DNA from: Hyphomicrobiales bacterium | GTDB taxonomy: Bacteria > Pseudomonadota > Alphaproteobacteria > Rhizobiales > Xanthobacteraceae | NCBI GenBank assembly: GCA_017304555.1 | Contig: JAFKKS010000166.1 | Location: 1 to 49,446 of the forward strand | Length of the DNA stretch: 49,446 nucleotides | Direction of reading: 5' to 3' | Part shown: piece by piece, positions 1 to 49,446 of the stretch | How the letters are laid out: each line of letters opens with the position of its first letter | Position numbering within the stretch: position 1 is the stretch's first letter | The notes under the pieces: model-generated | Seen by the model: only the letters and a program-made list of their open reading frames with translations | Database searches by the model: none | Told to the model about the DNA's origin: nothing | Position numbers and translations under genes: made by a program

Positions 1-273
1 TTCGAGCTTGAAATGGACGGCGCGGTCGCGCCAGCGCCGCTCGGCGAGCGGTGTGCACCCGACACCGAGCGATACCGGATTCTTGACGACGACCGGAAAG
101 GCCGCGCGATAGCGCCAGAGCGAACGCTCGCTTTTGTCGATGGCGTCGCGGCGGATGCCGGGCAACGGCGTGATCATCAGCGGCGTGCGATCGTCGGAAC
201 TCCAGCGCGGCTGCGCCAGCGGATAAAGGTCGCCGTTGCGCGGGTCGACATAGGACGGGACGGACGAAGTCAT
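1..273 (-). CDS. Threonine synthase-like PLP-dependent enzyme, N-terminal part
   Basis: The gene runs off the left edge, so only the first 91 residues are present, from an ATG at 273. The readable protein has the layout of the threonine synthase N-terminus: a short leader (MTSSVPSYVDPRNGDLYPLA), a SLWRYR segment, and then SLGVGCTPL followed by HFKLE. This matches the VSLGEGxTPL...KxE block ahead of the PLP lysine in fold-type II enzymes. The catalytic lysine lies outside the window, so the exact member (threonine synthase or another beta-replacing enzyme) cannot be settled. It reads in the same direction as modC, which ends 70 bases upstream, and could be read through from the mod operon, but a metabolic link is not evident. 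Confidence 0.7.
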   Translation of the reverse strand, partial: MTSSVPSYVDPRNGDLYPLAQPRWSSDDRTPLMITPLPGIRRDAIDKSERSLWRYRAAFPVVVKNPVSLGVGCTPLAERRWRDRAVHFKLE

Positions 274-343
274 TGCGTAATCCAGATGGGGGTGTGCGAA
301 GGCGGAGGCGCTTTCGCGGGCGGGCCGCGACTATAGCGATATT

Positions 344-1369
344 TTACTTGCGCGCGAGCGAGACGCCTTTGACCTGCGCATAGACCGGCGCGCCGTCGGC
401 GAAGCCGAGCTGTTCCCAGGAGCGTCGCGTGATGCGCGCGAGCAGACGCTGCCCGGCATGATCGTGTCCGAGCGTGAGCACCACCGTGATCTCATGCGGC
501 CCCGAGGCTGTGTGGGACACGATGCGCGCGGGCAGGACGTTGAGGATCGTGCTGCCTTGCGGCGGCGTGCTCGCGAGGCTCACGTCGCTTGCGGCAATGC
601 GCAGCCGCCGCCGTTCGCCCGGGCGCGCTTGCGTCGACGGCGCCAGCAGGCGGCCGCCGTCGACGCGCACGGTGAGGATGCCGTAGGCCGGAAGCGCGCT
701 CAACGGTCCCGCGCCGATCACCGACCCCGCGCGCATCAGGACCAGATGGTCGGCGAGGCGCTCGATCTCGCTCATGTCGTGCGTGACGTAGATGACCGGC
801 AGCGACATCCGCTCATGCAGGCGTTCGAGGAACGGCAGGATCTCGTCTTTGGTCAGGCGGTCGAGCGCGGAGAGCGGCTCGTCCATCAGCAGGAGCTTCG
901 GCTGCGAGAGCAAAGCGCGGCCGATGGCGACGCGCTGGCGCTCGCCGCCGGAAAGATTTTGCGGTGCGCGCTCGACAAGCGATGTCAGGCCGAGGAGATC
1001 GAGCACTTCGTCGAATGCGATGGCGTCGCTTTGCGTCGGCTCTTTTCCACGCGGCGCGCCGTAGAGAAGGTTGCGGCGCACCGAGAGGTGCGGAAACAGG
1101 CTCGCTTCCTGGAACACGTAGCCGATCGGTCGCACGTGCGGCGGGCGGAATGCGTCGCCGTCCTGCCACACGTCGCCATCGATGGCGCAAAATCCGTCGA
1201 GCCGCTGCAAGCCGGCGATGCAGCGCAGGACCGTTGTCTTGCCGCAGCCGGAGGGGCCGAACAAGCCGGTCACGCCGGTGGCCGGCACGCTGAAGGAGGC
1301 GTCGAGCGCGAACTTGCCGAGCATTCCGCGAAACGCGGCGGTGATGCTCTTCGCGGACGCTTCGGTCAT
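344..1369 (-). CDS. modC: Molybdate ABC transporter ATP-binding protein ModC
   Basis: This 341-residue ATPase powers high-affinity molybdate (and probably tungstate) import. The nucleotide-binding domain has Walker [10 protein letters not shown] at about residues 38-46, the signature [16 protein letters not shown], and Walker [15 protein letters not shown]-terminal MOP/TOBE domain of about 65 residues follows, typical of ModC. I chose the ATG at 1369 because it overlaps the modB stop as ATGA; a longer frame upstream lies inside modB. It is the last gene of modE-modA-modB-modC, and expression should follow the ModE-controlled promoter. Confidence 0.95.
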
Positions 1370-2052
1370 AGGCCGACGCGCGCCACGCGCTTCTCGATCA
1401 GCATCATCGCGAGGATGACGACGAAAGCGAACACGACCATTCCCGCCGCGAGGATGCTCGCTTCGTACCACTGCGAGGTCTCGACGAAATCGTAGATCGC
1501 GACCGACAGCACTTTCGTCTCGCCGGGGATGTTGCCGCCGATCATCAGCACGACGCCGAACTCACCGACCGTATGCGCGAAGCCGAGCACCGCACCGGTG
1601 AGAAATCCGGGCCGCGCCAGCGGCGCCGCGACGGTCCAGAACGCGCGTCGCGGCGAGGCGCGCAACGTCGCTGCGGCTTCCATCGGCCGTTCGCCCATCG
1701 CAACGAAAGCGTTGCGGATCGGCTGTACGACGAAAGGGATAGAATAGACGACGGAGCCGATGACCAGGCCTTCGAAGGTGAAGGCGAGGGTGCGCGCGCC
1801 CCAGAGGCCAGCGAGCGCACCGCCCGGCCCGCTCGGGCCCAGCAGGAGGAGAAGATAGAAGCCGAGGACGGTCGGCGGCAGGACGAGGGGCATCGCGACC
1901 AGCGTTGCGACGGCCTCCTTCCATCGCGCCTTGGAGCGCGCGAGCCACCAGGCGATCGGCGTTCCAATGATGAGCAGGATAACGGTCGTGATCGCGGCCA
2001 GCTCGATCGTCAGCCGCACCGGCTGCCATATGCCAACCGGCAGGGCTGTCAT
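1366..2052 (-). CDS. modB: Molybdate ABC transporter permease ModB
   Basis: This 228-residue inner-membrane permease forms the molybdate channel as a dimer with ModC. It has about five hydrophobic helices and the ModB-specific segment [20 protein letters not shown], which includes the coupling-helix region contacting the ATPase. Length is normal for ModB. It starts 6 bases after modA ends and overlaps modC by 4 bases, so the three genes are translationally coupled. Confidence 0.95.
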
Positions 2053-2058
2053 CGGCGC

Positions 2059-2817
2059 TTACTTTCCGCCCATGGCGTAGCCGTATTTCTCAATGATGGC
2101 GCGCGCTTCGGGCCCTTTGAGAAACGCCAGGAACGCCTTGGCCGCTTCATTCGACTCTCCCTTTTTTAGGAGCACCGCGTCCTGCCGGATCGGCGTATAG
2201 AGTTCCTGCGGCACAAGCCACTGTGATCCACCGGTCTTTCCGGCGAGCTGCGACAGAGCGACAAAGCCGAGCTCGGCATTTCCCGAATCCACGAACTGGA
2301 ACGTCTGGCTGATATTGTTGCCCTGAACGATCTTCGATTCCAGCGCGTCGTAGACTTTCACCGCCTTGAGCGTCTCGACCGCCGCTGCACCGTAAGGCGC
2401 GGCCTTCGGATTGGCGATGGCGATCTTGGCGAACTTGCCGTCTTTCACCGTGCTCTCGCCTTTGACGAGATCGGCGTTCTTGCTCCACAGCACGAGCTTG
2501 CCCACGGCATAGGTGAACACGCTGTCCTTAACGCCGAGACCTTCTTCGGCGAGCTTCTTCGGCCGCTCGTCGTCGGCGGAGAGGAACACCTGGAACGGTG
2601 CGTCCTGCTTGATCTGCGTGAAGAACTGGCCGGAGGAGCCGAAGCTCAGCACGGCGTTATGGCCGGTCTTCTGCTTGAAAGCGGCGGCGATGTCCTTCGC
2701 CGCGGCGGTGAAGTTCGCGGCGACCGCGACGTTCGTTTCGGCAGCGGATGCGCTGCCGCCGAGCGTGAAGGCGAAGGCGGCGCCGAGGGCGAAACCCAGA
2801 AGAACTCTCTTTTGCAT
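2059..2817 (-). CDS. modA: Molybdate-binding periplasmic protein ModA
   Basis: This 252-residue secreted solute-binding protein captures molybdate in the periplasm and delivers it to ModB. A signal peptide (MQKRVLLGFALGAAFAFTLG, cleavage likely after SASA) precedes the mature start AETNVAVAANFTAAAKDIAAAF, which is characteristic of ModA. Later, LSFGSSGQF carries the conserved anion-binding serines. The ATG at 2817 puts the signal peptide at the N-terminus; a longer upstream frame runs into modE. It is the second gene of the operon, 22 bases after modE. Confidence 0.95.
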   Translation of the reverse strand: MQKRVLLGFALGAAFAFTLGGSASAAETNVAVAANFTAAAKDIAAAFKQKTGHNAVLSFGSSGQFFTQIKQDAPFQVFLSADDERPKKLAEEGLGVKDSVFTYAVGKLVLWSKNADLVKGESTVKDGKFAKIAIANPKAAPYGAAAVETLKAVKVYDALESKIVQGNNISQTFQFVDSGNAELGFVALSQLAGKTGGSQWLVPQELYTPIRQDAVLLKKGESNEAAKAFLAFLKGPEARAIIEKYGYAMGGK

Positions 2818-2839
2818 AGCGAACAATCTCCCGATCCGA

Positions 2840-3631
2840 TCAATCGATGGCGATGACGACGTGCGCCGCTTCGAACAGCGCGTAAGCCGGTTTGCCCGGC
2901 GTGAGCGCAAGCGCTTGCGCGCTGTGCGCGGTGATGGTGGCGACGAGCGTCTTGTCGCCGCCGATATCGAGGATCACTTCGGCGTTGATCGCCGAGGTCT
3001 CGCAGCGGCGCACGACGCCGTGCACCGCGTTGCGCGTGGAGACGGTCGGTGGCGCGTCACCGGGGGCGATGAAGACGAACGACGCCTTGACGAGAACGAT
3101 CGCCTCGCGCCCGACGCACAGGCCGAGGGCGCGGGCGCTCTCCTGCGTCACATGCGCGTAGATCGTCGTGTCGTCGGAGACGGCGACGGCCACCTCGACG
3201 TTGAGCGTGTCGGAGCGCATCGCGACGATCGTGCCGCGCAGCGCGTTGCGCGCGCTTGTCCGCATGAGGAATCCCGTGACGAGATTGAGGGGTGAAATGC
3301 CGCTGCCCGCGAGGTCGGGCTCGAGCGTGCGCAGCACGCGCGTCATCTCGGATTCGAGCCGGCCGAACGCTTCGATGACGCGCAGTCCGGTCGGCGTCAG
3401 TTGCGCCCCGCCGCCTTGCCGTCCGCCGGTACGGGTCTCGAGCAGCGGCTGCCCGAACAGGTTCGCCATCGCCTCGAGCGCGTCCCAGGCGGCTTTGTAG
3501 GTGAGCCCCGCTGCACGCGCGCCGGCGCTGATGCTGCCCTCCCGCGCGACCGCCTGCAGCAGCCGGATCCGCTCGCGGCCGACGCCGGAAATACCCTCTG
3601 TCTTCAATGTGATAGCGGCTTCGATAGCCAT
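2840..3631 (-). CDS. modE: Molybdate-responsive regulator ModE
   Basis: This 263-residue molybdate-sensing transcription factor has an N-terminal winged helix of LysR type (SISAGARAAGLTYKAAWDAL, residues about 34-53, with the ETRTGGRQGGGAQLTPTGLRV wing) and two C-terminal Mop repeats (TSARNALRGTIVAM and the following VSTRNAVHGVV unit). Molybdate-bound ModE normally represses the mod genes. It is first in the operon. The ATG at 3631 lies 9 bases from a ModE-box palindrome at 3641-3669, so autoregulation is very likely. The second Mop repeat is close in sequence to the small Mop protein encoded divergently. Confidence 0.92.
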   Translation of the reverse strand: MAIEAAITLKTEGISGVGRERIRLLQAVAREGSISAGARAAGLTYKAAWDALEAMANLFGQPLLETRTGGRQGGGAQLTPTGLRVIEAFGRLESEMTRVLRTLEPDLAGSGISPLNLVTGFLMRTSARNALRGTIVAMRSDTLNVEVAVAVSDDTTIYAHVTQESARALGLCVGREAIVLVKASFVFIAPGDAPPTVSTRNAVHGVVRRCETSAINAEVILDIGGDKTLVATITAHSAQALALTPGKPAYALFEAAHVVIAID

Positions 3632-3640
3632 CGGCCCAGC

Positions 3641-3669
3641 ATCGTCATATAGTTGATCTATATAACGTA
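3641..3669. promoter_or_regulatory. ModE-box operator between modE and mop
   Basis: Two 11-base half-sites, ATCGTCATATA (3641-3651) and TATATAACGTA (3659-3669), form an imperfect inverted repeat with a 7-base spacer. They follow the known ModE operator pattern, an ATCG..TATATA half opposite a TATATAACGAT half. The site lies immediately upstream of modE and divergent from mop, so one operator could control both directions. Binding has not been tested; the match was made by eye. Confidence 0.8.
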
Positions 3670-3725
3670 TACGGGTGGCGCAGCCGCCCTGGCAAGTGGG
3701 CAAGGGCAAGGTGCAAGAGGTCGTG

Positions 3726-3935
3726 ATGAGGATCAGCGCGCGCAATCAACTCAAGGGAACGGTGGTGGACGTCGTCAAAGGCGCGACCACCTCGCATGTC
3801 CGCATCGATATCGGCGGCGGGACGATCGTCACCGCCTCGATCACCAATCAGGCGGTCGACGAATTGAAGCTCGCCAAGGGCGTGCCGGCATTTGCGGTCA
3901 TCAAGGCGTCCGACGTTCTCGTCGCCATCGACTAG
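3726..3935 (+). CDS. mop: Small molybdenum-pterin/molybdate-binding protein (Mop, molbindin)
   Basis: This 69-residue cytoplasmic protein consists of a single Mop/TOBE domain: MRISARNQLKGTVVDVVKGA at the start and KASDVLVAID at the end. Such proteins assemble into hexamers that store or buffer molybdate. The ATG at 3726 gives the usual family length and has AGAGG just upstream. A longer frame from 3675 adds a non-conserved leader that would sit beside the operator. The gene is divergent from modE across the ModE box. The reading frame ends where the repeat element at 3935 begins. Confidence 0.85.
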   Translation: MRISARNQLKGTVVDVVKGATTSHVRIDIGGGTIVTASITNQAVDELKLAKGVPAFAVIKASDVLVAID

Positions 3936-4046
3936 ATCACGATGATTTTGGATCGGATCGATCCAAAATCATGAACGTGATCGATTCTAATAACTTGGAG
4001 CATGATGTAATCCGAAAACCGCTTCACACTTTTCGGCGTCATGCTC
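3935..4046. repeat. Composite palindromic intergenic repeat (Rhizobiales type)
   Basis: Two palindromes lie back to back after mop. The first is a stem of ATGATTTTGGATC (3942-3954) with GATCCAAAATCAT (3960-3972), loop 5 bases, extended by GATCACG/CGTGATC (3935-3941 and 3976-3982). The second starts GAGCATGA (3998-4005), pairs CCGAAAA (4012-4018) with TTTTCGG (4030-4036), and closes with TCATGCTC (4039-4046). Elements of this GAGCATGAT...ATCATGCTC form are, from memory, dispersed in many copies in Bradyrhizobium and relatives. The first stem may also end mop transcripts, although it lacks a clear T-run. Confidence 0.7.
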
Positions 4047-4153
4047 TAAGTGCCGCGCTTCACGGGCGCGTGACGGCAAATTGTTTTTCATTGTCGCGGG
4101 CCGGCGCGTACAAGCGCAGGCAGTCGCGACAATGAGGAGCCGGTCTGGCGCTT

Positions 4154-5017
4154 ATGGCGTTTCTGCGGGAAAAGAACGGGCGCTGGTCGCCGGAGAAGAT
4201 CGCGGCCTTCGTCGTCGCCGTGCTGCCGGCGCTATGGCTTCTCGGCCGCTTCCTCCTGCACGATCTCGGGGCGCGGCCGATCACCGAGGCGATCCACTTC
4301 ACCGGCGAATGGGCGGTGCGGCTGCTGTTGCTCTCGCTGCTGATCTCGCCGGCGCGGCGCATTCTCGGCGCCGGAAAGCTCATCCTCGCCCGCCGCACAC
4401 TCGGCGTCGCGGCGATGGCTTACGCGCTGCTGCATCTCTCGCTCTACATCCTCGACCAGAAGTTCAATCTCTTCGTCGTGGCGAGCGAGATCGCGCTGCG
4501 CTTCTATCTCACGATCGGTTTCGTTGCGCTCATCGGGCTCATCGCGCTCGGCACGACGTCGTTCGACGCCGTCATCCGGCGGATGGGGCCGCGCTGGAAC
4601 ACGCTGCATCGCATCGTCTATGGCATCGCGATCCTCGCGATCATCCATTTCTTGCTGCAGAAGAAGCTTGAGATTTACGAGCCGACGGTGATGGCCGGGC
4701 TCCTCCTTTGGCTGTTCGGCTATCGCTTGTGGCAGCGGCTGGCGGGGGCGGCACCTGGCTGGATCGGCCTGACGGCGCTCGCATTCGCGAGCGCGCTGCT
4801 CACCGCGGCGGTGGAAGCGCTGTGGTTCGGGGTGAAGACCGGCGTCGATCCTTGGCTCGTGCTTGACGCCAATTGGGCGCTCGACATCGAGATACGCCCC
4901 GCCTGGTGGGTGCTCGCCGTCACGCTTGCCGTCGTCGGTATCAAGCTCGTGACCGACTTTCGCTCCTCGTCCGGCACTCCGCGTCAACGCATGTCGGTCA
5001 GCACCGCGCGCGGCTGA
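4154..5017 (+). CDS. msrQ: MsrQ-like haem b membrane protein (YedZ family)
   Basis: This 287-residue polytopic membrane protein belongs to the ferric-reductase-like transmembrane family. MsrQ passes electrons from the respiratory chain or flavin reductase to the molybdoenzyme MsrP, which repairs oxidised methionines in the periplasm. Visible features are about six hydrophobic helices, TGEWAVRLLLLSLLISPARR, the ARRTLGVAAMAYALLHLSLY segment with a haem-ligand histidine, and WNTLHRIVYGIAILAIIHFL with further histidines. It is longer than E. coli MsrQ (about 210 residues) because of an extra C-terminal pair of helices. The catalytic partner msrP is not in the window. Placement next to the molybdate operon fits a molybdoenzyme partner, but that is inference. 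Confidence 0.82.
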   Translation: MAFLREKNGRWSPEKIAAFVVAVLPALWLLGRFLLHDLGARPITEAIHFTGEWAVRLLLLSLLISPARRILGAGKLILARRTLGVAAMAYALLHLSLYILDQKFNLFVVASEIALRFYLTIGFVALIGLIALGTTSFDAVIRRMGPRWNTLHRIVYGIAILAIIHFLLQKKLEIYEPTVMAGLLLWLFGYRLWQRLAGAAPGWIGLTALAFASALLTAAVEALWFGVKTGVDPWLVLDANWALDIEIRPAWWVLAVTLAVVGIKLVTDFRSSSGTPRQRMSVSTARG

Positions 5018-5045
5018 TTTCGAGCAGAAACTCAGCGGAACGGAA

Positions 5046-5501
5046 TCAGGCGCGCTCGTTCGCGGCAGTGTGGATCGCCGCGCGCACCCGCTGGAACGTT
5101 CCGCACCGGCAGATATTGGTGATCGCGGCGTCGATGTCGGCGTCGGTCGGCTTCGCGTTCTCTTTCAGGAAAGCGGCGACGGCCATGATCATGCCACTCT
5201 GGCAGTAGCCGCATTGCGGCACGTCGTGCGTCAGCCACGCTTTCTGCACCGGATGCGACGCATCGGGGGATAGGCCTTCGATGGTGACGATCTTCTGATC
5301 CGGCCGTATCGAATCAAGCGTGACGCTGCAGGAGCGCACGGCCTCGCCGTCGATGTGCACCGTGCAGGCGCCGCATTGCGCGATGCCGCAGCCGTACTTC
5401 GTTCCGGTCAGCCTGACATGCTCACGGATCACCCAAAGAAGCGGTGTGTCCGCGTCTGCATCGATGTCGTGTGTCGTACCGTTGATGGTGATGCGAGCCA
5501 T
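5046..5501 (-). CDS. [2Fe-2S] small subunit of a molybdenum hydroxylase (isoquinoline oxidoreductase alpha / aldehyde oxidase type)
   Basis: This 151-residue xanthine-oxidase-family iron-sulphur subunit carries two [2Fe-2S] clusters. The N-terminal ferredoxin-like cluster motif is [22 protein letters not shown], and the C-terminal helical-domain motif is CGYCQSG...NICRCGT. The chain [20 protein letters not shown]...[16 protein letters not shown] is typical of IorA-like proteins, which work with a separate molybdopterin subunit (IorB-like) in the periplasm or at the membrane. No large subunit is encoded next to it. Upstream is the flippase gene on the same strand, 48 bases away, so it may be co-transcribed with an unrelated operon. 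Confidence 0.88.
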
Positions 5502-5549
5502 GCGTCTCGTGGTCCTGGCTACGCCCCCGATGCGCCTTCCGAGCGGCGC

Positions 5550-6947
5550 TTAAACCGCGCCTTCGACAGTCCTTATCCCGGCCGCACCGGTTCGCGTCAA
5601 CTGCCGCCTGGTCAAAAAGAAGAGCACGACCGATTCCAGGATCAGCGCGAGCGTCGTCGAGACGGCCGCGCCCTCGACGCCGAAGCGCGGGATCAGCACG
5701 AAGCAGCACGCGAGATTGCAGGCGAAGGCCACCGTGTAGACGACGGCGCAGGCTTTCTGCCGTCCGTACATGATCAGCAGCCGCTCCGCGGGGCCAACGG
5801 CCGCGCGCGCCATCAGGCCGACGGCCAGAATGCCGATGAGAAAATACCCGGAGACGAATTCGGGCCCGAACAGCCATAGCAAAGGCCAGCCGAGTGCGAG
5901 CAGGACGCCGACGCCGGCGAGTGAGGGCCAGAACGTCCACCGGCGCGAACGCGCATAGAAGTGAGCGAGCGCGCCTTCCTCACCGCCCGCGCGCAGTTCG
6001 GAAAATCGATACGCCACAGTCGCGGCGATCGAGAAATGCACGAAGGCGACCAGCGCCATCAATTTCTGGACGGCGAAGTAGATCGCGACGTCCGTCGGTG
6101 GACGATAGATCTGCAGCACCAGCACGTCGACGTAGCTCAAGAGAAAATAGAAGGCGCCGGCGATCGAGATCGGCAATGACGCGCCGATCCACGTCTTGAA
6201 ATCGTAATGGCGGATGCCGGCGGCGACGGTCTCGCGCAGCCGGCCGTTGATGATGAGCCACTGACCTGCGACGGCGAGAATACTTGCGACGACCGAGGCG
6301 AACAGGACGCTGACGGCGGTCGCCGGCAGACCGTAGAGATAGGCCGCGAGAACCAACGCCAGGATCAGAATGGGGCGGATGATATAGAGCGGCAGCAGCG
6401 CGACGCCGATCCACCCGTAAGATCGCGCGATGCCGTCCTGCGTGACGGCAAGGCCGCAAAACGGAAGCGTCGCGCAGGCAAGGTAGAGCGGCAGCACGAC
6501 GTTCGGGTCGAGTGACGTTTCGAAGGTTTTGATGACCGCAGCGGCAAGCAAGGCTGCTGCCGTCGCCGCCGCGGCAGTGAACCATCGGCTGCCGGAGAGA
6601 AAGCCACGCAGCAGCGCCAGCGAAGAACGGCCGTGATACTCGGGGATGAAGCGCTGCGCCGCGGTGGACAGGCCGAAATCGACCATGCCGCCGAACAATA
6701 GCGCCCAGGTCCAGACATAGGCGTAGATGCCGAACTCGTCGCTGCCCATCCAGCGCGCCAGCAGCGGCTGCGTGAGGAACGCGATTGCCGCGCTGGCGAC
6801 GCGAATAAGAAAGGCGCCGCCCGCCGCGCGGCCGAGCGAGGCCGACGAAAAGAGCGACGTCAGCTTCCCGAGGCGAAAACGGCTCGCGGCGGACCGCAAA
6901 GCGTCCATCGGGCTCGTCGCGACATTGAGCGGCCGTGAGTTCGACAT
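5550..6947 (-). CDS. Oligosaccharide flippase / polysaccharide biosynthesis membrane protein (Wzx-like)
   Basis: This 465-residue protein has 12-14 hydrophobic segments and belongs to the MATE/MOP superfamily. It shows the family pattern: a GRAAGGAFLIRVASAAIAFL first helix, then RWMGSDEFGIYAYVWTWALL, and repeated FGxxGAA-type helix ends near FGVEGAAVSTTLALILESVV. Such proteins flip lipid-linked glycans across the inner membrane. It is the last of three tightly spaced genes (12 bases after the FAD enzyme), so its substrate is probably the product made or decorated by the two upstream enzymes. No glycosyltransferase is present in the window. Confidence 0.85.
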   Translation of the reverse strand: MSNSRPLNVATSPMDALRSAASRFRLGKLTSLFSSASLGRAAGGAFLIRVASAAIAFLTQPLLARWMGSDEFGIYAYVWTWALLFGGMVDFGLSTAAQRFIPEYHGRSSLALLRGFLSGSRWFTAAAATAAALLAAAVIKTFETSLDPNVVLPLYLACATLPFCGLAVTQDGIARSYGWIGVALLPLYIIRPILILALVLAAYLYGLPATAVSVLFASVVASILAVAGQWLIINGRLRETVAAGIRHYDFKTWIGASLPISIAGAFYFLLSYVDVLVLQIYRPPTDVAIYFAVQKLMALVAFVHFSIAATVAYRFSELRAGGEEGALAHFYARSRRWTFWPSLAGVGVLLALGWPLLWLFGPEFVSGYFLIGILAVGLMARAAVGPAERLLIMYGRQKACAVVYTVAFACNLACCFVLIPRFGVEGAAVSTTLALILESVVLFFLTRRQLTRTGAAGIRTVEGAV

Positions 6948-6959
6948 GCTTCCGTATGT

Positions 6960-8264
6960 TTAAGAGCGCGCTTGTTCGCGCAGGCTCGTCTGCGCTTGCG
7001 CGGCGTTCAAATCCGGCATCGTGCCGATGTTGCCCGGCACCGCGGACACATCCAGGCTCGGCGCAACGGCGATCAGGTTTTCTTGCGCCGCACGGATTTC
7101 TCCGACGGGGCCGGCAGCGTGCTTCACTTTTGTGCGAGCGCGGCGCAAGGCGCCGACGGCCGCATGACCGATGCGCCGGATCTGGCGGCGCGCTTCCCAG
7201 ATCAGGCCTGGGTCGGTCGACAGCGAGCGCAGGAAGAAAGCCTTGGCTTCGGACTGCGCATCCGTTTCGATCTTCGTCGGGTCGTCGTAGAACGCCTTGA
7301 TCTTCGCGCTGTCCATTCCCGGCGACAGAAGCCAGTGCGGAATGTGTGTGTTGCACAGCCTTTCGATGTCGGTCAGCACCTTGTTCGTTCCCGTCCCGGC
7401 GGCGGGACATGAGGTTGCGAAGGCATCGCCGACGAGCACGACGCCGTCGCACAGCGGATTGCGCATGCGGCACAGGTCGACCGGCCGGATCTTGACGAAC
7501 CCGCTCACCTGGAAGGGGCCCGTCACACGCTCGAGTTCCGGCATGAGGCTGAGCAGGGCTTCATGCGGCGCGGTGCGCAGCGCGCGCAAAAGCGGGTCCG
7601 CCATATCGCGGTAAAGAAAGAGATTGGCGCGTGTGCCCGATTGGATCGGGAACATCGACATATACGCCATCCGATCCGCGATGCTTTGCGGGTAGCAGGT
7701 GAGCGCCCGGAACGGAAAGCGCGATTGACCGACGGGAGACACGTCGAAGCCGACGCTGACGGAGTGGGAGGCGCTGAGGATTTCGCGCTCGATGCCCAGC
7801 ATGTGCCGCAGGCCGATGTTGAGCCCGGTGGCCAGGACGACGAGACGCGCGGAGAGCGTCTCACCGTCCGCCAGCGTCAGTGATTGGCGATCGGGACCGT
7901 TCGCGATCTCCGTCACCTTGCCGGCGATGACGGCGACATTGGCTGGAATTTCGCGGCGCACCGTGTTGACGAGGTTGTCGTAGAGAATGCCGCATTGGTT
8001 GTGCGGCCGGCGATCGATGATCTTGCCTGCGCGCGCCGTGACGATTTCGTCGTCCGGGCTGGCCACTTTGAATACGGCGGGCGCGAGCCCCGTCTTGTGC
8101 AGGATCGCGATCTGCGAGCCGTCGAGCTTCTCGCACCGGAAGTCGGGCGGGTAGATCTCGTGCGGGTCGATGAGGGTGACGTCGGCGCCGGCGCGCCCCA
8201 GCATGACCGCGGCGAGCGAGCCTGCGAGGCCGCCGCCGACAATGGCAATATCCGTACGCCGCAT
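6960..8264 (-). CDS. FAD-dependent oxidoreductase (halogenase / geranylgeranyl-reductase-like fold)
   Basis: This 434-residue flavoprotein has an N-terminal Rossmann FAD motif DIAIVGGGLAGSLAAVMLG and a second FAD-binding block VVLVGDAFATSCPAAGTG at about residues 280-300. That pattern is shared by tryptophan-halogenase-like and aromatic-hydroxylase-like enzymes. The diagnostic WxWxIP halogenase motif is not seen, so halogenation should not be assumed. The ATG at 8264 places the FAD motif at the N-terminus. It is the middle gene of an operon with a BioF2-type acyltransferase and a flippase, suggesting modification of a lipid-linked or surface glycan precursor. Confidence 0.75.
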   Translation of the reverse strand: MRRTDIAIVGGGLAGSLAAVMLGRAGADVTLIDPHEIYPPDFRCEKLDGSQIAILHKTGLAPAVFKVASPDDEIVTARAGKIIDRRPHNQCGILYDNLVNTVRREIPANVAVIAGKVTEIANGPDRQSLTLADGETLSARLVVLATGLNIGLRHMLGIEREILSASHSVSVGFDVSPVGQSRFPFRALTCYPQSIADRMAYMSMFPIQSGTRANLFLYRDMADPLLRALRTAPHEALLSLMPELERVTGPFQVSGFVKIRPVDLCRMRNPLCDGVVLVGDAFATSCPAAGTGTNKVLTDIERLCNTHIPHWLLSPGMDSAKIKAFYDDPTKIETDAQSEAKAFFLRSLSTDPGLIWEARRQIRRIGHAAVGALRRARTKVKHAAGPVGEIRAAQENLIAVAPSLDVSAVPGNIGTMPDLNAAQAQTSLREQARS

Positions 8265-8281
8265 CTTCGTCTCCGGGCGTG

Positions 8282-9592
8282 TTATCGCGAAAACAGGTTT
8301 CCGGCGGCCGCGCGCGCTTTGCTGAAAGCGAGCCACATGGTCGGATTCTGCTTGATGGTCCGCTTCAGCGCGCGAAACGCGGTGAGGGCTTTGACGACGA
8401 TAAGGCCGCGCAGTGTCGTCGCGGACAAGTGATCGTGAAGGACGAGCCGAGTATCGCTCCAGTCCATCTTGTAGGGTTCGTCGCCGATCGTGAAATCGAA
8501 ACAGCGAAACTGATTTGCGATGGCATAGCGCAACAACTCGTGCAGCAATGCGCGCCCTGGCCCATGCTTCGAGGTCTCGCCGTCGTCATAGCTCGAGAGA
8601 ATCAGATAATAGCGCCCGTCTGCCCTCAGGCCGACACTGACCGCGGCGCAGACGCCGCCGATGTCCAGCCGGCTGACGTGGACGAGGTCGCGCGTCGCAT
8701 CATTCGTTGCGATGTCGAGATAGAACGCGCGCCGCTCAGGTGACGCAAAAATGTCTTCGGCGCCCATGCGGGCGAGCGCGCGCGACTTCTGTTGGAACAA
8801 GAGTTCCAGCGTGTGCCTGCGCTCGTCCGTGTCCTGCACGTCGACGAACTGGACGGCGCCGAACTCGGCAAGGTGCTTGAGCTGGCGGCGCTCTTTTTTT
8901 CGCGTCTGCGACGACCGTTTCTCGGTGTAGAAGGCGTCCCAGTCGCTTCCCAAACTTGTGATGTAGGCGCCGCTGGGATTGGGCGCGGTCGGCATCGCAA
9001 GGAAAGGATTGGGCTGCTCACCGATCGTCTCCGGCATTTTCGCCAGGTCGACGATGTCGAAGGTGTGGCCGGATTCCGTTTCTATGAGCGTGACGATGCG
9101 CGCCCACAGCGCCGCGAAGCCGTCCGCAGCGAAGCGTTCGGTAAACCGCTTGTGCAGCGTCGGGCCGTTGTAGTCGCACTGGTCGGTGCCGAGCCAGGTG
9201 AGGCGGCGCGCAAGACCGCGCGTTTCGATCCCAAAGGCAAGCATCAGAAGCGGCGTCCCGTCGCGGTCGCTGCCGACAATGGCGAACGGAGCGACGCCAT
9301 GCGTGCGGCCGATGTGCCGCTCCCAGGCGCTCAGCCATTCGAAATTCTGGAATGCGGTCCGATCGCTCTCGCGCGCGAACGCATCGAGCGGCACGCGCGC
9401 TTTGTCGAGATCGGTGTAGAGGCGGAGATCGATATCCTCGGCGCGAAGCGGGGCGGACGCGCCGTGCGTGCTCGCCGTCCATCCCGATGAGGCTTCGTTC
9501 AGCGATGCCGTGTAATCCGCGGCTTCTGCATTTGAATGGTGAGGCGTCAACGTCAGGGTCATGGACAAATGCGCGATGCCAAAATGTGACAT
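8282..9592 (-). CDS. GNAT-fold acyltransferase, BioF2/FemAB-like
   Basis: This 436-residue protein has the double-GNAT architecture of the Acetyltransf_6 (BioF2-like) family. Key blocks are AFQNFEWLSAWERHIG, YITSLGSDWDAFYTEKRS followed by the KKERRQLKHLAEFG basic helix, and the C-terminal GPGRALLHELLRYAIANQF with FDFTIGDEPYKMDWSD. Relatives transfer acyl or aminoacyl groups during capsule, cellulose or peptidoglycan modification. The start at 9592 has GAGG five bases upstream; an in-frame ATG at 9562 is an alternative. It is first gene of the operon; the 216 bases upstream to the tRNA are the presumed promoter region. Confidence 0.8.
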   Translation of the reverse strand: MSHFGIAHLSMTLTLTPHHSNAEAADYTASLNEASSGWTASTHGASAPLRAEDIDLRLYTDLDKARVPLDAFARESDRTAFQNFEWLSAWERHIGRTHGVAPFAIVGSDRDGTPLLMLAFGIETRGLARRLTWLGTDQCDYNGPTLHKRFTERFAADGFAALWARIVTLIETESGHTFDIVDLAKMPETIGEQPNPFLAMPTAPNPSGAYITSLGSDWDAFYTEKRSSQTRKKERRQLKHLAEFGAVQFVDVQDTDERRHTLELLFQQKSRALARMGAEDIFASPERRAFYLDIATNDATRDLVHVSRLDIGGVCAAVSVGLRADGRYYLILSSYDDGETSKHGPGRALLHELLRYAIANQFRCFDFTIGDEPYKMDWSDTRLVLHDHLSATTLRGLIVVKALTAFRALKRTIKQNPTMWLAFSKARAAAGNLFSR

Positions 9593-9808
9593 GTCGCCTC
9601 GACAAGAGCGACGTAATGACGCGCTGTTGATGCGCCTTGAGCCGTAAATAAACCGACAATCGGCACGCCGAATAACCGTTAACGGACCACAAAAAAGTGG
9701 CTGGAGTGTCGATTCAAAAATAAGTCAGTGTGAGCTTAAATGCCGATTCATCATAAACGGATCGGCGTCTTGCCAACCGATCCGAAGAAGCGGCAAATCG
9801 AACCGTGT

Positions 9809-9884
9809 TCCCTGGTAGCTCAGCGGTAGAGCAGGCGGTTGTTTCCCGTCAGGTCGATGGTTCGAATCCATTCCCGGGGAGCCA
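9809..9884 (+). tRNA. tRNA-Asn(GTT)-like gene with non-canonical arms
   Basis: A cloverleaf can be folded: acceptor TCCCTGG (9809-9815) with CCGGGGA (9874-9880), D arm GCTC/GAGC, anticodon stem GGCGG/CCGTC, and T loop TTCGAAT. A discriminator G and encoded CCA end the gene at 9884. The anticodon loop TTGTTTC would give anticodon GTT (Asn). Three things are odd. Position 37 is T rather than purine and 38 is C. The T stem GATGG/CCATTC needs a bulged T. The acceptor has a T-G wobble. It may be a diverged or pseudogenic tRNA, or a tRNA-like RNA. Confidence 0.65.
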
Positions 9885-10238
9885 TTTCGTTCCAAGCGCA
9901 GATCGTTGCGCGCCTCTTGGACGATATGGCTCCAGCGTTGCTCCGACGACGGCGCGCTTATCCGCCGCAAGCGAACGTCGAGGCCCCCAACATCGTCACG
10001 GAGCTTTGCCGCAAATGAGGCGGCAACCGCAACGTCAAGCTTGTTTTGCATTCACGGCGCGCAGCCGTGCCAGCACGAAGCGGCGATTGGCGTTTGCCGC
10101 GCGGGTGTAAGACTATCGGCGATCTTGAGTCGCTCTCCGATTGCATGAGTTGCGATATCGAGGGCCTGCTTCGTCAGCGGGGCTGTCCGTCTGCGCCGCA
10201 AACGGTCAGAATGAGAAAAATCCATCGAGGAAATGCCG
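9885..10238. other. Intergenic region, no supported gene
   Basis: Short frames exist on both strands, but none shows a recognisable motif, a convincing ribosome-binding site or family-like composition. The 3' part presumably carries the promoter of the CoA-transferase operon. No clear operator or terminator hairpin was seen. Confidence 0.5.
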
Positions 10239-11417
10239 ATGTCCGCACTGCCCCTGTCTCACCTTTCCGTCCTTGATCTCACCGCGCATCGCGCCGGCCC
10301 GACAGCCGTGCGCCAGCTCGCCGATTGGGGCGCCAAGGTGATCAAGATCGAGCCGCCGTCCGACGGCAAAGAGGATTCCATGGGCGCCGCGCGCCACGGC
10401 TTCGACTTCCAGAATCTGCATCGCAACAAGGAGTCGATGACGCTCAATCTCAAGAGCACGCAAGGACATGCAATCTTCATGCAACTCGCGGCGAAAGCCG
10501 ACGTAATCGTGGAAAACTATCGCGCCGACGTTAAGCATCGCCTCAAGGTCGATTACGACACGGTGGCCGCCATCAACCCGCGGATCGTCTACGGTTCCAT
10601 CTCGGGCTTTGGCCAGAACGGGCCGGACGCGACGCGCCCCGGCGTCGATCAAATCGCGCAAGGGATGGGCGGCCTGATGTCGATCACCGGCGAGCCGGGG
10701 CGGGGGCCGATGCGCGTCGGCATCCCGATCGCCGATCTCACCTCTGGACTGCTGTTGGCGCAGGCGATCATGCTCGCGCTCTACAATCGCGAACGCACCG
10801 GAAAGGGTCAGTGGGTGCACACGTCCTTGATCGAGGCGCAGATCTTCATGCTCGATTTCCAGGCGGCGCGCTGGCTGATGAAAGGGGAGGTGGCGAAGCA
10901 GGCGGGTAACGACCACCCGACATCCATCCCGACCGGCGTTTTTCCAACCAAGGACGGCTACATCAACATCGCCGCCGCCGGCGGCATCTGGAAGCGTTTC
11001 ACGGAAGCCTTGGGCGCGCCCGAACTTGCGAACGATCCCGATCTCGCGACGCCTAACCTGCGTTCGCAGAACCGCAAGGCGCTGAACGAACGGATCGCCG
11101 CGGTGACGCGGACGCAGACGGCGGCGCACTGGATCGAGGCTTTTACCAAGGCCGGCGTGCCGTGCGGCCCGATCAACAGCATCGACAAGACCTTCGCCGA
11201 GCCACAGGTGCAGCACCTCGGCATCGCGCGGCCGGTGAAGCATCCGACGATCGGCGACTTCAAGGTCGTCGGTCAGCCGATCAATCTGTCCGACGCGCCG
11301 CAGCCCGAAGCGCTGCAGCCGACGCCGGACCTTGGGCAGCACACCGAGAAGGTGCTGACGAGTTTGGGCTACGACAAGAAGGCGATCGAAGGGCTTCGCG
11401 CGGGGGGAGTGATCTGA
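10239..11417 (+). CDS. CaiB/BaiF family CoA transferase (class III)
   Basis: This 392-residue class III CoA transferase moves CoA between organic acids through an aspartyl-CoA intermediate. The N-terminus (LPLSHLSVLDLTAHRAGP...LADWGAKVIKIE) and DVIVENYRADV are family hallmarks. The catalytic aspartate is probably in RPGVDQIAQGMGG at about residue 137. A C-terminal GPINSIDKTFAEPQVQHLG block follows. I prefer the ATG at 10239 because GAGGA lies 7 bases upstream; the ATG at 10233 would be only 1 base from it. It overlaps the next gene by one base (TGATG), so the SDR-like protein should act in the same pathway. The acid substrate is unknown. Confidence 0.88.
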   Translation: MSALPLSHLSVLDLTAHRAGPTAVRQLADWGAKVIKIEPPSDGKEDSMGAARHGFDFQNLHRNKESMTLNLKSTQGHAIFMQLAAKADVIVENYRADVKHRLKVDYDTVAAINPRIVYGSISGFGQNGPDATRPGVDQIAQGMGGLMSITGEPGRGPMRVGIPIADLTSGLLLAQAIMLALYNRERTGKGQWVHTSLIEAQIFMLDFQAARWLMKGEVAKQAGNDHPTSIPTGVFPTKDGYINIAAAGGIWKRFTEALGAPELANDPDLATPNLRSQNRKALNERIAAVTRTQTAAHWIEAFTKAGVPCGPINSIDKTFAEPQVQHLGIARPVKHPTIGDFKVVGQPINLSDAPQPEALQPTPDLGQHTEKVLTSLGYDKKAIEGLRAGGVI

Positions 11418-12163
11418 TGGCAGTCAACGGAAAGGCCGCCCTGGTCACGGGCGGCGGCCGCAATATCGGCCGTGCCTGCGTTCTCGGTCTGGCCGAGGAT
11501 GGATTCAACGTCGCCATCAACGGCGCAAGCGATCGCGGCGCCTGTGAGCGCGTCGCCAAGGAGGCTGAGGCGTTCGGCGTCAAGGCGATCGTCGTGATGG
11601 GTGACGTCGGGACCTCGGCCGATTGCAAGCGCATCGCCGACGACGTGATCAAGGCCTTCGGCGCTGTCGATGTGCTGGTGAACAATGCCGCCATCCGTCC
11701 GGCCGCGCCGTTTCTCGAAATGAGCGAAGCGGATTGGCGGCGCGTCATCGCCATCGACCTCGACGCCGCGGTCTGGCTCGCGCGCGCCTGCCTGCCCGGC
11801 ATGCTGGAAAAGAAATGGGGCCGTATCGTCAACCTCACCGGCATGAACGCGATGCACGGCTATTCCGGCCGCGCGCCGGTGTCGGTCGCCAAGCATGGCA
11901 TCTGGGGGCTCACCAAGGCGCTCGCGAAGGAGTTCGGGCCGAAGGGCGTGACGACGAATGCGATCTCGCCCGGTCCGATCGCCTCCGACGTGGAGAAAGA
12001 GGACGACTCCTTCCATCACCGCAACGAGAGCGTCGCGCGCGTTCCGCTCGGTCGCATGGGAACGCCGGCGGAGATCGCCGCCACCGCACGGCTGCTGATT
12101 TCCGATGGCGGCGCCTACATCAACGGGCAAATGCTGCAGGTGAACGGCGGCGCGCAGACCTGA
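11417..12163 (+). CDS. Short-chain dehydrogenase/reductase-like protein lacking catalytic Ser and Tyr
   Basis: This 248-residue Rossmann protein of the classical SDR family has the NAD(P)-binding motif ALVTGGGRNIGRA at about residues 8-20, VDVLVNNAA at about 87-95, and a C-terminal GGAYINGQMLQVNGG. In the active-site region NLTGMNAMHGYSGRAPVSVAKHG the conserved lysine is present. The tyrosine four residues before it is valine, and the serine 13 residues earlier is glycine. Standard SDR chemistry is therefore doubtful; it may use another base or act on a CoA ester such as a 3-oxoacyl or enoyl substrate. It is translationally coupled to the upstream CoA transferase. Confidence 0.85.
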   Translation: MAVNGKAALVTGGGRNIGRACVLGLAEDGFNVAINGASDRGACERVAKEAEAFGVKAIVVMGDVGTSADCKRIADDVIKAFGAVDVLVNNAAIRPAAPFLEMSEADWRRVIAIDLDAAVWLARACLPGMLEKKWGRIVNLTGMNAMHGYSGRAPVSVAKHGIWGLTKALAKEFGPKGVTTNAISPGPIASDVEKEDDSFHHRNESVARVPLGRMGTPAEIAATARLLISDGGAYINGQMLQVNGGAQT

Positions 12164-12185
12164 GCGCGACGGACGGGGCGTTCGC

Positions 12186-14000
12186 TCAGTCTCCGACGAG
12201 CTCCTCACGCAGAAGCTCAATCTCCAGCCATTGCTCTTCCGCCGCGGCGATCTTCGCTTGAACGTCACCGAGTGTGCCGGCGACGTTCTCGAAGCCGGCG
12301 CGGTCGCGCGCAAAGAAATCCGGATCGTCGAGCTTTGACTGCAGCGCGCGGGCTTCCGCCTGCAGCGCCGCGATCGTCTGCGGCAGCGTCTCGAGCGCGT
12401 ATTTGTCCTTGAAGCTCATCTGCCGCTTGCGCGGGCCGGGGGCGGCCGCGCTCGGCGTACGCTCGGTGCTCGCTTTGCGTGGCGGTTCGCTGCGTCGTTC
12501 GCGCGTGAGATCGGCGCCGCGCTGCGCAAGCATGTCGCTATATCCGCCGGCATATTCGATCCACCGGCCGTTGCCTTCGGGCACGATGACGCCGCTGACA
12601 AGGCGATCGAGAAAATCCCGGTCGTGGCTGATGAGCAGGACCGTGCCTTGATAGTCCGCCAGCATGTCCTCCAGCACGTCGAGCGTCTCCATGTCGAGAT
12701 CGTTCGTCGGCTCGTCGAGCACGAGAAGGTTGGACGGCTTGGCGAGCGTCTGCGCCAGCATCAGGCGGCCGCGCTCGCCGCCGGAGAGTTTGCCGAGTGG
12801 CGTGCGCGCCTGTTCGCTCGCGAACAGGAAGTCGCGCATATAGCTGACGACGTGGCGTGTCTGGCCGTTGACGGTGACGTTGTCGCCGCTGCCGCCGGTG
12901 AGCGCGTCAGTGACGGTGACGCTGGCGTCGAGGCTGTCGCGGTGCTGGTTGAGCATGGAGACGGCGAGATTGGCGCCGAGCCGCACCGTGCCGGAGTCGG
13001 GCGGCGCATTGCCGATCAGCAGGTTGACGAGCGTGGTCTTGCCGCTGCCGTTCGGCCCGACGATGCCGATGCGGTCGCCGCGCTGGATGCGGATGGAGAA
13101 GTCCGTGACGATCGAAGCGTCGCCGTAACTCTTGTTGAGGCCGTTCGCCTCGATGACGAGCGCGCCCGATGGGTCGGCGGCGCCGGCCGTGATGGTCGCC
13201 TTGCCGGTGCTGGCGCGATAGGTGCGGCGCTGTTCGCGTAACGCCGTCAGTTCGCCGACGCGCCGCATGTTGCGCTTGCGCCGGGCGGTGACGCCGTAGC
13301 GCATCCAGTGCTCTTCCGCGACGATCTTGCGCGCGAGTTTCTGCTGGTCGCGCTCTTCCTCCGCCAGAATCTGGTCGCGCCATTCCTCGAAGCCGGCGAA
13401 TCCGGTTTCGACGCGCCGCGTCTGTCCGCGATCGAGCCACACCGTCGCGCGCGAAAGCTTCGAGAGGAAGCGGCGGTCGTGACTAATGATCACAAGGGCG
13501 GTTTGCCGCCCGCCGAGATCGTTCTCCAGCCACTCGATCATCGGCAGGTCGAGATGGTTGGTCGGCTCGTCGAGCAGGAGGATGTCGGGCGACGGGGCAA
13601 GCACACGCGCAAGGGAGGCGCGGCGTGCTTCCCCGCCGGAGAGGTGCGCCGGATCTTCCTGGCCCGTGAGGCCAAGCTGCTCCAGGAGGTATTGCGCCGC
13701 GTGCGGGTCGTCGCTCGGCCCGAGGCCTGCCCGCGCGTAATCGGCTGTCGACGCAAAGCCCGCGAAGTCCGGTTCCTGCGGCAGATAGCGCACGACCGCA
13801 TCCGGCTGCACGAACGCCGTCCCGCGATCGGGTTCGACCAGTCCGGCCGCGATCTTCAAAAGGGTCGACTTGCCCGACCCGTTGCGGCCGACGAGGCAGA
13901 CACTCTCGCCGGTGGAAACGGAAAGGTCGGCGCCGGTGAGCAGCGGCGTACCGCCGAACGTCAGCGCGATGTCCTTGAGTTGGAGAAGGGGAGGAGCCAT
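12186..14000 (-). CDS. uup: ABC-F family ATPase Uup
   Basis: This 604-residue soluble protein has two ABC ATPase domains and no membrane segments. The first Walker A is GRNGSGKST at about residue 40 with signature HLSGGEARR; the second is GPNGSGKTT at about 318 with KLSGGERGR. Walker B motifs are LLLDEPTNHLD and LVLDEPTNDLD, the EPTN form typical of ABC-F ribosome-associated factors. A charged linker (about 520-545) and a C-terminal coiled coil (about 545-604, LQAEARALQSKLDDPDFFAR) mark the Uup subgroup, linked in E. coli to ribosome assembly and to transposon/branch-migration phenotypes. It converges with the SDR gene 22 bases away. Confidence 0.92.
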   Translation of the reverse strand: MAPPLLQLKDIALTFGGTPLLTGADLSVSTGESVCLVGRNGSGKSTLLKIAAGLVEPDRGTAFVQPDAVVRYLPQEPDFAGFASTADYARAGLGPSDDPHAAQYLLEQLGLTGQEDPAHLSGGEARRASLARVLAPSPDILLLDEPTNHLDLPMIEWLENDLGGRQTALVIISHDRRFLSKLSRATVWLDRGQTRRVETGFAGFEEWRDQILAEEERDQQKLARKIVAEEHWMRYGVTARRKRNMRRVGELTALREQRRTYRASTGKATITAGAADPSGALVIEANGLNKSYGDASIVTDFSIRIQRGDRIGIVGPNGSGKTTLVNLLIGNAPPDSGTVRLGANLAVSMLNQHRDSLDASVTVTDALTGGSGDNVTVNGQTRHVVSYMRDFLFASEQARTPLGKLSGGERGRLMLAQTLAKPSNLLVLDEPTNDLDMETLDVLEDMLADYQGTVLLISHDRDFLDRLVSGVIVPEGNGRWIEYAGGYSDMLAQRGADLTRERRSEPPRKASTERTPSAAAPGPRKRQMSFKDKYALETLPQTIAALQAEARALQSKLDDPDFFARDRAGFENVAGTLGDVQAKIAAAEEQWLEIELLREELVGD

Positions 14001-14115
14001 GCGCCGCCTTATAGGGTGGCCGCCGTGTTTATTGAAGCGCGCCCGTGAAACGAACGAATGCCGACTCTACAATCGCGGAAACTATTTCTAAGCTTCGCCC
14101 CGCTATGGTGCGGCT

Positions 14116-14466
14116 ATGGACCAACGCATTCTCCGCATCCTCGCATGGGCTTCGATCGTCGCGATTTTCGTCGTGACCGACGGCCCCATTGCGTTTCGCC
14201 CGTCGCTTGGGCTGGGCGCCAACGCGGAGCGGTTGCTGGCGTTCACCGTCGTCGGCGTTTTGTTCGCGCTTGCCTATCCGCACCGATGGCCGATGATTCT
14301 GGCGTTCCTGATCGGAGCGGCGGCCCTTTTCGAGGTGCTCCAACTCCTCGTTCTTGGCCGGCATGGCTATTTCAGGGACTTCGTCTTCAAGGCGACGGGC
14401 GCCGTCGTCGGCGTCGCCGGCGTGTGGGCGCTCGGCTTTTGCCGCAGGCCGGGCGGCGGGGCCTAG
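14116..14466 (+). CDS. VanZ-like small membrane protein
   Basis: This 116-residue protein has four hydrophobic helices: ILRILAWASIVAIFVVTDGP, LLAFTVVGVLFALAYP, MILAFLIGAAALFEVLQLLV and FKATGAVVGVAGVWALGF. The LLAF, E-LQ and HGYFRDFVFKATGA features resemble the VanZ-like family, named for a teicoplanin-resistance accessory protein but usually of unknown function. It is flanked by convergent or divergent genes and probably stands alone. Function is not deducible from context. Confidence 0.65.
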   Translation: MDQRILRILAWASIVAIFVVTDGPIAFRPSLGLGANAERLLAFTVVGVLFALAYPHRWPMILAFLIGAAALFEVLQLLVLGRHGYFRDFVFKATGAVVGVAGVWALGFCRRPGGGA

Positions 14467-14502
14467 CCGCGCAAAGCGCGCGTTCGATGGCCTCGGTCCG
14501 GG

Positions 14503-14997
14503 TTACGGGGCGCCGGCCTTTCCACTCTCGAGCTTGAGCAGTCGCTCTTTCGCCGCGAGACCGCCGGCGAACCCGGTCAGCGATCCGCTAGACCCGATCA
14601 CCCGGTGACACGGCGCGATGATCGAAATCGGGTTCTTGCCGTTCGCCGCGCCGACGGCGCGGAACGCGGTCGGCTTGCCGATCTGTCTGGCGATGTCGGC
14701 ATAGGTGCGGGTCTCGCCGAACGGGATGGTGAGCAGCGCCTTCCAGACGCTCTTTTGAAACGCCGTCCCCTTGAAATCGAGCGGCACGGTAAACGCTTTG
14801 AGTTTGCCGGCGAAGTATTGCGCAAGCTGCCGCTCGGTTTCGCGCAGAATCGGGTGGCGCGGGCTTTCGACCAGGGGGCCGAACCGGACGCGGTTGGGAT
14901 CTTCGTTTTCCCACAGGATCGCGGCTAACCCCTTATCGCTGGCGATGAGTTTCAGTTGGCCGACCGGCGAAGCGATCATCTTGTAGGCGTAAGACAT
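14503..14997 (-). CDS. ogt: Methylated-DNA--protein-cysteine methyltransferase
   Basis: This 164-residue suicidal DNA repair protein moves alkyl groups from O6-alkylguanine to its own cysteine. The active-site motif is IIAPCHRVIG, with the preceding helix-turn-helix RTYADIARQIGKPTAFRAVG and recognition block GAANGKNP. Start: ATG at 14997, with AAGGAGG about 6 bases upstream; a longer frame to 15054 has no such site. There is no AlkA/Ada fusion domain, so this is the constitutive Ogt type. The coding end converges with the vanZ-like gene. Confidence 0.95.
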   Translation of the reverse strand: MSYAYKMIASPVGQLKLIASDKGLAAILWENEDPNRVRFGPLVESPRHPILRETERQLAQYFAGKLKAFTVPLDFKGTAFQKSVWKALLTIPFGETRTYADIARQIGKPTAFRAVGAANGKNPISIIAPCHRVIGSSGSLTGFAGGLAAKERLLKLESGKAGAP

Positions 14998-15414
14998 ATC
15001 GGCCTCCTTCGCGTCGTTGGTCGCCTTTGGTGCCCGGAGCCAAGACGGACTCATCGCCTATAGAACACGGGAACGGCCATGGGTGTGCAAGCGAGGTTTC
15101 GGCGTCGACCGAACCGTCGTCCACAGCTCTTGGCCGACCAAAAATAGGCCGAGTCTGAACGGTCATTCATCTCGACGTGCGACGTTTTCATCCACGCTCC
15201 GTTTCTGCAGCCGACAGCCGCGTTTCATTCAGTCTGCGTTCATGCGGCGGCACTCATGGTCAATCGGGGTAATGGCCGAAAGAGCCACGGAATTCGGAGG
15301 CTGGAGAGCTTTCCAAGCTTCGACATTCGACCTTCAGAAAAAGGCCGTGGTAGCGCTCGGCTGTGGACGTTTCTGTGCCCTGGACGAGCGCCGTAGAGAT
15401 AGAGATTTGCATCC
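14998..15414. other. Divergent promoter region between ogt and the synthetase gene
   Basis: About 417 bases lie between two divergent genes. It is less GC-biased than the flanks, and no reading frame resembles a protein. It must hold the ogt promoter and the promoter of the synthetase operon. I could not identify a specific operator or riboswitch by eye. The synthetase start is uncertain, so its true leader may be up to 140 bases longer. Confidence 0.5.
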
Positions 15415-18400
15415 GTGCGCCAGCAGCCGACTGAATTTCGCCCTTCGGTTCCTCGTCCGGTCCAGCTTCGCCGAACCGGCAAGCGGGCGCGTCTTTCGAC
15501 GTCTCGATTTGAGACGCAAATTCTCTCCGGCGACAGCGAGGACTTCCCGTTCCAGATGCAGGAAGGGGAGCGGCTCAATCATCTGATCGAGAAGGCTTGC
15601 GATCGCTTCCGCGACAGCGACGCGGTCGTGACCGACGACGCGGCCTATTCCTATGGCGAGCTCGACTGCCGCGCCAATCAGGTGGCGCGCTATCTGACCG
15701 AGCAAGGCATCAAGGCGGGCGATCGCGTCGGCCTGTTGTTCGACCGGACGGTCGAGACCTACGTCGCGATGCTGGCGGTGATGAAGGTCAACGCCGCCTA
15801 CGTGCCGCTCGACACCGGATTCCCCACCGAGCGCATCCGCTTCATCGCGGGCGACGCCTCGCTTGCCGCCATCGTTTCCATGGCCGCTTTCGACGAGCGG
15901 CTCGGCTCGCTTGAGCTTCCGCTGATCTATCTCGACGCCGCCAAGCGCGACATCGACATGAAGCCGTCCGGCCCGCTCGGCCGGGAAGAGGTCGCGCCGA
16001 TCGTCGATCAGGCTTGCTACGTCCTCTACACGTCCGGGACCACCGGAAATCCCAAGGGCGTCCTCATCGAGCATCCGAGCATCTGTAACTTCGTGCAGGT
16101 GGCGGCGGATCGTTATGGCTACGAGGCGGGCGACCGGGTCTATCAGGGCATGACGATCGCCTTCGACTTCTCGATCGAGGAGATCTGGGTGCCGCTTCTC
16201 GTCGGCGCCACGCTCATTCCCGGCAAGCCGGGCGTCGTCCTGATGGGCGACGAACTGGCCGACTTCCTGGAAAGCCGCGACGTCACCTGCATGGCCTGCT
16301 GCCCGACGCTGCTGGCCACCATCGAGCGCGACCTGCCGAAGATCCGCTTCCTGCTCGTCGGCGGCGAGGCCTGCCCGCAGAGCCTGGTCCTGCGCTGGTA
16401 CAGCCCGAAGCGCACGATCCTCAATTCCTATGGCCCGACCGAGACGACCGTCACGGCGACGGTGACGGAGCTGACGCCGAAAAAGCAGGTCACGATCGGC
16501 CGTCCGCTGCCGAATTACACGATCGTCATCCTCGACCCGGTGAAGGCCGAGCTCATGCCGTTCGGCGAGCAGGGCGAGATCGGCATTGCCGGCATCGGCC
16601 TCGCGGCGGGGTACCTCAACCGCGCCGACCTGACGGCGCAGAAGTTCATTCCCGACTTCGTCGGCCTGCCGAACAACCCCTCGCAGCGCATCTACCGCAC
16701 CGGCGACCTCGGGCGCATCACGCCGGACGGCGAGGTCGAGTATTTCGGCCGCATCGACACGCAGGTGAAGATCCGTGGCCACCGCATCGAGCTTGCCGAG
16801 ATCGAGTCGGTGCTGATGGGGCTGCCGCAAGTCTCGCAGGCCGCGGTCACGACGTTCGAGCCGGAGCCCGGCATCGTCGAGCTCGTCGGCTATTACGCCT
16901 TGAAGCAGGGCGTGTCCGAGCTTTCGCTCAACGACATTCTGCAGACGCTCCGCGCGCGCCTGCCGGCCTACATGGTTCCGGCGTTCCTGGAAAAGCTTCC
17001 CTTCATTCCGATGTCGATCAGCAACAAGGCTGATCTCAAGAACCTGCCGAAGCCGAAGGGCTCGCGCGTGCAGAGCGGCAAGACGATCGTCGCCGCGACG
17101 AACGACACCGAGCGCGCCATCGCCGGTGCGCTCGCTGCCGCGCTGAAGCTCGACGCGGTGTCCATCGAAGATCACTTCTTCAACGACCTCGGCGCCAACT
17201 CGCTGCTGATGGCGCGTTTCTGCGCCAATGTGCGCAAGAGCTGCCCGACCGCGGCCGCGCTTTCGATGCAGGACATCTACCTGCACCCGACCGTCGCGCA
17301 GTTGGCCGCGCATCTTGGCCAGTCGGACGCGGAGAGCGCGCCGGTGATGGTCGAGGAACCGCTCCACGTTCCGTCCGACCTCTCCTATTATGGCTGCGGC
17401 GCGCTGCAGCTTCTGTCCTACTGCGGCTACGGCATGGTGAGCCTCTGGCTCTTCATCCTCGGCTTCGATTGGATGTATGCGGCGATCGACAACCCGGTCA
17501 GCTTCTATCTCCGGAGCACGGTCTTCGTCGTCGCTGCCTTCGCCCTCGCCGCCGCGCTTCCGGTTGCCGCCAAGTGGCTGCTGATCGGCCGCTGGAAGGA
17601 AGAACGCTTCCCGATCTGGAGCCTGCGGTATTTCCGCTTCTGGGTGGTCAAGACCCTGGTGCGGACCTCGCCGGTCGGCGCTTTCGTTGGGACGCCGATC
17701 TTCAACATCTATCTGCGCCTCCTCGGCGCCAAGATCGGCCGCAACACCGTCATTCTGTCGCGGCTCGTGCCGGTCTGCACCGATCTGTTCACGGTCGGCG
17801 ACAACACGGTGCTGCGCGACGACTCGATGCTGCCGGGTTATCGCGCGCGCTCGAACTACATTGAGACGGGTCGCGTCGACATTGGCAGCTACGCTTTCGT
17901 CGGCGCCGCCAGCGTGCTCGACATCGACACGGCGATGGGCGACCGCACGCAGCTCGGCCACGCCTCGTCACTGCAGAGCGGCCAGCGCATCCCCGACGGC
18001 AAGCACTATCACGGCTCCCCCGCCGTCGAGACGGCGACCGACTACTGCCCGCTCGAAATGCAGGACTGCTCGTCGCGGCGCCGCACGCTCTATGCGGCCG
18101 GCCAGCTCGCCGGCCTGCTGCTCGTCGCGACGCCGCTGATGACCGCGATTGGCTGCTACTGGTACGAATACTTCACCCAGTTCGGCGCTGAGACGATCGC
18201 AAGCTTCGCCCTGCCGACGCCGGTGCTGATCGGGCTGACGCTGATTGCGGCGACGGTGCTCCTCGCCGGCGCGCTGGCTGCGGGCCTGCTGCGGATTTAC
18301 GTTGTGCCGCGGCTCTGCAACCTCTTCCTCGAGCCGGGCAAGGTTTACCCGCTGTTCGGCTTCCATTACGGGCTGCAGAACATCATCTCCGCCGCGAGCA

Positions 18401-19599
18401 ACGTCCGCTTCTTCAACCTGCTGTTCGGCGATAGCTCGGCGATCGTGCATTACATGCAGTTCGTCGGCTGGAACCTCGGCAAGGTCGAGCAGACCGGCTC
18501 GAATTTCGGCACCAACCAGAACCACGACAACCCGTTCCTCTGCGAAATCGGCGGCGGCACGATGGTATCGGATGGGTTGTCGATGATGAACATCGACATC
18601 TCGAACGCGTCGTTCCGCCTCGCTAAGGCGCGCATCGGCGAGCGCAACTATCTTGGCAACGACATTCATTATCCGCCGCAGGGCCGCACCGGCGACAATG
18701 TCCTGCTTGGCACCAAGGTGATGATCCCGGTCGACGGTCCGGTGCGCGAGAATGTCGGTCTGCTCGGCTCGCCGTGCTTCGAGATTCCGCGCATGGTGGA
18801 GCGCGATCAGCAGATCAACGCCGCGTTGTCGGAAGAAGAGCGCCACGACGCGATCCGCCGCAAGAACCGCTACAACCTGGCGACCGGCATCCTGTTCCTG
18901 CTGGCGCGGCTGGCGTTCGTGTTCTCGGCCTTGCTCATCGCGCATGTCGCAATGCTCAACTACCAGAGCTTCGGCATCCTCTCGCTCTTTGCCGCCGGCG
19001 CGATCCTGACCATCCTCTCGGTCGTATTCTTCGCTCTGCTCGAGCGCGCGAGCCTCGGCTTCAAGCGGCTCACGCCGAAGATCGTTTCGATCTACGACCC
19101 CTATTTCTGGTGGCATGAGCGCCACTGGAAGCTCTCGGACACGCCGATCATCGGCCACTTCGGCGGCACGCCGTTCAAGAACCTGATCTCGCGCATGGTC
19201 GGGCTGCAGGTCGGCCGCAAGGTGTACGACGGCGGCTGCTCGATCACGGATCGCTCGCTCACCGAGATCGGCGACTACGTCAACCTCAACGAAGGCAGCG
19301 TTTTGCAGGCGCACTCCTTGGAGGAGGGCGTGCTCAAGTCCGACTACATCCGCGTCGGCGAGGGCGGCACGCTCGGCTGCGGCGCCTTCGTCCACTACGG
19401 CGTGGTGATGGGCGAGCGCGCGGTGATCGACCCCGACTCCTTCGTCATGAAGGGTGAGGTGATCGACCCGCAGACGCAGTGGCGCGGCAACCCGGCGAAG
19501 ATGCTGCGCCGCCCGCTCGTGCGCACGCCCGTCCAGACCGGCTCCGGCAAGCCGCTGGAGCCGATGGTCGACTACGTTCAGCGGATTGCCGCCGAGTAA
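15415..19599 (+). CDS. Pls-type membrane non-ribosomal peptide synthetase (poly-amino-acid synthetase-like)
   Basis: This 1394-residue single-module synthetase starts at GTG 15415; an ATG at 15556 is an alternative. An adenylation domain (about 50-545) carries YTSGTTGNPKG, FDFSIEEIW, NSYGPTE, YRTGDLGR and the catalytic K538. A carrier domain (about 562-635) has DLGANSLL with phosphopantetheine Ser596. Six membrane helices follow in three pairs (about 662-724, 889-963, 1155-1210), alternating with three hexapeptide/acyltransferase-like domains (about 740-885, 965-1130, 1220-1390). There is no canonical condensation or thioesterase domain. This is the architecture of Streptomyces epsilon-poly-L-lysine synthetase Pls, whose tandem C-terminal domains iteratively join one amino acid. 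By-eye specificity residues are D251 F252 E255 A294 L314 G316 S338 V346 T347 K538, closest in pattern to basic amino acids. Product unknown. Confidence 0.88.
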   Translation: MRQQPTEFRPSVPRPVQLRRTGKRARLSTSRFETQILSGDSEDFPFQMQEGERLNHLIEKACDRFRDSDAVVTDDAAYSYGELDCRANQVARYLTEQGIKAGDRVGLLFDRTVETYVAMLAVMKVNAAYVPLDTGFPTERIRFIAGDASLAAIVSMAAFDERLGSLELPLIYLDAAKRDIDMKPSGPLGREEVAPIVDQACYVLYTSGTTGNPKGVLIEHPSICNFVQVAADRYGYEAGDRVYQGMTIAFDFSIEEIWVPLLVGATLIPGKPGVVLMGDELADFLESRDVTCMACCPTLLATIERDLPKIRFLLVGGEACPQSLVLRWYSPKRTILNSYGPTETTVTATVTELTPKKQVTIGRPLPNYTIVILDPVKAELMPFGEQGEIGIAGIGLAAGYLNRADLTAQKFIPDFVGLPNNPSQRIYRTGDLGRITPDGEVEYFGRIDTQVKIRGHRIELAEIESVLMGLPQVSQAAVTTFEPEPGIVELVGYYALKQGVSELSLNDILQTLRARLPAYMVPAFLEKLPFIPMSISNKADLKNLPKPKGSRVQSGKTIVAATNDTERAIAGALAAALKLDAVSIEDHFFNDLGANSLLMARFCANVRKSCPTAAALSMQDIYLHPTVAQLAAHLGQSDAESAPVMVEEPLHVPSDLSYYGCGALQLLSYCGYGMVSLWLFILGFDWMYAAIDNPVSFYLRSTVFVVAAFALAAALPVAAKWLLIGRWKEERFPIWSLRYFRFWVVKTLVRTSPVGAFVGTPIFNIYLRLLGAKIGRNTVILSRLVPVCTDLFTVGDNTVLRDDSMLPGYRARSNYIETGRVDIGSYAFVGAASVLDIDTAMGDRTQLGHASSLQSGQRIPDGKHYHGSPAVETATDYCPLEMQDCSSRRRTLYAAGQLAGLLLVATPLMTAIGCYWYEYFTQFGAETIASFALPTPVLIGLTLIAATVLLAGALAAGLLRIYVVPRLCNLFLEPGKVYPLFGFHYGLQNIISAASNVRFFNLLFGDSSAIVHYMQFVGWNLGKVEQTGSNFGTNQNHDNPFLCEIGGGTMVSDGLSMMNIDISNASFRLAKARIGERNYLGNDIHYPPQGRTGDNVLLGTKVMIPVDGPVRENVGLLGSPCFEIPRMVERDQQINAALSEEERHDAIRRKNRYNLATGILFLLARLAFVFSALLIAHVAMLNYQSFGILSLFAAGAILTILSVVFFALLERASLGFKRLTPKIVSIYDPYFWWHERHWKLSDTPIIGHFGGTPFKNLISRMVGLQVGRKVYDGGCSITDRSLTEIGDYVNLNEGSVLQAHSLEEGVLKSDYIRVGEGGTLGCGAFVHYGVVMGERAVIDPDSFVMKGEVIDPQTQWRGNPAKMLRRPLVRTPVQTGSGKPLEPMVDYVQRIAAE

Positions 19600-19626
19600 C
19601 GCGAAGGGCGGCGTAGGTGCGGCGGA

Positions 19627-20079
19627 ATGGTAAAGCGCGTCAAGCTCGCGGACGTGACGGAAGACAATTGGGAAGCCGTCGTCGATCTCGAGCTTGATGA
19701 GGCGCAGGAAGATCTCGTCGCGAGCAACGCCTACTCGCTCGCCGAATCGAAGTTCGATCCCGATGCGCGTCCGCGTGCGGTCTATGCCGGCAAGCGCGTC
19801 GTCGGCTTCCTGATGTATGAAGTCCGCAAGGCCAAGGACAAATCACGCAAAGCCTCGATCTATCGCTTCATGATCGACCGGAAATATCAGGGCAAAGGCT
19901 ACGGCCGCGAAGCGCTGGCGCGCGCGCTGGACGAGATCAAGGCGATCCCGCGCATGCGCAAGATCACCATCCGCTACATGGCCGAGAATCCCATCGCCAA
20001 ATCCTTCTACGGCAGCTTCGGTTTCGTCGAGGTCGGCCGCGACGAGGATGACGAAGTGATCGCGGAACTGAAATTGTGA
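19627..20079 (+). CDS. GNAT acetyltransferase, spermidine-acetyltransferase (BltD/PaiA)-like
   Basis: This 150-residue single GNAT domain has the acetyl-CoA pyrophosphate loop in YQGKGYGREAL (Q/RxxGxG/A) at about residues 88-98. The C-terminal FYGSFGFVEVG is the usual GNAT end motif. The overall layout (VVDLELDEAQEDLVASN...RFMIDRKYQGKGYG) resembles small polyamine or diamine N-acetyltransferases. It follows the Pls-type synthetase by 27 bases and overlaps the next gene's possible GTG start. It may acetylate the amino-acid monomer, cap the product, or protect the cell from a polycationic product. Which of these is inference. Confidence 0.8.
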   Translation: MVKRVKLADVTEDNWEAVVDLELDEAQEDLVASNAYSLAESKFDPDARPRAVYAGKRVVGFLMYEVRKAKDKSRKASIYRFMIDRKYQGKGYGREALARALDEIKAIPRMRKITIRYMAENPIAKSFYGSFGFVEVGRDEDDEVIAELKL

Positions 20080-20153
20080 CGTCGGATGCGCGTTGTGACG
20101 ATCCCGTTGCTGCTGTCGCGGGCGGCCTTCGCCCGCTTGGCTGGGGCGCGCCG

Positions 20154-20771
20154 ATGAATGCCGCTTCGCTTCAGCGGGTGTTGGATGGCTTGGCGCCGCC
20201 CGGGGTCGTGGTCGGGCATCGCGTGATCTCAGCGGGCGACGAAGCCGCGCTGTTGCCACCCGAGGTGGCGTCGATGCGGTCATCGCTTCCCGTCAGGCGC
20301 CGCGCCAGCGGCGCCGCGCGCTTTGTGGCGCGGCAGCTTCTCAGCGGGCTCGGCTATCCGTCTTGCGCCATACCGACGGGCGCGGACGGCGCGCCGCAGT
20401 GGCCGGAGGGAATTGTCGGCTCGCTGGCGCATGACGATGACGTCGCCGTCGCGGCAGTCGCGCTCGCGCGCGATGTCGCGGCACTCGGCATCGACGTCGA
20501 GCCGGCGGAGCCGTTGCCGGAGGAGATGCTCGATCTCGTCGTCACGAAGCAGGAGCGGCGGCAGCTCGGAAACGACCCTTTGACCGCGCGCACGCTGTTC
20601 GCCGCCAAAGAAGCCGTCTACAAGGCGGCCTACCCCGGCGACCGCATATTCCTTGAATTCCACGACATCGAAGTCGACTTGATCGAGGGCAGAGCGAAAA
20701 CGAAAAGCGATCGCGTCTTCACGCTGCGCTACTGCGCCGCGCCGCGCATCGTCGTGCTGGCGTTCGCCTGA
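20154..20771 (+). CDS. 4'-phosphopantetheinyl transferase, EntD/Sfp type
   Basis: This protein of about 205 residues transfers phosphopantetheine from CoA to carrier-protein serines. Motifs in order are VGSLAHDDDVAVAAVA, LGIDVEP with the magnesium-binding aspartate, and FAAKEAVYKAAYP (the WxxKEAxxK motif). An in-frame GTG at 20076 overlaps the GNAT stop (GTGA) and would add 26 residues. I prefer the ATG at 20154 because MNAASLQRVLDGLAPPGVVV resembles EntD N-termini. Being third in the synthetase operon, its natural substrate is almost certainly Ser596 of the synthetase. Confidence 0.9.
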   Translation: MNAASLQRVLDGLAPPGVVVGHRVISAGDEAALLPPEVASMRSSLPVRRRASGAARFVARQLLSGLGYPSCAIPTGADGAPQWPEGIVGSLAHDDDVAVAAVALARDVAALGIDVEPAEPLPEEMLDLVVTKQERRQLGNDPLTARTLFAAKEAVYKAAYPGDRIFLEFHDIEVDLIEGRAKTKSDRVFTLRYCAAPRIVVLAFA

Positions 20772-20798
20772 GACACGATGCGTTCAGTTTAGCCCGTC

Positions 20799-20821
20799 AT
20801 GCCCCGCTTTATGCCGGGCAT
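20799..20821. terminator. Palindrome between convergent PPTase and hyuA genes
   Basis: ATGCCC (20799-20804) pairs with GGGCAT (20816-20821) across an 11-base loop, in the only gap between two convergent genes. It may act as a bidirectional transcript end or be a short REP-type repeat (the CGTCATGCCC...GGGCATC form recurs in rhizobial genomes from memory). There is no T-run, so a factor-independent terminator is uncertain. Confidence 0.35.
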
Positions 20822-20825
20822 CTCG

Positions 20826-22901
20826 TCACCGTTTCTCGCTGATGAGAAGGTTGCCGAAGCGGTCGGTCGTGGCGGTCTGGCCGTCGAGCACGAGGGTCGT
20901 GGCGTCGAGCTGCGTGACGATCGCGGGGCCCTCGATGCGCGCGTCGCTGCCGAGACGTGCGCGATCGTAAACCGGCCCGTCGACCGTTCCCGACGCGAGA
21001 TGCATCTTCTGATGTGCGACGATGGCGTCCTTGGTGTTCCCGCCGTGCGCAATCTCGCGCATCGCCGGCGCGGGGAACACGCCTTGCGCATCGACGCGTA
21101 GCGTCACGATCTCGACCGGCGTGTCCTCTTGCGCGAACGTGTAAAGGCGCTCGTGCGTCTGGTGGAACGCCGCGATCGTCGCCGCAAGCGCGTCCGGCGT
21201 CACTTCGCGTGCCGCCCAAGGGATGAACAGCTCGAAGCCCTGGTTCTGATAGCGCACGCTCGCCGTCCAGTTGGTCTGCCGCGCGTTTTGCGGGACGTCT
21301 TCCTGTTCGAGCCATGCGACCGCATCCGCTTCCAACTCGCCGAATACGCGCGCGATGAGCGAGAGGTCGGTGGCGCGCGCCTTCTGCAGACAGGTGCGCG
21401 TGAACTCGGCCTTCAGGTTTGAGACCAGAAGCCCGAGCGCCGAGAGAACGCCCGGATTGGGCGGCACCAGCATCGTGCGCATGCCGAGAAGGCGGGCAAG
21501 CGCGCCGCCGTGCAGCGGCCCCGCGCCGCCGAACGGCAGCAGCGCGAAGTCGCGCGGATCATGCCCGCGCTCGACCGAGACGATGCGGATGGCGCCGACC
21601 ATGAGATTGTCGACGATCGACAGGATGCCGCGCGCGGCGGCTTCCACGCTCATTCCGAGCGGATCGGCGACATATTTGCGGACCGCGCGCTGCGCGCCTT
21701 CGATGTCGAGCGCGAACTTGCCGTCGAGAAGATACGGCGGCAGATGGCCGAGCACGAGATGCGCGTCGGTGACGGTCGGCTCCTCGCCGCCGCGCCTGTA
21801 GCAAACAGGCCCCGGCTCGGCGCCCGCGCTTTCCGGCCCGACCGTCAGCGCGCCGGATTTGGAGACGCGCGCGATCGAGCCGCCGCCCGCGCCGATGGTG
21901 ACGATGTCGACCATCGGAAGCCCGAGCGGCCAGTCGCCGACATGCCCGCTGGTCGTCAGGCCGGGCTTGCCGTCATGGATGAGGCAGACGTCGGCGGAGG
22001 TCCCGCCGATGTCGATGCCGATGAGGTTCTTCACGCCGGCATTGGCGCCGACGAAGGTCGCGCCGACCGCGCCGGCAGCGGGCCCGGACAGCGCGGTCTC
22101 GACCGGCGCCCGCTTGACGTTGCGCGCGCTGGTCACGCCGCCGCTCGATTTCATCAGCAGCAGCGGCGCTTCGATCTTTCGCTCGGAAATGCGCTGGTCG
22201 AGCCGCTCGACGTAAGCCGACACGACCGGCATGACGGCGACGTTCAGGATCGTCGTCATGCTGCGCTCGTATTCGCGGAACACCGGCAGCACGTCGCTCG
22301 AGATCGAGACGAGTGCGTCCGGGTGCTCCTCCTCGATGATCGCGGCGGCGCGGCGCTCGTGGTCGGCGTTGGCGTAGCTGTGCAGGAATACGACCGCGAC
22401 CGCGCTGATGCCGGCGGCTTTGATCTCCTTCGCCGCCTGGCGGATGGCGGCCTCGTCCAGCGCTTCGAGTTCGTTGCCGTCCGGCTCGATGCGGCCGCCG
22501 ATCTCGAAGATATGTTCCGGCGCGATCGGCCGCTTCGGCTTCACCCAAGCGAACAGGCTGCCGCGACGTGGCACGTCCTGCCGGCCGATCTCGATGACGT
22601 ATTTGAACCCGCGCGTGGTGAGCAGCGCTGCTTTCGCGCCCTTGCCTTCGAGGATGAGATTGGTGGCGACGGTCGTGCCGTGCAGGACACGCGCGATCTC
22701 GCTGCCCGCGAGGCCAGACGTGCTCAGGATTTCGGTGATGCCGTTGCCGAAGCCCTGCGAAGGGTCAAGCGGCGTCGAGGGCGTCTTGGCGTTCCACACT
22801 TCGCCGGTCGCCGGGTTCAGCAACGTGATGTCGGTGAACGTGCCGCCGGTGTCGACGCCGATGATGGCCTTCGCCTGGCTGTGTTTCGGTGCGTGCGCCA
22901 T
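20826..22901 (-). CDS. hyuA: Hydantoinase/oxoprolinase subunit A (HyuA)
   Basis: This 691-residue subunit belongs to the ATP-dependent N-methylhydantoinase/5-oxoprolinase family. The N-terminal phosphate-binding strand IIGVDTGGTFTDITLLNP belongs to the actin/HSP70-like ATPase fold. Further hallmarks are VLHGTTVATNLILEGKGAK, IGIDIGGTSADVCLI and LPFGGAGPLHG. It forms a complex with the B subunit and opens cyclic amides such as hydantoins or 5-oxoproline. Start ATG at 22901 overlaps the hyuB stop by one base (TGATG). Substrate specificity cannot be told from sequence; related acetone carboxylases have a third gene that is absent here. Confidence 0.92.
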   Translation of the reverse strand: MAHAPKHSQAKAIIGVDTGGTFTDITLLNPATGEVWNAKTPSTPLDPSQGFGNGITEILSTSGLAGSEIARVLHGTTVATNLILEGKGAKAALLTTRGFKYVIEIGRQDVPRRGSLFAWVKPKRPIAPEHIFEIGGRIEPDGNELEALDEAAIRQAAKEIKAAGISAVAVVFLHSYANADHERRAAAIIEEEHPDALVSISSDVLPVFREYERSMTTILNVAVMPVVSAYVERLDQRISERKIEAPLLLMKSSGGVTSARNVKRAPVETALSGPAAGAVGATFVGANAGVKNLIGIDIGGTSADVCLIHDGKPGLTTSGHVGDWPLGLPMVDIVTIGAGGGSIARVSKSGALTVGPESAGAEPGPVCYRRGGEEPTVTDAHLVLGHLPPYLLDGKFALDIEGAQRAVRKYVADPLGMSVEAAARGILSIVDNLMVGAIRIVSVERGHDPRDFALLPFGGAGPLHGGALARLLGMRTMLVPPNPGVLSALGLLVSNLKAEFTRTCLQKARATDLSLIARVFGELEADAVAWLEQEDVPQNARQTNWTASVRYQNQGFELFIPWAAREVTPDALAATIAAFHQTHERLYTFAQEDTPVEIVTLRVDAQGVFPAPAMREIAHGGNTKDAIVAHQKMHLASGTVDGPVYDRARLGSDARIEGPAIVTQLDATTLVLDGQTATTDRFGNLLISEKR

Positions 22902-24691
22902 CAGTCGAGCACCTCGTGGTAGCCGTGGCGGTGGAAGAGCTTCGTCGCCGGGCGCTTGGCGCGGCGCTTCTCGGTCGCGGCGGTGTCAACGGAGCGCCCG
23001 TCGGGCGTCAGCACCACGCCGTAATTCGCTTCCGCGCTCTCGCGGCTGACGAACCCGCCGCGCACGTCGCGCAGCACCGCGTCCGCCTCGCGGTCGAATG
23101 GATGTCCCCAGCCGCCGCCGCCGCCGGTCTCGATGCGCACGATATCGCCGCGCTTGACCATGTTGCCGTCGCTCAAGGGGCGCAGCACGCGCTCGTCCGG
23201 CCGCCCGGGATTGATGACGCAGCGCCCGGTGCCGGCCGCATGGCCGCCGGCGACGCCCCACGGCGGATTCTCCACGCTGTCGATGCGCATGGAGATCATC
23301 GCTTCCTTCGCCAGCACTTCAACTTCGCGGATGAGCCCGCAGCCGCCGCGCCAGCGCCCTGGTCCGCCGGTGTCGGGATTGATGGCGTAGCGGCGCACGC
23401 GCACCGGAAACACCGTCTCCAGAAATTCGGAGGGGAAGTTCTCTTGCGCCACGAGATAGACGGCGTCGTTGCCGTCTGCCGTCGTGCGCGCGCCGTAGCC
23501 GACGCCGAGCCCGTCCGAGAGCAGGAACAGTTCGTCGTTCTCGTCGCGCCCGCGCATGTACCAGATGACGTAGGCGCTGTGCGCGGCCATCGCCTTGCCG
23601 CCGGTCGCGACGTTGAGCAGGCCGAGACAGGCGGCCATGTTGCGCATCATGGTGACGCCGCGCATGCCGAGCGGCGCGGGAAAATTCGGCTGCAGCACCG
23701 AGCCCGGCCGCAGGACGATTTTGTCGAGCGCCTGGTGCGCGCCTGAATTGAGCGTGTTCGTGTTTTCACCGAGCAGATACGAGGCGAACACCATGGCCGG
23801 GACTTCCGGCGCCATCAGGAAGTTCACCGGGCCGCGCACTTGATCATCGCTCTCGGTCGCGTCGAGCGAAATCGCGTCGGGGGTGACGTTGAGCTTGTAG
23901 CGCAGCTTGATGGGGCCGTTCCCATGCCCGTCGCTGTCGACGCGATCGGTGAAGCGGTGCTCGCCTTCCGGAAGGAGCGCACGGAGCTTGGCGCGAAGTT
24001 GCTGCTCGGTGTCGGAGATCAGCGCATTGAATGCCGCGAGCGTGGCGGCCCGGCCGAAGCGCTGGAACAGTTCTTCCAGCCGTCGCTCGCCGAGGCGGAT
24101 CGCGGCGATCGACGCGCGCGTGTCACCCTTCACCATCTCGGGAAAGCGGGAGTTGCGGTAGAACAACCGCAGCAGTTCCTCGACCACGACGCCTTCGCGC
24201 GCGACGCGCACGGGCGGAACGATGATGCCTTCCTGATAGATCTCCGTGCAGTCCGGCGACAGCGAGCCGGCGCGCATGCCGCCGACGTCGTTGAAATGCG
24301 CCCACGATTGCGCGAACGCGGAGAGCTGGCCGTCGGCGAAAACCGGCGCGACGAAAACCTGGTCCGGCGTGTGCGACACCGCGCCGCGCGAGGCGTAGCA
24401 ATCGTTGAACCAGTAGATGTCGCCGGGCCGCATCGTCTCGAGCGGATAGTGCTCGGCAATCGGCGCAATGACGTCGCCGAACAGCGGAAGATTGGAGCCG
24501 GAGATCAAGCGGCCGGTGCCGTCGAACAGCGCCGCGTAGAAATCCTTCTTCTCCCGGATAAAGGGCGACATGGCGGTGCGCTCGATGACCGCCTCCATCT
24601 CGCTCTGTACGGCGCTGAGCGCGCCGCGCACGATCTGCAGCGTGACTGGATCGGCGGCGTCGGCCACGTCGTCGCTCTGCAACTTCTGCAT
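22901..24691 (-). CDS. hyuB: Hydantoinase/oxoprolinase subunit B (HyuB)
   Basis: This 596-residue partner subunit is recognisable by DPVTLQIVRGALSAVQSEME at the N-terminus, ERTAMSPFIREKKDFYAALF, and PGDIYWFNDCYASRGAVSHT with likely metal-binding Asp/His. The C-terminal RIETGGGGGWGHPFDREADA block is also family-typical. Length is normal. It is the first gene of hyuB-hyuA. The nearest upstream element on this strand is a truncated copy of a GntR regulator gene. In the ancestral order the intact regulator probably lay directly upstream, so GntR control is likely. Confidence 0.92.
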   Translation of the reverse strand: MQKLQSDDVADAADPVTLQIVRGALSAVQSEMEAVIERTAMSPFIREKKDFYAALFDGTGRLISGSNLPLFGDVIAPIAEHYPLETMRPGDIYWFNDCYASRGAVSHTPDQVFVAPVFADGQLSAFAQSWAHFNDVGGMRAGSLSPDCTEIYQEGIIVPPVRVAREGVVVEELLRLFYRNSRFPEMVKGDTRASIAAIRLGERRLEELFQRFGRAATLAAFNALISDTEQQLRAKLRALLPEGEHRFTDRVDSDGHGNGPIKLRYKLNVTPDAISLDATESDDQVRGPVNFLMAPEVPAMVFASYLLGENTNTLNSGAHQALDKIVLRPGSVLQPNFPAPLGMRGVTMMRNMAACLGLLNVATGGKAMAAHSAYVIWYMRGRDENDELFLLSDGLGVGYGARTTADGNDAVYLVAQENFPSEFLETVFPVRVRRYAINPDTGGPGRWRGGCGLIREVEVLAKEAMISMRIDSVENPPWGVAGGHAAGTGRCVINPGRPDERVLRPLSDGNMVKRGDIVRIETGGGGGWGHPFDREADAVLRDVRGGFVSRESAEANYGVVLTPDGRSVDTAATEKRRAKRPATKLFHRHGYHEVLD

Positions 24692-24851
24692 GCGCTGCCT
24701 CCGGTTTGCGATCTGTCAGGATACGCGCCGTGGCGCGAGGTGGTGAGGGAGTGCGATTTTGCCAGCGAGTCTTTTCATGCCGCCCCGTGCGTCGTCAACC
24801 ACGGGGGTCGGAATGCAGGGATTGCAGATTTGAGGGGAGGTAAAGGTGTTG

Positions 24852-25219
24852 TCTCAGCCGCCTTCGAACACGCGCTTGCGTGCATTCTCGATGTGCCGGC
24901 GCATGGCTTGGCGGGCGCCCGCTTCGTCGCGCGCCGCGATCGCCTTGAACACCTGCCGGTGCTCCTCTTGTCCGGCGACGATCCGCTTGCGCGGCTGGAT
25001 CAGCGATAGATTGCGGTTGAGCCTGATGCCGATCGCGATTTGAGGGCGCAGCGCCGAGAGCGTCTCGGCGAAGAAGCGGTTTCCCGTCGCCTCCGCGATG
25101 ACGCGGTGAAAGGCGATGTCTTCCTCGAGGCCGAGGATGTTGTCTTCCAGCGTTCGGTCGAGTGCGATCAGCGCTTCCTCGATCCGGCGCAAGCTCGCGG
25201 CGTCATGATCGCGCGCGGC
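24852..25219. repeat. Direct repeat, copy 1 (3' end of the GntR gene)
   Basis: This 368-base stretch matches 26358-26725 in the same orientation, with about ten base differences counted by eye (roughly 97% identity). Homology stops sharply at both ends: TCTCAGCCGCC begins it and GCGCGCGGC ends it. It covers the last 121 codons and stop of the GntR gene. Confidence 0.9.
24854..25219 (-). pseudogene. Truncated GntR/FadR regulator, C-terminal FCD domain only
   Basis: This fragment matches the C-terminal ligand-binding (FCD) domain of the intact regulator at 26360-27142, including EEDIAFHRVIAEATGNRFF and the end RRHIENARKRVFEGG. It has no DNA-binding domain. A short fused frame could start at 25243, but the first residues (MKVGCGEQ) come from unrelated DNA across the breakpoint. 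It is the residue of a duplication and probably has no function. It sits directly upstream of hyuB, where the original regulator probably lay. Confidence 0.88.
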
Positions 25220-25223
25220 TTGC

Positions 25224-25493
25224 TCACCGCAGCCGACTTTCATTACGGATCAGATCCAGCGACTCCCGCGAAGTCTGCAATTCCCGAAGAATGTCGCCCT
25301 GCAAATCCTTGAACTCGCGCAGCAGGTCGTTCGTTCGCCGAGTTTCTTCCGCGATCTCAGGCACCGACTGCATCATGTCGTGGAGCGGGCCCATCATCAG
25401 CCATTGCGGGACCGCTTTCCCTGGCGGCGGCGCGGCTGGGGGCGTCGGGTGAATCGTCCGGCCGCCATGCGACGATGCAGCAAGCAAATTCAA
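25224..25493 (-). CDS. Hypothetical small protein or gene remnant with coiled-coil-like C-terminus
   Basis: The frame begins with a TTG at 25493 and ends 4 bases beyond the repeat breakpoint. The C-terminal half (VPEIAEETRRTNDLLREFKD and following) is amphipathic and coiled-coil-like, more protein-like than random shadow frames; an internal ATG near 25397 could be the start of a shorter peptide. I recognise no family. It lies in the AT-richer inserted segment and may be a truncated passenger gene. Confidence 0.3.
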   Translation of the reverse strand: MNLLAASSHGGRTIHPTPPAAPPPGKAVPQWLMMGPLHDMMQSVPEIAEETRRTNDLLREFKDLQGDILRELQTSRESLDLIRNESRLR

Positions 25494-25646
25494 GTCGGTA
25501 TCGAAGTTGAAGCCGTGAAGTAGCAGACTGCGAACTCTGGATGGCTTTGGTGTAAAATAGTGTTTTGCCAGTGGTGACAGAAAGGGCCTGGGTGTAGGGA
25601 ATTACGCCCCGCCAATTACGACGGGCTTTTTCGAGGAACAAATCCA

Positions 25647-26024
25647 ATGCATAACCATACAGCACTTGCGATTGCGGCTTCGGCCGCGCTGTTCATGGTG
25701 TCGTCCGTTGTCATGGCGCAAGATGCTGAACCCTCCTACAAGGCCGACCCTGGTGTTTACAAGGTCATTTTTGAAAATCAATATTTTCGGGTGATCGAAG
25801 CAAATAAAGAAAAAGGTCAGCGCGACAGGGCACATTCTCATCCCGTTCAGTCGGTCGTTTATTTCTTCACCGATTGTAGCGAAAAGCTGACCGGCCCCGA
25901 TGGACAATCAAGGAACACCTCCAACAAAGCCGGACATGTTGTAGCGCCGCCGATCGTAAGATCGCATACAAGCGAAAATATCGGGTCCGGCGCGTGTCAC
26001 CAACTATTCGTCGAACGTAAATAG
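25647..26024 (+). CDS. Secreted small cupin-like protein
   Basis: This 125-residue protein has a signal peptide (MHNHTALAIAASAALFMVSS, cleavage likely after VMAQ). A short cupin-like body carries AHSHPVQSVVYFFTD, with an HxH pair that could bind metal, and a C-terminal HTSENIGSGACHQLFVERK. It is smaller than most cupins, and the metal or substrate is unknown. Codon use is clearly more AT-rich than its neighbours (for example GTCATTTTTGAAAATCAA), and it lies inside the segment bounded by the 368-base direct repeats. Both suggest recent acquisition. No partner genes are adjacent. Confidence 0.7.
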   Translation: MHNHTALAIAASAALFMVSSVVMAQDAEPSYKADPGVYKVIFENQYFRVIEANKEKGQRDRAHSHPVQSVVYFFTDCSEKLTGPDGQSRNTSNKAGHVVAPPIVRSHTSENIGSGACHQLFVERK

Positions 26025-26357
26025 CTCTTTTGCTGGAATAACTTCTTGAAACAAAACGCCCGCACTCCATGACCGGCCGGCCCCGCCGCACGGCGGGGCT
26101 TCCGTTTCGCCGGGTCATGCGCGGTATGCGCGACCAGACCACGCGAATTCCTCACTTCCCGACCTCGGCGTGAGAGGGGTCGGAATGGGTCGCCGGCCGA
26201 GAGGCGAGAAAGCCGCCGGCCGCTGCGGACATCTTCCCGGACGACATCGCTAGCTCAGAACAAGCACACATTAAGACTCAAACTGGACCACAGGATGGGG
26301 TTAGGCCAATCAAAGTATCGGCCTCGATATTGCGCATAACGATCTCCCGAACCGGGC
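26025..26357. other. Intergenic part of the inserted segment, no gene seen
   Basis: About 330 bases between the cupin-like gene and the second repeat copy. It contains a GC-rich stretch (CCGGCCCCGCCGCACGGCGGGG around 26080-26100) able to form a hairpin that may end the cupin transcript. No protein-like frame, transposase remnant or terminal inverted repeat was found. Confidence 0.4.
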
Positions 26358-26725
26358 TCTCAGCCGCCTTCGAACACGCGCTTGCGTGCATTTTCGATGT
26401 GCTGGCGCATGGCTTGGCGGGCGCCCACTTCGTCGCGCGCCGCGATCGCCTTGAACACCTGCCGGTGCTCCTCTTGTCCGGCGACGATCCGCTTGCGCGG
26501 CTGGATCAGCGATAGGTTGCGGTTGAGCCTGATGCCGACTGCGATTTGAGAGCGCAGCGCCGAGAGCGTCTCGGCGAAGAAGCGGTTTCCCGTCGCCTCC
26601 GCGATGACGCGGTGAAAGGCGATGTCTTCCTCGAGGCCGAGGATGTTGTCTTCCAGCGTTCGGTCGAGTGCGATCAGCGCCTCCTCGATCCGGCGCAAGC
26701 TCGCGGCGTCGTGGTCGCGCGCGGC
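26358..26725. repeat. Direct repeat, copy 2 (inside the intact GntR gene)
   Basis: Second copy of the 368-base repeat, same orientation as copy 1 at an offset of 1506 bases. It forms the 3' half of the intact regulator gene. Together the copies bracket 25220-26357. Confidence 0.9.
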
Positions 26726-27142
26726 AAGGCCGGCGGCCTCTCCTTCGAGCGCGATGCGAAAGATGAAGCAGCGCTGGATGTCCGCGATGCTCTGCAGCGG
26801 TGCGAATTCGGAGACGTTCTTCGCCGGCGAGCGCATGACGAACGAACCGGCGCCCTGCCGCGATGCGATCAGGCTGTCTTCGCGCAGGCGTTTGAGCGCC
26901 TCCCTCACCACCGGGCGCGATACGTCCAGTTGCTCTGCGAGCTTGGTTTCCGATGGCAGCCGTGAATTGACGGGAAAGATGCCGAGAATGATCTGGCCGA
27001 GAACGTGGTCGTACACCCGGTCGCTGAGTTTGCCGGTGGCAGGCGAGGGGGTGGTGTCCAGCATGGAATCTGCGTGCATCGTCTCGGCGTTTAACAAGCG
27101 GCGCGCCGCCATCATCTCGAATTCCCCGATTTTTGCCGACAT
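26360..27142 (-). CDS. GntR family regulator, FadR/FCD subfamily
   Basis: This protein of about 260 residues has an N-terminal winged helix-turn-helix (LSDRVYDHVLGQIILGIFPV, then LPSETKLAEQLDVSRPVVRE and SLIASRQGAGSFV). A C-terminal all-helical FCD ligand-binding domain contains EEDIAFHRVIAEATGNRFF. FCD regulators typically sense small carboxylic acids. The start is uncertain (ATG at 27142, 27115, 27079 or 27064). It is divergent from the aldo/keto-reductase-like gene with a 55-base shared promoter region. It is also probably the ancestral upstream neighbour of hyuB, so it may control both directions. Confidence 0.87.
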   Translation of the reverse strand: MSAKIGEFEMMAARRLLNAETMHADSMLDTTPSPATGKLSDRVYDHVLGQIILGIFPVNSRLPSETKLAEQLDVSRPVVREALKRLREDSLIASRQGAGSFVMRSPAKNVSEFAPLQSIADIQRCFIFRIALEGEAAGLAARDHDAASLRRIEEALIALDRTLEDNILGLEEDIAFHRVIAEATGNRFFAETLSALRSQIAVGIRLNRNLSLIQPRKRIVAGQEEHRQVFKAIAARDEVGARQAMRQHIENARKRVFEGG

Positions 27143-27197
27143 TACATATTTTTGACAAGTAGCGCATAAAGACCAAAGCTCACGACGGGAGAGGCCG

Positions 27198-28265
27198 ATG
27201 GAATTCAGGCAGGTCGGAAACAGCGCCGTTCGCCTATCCAGGGTCGCGCTTGGCGGGCACGAGTACCTGCCCAGCGGCCATTCCCGCGGCTTCAATGAGG
27301 ATTTCGCCAAGGCGATCACGCCGGGGCATTCGTTTCCCGGCTTCGGCGGGGACAGGCGCAAGGCCGTGCTCGCCGCCGCCTATGATCACGGCGTGAATGT
27401 CTTCGACGTGACGCTCGATGCCGAGAAGGAGGCGCTCGGGCGCAATCTCGCGGAGATGCCGCCGCCCTACGACGTCTATGTTCAGACGCGCCCGGAAGCG
27501 ATGAACTACAGCTACGATCCCGGCAATCGGAAGATGACGGACCTCGCGCTGCTGCGCGCCGAGGTGCAGCGTATTCTCAAGATTCTCCGTCGTGATCGTC
27601 TGGAGATCTTGAACCTCGGCCCGATGCGGACCGCGATCGAAGGCGATCCTGATTTTGTCGCGAAGGTCGCCGCGAATGTGCGCGCACTGCAGCGGGAAGG
27701 CCTGATTTTGTTCGCTGCCGCCGACACATTTTCCGGCCAGGCGATCTACGAAGCCCTTGTCGCGAGCGGGGCTTTCGCCACCCTCAACATCAATTTCAAC
27801 ATCGCGGACGATGAGCCCGCGCGGACTATCTTTCCGCTTGCGCACAAGAAGGGCGTGCACGTCACGGTGCGCGAAGCGTTCATCAAAGGTGCGCTCTTCG
27901 GGTTCGGCCGCGGGCTCGGTCTCGACGACGCCATCGTTGCGCGCGTGGTCGACGGCCACTACTGGTGCATTCCCAAGGGCGTTCCGCAGGACCAGGTCGA
28001 CATCATCGTCGATCTCATGAAGTTCATGTGGAAGCCGGACCAGCAGGCGCTGACGTGGGCGGCCTTCATCGGTCCGGTCGTCAAGGCTGCGACGATCGTC
28101 TCGGCGCCGAAGAACATCCAGGACGATGTGAAGGAGTTCTGGCGTCCCGAATACGATCAGATCGGCACCAAGTGGAAAGTGTCGCCGCCGCTTGGCGTGA
28201 AGGAGTTGAGTTACGCGATGGACCGCTGGGACCGCGAGATCGGCGCCGACCAGGTCAAGAAATAA
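27198..28265 (+). CDS. Aldo/keto reductase-like protein lacking the usual catalytic tetrad
   Basis: This 355-residue TIM-barrel protein begins MEFRQVGNSAVRLSRVALGG, the classic AKR opening, and has AYDHGVNVFDVTLDAEKEALG where active AKRs read FDTAxxYGxSExxLG. The aspartate is kept. The catalytic tyrosine position is alanine, the lysine of the TK motif is arginine (VQTRP), and the histidine of the LxxxH strand is missing (LEILNLGP). It may be a non-reducing relative or a binding protein. GGGAGAGG precedes the ATG. It is first of a run leading to the ABC transporter genes. Confidence 0.8.
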   Translation: MEFRQVGNSAVRLSRVALGGHEYLPSGHSRGFNEDFAKAITPGHSFPGFGGDRRKAVLAAAYDHGVNVFDVTLDAEKEALGRNLAEMPPPYDVYVQTRPEAMNYSYDPGNRKMTDLALLRAEVQRILKILRRDRLEILNLGPMRTAIEGDPDFVAKVAANVRALQREGLILFAAADTFSGQAIYEALVASGAFATLNINFNIADDEPARTIFPLAHKKGVHVTVREAFIKGALFGFGRGLGLDDAIVARVVDGHYWCIPKGVPQDQVDIIVDLMKFMWKPDQQALTWAAFIGPVVKAATIVSAPKNIQDDVKEFWRPEYDQIGTKWKVSPPLGVKELSYAMDRWDREIGADQVKK

Positions 28266-28284
28266 CAAAAACGGCAGCGTGTGT

Positions 28285-28306
28285 GCGGGGCCCCAGCGGG
28301 CCCCGC
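28285..28306. other. GC-rich stem-loop ahead of the ABC ATPase gene
   Basis: GCGGGGCCC (28285-28293) pairs perfectly with GGGCCCCGC (28298-28306) over a 4-base loop. It lacks a T-run. It may be an intercistronic stem that sets relative expression or stabilises the upstream message. A 12-base tandem repeat, GGGGCGGGCGAC twice (28314-28337), follows and abuts the ATG at 28340. Confidence 0.6.
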
Positions 28307-28339
28307 TGCACAAGGGGCGGGCGACGGGGCGGGCGACGC

Positions 28340-29404
28340 ATGGCCGATTCCATCCAGAGCTTACGGTTCTCGATCACCAAGCGTTACGGCGCGAAGACCG
28401 TTCTTGCCGGCCTTCCGCTCGAGATCAAAGGCCGCGAATTCGTGACCTTCCTCGGCCCGAGCGGTTGCGGAAAATCCACGGCGCTCGGCATCGTCGCGGG
28501 CCTCATCCCGCCGACCGAAGGCGAGATTTTTCTCGACGGGCAACGCATCGAACACCTGCTTCCCGAGAAGCGCGGCTTCGGCATGGTGTTCCAGAACTAC
28601 GCGCTGTTTGCGCATCTGACCGTGTTCGACAACGTTGCCTTTGGGCTGTCGTTGCAACGGCGCCCGGCGGACGAGATCAAGCGGCGCGTTCTCGAAATGC
28701 TCGGCCTCGTGCGCCTTGCCGGCTATGAGGAGCGCTATCCCGGGCAATTGTCCGGTGGGCAGCAGCAGCGGGTCGCGATTGCGCGCGCGCTCGTTCTGCA
28801 TCCGCGATTGATGCTGTTCGACGAGCCGCTGTCGAACCTCGACGCGAAGCTGCGCGTGGAGATGCGGACCGAGATCAAGCAGTTGCATACGCGTCTCGGC
28901 CTCACTTCGATCTATGTGACGCACGATCAGGCGGAGGCGCTGTCGCTCTCCGACCGCATCGTCGTCTTGCGCGAGGGCGTGCTGATGCAGGTCGGGACGC
29001 CGCAGGAGATTCACGATCGGCCGAAGAACGTGTTCGTCGCCGACTTCATGGGATTCCGCAATTTCTTCGACGTCGATCTGCGCCAGACCTCCGCCGGCTT
29101 CGTCGAGGGCGTCGGCAAGGGCATGACGCTGCGCGCGCGGGCATCGGAGATCGTCGGCGGATCGGCCGCCGTCATGGCGATCCGGCCGGAAGACGTCCGC
29201 TTCGGTGGCGCGGCGGACGATGCCAATGTGCTGCGCGGCAAGGTGGAACTCGTCGAATATCTCGGGCGCGAGCAGGAATCCGCCATCGTGATCGAAGGCG
29301 GGCAGCGCATCTGGGTGCGCACGACGGATAAGGTTTCCGTCGGCGACACGGTCGCGGTGACGTTGCCGCCCGATAAGCTTGTCTTGTTGCCGCGGGAAGG
29401 CTGA
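28340..29404 (+). CDS. ABC transporter ATP-binding protein, PotA/spermidine-putrescine type
   Basis: This 354-residue ATPase has Walker A GPSGCGKST at about residue 42, Q-loop VFQNYALFAHLTV, signature [15 protein letters not shown], Walker B LMLFDEPLSNLD and the switch histidine in YVTHDQAEAL. A C-terminal TOBE domain (VMAIRPEDVRFGG...VELVEYLGREQES) is typical of the CUT1/PotA group. It is followed by two PotB/PotC-like permeases, so it energises uptake of a polyamine-like or other small organic solute. No binding protein gene accompanies this operon. The ATG at 28340 abuts a GC-rich tandem repeat, so the ribosome-binding site is unclear. Confidence 0.88.
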   Translation: MADSIQSLRFSITKRYGAKTVLAGLPLEIKGREFVTFLGPSGCGKSTALGIVAGLIPPTEGEIFLDGQRIEHLLPEKRGFGMVFQNYALFAHLTVFDNVAFGLSLQRRPADEIKRRVLEMLGLVRLAGYEERYPGQLSGGQQQRVAIARALVLHPRLMLFDEPLSNLDAKLRVEMRTEIKQLHTRLGLTSIYVTHDQAEALSLSDRIVVLREGVLMQVGTPQEIHDRPKNVFVADFMGFRNFFDVDLRQTSAGFVEGVGKGMTLRARASEIVGGSAAVMAIRPEDVRFGGAADDANVLRGKVELVEYLGREQESAIVIEGGQRIWVRTTDKVSVGDTVAVTLPPDKLVLLPREG

Positions 29405-29409
29405 GGATC

Positions 29410-30294
29410 ATGGCGCTGGCGCGAAGTGGCGAACGCAGCGAACTGGATTGGGTCGCGATCCTCTGTCTCGCGCCGACGGTCCTCTACGTGCTCGCGATGT
29501 TCGTCTATCCGTTCCTCTACGGCGTCTACATCAGCCTGCAGCCGATGAAGGGGGCGGCCTGGAGCCTGCACAACTACGCGACGTTCTTCTCCGACCCGTA
29601 TCAATACGCGACAATCAAGACGACGTTCGCCCTGGCGCTGCCGACCACCATCGTCGTCGTGCTCGTCGCGCTGTTCCTCGCTTACGGCATGCGGCGCGGC
29701 ATCTGGCTGGAGCGCACCATCACCACCATCCTGGTGCTGCCGATCTCGCTCGGCGTGATCTTCCTGTCCGAAGGCATCCTCGGCTTCTACGGCACCAACG
29801 GCTGGCTCAACCAGATGCTGATCGGCGCCGGCATCATCAGCGAGCCGCTGGAACTCACGCACAATTTCATCGGCGTCATCCTTTCGCTGTTCATGCAGAA
29901 CTTCCCGTTCTGTTTCCTGATGCTGCTGGGCTACATCTCCGGCATCGATCCGAGCCTGGAAAATTCGGCGCGGATGCTCGGCGCCGGGCCTTGGGCGATC
30001 TTTCGCCGCGTCATGCTGCCGCTGATCGCGCCGGGGCTGATCATCGCTTTCGCCCTCGTCTTCGTCATGAGCTTCGCGGTGTTTCCTTCCGCCGTCATGG
30101 TCGGCCAGCCCGCCGGATCGACCCGCACGATCTCGATCGCCGCGTATCAGCAGGCCTTCGAGCAATACGACATGTCTTACGCGTCGGCGATCGCGGTGAT
30201 CATGGGGCTTTGCCAGTTGGCGGCACTCATCATCATCATCGTGGTGCGCCGCCGGATGACGATTTCCACCACCATGGGCGTCGGAAAGCGCTGA
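29410..30294 (+). CDS. ABC transporter permease, PotB-like
   Basis: This 294-residue permease has six predicted helices and the inner-membrane permease coupling motif around ENSARMLGAGPWAIFRRVML (EAA-type loop). The first helix is ILCLAPTVLYVLAMFVYPFL, as in PotB-type subunits. GAGG precedes the ATG 5 bases after the ATPase stop. It pairs with the following PotC-like permease to form the channel. Confidence 0.88.
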   Translation: MALARSGERSELDWVAILCLAPTVLYVLAMFVYPFLYGVYISLQPMKGAAWSLHNYATFFSDPYQYATIKTTFALALPTTIVVVLVALFLAYGMRRGIWLERTITTILVLPISLGVIFLSEGILGFYGTNGWLNQMLIGAGIISEPLELTHNFIGVILSLFMQNFPFCFLMLLGYISGIDPSLENSARMLGAGPWAIFRRVMLPLIAPGLIIAFALVFVMSFAVFPSAVMVGQPAGSTRTISIAAYQQAFEQYDMSYASAIAVIMGLCQLAALIIIIVVRRRMTISTTMGVGKR

Positions 30295-30303
30295 GGGAAA
30301 GCG

Positions 30304-31122
30304 ATGCTGCGCGGACGGATGTGGAAGCTCGCGATCTACCTCTTCCTGCTCGGGTTCATTCTGAATCTGGTCGGCATCGTCTCGCACGTCGTGGTGAGCA
30401 GCTTCGCCAAGCGTTGGTTCGGGAACCCGTTGCCACCCGCCTTCACGACCGCCTGGTTCAGCTACGCGTGGACGAACTTCGAGTTGGGCTACGTGCTGTT
30501 CATCACACTGTTCGTCGCGCTCGCGGTGGTGGTCATCGCGTTGGCGATCGGCTTTCCCGCCGCCTACATCCTGGCGCGGCGGAACTTCCGGGCGAAGCCG
30601 GTGCTGCTGCTGCTGTACTTTCTGCCGCTGCTGATTCCGCAGATGACCTACGGCATCCCGCTCGCCACAACCCTCTATAAGTTCCACGTCGGCGGAACCG
30701 TCGCCGGCGTCATCCTTGCGGTGCTGGTCCCGATGGTGCCGCTCACGGTGTTCATCCTGCTACCCTTCTTCGAGCAGATCAGTTTGAATCTCGAATGGAG
30801 CGCCTCGATGCTCGGCGCCAACCGGCTGCAGATCTTCCGTCGCATTCTGCTGCCGCTAATGGTGCCGGGGATATTGACGGCGGGCCTGCTCGTCCTCGTC
30901 AACACCATCTCGAATTTCGAGCTCGCCTTCCTCATGGCCGGCGGCGGATCTCAGACGCTCGTCGTCGCGCTGTATTACAATGTCTTCGCCGGCGGCGTGC
31001 GGCCGGTCTATTCGATTGATGCGATGGCCGTGATCTATATGTGCATGGTGCTGTCGGTGCTGCTCGTCGCGCTGCGCTTCGTGCGCCCGACGCAGATGGT
31101 GTTCAAGCTCGACCGAAGCTGA
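30304..31122 (+). CDS. ABC transporter permease, PotC-like
   Basis: This 272-residue permease has six helices and the coupling loop LEWSASMLGANRLQIFRRIL. It has NFELAFLMAGGGSQTLVVAL in the segment before the last helix, common in polyamine/iron-type second permeases. It lies 9 bases after the first permease. After this gene a 133-base gap separates the operon from the DadA-like gene, so the two may be independently transcribed. Confidence 0.87.
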   Translation: MLRGRMWKLAIYLFLLGFILNLVGIVSHVVVSSFAKRWFGNPLPPAFTTAWFSYAWTNFELGYVLFITLFVALAVVVIALAIGFPAAYILARRNFRAKPVLLLLYFLPLLIPQMTYGIPLATTLYKFHVGGTVAGVILAVLVPMVPLTVFILLPFFEQISLNLEWSASMLGANRLQIFRRILLPLMVPGILTAGLLVLVNTISNFELAFLMAGGGSQTLVVALYYNVFAGGVRPVYSIDAMAVIYMCMVLSVLLVALRFVRPTQMVFKLDRS

Positions 31123-31255
31123 GGCCGCCAAGCGGCACTCGGTAAGCGCGTTGGCGAAGCGATCTCCAACTTTAGCGGTTAATCCGAAATCGGCTGACAG
31201 CGCCCGCGCACGAAGGCGTTGATTTCCACGGGAGAGCCGGTCACACTTCTCCGAC

Positions 31256-32614
31256 GTGACGGAACGATGGTCTTGCTCGCGAGAGCAAGGCGTGAGTTGT
31301 GGGAGATCGCAACTGAGCGTTCGTGAGCATTTTTCAGACGATGTGAAAGTCACGCCGTACTGGTGGGAAGAGGCTCCCCTTACCGTACTGGAAGAACGGG
31401 CGCTGCCGCAACGCGCCGATGTCGTGATTGTCGGCGCCGGCTACGCAGGCCTCTCGGCGGCGATCACGACGGCGGAAGCGGGCCTCGACACGCTGGTCAT
31501 CGAAGCGAAGGCGCCGGGCGAAGGGGCGAGCACCCGGAATGGCGGCGCCGTCGGCGAGACGTTGCGCATCTCCTACAGCACCATGTCGCGCGAGTGGGGC
31601 ACGGAGCGCGCCAATGCGTTCTACCTCTCCGTGCGCGAGGCGCGCGAACACCTCGAGAGCCTGGTCGGGGAGGGCGGTATCGCGTGCCACTATGCGCGCG
31701 TCGGCCGCTTTATCGGCGCCCACAAGCCGCAAGACTATGAATCGCTCGCGCGCGATCTCGAAGTGCGCCGCAAGGCGATCGGCTTCGATGCGGAGATGGT
31801 CCCCGCCTCCGAGGTCCACAGCATGATCGGTTCGGACGCCTATTGCGGTGGCCGTTTGATCAAGAGCGACGCCAACCTGCATCCTGGACTGTTTCATCGT
31901 GGGTTGCTGCACCGTGCGCTCGCGGCCGGCGTGCGCGTCGTGGCGCAAACGCCGGTGACGGCTTACGAGAAATCGGGAGCCGAGTTTCGCGTCACCACCG
32001 CGCGTGGCGAGGTGCGTGCACGCCAGCTTGTGATCGCCACGAACGGCTATACGGAATCGCTCTCTCCGTGGCTGGCGCGCCGCATCATCCCGATCCAGAG
32101 CCAGATCATTGCGACCGAGCCGCTGCCGCCCGACGTCATCGAGCGTTTGATCCCCAAGCGCCGCCAGCTTGGCGACACGCGGAAGCTTCACAATTACTTC
32201 CGCACTTCGCCCGACGGAACGCGCATCCTGTTCGGCGGCCGCGCCGGCGCGACGGAAACCGAGAACCGGCTGAAGTCCGCCAGCGCGCTGCGGCTGCAGA
32301 TGATCGATGTGTTTCCGGAGCTCGCGAAGGTGCGCATCACCCACGCTTGGGCAGGTTTCATCGCGTACACCTTCGATTCATTGCAGCACATGGCGATGAA
32401 GGACGGCATTCATTACGTCGGCGGGTGCTGCGGCAGCGGCGTCGCGCTGCAACCCTATCTCGGCCACAAGACCGGCCTCAAAATTCTCGGCCGCAAGGAA
32501 GCCGAAACACCGTTCGATCGCGTGGCCAAGACCATGCCCGGCTACACCGGGTGGCCGTGGTTCATGCCGATCGTGTTGTTCTACTACGGAGTGCGGGACA
32601 AGCTGCGCATGTAA
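31256..32614 (+). CDS. FAD-dependent amine/amino-acid oxidoreductase, DadA/gamma-glutamylputrescine oxidase-like
   Basis: This DAO-family flavoprotein has its FAD-binding motif DVVIVGAGYAGLSAAITTAE at about residue 55, GEGASTRNGGAVGE (the family STRNGG block), and a C-terminal HAWAGFIAYTFDSLQHM with GGCCGSGVALQPYLGHK. These enzymes oxidise secondary or primary amines or D-amino acids. The layout with PYWWEEAP near the N-terminus resembles gamma-glutamylputrescine oxidase-type proteins. The start is uncertain: GTG at 31256 (452 residues), or GTG at 31292 or 31343. It lies between two ABC transporter operons; the following amino-acid binding protein begins 35 bases later. Confidence 0.82.
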   Translation: MTERWSCSREQGVSCGRSQLSVREHFSDDVKVTPYWWEEAPLTVLEERALPQRADVVIVGAGYAGLSAAITTAEAGLDTLVIEAKAPGEGASTRNGGAVGETLRISYSTMSREWGTERANAFYLSVREAREHLESLVGEGGIACHYARVGRFIGAHKPQDYESLARDLEVRRKAIGFDAEMVPASEVHSMIGSDAYCGGRLIKSDANLHPGLFHRGLLHRALAAGVRVVAQTPVTAYEKSGAEFRVTTARGEVRARQLVIATNGYTESLSPWLARRIIPIQSQIIATEPLPPDVIERLIPKRRQLGDTRKLHNYFRTSPDGTRILFGGRAGATETENRLKSASALRLQMIDVFPELAKVRITHAWAGFIAYTFDSLQHMAMKDGIHYVGGCCGSGVALQPYLGHKTGLKILGRKEAETPFDRVAKTMPGYTGWPWFMPIVLFYYGVRDKLRM

Positions 32615-32648
32615 GCGCCGCAAAAATCAAACGGGAGGGGATGTGCCT

Positions 32649-33482
32649 ATGAAACGATGGATCGGTTCCTTGGCAGCGGCGCTGCTTGTCGCATCGTGGT
32701 CGGCGCAGGCCGCGGAAGGCCTTCCTCCGCTGCCCGACTCCGTCAAAGCGAAGGGCGTCATTCGCGTCGGTGTGAAATGCGACTATCCGCCGGACGGCTA
32801 TCTCGATGCCTCCGGAAAGCCGATCGGCATCGAGGTCGAGATGGCGAAGCAGCTCGGCGTCTATGCCCTCGGCAGCGCCGACAAGACCGAACTGACATGC
32901 GTGACGACGGCCAATCGCGTGCCGACGCTGCAGGGCGGCAAGGTGGATCTCCTGATCGCGACGATCGGCGTGACCGATGAGCGCCGGAAGGTCGTCGACT
33001 TCACCGACTACTACGCGTGGGCGTCGTCTTCCATCTTGGTGCGCAAAGACAGCCCGCTGAAGACGATCCAGGACGTGAAGGGGAAGAAGATCATCTTCGT
33101 CAAAGGCGCCTGGCAGATCGGGTGGTTCGAGAAGCATATGCCCGACGTGAAGGATATGCGGCTCGACACCGTATCCGACGCGCTGCAGGCGCTGATGCAG
33201 GGCCGTGGTGACGGCTATGCGCACGATTTCGCCGTGCAGGTCGGCATCGCGAAGAAAAACCCGAACGTGCGGATGCTCGAAGGCCGCTACCAGATCGGCT
33301 ATCGCGGCGCTGCAGTGCGCAAGGGTGAGCATGAATGGCTCGCCTACGTCAACGCCGCGTTCAAGAAGATGCGTGGCGACCACCTGTTCGACAAGTGGAT
33401 CAAGCAATACGAGGATCCCAACCTTCTCGCGGAGAAGATGCAGATGTGGGATCCGGCAAAGGCGCCGGCTGAGGCGAAGTGA
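32649..33482 (+). CDS. Amino-acid ABC transporter substrate-binding protein (family 3)
   Basis: This 277-residue periplasmic protein has a signal peptide (MKRWIGSLAAALLVASWSAQ, cleavage near AQA). The body is type II binding-protein fold: GVIRVGVKCDYPPDGYLDAS, a GIEVEMAKQLG motif, and LQGGKVDLLIATIGVTDERR. The ligand-binding arginine is probably in the TDERRKVVDFTDYY segment. It delivers a polar amino acid or analogue to the two permeases downstream. The ATG at 32649 has GGGAGGGG about 8 bases upstream and is preferred over the GTG at 32643. Confidence 0.9.
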   Translation: MKRWIGSLAAALLVASWSAQAAEGLPPLPDSVKAKGVIRVGVKCDYPPDGYLDASGKPIGIEVEMAKQLGVYALGSADKTELTCVTTANRVPTLQGGKVDLLIATIGVTDERRKVVDFTDYYAWASSSILVRKDSPLKTIQDVKGKKIIFVKGAWQIGWFEKHMPDVKDMRLDTVSDALQALMQGRGDGYAHDFAVQVGIAKKNPNVRMLEGRYQIGYRGAAVRKGEHEWLAYVNAAFKKMRGDHLFDKWIKQYEDPNLLAEKMQMWDPAKAPAEAK

Positions 33483-33541
33483 TCCGCGTGAAATAGGTTC
33501 AACGGACGGCGCGGCGCTGACGCCGCGTCTCGGGGAGCGCT

Positions 33542-34213
33542 TTGGCCTATAGTTTCAGCTTTCCCTACATCGCGAGCGCCGGGCCGGATCTGCTCGCCGG
33601 CCTCGTGATGACGATCAAGGTCAGCTTGGTCTCGATCGTTATCGCCGCCGCCATTGGCATTGTCGGCGCGGCGGTGCGTCTCTTTCGCGTCCCGATTCTG
33701 GCGCCGCTCGTCACCGGCTACACGCACTTCATTCGCTCGACGCCGCTCTTGGTGCAGATCTTCTTCATCTTCTACGGCCTCGCATCCGTCGGCCTGCCGT
33801 TGTCGGACTATTGGTCCGGCGTGCTGGCGCTGTCGCTGTGGGGCGGCGCCTACAACGTCGAGAATGTGCGCGGCGGCTTCCTCGCGGTTCCGAAGGGGTT
33901 GCGTGACGCGTCGAGCGCGCTCGCGCTGCGGCCATTGCATTATCTCGCGCTCGTCGCCCTGCCGGTCGGCTTGCGCGTCAGCATCCCGGCGATGCTGAAC
34001 ACCTCCGTCTCGGTGCTCAAGAACTCGGCCTATCTGCAGGCGATCGGTCTCGCCGAGCTGACCTTCGTCGCCATGGATCGCGTCGCCACCGATCTGCGGA
34101 CGCTCGAGATGTTCGCGGCCATTGGCTGCCTCTATCTCGTCCTGGTTCTCGTCCTCTCGATGTTCGTGCGCTACATCGAGCTCGTGCTCTCGCGCCCGTT
34201 CCGAACAAGCTGA
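33542..34213 (+). CDS. Polar amino-acid ABC transporter permease 1
   Basis: This 223-residue permease has about five helices and the family motif TPLLVQIFFIFYGL. The permease coupling loop is LRDASSALALRPLHYLALVAL, and a conserved SVLKNSAYLQAIGLAEL segment follows. The start appears to be TTG at 33542 with GGGGAG upstream, an unusual but plausible initiation codon. It forms a heterodimer with the next permease, 9 bases downstream. Confidence 0.88.
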   Translation: MAYSFSFPYIASAGPDLLAGLVMTIKVSLVSIVIAAAIGIVGAAVRLFRVPILAPLVTGYTHFIRSTPLLVQIFFIFYGLASVGLPLSDYWSGVLALSLWGGAYNVENVRGGFLAVPKGLRDASSALALRPLHYLALVALPVGLRVSIPAMLNTSVSVLKNSAYLQAIGLAELTFVAMDRVATDLRTLEMFAAIGCLYLVLVLVLSMFVRYIELVLSRPFRTS

Positions 34214-34222
34214 GGAGGGGCG

Positions 34223-34939
34223 ATGCAACTGATCATCGACAGTTTCCCGCTTTTTCTCCAGGGCCTGGCGAATACGTTCAAGCTTGCCCTCACGACGCTC
34301 CTGTTTTCGACGATCGTCGCGGTCATCTTCGGGCTGATGAGCATCTCGCGCTTCCGGCTTGTTCGTTGGATAGCAAGATCGCTGGTCGAATTTGTTCGCG
34401 CCATTCCGCTGGTGGTCAATCTTCTGTTCGTCTATTTCGGCGCGCCGCTTGTCGGCGTGCCGCTCGATCCGTTCGCGGCGGCGACGATTGGGCTCACGTC
34501 GTGGGGGGCGGCGAACGGCGCCGAGATCGTACGCGGCGGCTTCAACGCCGTCTCCAAGCATCAGCGCGAAAGCGCGATGGCGCTCGGCCTGCGCGGTTGG
34601 GAGATCATGGTCTATGTGCTCGCGCCGCAGGTGCTGCTGCCGATCATCCCGCCGTTCACCGGCCTGTTCAGTGTTCTCGTGCAGGCGACCTCGCTCGCAT
34701 CCTTGATCGGCACGCTGGAGTTTCTGCGGACGGCGCAGATCGTCGTCGAGCGCACCACGCTGATGACCGGCTTCAGCCCGGCCTTCCTGGTCTATGGTTT
34801 CGTCCTGATCGTCTATTTCATCATTTGCTTCTCGCTCGCCGGCGCGACCAGGGTTCTCGAGCGCTACCTTATCGAGCGGACGTCTCGCCGCGGTCTCAAG
34901 GTGCAGAAGCTGGCGCAGCAAGCCGCGGAAGGCATCTGA
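34223..34939 (+). CDS. Polar amino-acid ABC transporter permease 2
   Basis: This 238-residue permease opens with FPLFLQGLANTFKLALTTLL and contains EFVRAIPLVVNLLFVYFGAP. Its coupling loop is HQRESAMALGLRGWEIMVYV, and QATSLASLIGTLEFLRTAQ matches the conserved LKxTSLxxxI region of HisM/GlnP-type proteins. The ATG is preceded by GAGGAGGGG. It is followed 11 bases later by the lyase gene, which is unusual inside a transporter operon. Confidence 0.88.
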   Translation: MQLIIDSFPLFLQGLANTFKLALTTLLFSTIVAVIFGLMSISRFRLVRWIARSLVEFVRAIPLVVNLLFVYFGAPLVGVPLDPFAAATIGLTSWGAANGAEIVRGGFNAVSKHQRESAMALGLRGWEIMVYVLAPQVLLPIIPPFTGLFSVLVQATSLASLIGTLEFLRTAQIVVERTTLMTGFSPAFLVYGFVLIVYFIICFSLAGATRVLERYLIERTSRRGLKVQKLAQQAAEGI

Positions 34940-34950
34940 GGAGTGCGCAA

Positions 34951-36465
34951 ATGACGGAATCGAAAGTCAGCGGCTTCTTGCGTGAAGGCCTCGCGCCGGA
35001 AATAGCGCAAGGCTTCATGGCGCCTGCAATGCAGCGCAGTTTTCCGGCGATCTTTCCGTTGCTGTGCGCGATTAACAAAGCGCATGTCGTGATGCTGGCG
35101 CGGCAAAGTCTGATCACGTCTGAGGGCGCGCAGGCGCTCCTGCGCTGCACATGTGACATGGAAAGCGAAGGCACCGCCTCGGTGCCGCTCGATGCCGCAC
35201 GCGAGGAGGCCTACTTCAATTTCGAAGCCGAGGTGATCCGCCGCCTCGGCCCCGATGTCGGCGGGCGCATGCATATCGCGCGCAGCCGCAACGACCTCAA
35301 GGCGACGTTCGATCGCCTACGGTCGCGCAGCTTCGCGCTCGAAATCATGGATCGCCTTGTGGCGCTGCGCGAGAAGCTTCTTGCGGCCGCCGCCCGCCAT
35401 GCGGACTGCGTGATGCCTGGCTATACGCACATGCAGCCGGCGCAGCCGATCACGCTCGGCTACTATCTTCTCGGCGTCGCATGCGGCCTCGAGCGGGATT
35501 TTGCCCGCATCGCCGACGGCTGGGAGCGCCTGAATCGCTGTCCCATGGGCGCCGGGGCGCTCGCCGGCGCGACATTCTCCATCGATCGTGAACTTGTGGC
35601 GTCGCTTCTCGGCTTCGATGGGCCGGCGCTCCACGCGCTCGACGCCATCGCCAGCCGCGACACGCTGATCGAGCTGCTTTCGTCCGCGACCCTGCTGACG
35701 ACGACGATCGGCCGGCTGGCGCAGGATTTCTACATCATGACGACCTACGAGGTCGCGACGCTCGATCTCCCGGATCGTGTCGCCATCACCTCCAGCATCA
35801 TGCCGCAGAAAAAGAACATGTCGGCGCTGGAGAATTTGCGCGGGCGCCCGGCGCAACTTGCCGGCGCGCTGATGACGGCGATCGCCGGCTTCAAGGCGAC
35901 ATCCTACAGCCATGGGCACGACGGCAGCACGGATGCGTTGCGCTGGGTTTGGGATGCGCTTGAGGAGGTCGTGCTCGCGCTTCCGGTCGCGTCCCTCATC
36001 GTTGAGAGTGCGGAGCCCCGGCGCGAGCGGATGCTCGATCTCGTGCGGCAGAATTATTCGACGGCGACCGACCTCGCGGACGTGATGGTTCGCGTCGGCG
36101 GACTGTCGTTCCGTGACGCGCATCACGTTGTCGGTCGCGTCGTGCGACTGGCGATGGACGAGGGCCGCAGCGCCGACCAGATCGACGCTGCGCTGGTTGA
36201 ACGCGCCGGGCATGATGTGCTGGGTCGGGCCGTGACGCTCGAGCCTTCGGTTGTCAAGGATGCCGTCGACCCGGAGCGCGCCGTCGAAAGTCGCCGGAAT
36301 ACCGGCGGCCCCTCGCGGCATGATGTCGATGCAATTCTCGCTGTGGCGCGCGCTCGTCTGGATGCCGACCGCAAGCAATTGGCGGAACGGCATGCGGGCG
36401 TCGACGCTGCCAAAGTGCGGCTCGACGCGGCGGTCGACGCGCTGCTGCAAGGCCATCCTGCATGA
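34951..36465 (+). CDS. Argininosuccinate lyase-like C-N lyase (aspartase/fumarase superfamily)
   Basis: This 504-residue enzyme is clearly related to argininosuccinate lyase: [40 protein letters not shown], and the mobile catalytic loop SSIMPQKKN at about residue 286. It is longer than ArgH (about 460 residues) with an extended C-terminus, and it sits within an amino-acid uptake operon rather than with arginine genes. Superfamily members release fumarate from N-succinyl-type compounds. Relatives in Hyphomicrobiales cleave ethylenediamine-disuccinate. A role in splitting an imported N-substituted amino acid is therefore more likely than arginine synthesis. The start ATG at 34951 has GAGG upstream. 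Confidence 0.85.
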
Positions 36466-37241
36466 GCGTCGCGGTCTCCGAATCTCGCGGGGGTGAAAGC
36501 GCCGAGCGGCCGCCGGTCATTGTCGCGACCGGCTTGGTCAAGACGTTCAAGGGCCATCGTGCGCTCAACGGCGTCGATCTCACGCTGCGGCAGGTCGAGG
36601 TCCTGGTCGTAATCGGCCCGTCCGGCTCCGGCAAGAGGACGCTGGTGCGCTGCCTGAACGGCCTCGAGAAGATCGACGCGGGCGAGATTTATATCGAAGG
36701 CACGCGCGCCGACGGCGGCTCGCTGTCGGATTGGCGTCACGTGCGCCAGCGGGTCGGCATGGTCTTCCAGGACTACACGCTTTTCCCGCATCTCACGGTC
36801 ATCCAGAACATTTGCCTGGCGCCGCGCCGAGCAAAAATCCTGGACTATGCGCAGGCGGAAGCGGTGGCCAATGGCCTGCTGCAGCGCGTCGGGCTGAAGC
36901 ATAAGGCGCATGATTTTCCGGCCCAACTCTCGGGCGGCCAGCAGCAGCGCGTCGCCATCGTCCGCGCGCTCGCCATGCGGCCGGCGGCGCTTCTGTTCGA
37001 TGAGCCGACGTCGGCGCTCGACCCGGAGACAATTGGCGAAGTGCTCAACGTCATGCGCGAGCTTGCGGACGAAGGCACGACCATGGCGGTTGTGACGCAC
37101 GAGATGGGGTTTGCCCGCGAGGTCGCAGATCACGTCATCTTCATGGATCACGGCGTGATCGTGGAGCAGGGATCGCCATCGCAGATATTCGACGCTCCGC
37201 GGGAAGAGCGCACGCGACAGTTCCTGGCAATGGTGATCTAG
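36462..37241 (+). CDS. Amino-acid ABC transporter ATP-binding protein with altered Walker A
   Basis: This 259-residue ATPase overlaps the lyase gene by 4 bases (ATGA). Q-loop [13 protein letters not shown], signature [16 protein letters not shown], Walker [13 protein letters not shown] and [12 protein letters not shown] are all intact and typical of GlnQ/HisP. The Walker A reads GPSGSGKRT: the serine that normally follows the lysine and coordinates magnesium is arginine (codon AGG; one base from AGC). Unless this is a sequence error, ATP hydrolysis should be weakened. It would energise the two permeases upstream. Confidence 0.88.
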
Positions 37242-37259
37242 CGCGCGACGCGCATTCTC

Positions 37260-38063
37260 TCAGATCAAACGCGTGCGCACCGTCGTCACGATGATTTCGG
37301 CCAGGACGACGACGGCAAAGATGGCGAGAAGAACGACCGCGACCTGATCCCAGTAGAGAAGGCTCATGGCCGTCTCGAGTGCGACACCGATGCCGCCGGC
37401 GCCGACCAGGCCAAGCACCGCGGATTCGCGGATATTGATGTCCCAGCGGAACAGCGCGATCGACCAGAAAGCAGGCCGTGCCTGCGGCCAGTATCCCATC
37501 AGCAAGGTGGAGAAGCGCGAGGCACCGGAAGCCGTCAGCGCCTCGATGCTGCCCATGTTCGCTTCCTCCAGGGCTTCGGCGAACAGCTTGCCGGTGAAGC
37601 CGATGGAGCGGAACGCGATGGCCATGGTGCCGGCGAGGGGGCCGGGGCCGAAAACCGCGACGAACAGCAGCGCCCAGATCAGCGAGTTGACCGAGCGCGA
37701 CGTGACGAACACGAACTTGGCGAAGAGATTGATCGGCGCGCTCGGCGTGACGTTGCGCGCCGCGAGAAGCCCGATCGGCACCGCCATGAGGACTGCGAGG
37801 AACGTGCCGACGGTCGCGATGTGCAGGGTCTCGATCAAAGCCGTGAGCGTCGGCTGAAGATAAGTCCAGTCGAGCGGCCACATGCGCGTGATCAGGTCGG
37901 CCATCTGCGTCGGCGCGTCGTAGAGAAACTCCGGAATGACCTCGATGGTTCGCAGCGAGATGACCAGAGCTGCGACGGAGGCGAGATAGAAGGCGTAGCG
38001 CGAAAGCTTCTGCGCTAGCGTGAAACGCTGCCAATCGTGATGCAGGGCCTCGGTGACGGTCAT
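37260..38063 (-). CDS. phnE: Phosphonate-type ABC transporter permease PhnE (second of operon 1)
   Basis: This 267-residue permease contains QMADLITRMWPLDWTYLQPT, TLHIATVGTFLAVLMAVPIG and AARNVTPSAPINLFAKF. It also has the PhnE-type SRSVNSLIWALLFVAVFGPG and coupling region EALTASGASRFSTLLMGYWP. It begins at ATG 38063, overlapping the preceding phnE by 4 bases. It closes the operon phnD-phnC-phnE-phnE and converges with the amino-acid transporter ATPase gene 18 bases away. Confidence 0.9.
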   Translation of the reverse strand: MTVTEALHHDWQRFTLAQKLSRYAFYLASVAALVISLRTIEVIPEFLYDAPTQMADLITRMWPLDWTYLQPTLTALIETLHIATVGTFLAVLMAVPIGLLAARNVTPSAPINLFAKFVFVTSRSVNSLIWALLFVAVFGPGPLAGTMAIAFRSIGFTGKLFAEALEEANMGSIEALTASGASRFSTLLMGYWPQARPAFWSIALFRWDINIRESAVLGLVGAGGIGVALETAMSLLYWDQVAVVLLAIFAVVVLAEIIVTTVRTRLI

Positions 38064-38854
38064 TGGAACACCCGCCGCGCCCAGCCCGACACAATTTCCG
38101 CGACCATGATCATGCCGACGATCACGATCAGGATCGCGAGAACGACGTCGAAGTCGAAACGCTGATAGGCGGTGAACAGCGTCGCGCCGATGCCGCCGCC
38201 GCCCACGATCCCGACCATGGTCGAATTCCGCAGGTTCGAGTCGAGCTGGTAGGTCGAGAAGCCGATGAAGCGTGGCAGCACTTGCGGCAGAACGCCCATG
38301 ACCAGCACGGCGAAGAAGCCGGCGCCGGTCGCGCGCACGGCCTCCACCTGCTTTAGCGATATCTCTTCGATCGCTTCCGCGAACAGCTTGGAGATGAAGC
38401 CGACGGACGCGACGATGAGCGCCATCACGCCGGCGAGCGCGCCAAACCCGATCGCCTTGACGAAGATGATGGCGACGATGATCGGGTGGAACGACCGGCA
38501 GAGCGCGACGAAGGCGCGCATCGGCCAAGTGATCCACACCGGCATCAGATTGCGCGCGGCGAGGAAGCCAACCGGCAACGCCAGGACGATGCCGAAGAAG
38601 CTTGCGATGATCGCGATCTGCAGGCTCTCGACGATGCCGGAGATGATGAGTTCGGAGCGCGCAAAGCTCGGCGGAAACATGCGTGCCAGAAAGCGTTGAC
38701 CGTGCTCCAGCCCGTAGCTCATGCGTTCGAGATTGAAGCCGAGCCGCGAGGCGGCGTAGACGAGATAGATCGCGAAGGCGAGGAAGAACAGCCGCGCCGG
38801 CCAGTTCGGCGTGAACGCGCGACGGCGCGCGGCGGTCTGGTCGAGCGTGCTCAT
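38060..38854 (-). CDS. phnE: Phosphonate-type ABC transporter permease PhnE (first of operon 1)
   Basis: This 264-residue permease has the PhnE pattern [60 protein letters not shown], and coupling loop [20 protein letters not shown]. It overlaps phnC by 4 bases. Two non-identical PhnE subunits presumably form a heterodimeric channel. Confidence 0.9.
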
Positions 38855-39657
38855 TCGAGCCAGTTCTCGCCGCCGTAGATGGTGTTGAGGTCTTTGTCGG
38901 TGAGGTCGCCGGGCGACCCATCATAAACGACGCGCCCGCCGGTCATGCCGACAATCCGTGTCGCGAAGCGGCGCGCCAACTCGACATTGTGAATATTGAC
39001 GACGACGGGAATGTTCCGCTCGGCGCCGAGGTTGCGCAGGAGTTCCATGATCTCGACCGATGTCTTCGGATCGAGCGAGGAGGTCGGCTCGTCGGCAAGG
39101 ATGATCTTCGGCTCCTGCATGACGGCGCGGGCAATGCCGACGCGCTGCCGCTGTCCGCCCGAGAGCGCGTCGGCGCGCCGGTTCTCGAAGCCCGCCAGCC
39201 CGACCGCTTCGAGCAAGCTGAAGGCGTGGTCGATGTCGCGTTGGGGGAAACGCCGCAGCCACACGCGCCAAGCCGAGACGTAGCCCAGCCGGCCGCACAG
39301 CAGGTTCTCCATCACCGTCAGGCGTTCGACCAGGTTGTATTCCTGGAACACCATGCCGATGCGGCGGCGCGCCTCGCGCATTGCTGCGCCGCCAAGCTTT
39401 GCGAGATCTTGCCCGCCGTAGAGGATTTCGCCGGACGTCGGCTGCACCAGGCGATTGATGCAGCGGATCAGCGTGCTCTTTCCAGTCCCCGAGGGGCCGA
39501 TGATGGCGGTAAGCCCGGAGCCCGGAATCTCCAGGTTGATGTCCTTGAGGACCGGGACGCCGGCGCGATACTCCTTCGACAGGTGCCGCAGCACCAGAGC
39601 ATCGCCGGCGGCATCGCCTTTGTCCGTCACATCATTCGCCGTCGCAGGCGTGAGCAT
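38851..39657 (-). CDS. phnC: Phosphonate-type ABC transporter ATP-binding protein PhnC (operon 1)
   Basis: This 268-residue ATPase has Walker [18 protein letters not shown], the PhnC-specific [20 protein letters not shown] with [10 protein letters not shown], signature [16 protein letters not shown], and Walker [13 protein letters not shown]. It ends with the family tail [10 protein letters not shown]. The start ATG at 39657 overlaps the phnD stop by one base. It energises import of a phosphonate, phosphite or phosphate-ester ligand. Confidence 0.93.
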
Positions 39658-40685
39658 TACTGCTTCTTGTCGGCTTTTGCCTTCGCTTTCGCAGCTTCCC
39701 GCGCCGACTCCTTCTCGTAAGCCGCCTTGTTGTACGGCGTGCCGGATTTCTCGGCGACTTCGCGGATCACCGCCCAATCCTTGACGTAGTTGATCGGCGC
39801 GAAGCGGTCGTCGCCCTCGAAGTCCTTCTGCATCTCCGGCGGGAAGCGGAAGTCGTAGAAGCACTGCACCATCTTCTTGGCGAGTTCCGGCTTCAGGTCA
39901 TGCGCATAGGCGAAGCCGGACGTCGGGAATCTCTGGCTCTTGTAGATGATGCGGTAGTCGTCGGCTTTGATCGTCCCGCGCGCCACCATACGCTCGAACA
40001 CGTCGGACGCGACGCCGCCGGCATCGTAGTCGCCGGTTCCGACGCCCAATGCGGTCTTGTCATGGCCGCCCGACCAAAGCGGCGTGTAATCCTTGCCCGG
40101 GGTGAGCCCTTCGGCCGGGAACAGCGCGATCGGCGCGAGGTTGCCGGAGTTGGAGGAAGGCGCGGTGTGCGCGACCCGCTTGCCCTTCAGGTCGCTGAGC
40201 TTCTGGAAGGGGCTGTCCTTCTTCACCAGCATGATGAGGTGATAGCCCTGCGGACCCGCGGCCGTGCCCTTGGCGGCGAACGGCACGGCGCCCGCCATGT
40301 TCACGGCGAAGCCGAGCGGCCCCGTGGAGAAGCCGGCGACGTGCAGCCGGCCCGAACGCATCGCCTCGATCTCCGCGGAGTTCGACTGCACCGGGTAATA
40401 GACGACGCGCTTGCTGATGCACTTGCCGAGATATTCGGTGAAGGGCTTGAAGGCGTTCTCGTAGACAGCCGGATCTTCCACCGGCGTGTAGGCGAACACG
40501 ATCACGCTCGGGTCGCGCGTTTTCGCCGGCACATCGGCGACGAGGTCCTTGTTCTCGTCGCAGTAGGCCTCGTCGAGCTCGCCACGATTGCTGCAGGCTT
40601 GCGCCGGCGCGACGCTTAGCGCCAGCACCGAGGCGCCGAAGGCGAGACCAAAGCTCAGAAAAAGTGCGGCGTTGCGCGTCTTCAC
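39657..40685 (-). CDS. phnD: Phosphonate-type periplasmic binding protein PhnD (operon 1)
   Basis: This 342-residue secreted protein starts at GTG 40685 with GGGAGG about 6 bases upstream. A signal peptide ([20 protein letters not shown]) precedes a PhnD fold: [20 protein letters not shown], ligand-loop [11 protein letters not shown], and a mid-region [20 protein letters not shown]. The mature N-terminus carries a cysteine-containing [18 protein letters not shown] segment shared with the broken paralogue of operon 2. The lysine/alanine-rich C-terminal tail is typical of a flexible end. The ligand is not predictable beyond the phosphonate/phosphite class. Confidence 0.92.
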
Positions 40686-40832
40686 GATCGTCCTCCCAAA
40701 CAGTCATCGCGCTTTATGGCGCTGTGTGATTCACCGGTGCAGGATCGCCGGGTGACATTGTCCGAGACATGAGTGTAAGATTTCTTCCATAGGGTGACAA
40801 GCCGCCGCAGAGCGAGATCAAGGCCCCGGTCG

Positions 40833-41627
40833 ATGAATCGCACACAGACAAAAGTCGAAGCCGCGGCGCTCACCGCGCGCCAGCGCCGGGTGCTTGCCGC
40901 CGTGCAGGAGCTCGGCTTCGCGACGATCGACAGTCTCGCGCGGCAGTTCGCCGTGTCGAGCCAGACGGTGCGCCGCGATATCATCAAGCTGCAGGAGGAA
41001 AATTACCTGCAGCGCTTCCACGGCGGTGCGGGCCTCGCCGACGGTTCGTTCCGCGTCGGCTATGCGCAGAAGCTGCGGACCTCGCCGCAAGGCAAACGCC
41101 GGATCGGTGAGGCGGTCGCCGCCATGATTCCGGACGGCGCCGCCGTGTTTCTTGATGTCGGCACGACGGTCGAGGCCGTGGCGCGCGCCCTGCTGGTAAA
41201 GGCTGATTTGCGGGTCTTTACCTGCAGCGCCTCGGTCGCGATGATCTTGTGCACCAGCGGAAAGTTCGAGGTTTTCGTCACCGGCGGCGTGGTGCGCGGC
41301 GCCAACGGCTCGCTGGTCGGGGGCGCGGCCATCAATCAGATCAATACGTTGCGCACCGACTACGCCGTCATCGGGCTCGGCGGCTTCGACGACGACGGCT
41401 CTCCGATGGATTTCGACCTGGAGAAGATCGCGGTGCGTCAGGCGGCTCTCGCCCGCACGCGGCACGCGATCGCGGTCGCCGACACCTCGAAGTTCGAGAA
41501 GATAGGAGTGGCGCGCATCGCGCCTCTGTCCGCCTTCCATGCGGTGGTGACGGACGGGCGGCCCCCGGCAAAGCTGCAAGCCAGTCTGAAAAAAGCCGGC
41601 GTCCGTGCGGTTGTCGCCGCCGGTTGA
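40833..41627 (+). CDS. DeoR family transcriptional regulator (GlpR-like)
   Basis: This 264-residue repressor-type protein has an N-terminal DeoR helix-turn-helix (ARQRRVLAAVQELGFATIDS and AVSSQTVRRDIIKLQEENYL) and a C-terminal phosphosugar-sensing domain: IPDGAAVFLDVGTTVEAVAR, FVTGGVVRGANGSLVGG and TDYAVIGLGGFDDDGSPMDFD. DeoR-type regulators normally sense phosphorylated sugars or glycerol-phosphate. It lies between two PhnCDEE operons, divergent from the first and 89 bases upstream of the second. It probably controls both, pointing to an organophosphate rather than a simple phosphonate ligand (inference). Confidence 0.9.
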   Translation: MNRTQTKVEAAALTARQRRVLAAVQELGFATIDSLARQFAVSSQTVRRDIIKLQEENYLQRFHGGAGLADGSFRVGYAQKLRTSPQGKRRIGEAVAAMIPDGAAVFLDVGTTVEAVARALLVKADLRVFTCSASVAMILCTSGKFEVFVTGGVVRGANGSLVGGAAINQINTLRTDYAVIGLGGFDDDGSPMDFDLEKIAVRQAALARTRHAIAVADTSKFEKIGVARIAPLSAFHAVVTDGRPPAKLQASLKKAGVRAVVAAG

Positions 41628-41716
41628 GGCTGGTCGTTTTCGTTCAAAGTGGTAGAAATAGATCATCAACACGCCGCATCCGCTCGCAGAAGGCGCACGG
41701 CAAGGGAGAAGACGAC

Positions 41717-42597
41717 ATGAGGCTTTGGGCAGTTACGGCCGCATTGGCATCGGCGCTGGCGGCGTTTGCAGGCATCGCATCCGCGCAACAGTCTTGCGCG
41801 AGCAGGGGCACACTCGATGTGCGCTATTGCGACGCCAACGGTGACCTTGTCGCGGATACGCCGGCCGACAAGGCGCAGCAGAAGAATCCGGACACGCTGA
41901 TCTTCTCCTACACGCCGGTCGAGGATCCGTCGGTCTACGAGAACGTCTTTGCCGACTTCCTGACGCACCTCAGCAAGGTCACCGGCAAGAAGGTGAAGTG
42001 GTTCGCGGCCGAGTCCCGATGGAGCGCAAGGACGGGACAATCGGTTACACGCTGCAGGTCATCGTGCCGAAAGACAGCCCGATCAAGACCATCGCGGATC
42101 TCAAGGGCAAGCGCGTCGCGCACGTCTCGCCGTCATCGAATTCCGGCGACACCGCGCCGCGCGTTCTCTTCAAGGCGCAGGGCATCGAGCCCGGCAAGGA
42201 CTACGAGATCATCTATTCCGGCAAGCACGACAACTCGATCATGGGCGTCGTGAACAAGGATTACGACGCGGCCCCCATTGCGTCGAGCGTTCTCGATCGC
42301 ATGGTGGCGCGCGGTATGCTCAAGCGCGAGGACCTGCGCGTCATCTACGAGTCGGCGCCGTTCCCGCGCACCGCTTTCGGCGTCGCGCACGACCTCACGC
42401 CGGAGCTGCAGGAGAAGATCAAGCAAGCCTTCCTCACCTTCGATTTTGTCAATTCCAAGCTCGGCAAGGAGTTCAAGGACGAAAAGGCGTTCAAGCCGAT
42501 CGACTACAAGCGGGATTGGGTCGACATCCGCACCATCCAGAAGGAAACCGGCATCAGCTACACGCATGAAGGCTTGGCCAAGCTGAAGAAGGACTGA
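41717..42597 (+). pseudogene. phnD: Broken PhnD-type binding protein (operon 2)
   Basis: The 5' part from ATG 41717 encodes a signal peptide (MRLWAVTAALASALAAFAGI) and a PhnD N-terminus through TLIFSYTPVEDPSVYENVFA to KWFAAES near 42015. The 3' part, in another frame, resumes at RKDGTIGYTLQVIV, KRVAHVSPSSNSGDTAP and runs to the stop at 42597. Compared with the intact phnD of operon 1, about 38 residues between these blocks are missing, and the deletion is not a multiple of three, so the frames no longer join. This is a disabled gene, or an assembly error; a programmed frameshift would not explain the lost segment. Confidence 0.85.
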
Positions 42598-42599
42598 CG

Positions 42600-43445
42600 G
42601 TGTCGGCGACGTCGCAGATCGCGGAAGGCAAGCCGCGACCGATCCTGCAGATAGAGAGCCTGGAGAAAGTCTACGCGACCGGCAAGCGCGCGCTTGGCGG
42701 CATCGATCTCGCGATCGATCATCCGCAGTTGGTTGCTGTGATCGGCTCCTCGGGAGCGGGCAAGAGCACGCTCATCCGCTGCATCAACCGTCTGGTCGAG
42801 CCGACCGCCGGCCGCATTCTGCTCAACGGCGAAGACGTGGTCGCGCTCGACCGCAAGGGCTTGCGCGCGGCGCGGCGGCGCATCGGCATGATCTTCCAGG
42901 AATACAACCTGGTCGAGCGGCTGACCGTGATGCAGAACGTCTTGTCGGGCCGTCTGGGCTATGTCGGGTTTTTTGCGTCGCTGCGTTATCGCTTCCCGCC
43001 GGAGGATATCCGTGGAGCCTTCGCGCTGCTCGATCGCGTCGGGCTCGATGGCTACCATAACCGCCGCGCGGATGCGCTCTCCGGCGGCCAGCGCCAGCGT
43101 GTCGGCATCGCGCGCGCACTGATGCAGCGCCCCGATCTTCTCCTCCTCGATGAGCCGACTGCGAGCCTCGATCCAAAGACCGCGCGTCAGATCATGCGGC
43201 TGGTCAAGGAACTGGTGAGCGAACGCCAGACGCCGGCGATCATCAATATCCACGACGTCGCTCTCGCCAAGGCGTTCGCGGATCGCATCGTCGGCTTGAA
43301 GGACGGCGTGGTCGCCTTCGACGACGATCCCGCGAAACTCGATGATGCCGCGCTCGCTGACATCTACGGCGACGAAGACTGGACTGCGGATACGGAGGAT
43401 GCTCCGCCGTCCGAGACGTTGCCAGCCAGAGAGACAGCGTCGTGA
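42600..43445 (+). CDS. phnC: Phosphonate-type ABC transporter ATP-binding protein PhnC (operon 2)
   Basis: This 281-residue ATPase has Walker [38 protein letters not shown] and [10 protein letters not shown]. The signature is [16 protein letters not shown], Walker [13 protein letters not shown], and the tail [10 protein letters not shown]. It starts at GTG 42600, two bases after the phnD stop. It is clearly paralogous to the PhnC of operon 1, with a longer acidic C-terminus. All catalytic motifs are intact despite the damaged binding protein gene upstream. Confidence 0.92.
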
Positions 43446-44251
43446 GCGTCGTCTCGCCGTCGATCGACCCGGCGACATGGCGGCCGCCGACGCTGTTCGG
43501 CACTCGGGCGCGCCGCACGGCATTCTGGCTCGCGGTCGCCGCCTACATCGTGTGGTCGCTGTCAGACCTCAACATCGACGGCGCCCGCGTACTTGCCGGC
43601 TTCCCGCGCGCGCTCAACATGTTCGAGCGGATGATCCCGCCGAGCTTCGAGCGTTGGGAGATCCTCGTCAACGGCATGGTCGAGAGCATCCAGATGGCGA
43701 TCGCTTCGAGCCTGCTCGGGGCCGTGCTGGCGTTGCCGATCGGCATTGCTGCAGCGGTCAATCTCGCGCCGCGGCCGATCTATCTCCTGGCGCGCGGCTT
43801 CATCGTTGTTGGCCGCACCTTCCACGAAATCATCATCGCCATCTTCTTTGTGAAGCTGTTCGGCTTCGGTCCGGTGGCGGGGCTGCTCACCCTGGCGTTC
43901 GCGTCCGCGATCTTCCTCGGCAAGATGCTGGCCGAGGACATCGAGAACATGAAGCCGGGGCCGGTCGAGGCCGTGCGCGCGACCGGCGCGACCTTTCCGC
44001 AGGTCGTCGCCTATGCCGTCGCGCCGCAGGTCATGGTGAAGACGCTCGGCGTTTTCATCTATCGGCTCGACGCCAATTTGCGCCATTCGACGGTGGTCGG
44101 CATCGTCGGCGCCGGCGGTATCGGGCAGACGCTGTCCGCGTCCTTCTCCCGCTACGATTATGACTTCGCGAGCGCCATCCTGCTGTCCATCGCCGCGTTG
44201 GTGGCGCTCGGCGAATGGTTCAGCGACTGGGCGCGGAGGCGGTTGCGATGA
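43442..44251 (+). CDS. phnE: Phosphonate-type ABC transporter permease PhnE (first of operon 2)
   Basis: This 269-residue permease starts at GTG 43442, overlapping the phnC stop (GTGA). It has [40 protein letters not shown], the coupling loop [20 protein letters not shown] and [13 protein letters not shown]. It is related along its length to the first phnE of operon 1. Confidence 0.9.
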
Positions 44252-45081
44252 CGCGCGACGTGCCGATACGCGGTGATTCACGGCCGCTTCGCGACTACCC
44301 GGACGTTTGGGCTCGCTACTCACCGCGCGAGCGCATCGTGCATTGGCTCTGGCTCCTCGGCGCCGCCGCTGCGGCCGCCTGGTCGATCTCGGCGCTGGAT
44401 ATCGAATGGGAGTTCTTCGGCGACGCGCACGAGCAGGCCGTCGATCTCATCACGCGCATGTGGCCGCCGAACTGGGCCTATCTGCCGCGCATCCTGCATC
44501 CGCTCATCGAGACGATCCACATCGCGACGCTGGGCACGATGATTTCGCTGATTTTCGCGCTGCCGATCGCGTTCCTCGCGGCGCGCAACACCACGCGCAA
44601 TCAGGCGACGTGGCTGCTCGGCCGCGCCATGCTGGTCGGCTCACGCTCGATCAACACCGTCATCTGGGGATTGCTCTTCGTCGCGATCTTCGGTCCCGGC
44701 CCGGTGGCCGGCATCTGCGCCGTCGCCGCGCGCTCCGTCGGCTTCGTGGCGAAGATCGTCGCCGAGGCGATCGAAGAGGTCGACGCGGGCCAGATCGAAG
44801 CGGTGGAGGCGACCGGCGCGCGCACGCTGCAGGTCTATGGCGTTGCGATCCTTCCGCAGGTCCTGCCGGTCCTCATCGGCACCGCGATCTATCGCTGGGA
44901 CATCAATGTGCGCGAGTCGAGCGTGCTCGGCTTTGTCGGCGCCGGCGGCATCGGCCTTTATCTCTACGCCTCGATTAACCAGTTCGCCTGGTCGCAGGTG
45001 CTCGTCATTCTCATCGCCATCCTCGTCATCGTCATCCTCAGTGAGTTTGTCTCCGCTTATGTCCGTGCTCGCACCACGTAA
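44248..45081 (+). CDS. phnE: Phosphonate-type ABC transporter permease PhnE (second of operon 2)
   Basis: This 277-residue permease begins at ATG 44248, overlapping the upstream gene by 4 bases (ATGA). It has DLITRMWPPNWAYLPRILHP, SRSINTVIWGLLFVAIFGPG, the coupling loop IEAVEATGARTLQVYGVAIL and GFVGAGGIGLYLYA. It is paralogous to the second phnE of operon 1. It ends 7 bases before the HAD phosphatase gene. Confidence 0.9.
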   Translation: MTRDVPIRGDSRPLRDYPDVWARYSPRERIVHWLWLLGAAAAAAWSISALDIEWEFFGDAHEQAVDLITRMWPPNWAYLPRILHPLIETIHIATLGTMISLIFALPIAFLAARNTTRNQATWLLGRAMLVGSRSINTVIWGLLFVAIFGPGPVAGICAVAARSVGFVAKIVAEAIEEVDAGQIEAVEATGARTLQVYGVAILPQVLPVLIGTAIYRWDINVRESSVLGFVGAGGIGLYLYASINQFAWSQVLVILIAILVIVILSEFVSAYVRARTT

Positions 45082-45088
45082 GGGCGTC

Positions 45089-45961
45089 ATGCCCGTCGAA
45101 TTTCCGGGCGGCATCGGGCCGCTGATCGATCGCTATGACGGCTTTGTGCTCGATCAGTGGGGCGTGCTGCACGACGGGACGTTGGCTTATTCCGGCGCGC
45201 GCGAATGTCTTGCGCGGCTGCGCGAGGCGGGAAAGAAGGTCGCCATCGTCTCGAACTCGGGGCGGCGCGGCGCGGAGAATGAGGGACTGCTGGCGCGCAT
45301 GGGTTTTCCCCGCTCGCTCTATGATTGCTTGCTATCGGCCGGCGACGACGCGCGCGATGCGATCCTCAACGATCCCGACCCGTTCTATCGTACGCTGGGC
45401 ACGCATTGCTTTCTGTTTGCGCGGGACGGTGACGATCATCTTATCGACGGACTCGGATTGACGCGCGCTGCGCGCGTCGAAGATGCCGAGTTTCTTTTCG
45501 CGGTGAGCATGGATTCGCCGCGGCAATCGGTGGCCGGCTGGCATGATGCGCTCGCGGCCGCTGCCGCGCACGATCTGCCGATGGTCTGCGGAAATCCCGA
45601 CCTCTGGCGCGTGCATGCTGACGGCAATTTGTACGAAGCGCCAGGGCAAGCGGGGCGCGCCTACGCCGCGATGGGCGGGCGCGTGCGCTACCACGGAAAG
45701 CCCGAGCGGCGGATTTATCGCACCTGTCTCGCGCAGCTCGGACTGCCTGCGAGTCGTGTGCTTGCCGTCGGCGACTCGCTCGATCATGACGTCGCCGGGG
45801 CTGTGGGAAGCGGGCTTGACGCGGCCTTTGTCGTTGCCGGCATTCACCGTCACGACGTTGCCTGGCCGACACCGGACACGTTCGACCAAGCCGACTGCGC
45901 GCGCCTTATCGCCGAATCCGGGTGGCGCGCCCGCTACGCGATTTCGTCCTTCGCGCTTTGA
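45089..45961 (+). CDS. HAD superfamily class IIA phosphatase-like protein
   Basis: This 290-residue protein is of the NagD-like IIA group (hyp4-type subfamily). Motif I reads GFVLDQWGVLHDG: the nucleophile aspartate is present, but the second Asp of the usual DxD is tryptophan, a feature I associate with this subfamily. Motif II is AIVSNSG, and motif IV is AVGDSLDHDVAGA. The ATG at 45089 has AAGGG upstream; an ATG at 45059 would overlap phnE. As the last gene of phnCDEE operon 2 it may dephosphorylate the imported organophosphate in the cytoplasm. Confidence 0.85.
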   Translation: MPVEFPGGIGPLIDRYDGFVLDQWGVLHDGTLAYSGARECLARLREAGKKVAIVSNSGRRGAENEGLLARMGFPRSLYDCLLSAGDDARDAILNDPDPFYRTLGTHCFLFARDGDDHLIDGLGLTRAARVEDAEFLFAVSMDSPRQSVAGWHDALAAAAAHDLPMVCGNPDLWRVHADGNLYEAPGQAGRAYAAMGGRVRYHGKPERRIYRTCLAQLGLPASRVLAVGDSLDHDVAGAVGSGLDAAFVVAGIHRHDVAWPTPDTFDQADCARLIAESGWRARYAISSFAL

Positions 45962-45988
45962 GAGCCGCACGCAGTTACGATAACGCCA

Positions 45989-46034
45989 TCGCCGTGATCC
46001 GGTCTCTCTTGGCGAGACACCATGATCACGGCGA
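45989..46034. terminator. Hairpin between convergent HAD and nirK genes
   Basis: TCGCCGTGATC (45989-45999) pairs with GATCACGGCGA (46024-46034), enclosing a second stem GTCTC/GAGAC (46002-46006 and 46014-46018). It lies in the 101-base gap between two convergent genes and could end transcripts from both sides. No long T-run follows on either strand. Confidence 0.6.
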
Positions 46035-46062
46035 CGGTCCTTGGCGATTCAGCCTGCGTCCT

Positions 46063-48252
46063 TTAGTGCCCGGAGCCGGCCTCGACCTTTCCGTCGAAGA
46101 TCTCCGGGTTAGCGGGCCCTTCGACATGCAGGATGCCGACCAGACCGCGCTCTGCGCGTGACAAGGCGTGGTCGACCAGCGTGTAGTTCCCCGGCACGTC
46201 GAGCTTCGCTTCGGTGATCACGGCGCCGCCCGCCGGCACAGTCACGGTCTGGATGCCGCGCAGCGGCTCGCTGAGCACGCCTCCGAGGTTGTAGACCTTG
46301 TCGAAGATCTCGCCGATCAGATGGAACGACGAGGTGTAGTTCGGGCCGCCGACGCCGAAGAAGAAGCGGACCGTCTCTCCGACCTTTGCCTGCAGCGGAT
46401 GCAACTTCGACAGCGCGCCGACGGAGCCGTTGAAGACAAAATACTCCGGTCGCTCGGCGAGCAGCTTCTCGACGTCGAATTCCTGGTTGCCGTGCTGGCC
46501 GAACGGAGCGGCCGTGTAGATCTCGCCCTGCATCACGTAGAACTCACGGTCGACCGGCGGCAGACCTTCCTCCGGTTCGACGAGAATGAGCCCGTACATT
46601 CCGTTGGCGATGTGATGCGCCACCATCGGCGTCGCGCAATGGTAGACATACAAGCCAGGGGTCAATGCCTTGAACTTGAAATCCTTCGTTTCGCCCGGAT
46701 CGGCCTGCGTCGCCGCGGCGCCTCCGCCCGGGCCGGTCGCAGCATGGAAGTCGACAGAGTGCACCATGGCGCTGCCGTCGGCATTCTTCAGGCGGACTTC
46801 GACGGTGTCGCCGACGCGAACCCGCAGCATCGGGCCCGGCACTTTGCCGTTGAAGGTCCAGTAGCCGAACGTCGTGCCTTCCGCGAGACGGCCTTCGAGT
46901 TCGACGGTCACGAGGTCGACACGCACCGTCTGCGGCGCGCGCTTGCCGATCGGCGCAGGCACCTCGGTCGACTGCAGCGAGATGTCGGCTTCGACGACCG
47001 TTTGCGCGGGCGGCTGTGGCGTGACGAGGAACTTGCCTTCCATGCCGGCGAGCTGGTGCCCCGGAATGCTGCAGAAGTAGATGTAGTCGCCTGCCTTCGA
47101 AGCGACGAAGGCGATGTTGGTGCTGGCGCCGCGGCCGACGATGTGCGGCGAACTGGCGGCGGGCCCTTGATCCTGGAAGACGATGTCGTGTTCCGCGCCC
47201 TCGCCGTTGATCAAGGTAATCTGCACGACCTGTCCTTCCGCCGCGGACAGCAGCGGGTTGATCTGGCCATCGATCGTTCCGCCGACGCCGATGAACACCA
47301 TGCGGCCCTCGGCGATGCCGGATTTCAGCGTGTATCGGATGCCGGGGAGATAGCTCCCAGCCGCCTGCGGCGCGGCCGATGGTGTCGACGCGGCTGGGGC
47401 CTGCTGTGCAGTCTGGGCGGGCGCAGCCGGAGCGGGCTGTGAAGCCGGCGCCGGCGCGGCGGCGGGAGTCTGCTGTGCGGTCGCAGGTGCGGCCGTCGGC
47501 GGAGCGGACGTTGCCGCGAGATAACTTATGACCGTCTTGCGCTCAGTCTCGTTCTTCAGTCCCGGGAAGGGCATCTTGTTGCCCGGAACGACTTTCTGCG
47601 GGTCCGCCAGATAGCGGTCGAGCGTTGCGGCGTCCCACGTCAGGCCGCTGTTCTTCATCGCCGGCGAGTAGTTGTAGGTGGAGACATGGCCGGCCTTTTG
47701 ATCGATCACACCGGCGAGGCTCGGTCCCAGGCCGTTCTTGCCGGCCTCGAGCGAGTGGCACGCCTGGCACTTCCGATAGACCTGTCGGCCGGCTGCCGCT
47801 TCTTCGCTCAACGCCGGAGCGGCCGCAGCCGTTTTGCTTGCAGCAGGGGTAGCGTTCTGCGCAACCGCCTGTGGTTTCGCTGCGGCCGCATGATCATGCG
47901 TCATACCCGCGGCGGGCGCGGGCGCCGGGGCCGCGGCGGCTTTCTCATTCGCCTTGGACGGAGCCGCTGCAGCCGGAGCCGCTGCTGGCGTGGCGGGTTG
48001 AGGGGCTTGCTTGCTTGCAGGCGTCGATGCGCCGCTTACAGGCGCTGATTGCGTTTGCGGCGCGGCAGCAGTTGCAGGAGGTGCGCTCGCCTGCGGTGTC
48101 GAGGCGATTTGCGTCGGCTTATCCGCCGCTGCGGATGTCTCGCTTGTGCTCGGCGCTGACGCGCTCCGCACCTGCATCAACGAAAGACCACCGACGATAA
48201 TGACGAGGGCTGCCACAAGAATCGACCATTCTCGGACAAACTTGTTCGCCAT
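46063..48252 (-). CDS. nirK: Membrane-anchored cytochrome c - cupredoxin - copper nitrite reductase fusion
   Basis: This 729-residue protein reduces nitrite to nitric oxide in the periplasm. Order: membrane anchor (9-27); Ala/Pro/Gln linker; cytochrome c domain with haem motif CQACH (162-166) and axial Met in GNKMPFPGL (about 227); second linker; cupredoxin with type 1 copper ligands His355, Cys394, His399 and Met404; then the two-domain reductase core. In the core, VHSVDFH gives type 1 His498, catalytic Asp501 and type 2 His503. YHCATPMVAHHIANGM gives type 2 His538, Cys539, His547 and Met552. FHLIG holds catalytic His644, and VDHA holds His695. The core is closest to the AniA class. The ATG at 48252 has GGAGG upstream. 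The tethered domains probably deliver electrons to the type 1 copper. No nor or nos genes are nearby. Confidence 0.93.
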   Translation of the reverse strand: MANKFVREWSILVAALVIIVGGLSLMQVRSASAPSTSETSAAADKPTQIASTPQASAPPATAAAPQTQSAPVSGASTPASKQAPQPATPAAAPAAAAPSKANEKAAAAPAPAPAAGMTHDHAAAAKPQAVAQNATPAASKTAAAAPALSEEAAAGRQVYRKCQACHSLEAGKNGLGPSLAGVIDQKAGHVSTYNYSPAMKNSGLTWDAATLDRYLADPQKVVPGNKMPFPGLKNETERKTVISYLAATSAPPTAAPATAQQTPAAAPAPASQPAPAAPAQTAQQAPAASTPSAAPQAAGSYLPGIRYTLKSGIAEGRMVFIGVGGTIDGQINPLLSAAEGQVVQITLINGEGAEHDIVFQDQGPAASSPHIVGRGASTNIAFVASKAGDYIYFCSIPGHQLAGMEGKFLVTPQPPAQTVVEADISLQSTEVPAPIGKRAPQTVRVDLVTVELEGRLAEGTTFGYWTFNGKVPGPMLRVRVGDTVEVRLKNADGSAMVHSVDFHAATGPGGGAAATQADPGETKDFKFKALTPGLYVYHCATPMVAHHIANGMYGLILVEPEEGLPPVDREFYVMQGEIYTAAPFGQHGNQEFDVEKLLAERPEYFVFNGSVGALSKLHPLQAKVGETVRFFFGVGGPNYTSSFHLIGEIFDKVYNLGGVLSEPLRGIQTVTVPAGGAVITEAKLDVPGNYTLVDHALSRAERGLVGILHVEGPANPEIFDGKVEAGSGH

Positions 48253-48276
48253 CAAATCCTCCAGCATTAGACCAAT

Positions 48277-48290
48277 TTGCGTTATCGCAA
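48277..48290. promoter_or_regulatory. TTG-N8-CAA palindrome, proximal to nirK
   Basis: TTGCGTTATCGCAA is a perfect 5+5 inverted repeat of the FNR/NnrR type, centred about 31 bases before the nirK ATG. That is very close for an activator site. It may be a second regulator site or a repressor-like position. Confidence 0.45.
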
Positions 48291-48322
48291 GCTCATGCTT
48301 ACGCATCTGTGCGGAAAGGTCT

Positions 48323-48336
48323 TTGCGATTGAGCAA
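48323..48336. promoter_or_regulatory. Candidate NnrR/FNR activator box for nirK
   Basis: TTGCGATTGAGCAA fits TTG-N8-CAA, the pattern bound by FNR-family nitric-oxide or low-oxygen regulators that control nirK in rhizobia. Its centre at about 48329.5 would place a -41.5 activated start near 48288, leaving a leader of about 36 bases. No -10 element could be assigned confidently. Confidence 0.5.
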
Positions 48337-48454
48337 AGAGCAGATTGTCGCGTGCGCGGGCCGCAATAGTGCGGCCTAAACGCGACACGATCAACAATGG
48401 AAAACGCTTTCCCGAATGTCTCGGGGCGCCGTGAGCGGAAGCCTATTCGCCGCT

Positions 48455-48667
48455 TTATCGTGCGAGGTGAAGGACGCGCCCCCGGTGGGCGGCGATATGA
48501 TCAGTCTTGTCACTCTTGATTTCGTATTGAGGGTCCTCGTCCGAGGCGCGATGAATATGACCCTTATAGTCAAAATCGCTGGTGTGAATCGCGATGATGG
48601 TCCCCGACACATGGCCAGCCTCGGAATTCCAGCGGACATGGTCGCCGATTTTGAACCGCTTCGTCAT
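48455..48667 (-). CDS. Small TUDOR-like DUF2945 protein
   Basis: This 70-residue soluble protein begins KRFKIGDHVRWNSEAGHVSG, followed by GTIIAIHTSDFDYKGH and a YEIKSDKTDHIAAHRGRVL end. This matches the DUF2945 / hypervirulence-associated TUDOR family, small SH3-like barrels of unknown role. It is complete, stands alone, and reads in the same direction as nirK, 202 bases upstream of it. It is unlikely to be functionally linked to denitrification. Confidence 0.82.
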   Translation of the reverse strand: MTKRFKIGDHVRWNSEAGHVSGTIIAIHTSDFDYKGHIHRASDEDPQYEIKSDKTDHIAAHRGRVLHLAR

Positions 48668-48855
48668 TGTGCGAACTCCTCTTCGTCCAGAAGGTCGCCC
48701 CTTCGTTTGGTCGCATCATAGCGCGTCTCGCCATGCGTGCCAGAGACGCAGGCCGCCATTTGCGTCCGGGTCGAAAATGAGCGTACTTCGGAATTGGCCG
48801 CGCAAAAGGGGATGACATATAGTCCGGCGCGGGCGCCCGATCTTCAGCGGTGGCT

Positions 48856-49446
48856 ATGCTTGAGTCCCGACAACTTCGCTATTTCTTTCAAGTCGCCGAG
48901 ACGGGAAGTTTCTCGCGCGCCGCTGCCGCGCTTTCGATTGCGCAGTCGGCGCTGAGCCGGCAGATCCGCAAGCTGGAGAACGATCTCGGCATGCCGCTGC
49001 TTTATCGGCATGGCCGGGGCGTCACGCTGACGATCGAGGGCGACAAGCTTCTGGCTGGCGCCAAGCCGCTTCTCGCGAAACTCGAGCAGGTCGAAGAGGA
49101 GTTGAGGGCTGGCCGCAAGGCGGTGCGCGGCACGGTCAAGATGGGGCTTCCGCCCTCGATCAGCGCCGAGCTGAGCGCGCCGTTGCTGCAGGAGTTTCGC
49201 GCGAATTTTCCGGATGCGTCGCTCCGGATCACCGACGGCTTCAGCGCCCACATCCACGAATGGCTGGCGTCGGGCCGCCTGGATTTTGCGATCTACTACG
49301 CCGAGGGAAAGAACCCGAGCCTGCATACCGAGCCATTGGTCGCCGAAGATTTGTATCTGTTTGGCCCCAATAAACGGCAGGGGCCGTTCGCGCGCGGCCG
49401 GCGCACGACGATCTCGCTCCGCGAGATCGCGAATGTGCCGCTGGTT
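48856..49446 (+). CDS. LysR family transcriptional regulator, N-terminal part
   Basis: The gene runs off the right edge; 197 residues are visible from ATG 48856. The N-terminal helix-turn-helix is canonical: LRYFFQVAETGSFSRAAAAL, SIAQSALSRQIRKLENDLGM, PLLYRHGRGVTLTIEG. The start of the ligand-binding domain is VKMGLPPSISAELSAPLLQE. The N-terminal pattern resembles Nac/CbbR-like regulators of nitrogen or carbon metabolism, but the target is not identifiable. It is divergent from the DUF2945 gene across a 188-base gap. Whether it regulates nirK is unknown. Confidence 0.9.
   Translation, partial: MLESRQLRYFFQVAETGSFSRAAAALSIAQSALSRQIRKLENDLGMPLLYRHGRGVTLTIEGDKLLAGAKPLLAKLEQVEEELRAGRKAVRGTVKMGLPPSISAELSAPLLQEFRANFPDASLRITDGFSAHIHEWLASGRLDFAIYYAEGKNPSLHTEPLVAEDLYLFGPNKRQGPFARGRRTTISLREIANVPLV

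Follow-up and report, generated by a model that had tools for sequence, protein, structure and literature searches.

The window, a 49,446-nucleotide stretch of one contig from a Hyphomicrobiales bacterium, carries on its minus strand a gene for a four-domain copper nitrite reductase, nirK (46063..48252, stop included), that is read as a single open frame of 729 amino acids with no internal stop; these are exactly the boundaries that an earlier note on this DNA had assigned. Its ATG is preceded by GGAGGA. An upstream TTG (48366) was rejected as the start, since a clear ribosome site precedes the ATG and an N-terminal helix follows it directly. From the N to the C terminus, and always on the minus strand, the protein consists of that hydrophobic helix (residues 2-27; 48172..48249), a first linker, Ala/Pro-rich and predicted to be disordered (residues 29-146; 47815..48168), a haem c domain with the motif CQACH at 162-166 and axial Met227 (residues 150-250; 47503..47805), a second linker (residues 251-298; 47359..47502), a type 1 copper cupredoxin domain (residues 300-412; 47017..47355) and an AniA-class nitrite reductase core (residues 417-724; 46081..47004). 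The helix is placed by structure model and hydropathy, and the linkers by composition and structure model.

The folded domains are assigned by profile and structure matches. Pfam finds Cytochrom_C at 152-247, Copper-bind (plastocyanin/azurin-type) at 351-410 and multicopper oxidase domains within the core. The core matches the NCBIfam copper nitrite reductase model TIGR02376 at 423-723 with 368.4 bits against a cut-off of 296.3, which classes the protein as a NirK; identity and Foldseek similarity to PDB entry 6the also place it. The cupredoxin domain aligns with 6tfd and 2dv6. The haem domain, whose nearest solved chain is 1qn2, scores 99 bits with NF043008 (cytochrome c-550 CycA; NCBIfam), which is under the cut-off; CycA is an electron donor to the NirK of Bradyrhizobium. 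These matches, together with the modelled N-terminal helix, reproduce the order that the earlier note had read from the sequence (anchor helix, haem c, cupredoxin, AniA-class core), and the copper ligands and catalytic Asp and His that it had seen are all present and conserved. The haem ligands C162, C165, H166 and M227, the cupredoxin type 1 ligands H355, C394, H399 and M404, the core type 1 ligands H498, C539, H547 and M552, the type 2 ligands H503 and H538, and the catalytic D501 and H644 are the same in all 30 four-domain proteins aligned. The third type 2 ligand, H695, is shared by 29 of the 30; the exception is a draft sequence (L032) whose frame ends early, with loss of the type 2 His, probably through a frameshift.

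In the structure model the haem domain is helical and the cupredoxin and core are beta-rich, and disorder (pLDDT <50) is predicted for about residues 27-144 and 253-303. The long linkers of the earlier note are confirmed: Ala, Pro, Gln, Ser and Thr make up 82% of linker 1 (about 29-146) and 98% of linker 2 (about 251-298). Because the model is of a monomer and has a pTM of 0.48, it does not fix the arrangement of the domains. The N-terminal helix is mostly confident, with pLDDT block means of 81 and 93 over residues 1-20 and 63 over 21-30, and the mean hydropathy of residues 2-27 is 2.37; it is probably an uncleaved membrane anchor. That it is instead cleaved as a signal peptide, to yield a soluble periplasmic enzyme working otherwise alike, is possible if somewhat doubtful: a lone N-terminal hydrophobic helix is compatible with anchor and signal peptide alike, and the two- and three-domain relatives begin with ordinary signal peptides, but no clear A-x-A cleavage site is seen by eye after the helix, which in the model is long and uniform, as befits an anchor.

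An enzyme of this build has a precedent: Sasaki et al. 2021 reportedly dealt with the four-domain CuNiR of Bradyrhizobium sp. ORS 375 (BrNiR). PDB entry 6the bears the title of the core domain of the four-domain heme-cupredoxin-Cu nitrite reductase of that strain; it is 76-77% identical to the core encoded in the window (Foldseek TMt 0.93) and up to 86% identical to those of other four-domain loci, and with the Hyphomicrobium three-domain enzymes it is the nearest solved structure (Foldseek, phmmer). In the ORS 375 enzyme a cytochrome c and a cupredoxin are tethered N-terminally, and a two-domain copy exists beside it (PMC7775769; PMC8301774); the genome of the window likewise has a second, two-domain nirK. 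The window protein has its cytochrome c and cupredoxin N-terminal to the core, as the BrNiR type is defined (PMC8301774), and the identity to 6the makes the cores close relatives. BrNiR comes from another species, and the comparison with it covers the core sequence and the domain order as described in PMC8301774. The Bradyrhizobium precedent that the earlier note had named is found in 6the and in these papers (PMC7775769; PMC8301774).

Other relatives share parts of the chain. The three-domain enzyme of Hyphomicrobium denitrificans (HdNiR; 2dv6, 6tfd, 6tfo) has an N-terminal cupredoxin and a core with the same ligands and is 62% identical over the shared part (Foldseek), but it is without the haem domain and the long linkers, and has His27/His24 where the four-domain proteins have Tyr301; the haem domain of the window protein, and its Tyr301 at or beside the His27 position, set it outside the HdNiR type. 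The enzymes of Ralstonia pickettii (RpNiR) and Pseudoalteromonas haloplanktis (PhNiR, 2zoo) have an AniA-like core, about 50% identical, and a tethered haem c, but they carry that haem at the C terminus and lack an extra cupredoxin, whereas the window protein has its haem N-terminally and terminates with the core. AniA of Neisseria gonorrhoeae (1kbv, 5ue6), with a core about 55% identical and the same SSFH-type catalytic His pattern, has neither tethered haem nor cupredoxin. The earlier note's assignment of the core to the AniA class is right. The window gene very probably encodes a genuine, intact four-domain haem-cupredoxin copper nitrite reductase of the ORS 375 kind. The enzyme type is already described from Bradyrhizobium, and the gene is largely ordinary.

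Two details of the linkers may be less so. In linker 1 lies a His-x-His element, MTHDH (residues 117-121; 47890..47904, minus strand). Of 26 non-redundant sequences, 20 have a close His pair in linker 1, where shuffling would lead one to expect 3.9; the pair mostly sits 30 to 57 residues ahead of the haem motif. Linker 2, which is strongly depleted in His and Met, has no such pair in the non-redundant set. That the element binds copper is a guess from residue type. The second detail is Tyr301 (47350..47352, minus strand), invariant in the four-domain proteins (30 of 30) and bordering a variable stretch; in the phmmer alignment it falls opposite His27/His24 of the Hyphomicrobium enzymes, but the MAFFT alignment places it one residue before the His, so that the register is uncertain, and its surroundings have pLDDT <50 in the monomer model. 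Searching the literature for His-rich elements in the linkers of NirK yielded nothing relevant, and neither feature was found in the open papers on the four-domain enzyme class, the primary ORS 375 paper aside; both may be undescribed, and they are the sole potentially new details. A His-x-His pair soon past the signal peptide, resembling the linker 1 element, is also seen in two- and three-domain NirKs (L041, L042, L053, L054, L057, L059, L061).

In the mechanism proposed for the tethered enzyme, it would be held at the periplasmic side of the inner membrane; electrons of the respiratory chain would enter the tethered haem and pass to the cupredoxin copper, and from there to the core type 1 copper, possibly in a neighbouring subunit of a trimer or hexamer; and the type 2 copper, lying between subunits, would reduce nitrite to NO with protons from D501 and H644. 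In the solved structures of the Hyphomicrobium enzymes, about 24 Å separate the cupredoxin copper from the type 1 copper of the core (PMC7201279). This gap is too wide for easy electron transfer in that static form, which weighs against the route; movement or inter-subunit transfer would be needed, and the long linkers would permit it. Two built-in donors that dock flexibly, as the earlier note had proposed, are no more than plausible.

A restraining effect of the tether on the enzyme is also probable, and the candidates for it are residues of the linker close to the active site. According to a review that covers the engineering of the ORS 375 enzyme, its extra domains gave no rise in activity and may lower it (PMC12117333), and it is this report that makes a restraining tether a serious alternative. 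Its stronger form, in which the tethered domains are mainly regulators and not donors, linker 2 reaching the type 2 copper pocket, Tyr301 gating nitrite entry as Tyr323 does in RpNiR, and activity being lowered until the donor domains are reduced, is unlikely. In its favour, besides the review, are the invariance of Tyr301 and its phmmer alignment with His27, the residue that holds nitrite at the type 2 copper in the Hyphomicrobium enzyme (PMC7201279), as well as the Tyr gate on the tether of RpNiR (PMC13324648); against it stand the uncertain register and disorder noted above, and the finding of a Tyr at this position in two Alcaligenaceae three-domain proteins also, and of neither Tyr nor His in the Deinococcus ones. 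(An extension of the His/Tyr pattern to these Deinococcus proteins was rejected for that last reason.) The His-x-His of most members and a Tyr301 at or next to the nitrite-anchoring His27 position suggest that the tether may both supply the enzyme with electrons and gate it. A fuller version, in which the His-x-His element (often with Met) collects copper and loads the three copper centres while Tyr301 gates the type 2 copper, so that the tether would regulate the enzyme and help its assembly besides leashing the donors, is quite unlikely to hold. The two conserved linker features offer specific mutant targets for the question of why donors should be tethered to an enzyme that is reportedly not sped up by them.

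A search for the same domain order, which the earlier note had proposed as a check, finds 34 loci, of the 73 returned by a scan of one genome per species, at which haem and cupredoxin precede the core within one frame. All 34 are in other genomes; one of them (L040) stops inside the core, and in a few others the N-terminal end is damaged or missing. The hosts are Bradyrhizobium, Afipia, Pseudolabrys, Rhodoplanes, Methyloceanibacter and Xanthobacteraceae, mostly Xanthobacteraceae and Nitrobacteraceae. In the core tree, which leaves out 6the, the four-domain cores (the window and 33 loci, 34 rows) all fall on the same side of a branch supported at 99/97, and because they do, a single fusion origin would be enough for them all. 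Mean identity of the four-domain proteins to that of the window is 81% for the core, 74% for the cupredoxin, 65% for the haem domain and 28-35% for the linkers. The ORS 375 example known from the literature is thereby joined by 34 further loci, forming one clade. The case that the earlier note had named as a refutation, an assembly (or frame) artefact fusing separate genes, can be dismissed: nothing was found to favour it, in a genome that is a draft of 542 contigs, and it is contradicted by the single uninterrupted frame and by the same order at 34 independent loci elsewhere in a single clade. The four-domain type was found in 2 of 41 genomes, its own among them, in a smaller search, and in its own genome only among 101 genomes of the order; no record in a plasmid search spanned 80% of the protein.

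Upstream of the gene are two FNR/NnrR-type boxes of the form TTG-N8-CAA (no strand assigned), TTGCGTTATCGCAA at 48277..48290, 31 bp upstream of the ATG, and TTGCGATTGAGCAA at 48323..48336, 77 bp upstream of it; the nearer is close for an activator site. At least one FNR-type box lies within 300 bp upstream at 21 of 35 loci, against about 1.5 expected from single-base shuffles, with some start codons assigned by rule. These two predicted boxes suggest that the four-domain nirK is made under low oxygen or NO. Its neighbours in the window encode an ABC transporter that includes a phosphonate-type binding protein, as well as a HAD hydrolase and a LysR regulator, and no neighbour is common across the four-domain loci. 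NnrS genes lie close to four-domain nirK in three genomes only (L011:2296-3495, L019:8019-9263, L027:7684-8955), supporting an NO-related role. Elsewhere in the window (41249-42597, plus strand) the gene for a phosphonate-type substrate-binding protein is apparently split over two frames: the match of the second frame (41998-42594) to PF12974 starts at profile position 77, the apparent N-terminal part is in another frame, and the gene appears to be a pseudogene or to contain a sequence error.

The same genome also holds, at G000:C531, a classical two-domain nirK, with an adjoining FGE/SUMF1-type gene that looks like nirV, with Crp/Fnr-type regulators, and with a free cytochrome c nearby that is 51% identical to the tethered haem domain. 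In this draft genome, about 90% complete, neither NosZ nor NapA was found above the curated cut-off. Near the two-domain nirK (L097:5546-9094) lies a COX1-like protein with the helix motif GHVFIN where oxidases have Tyr, in a group with a subunit II with the CuA-like motif CLEFCGVGHHDM, an SCO1 protein and a cytochrome c; the group looks like an unusual CuA-type NO reductase, not a classical cNOR.
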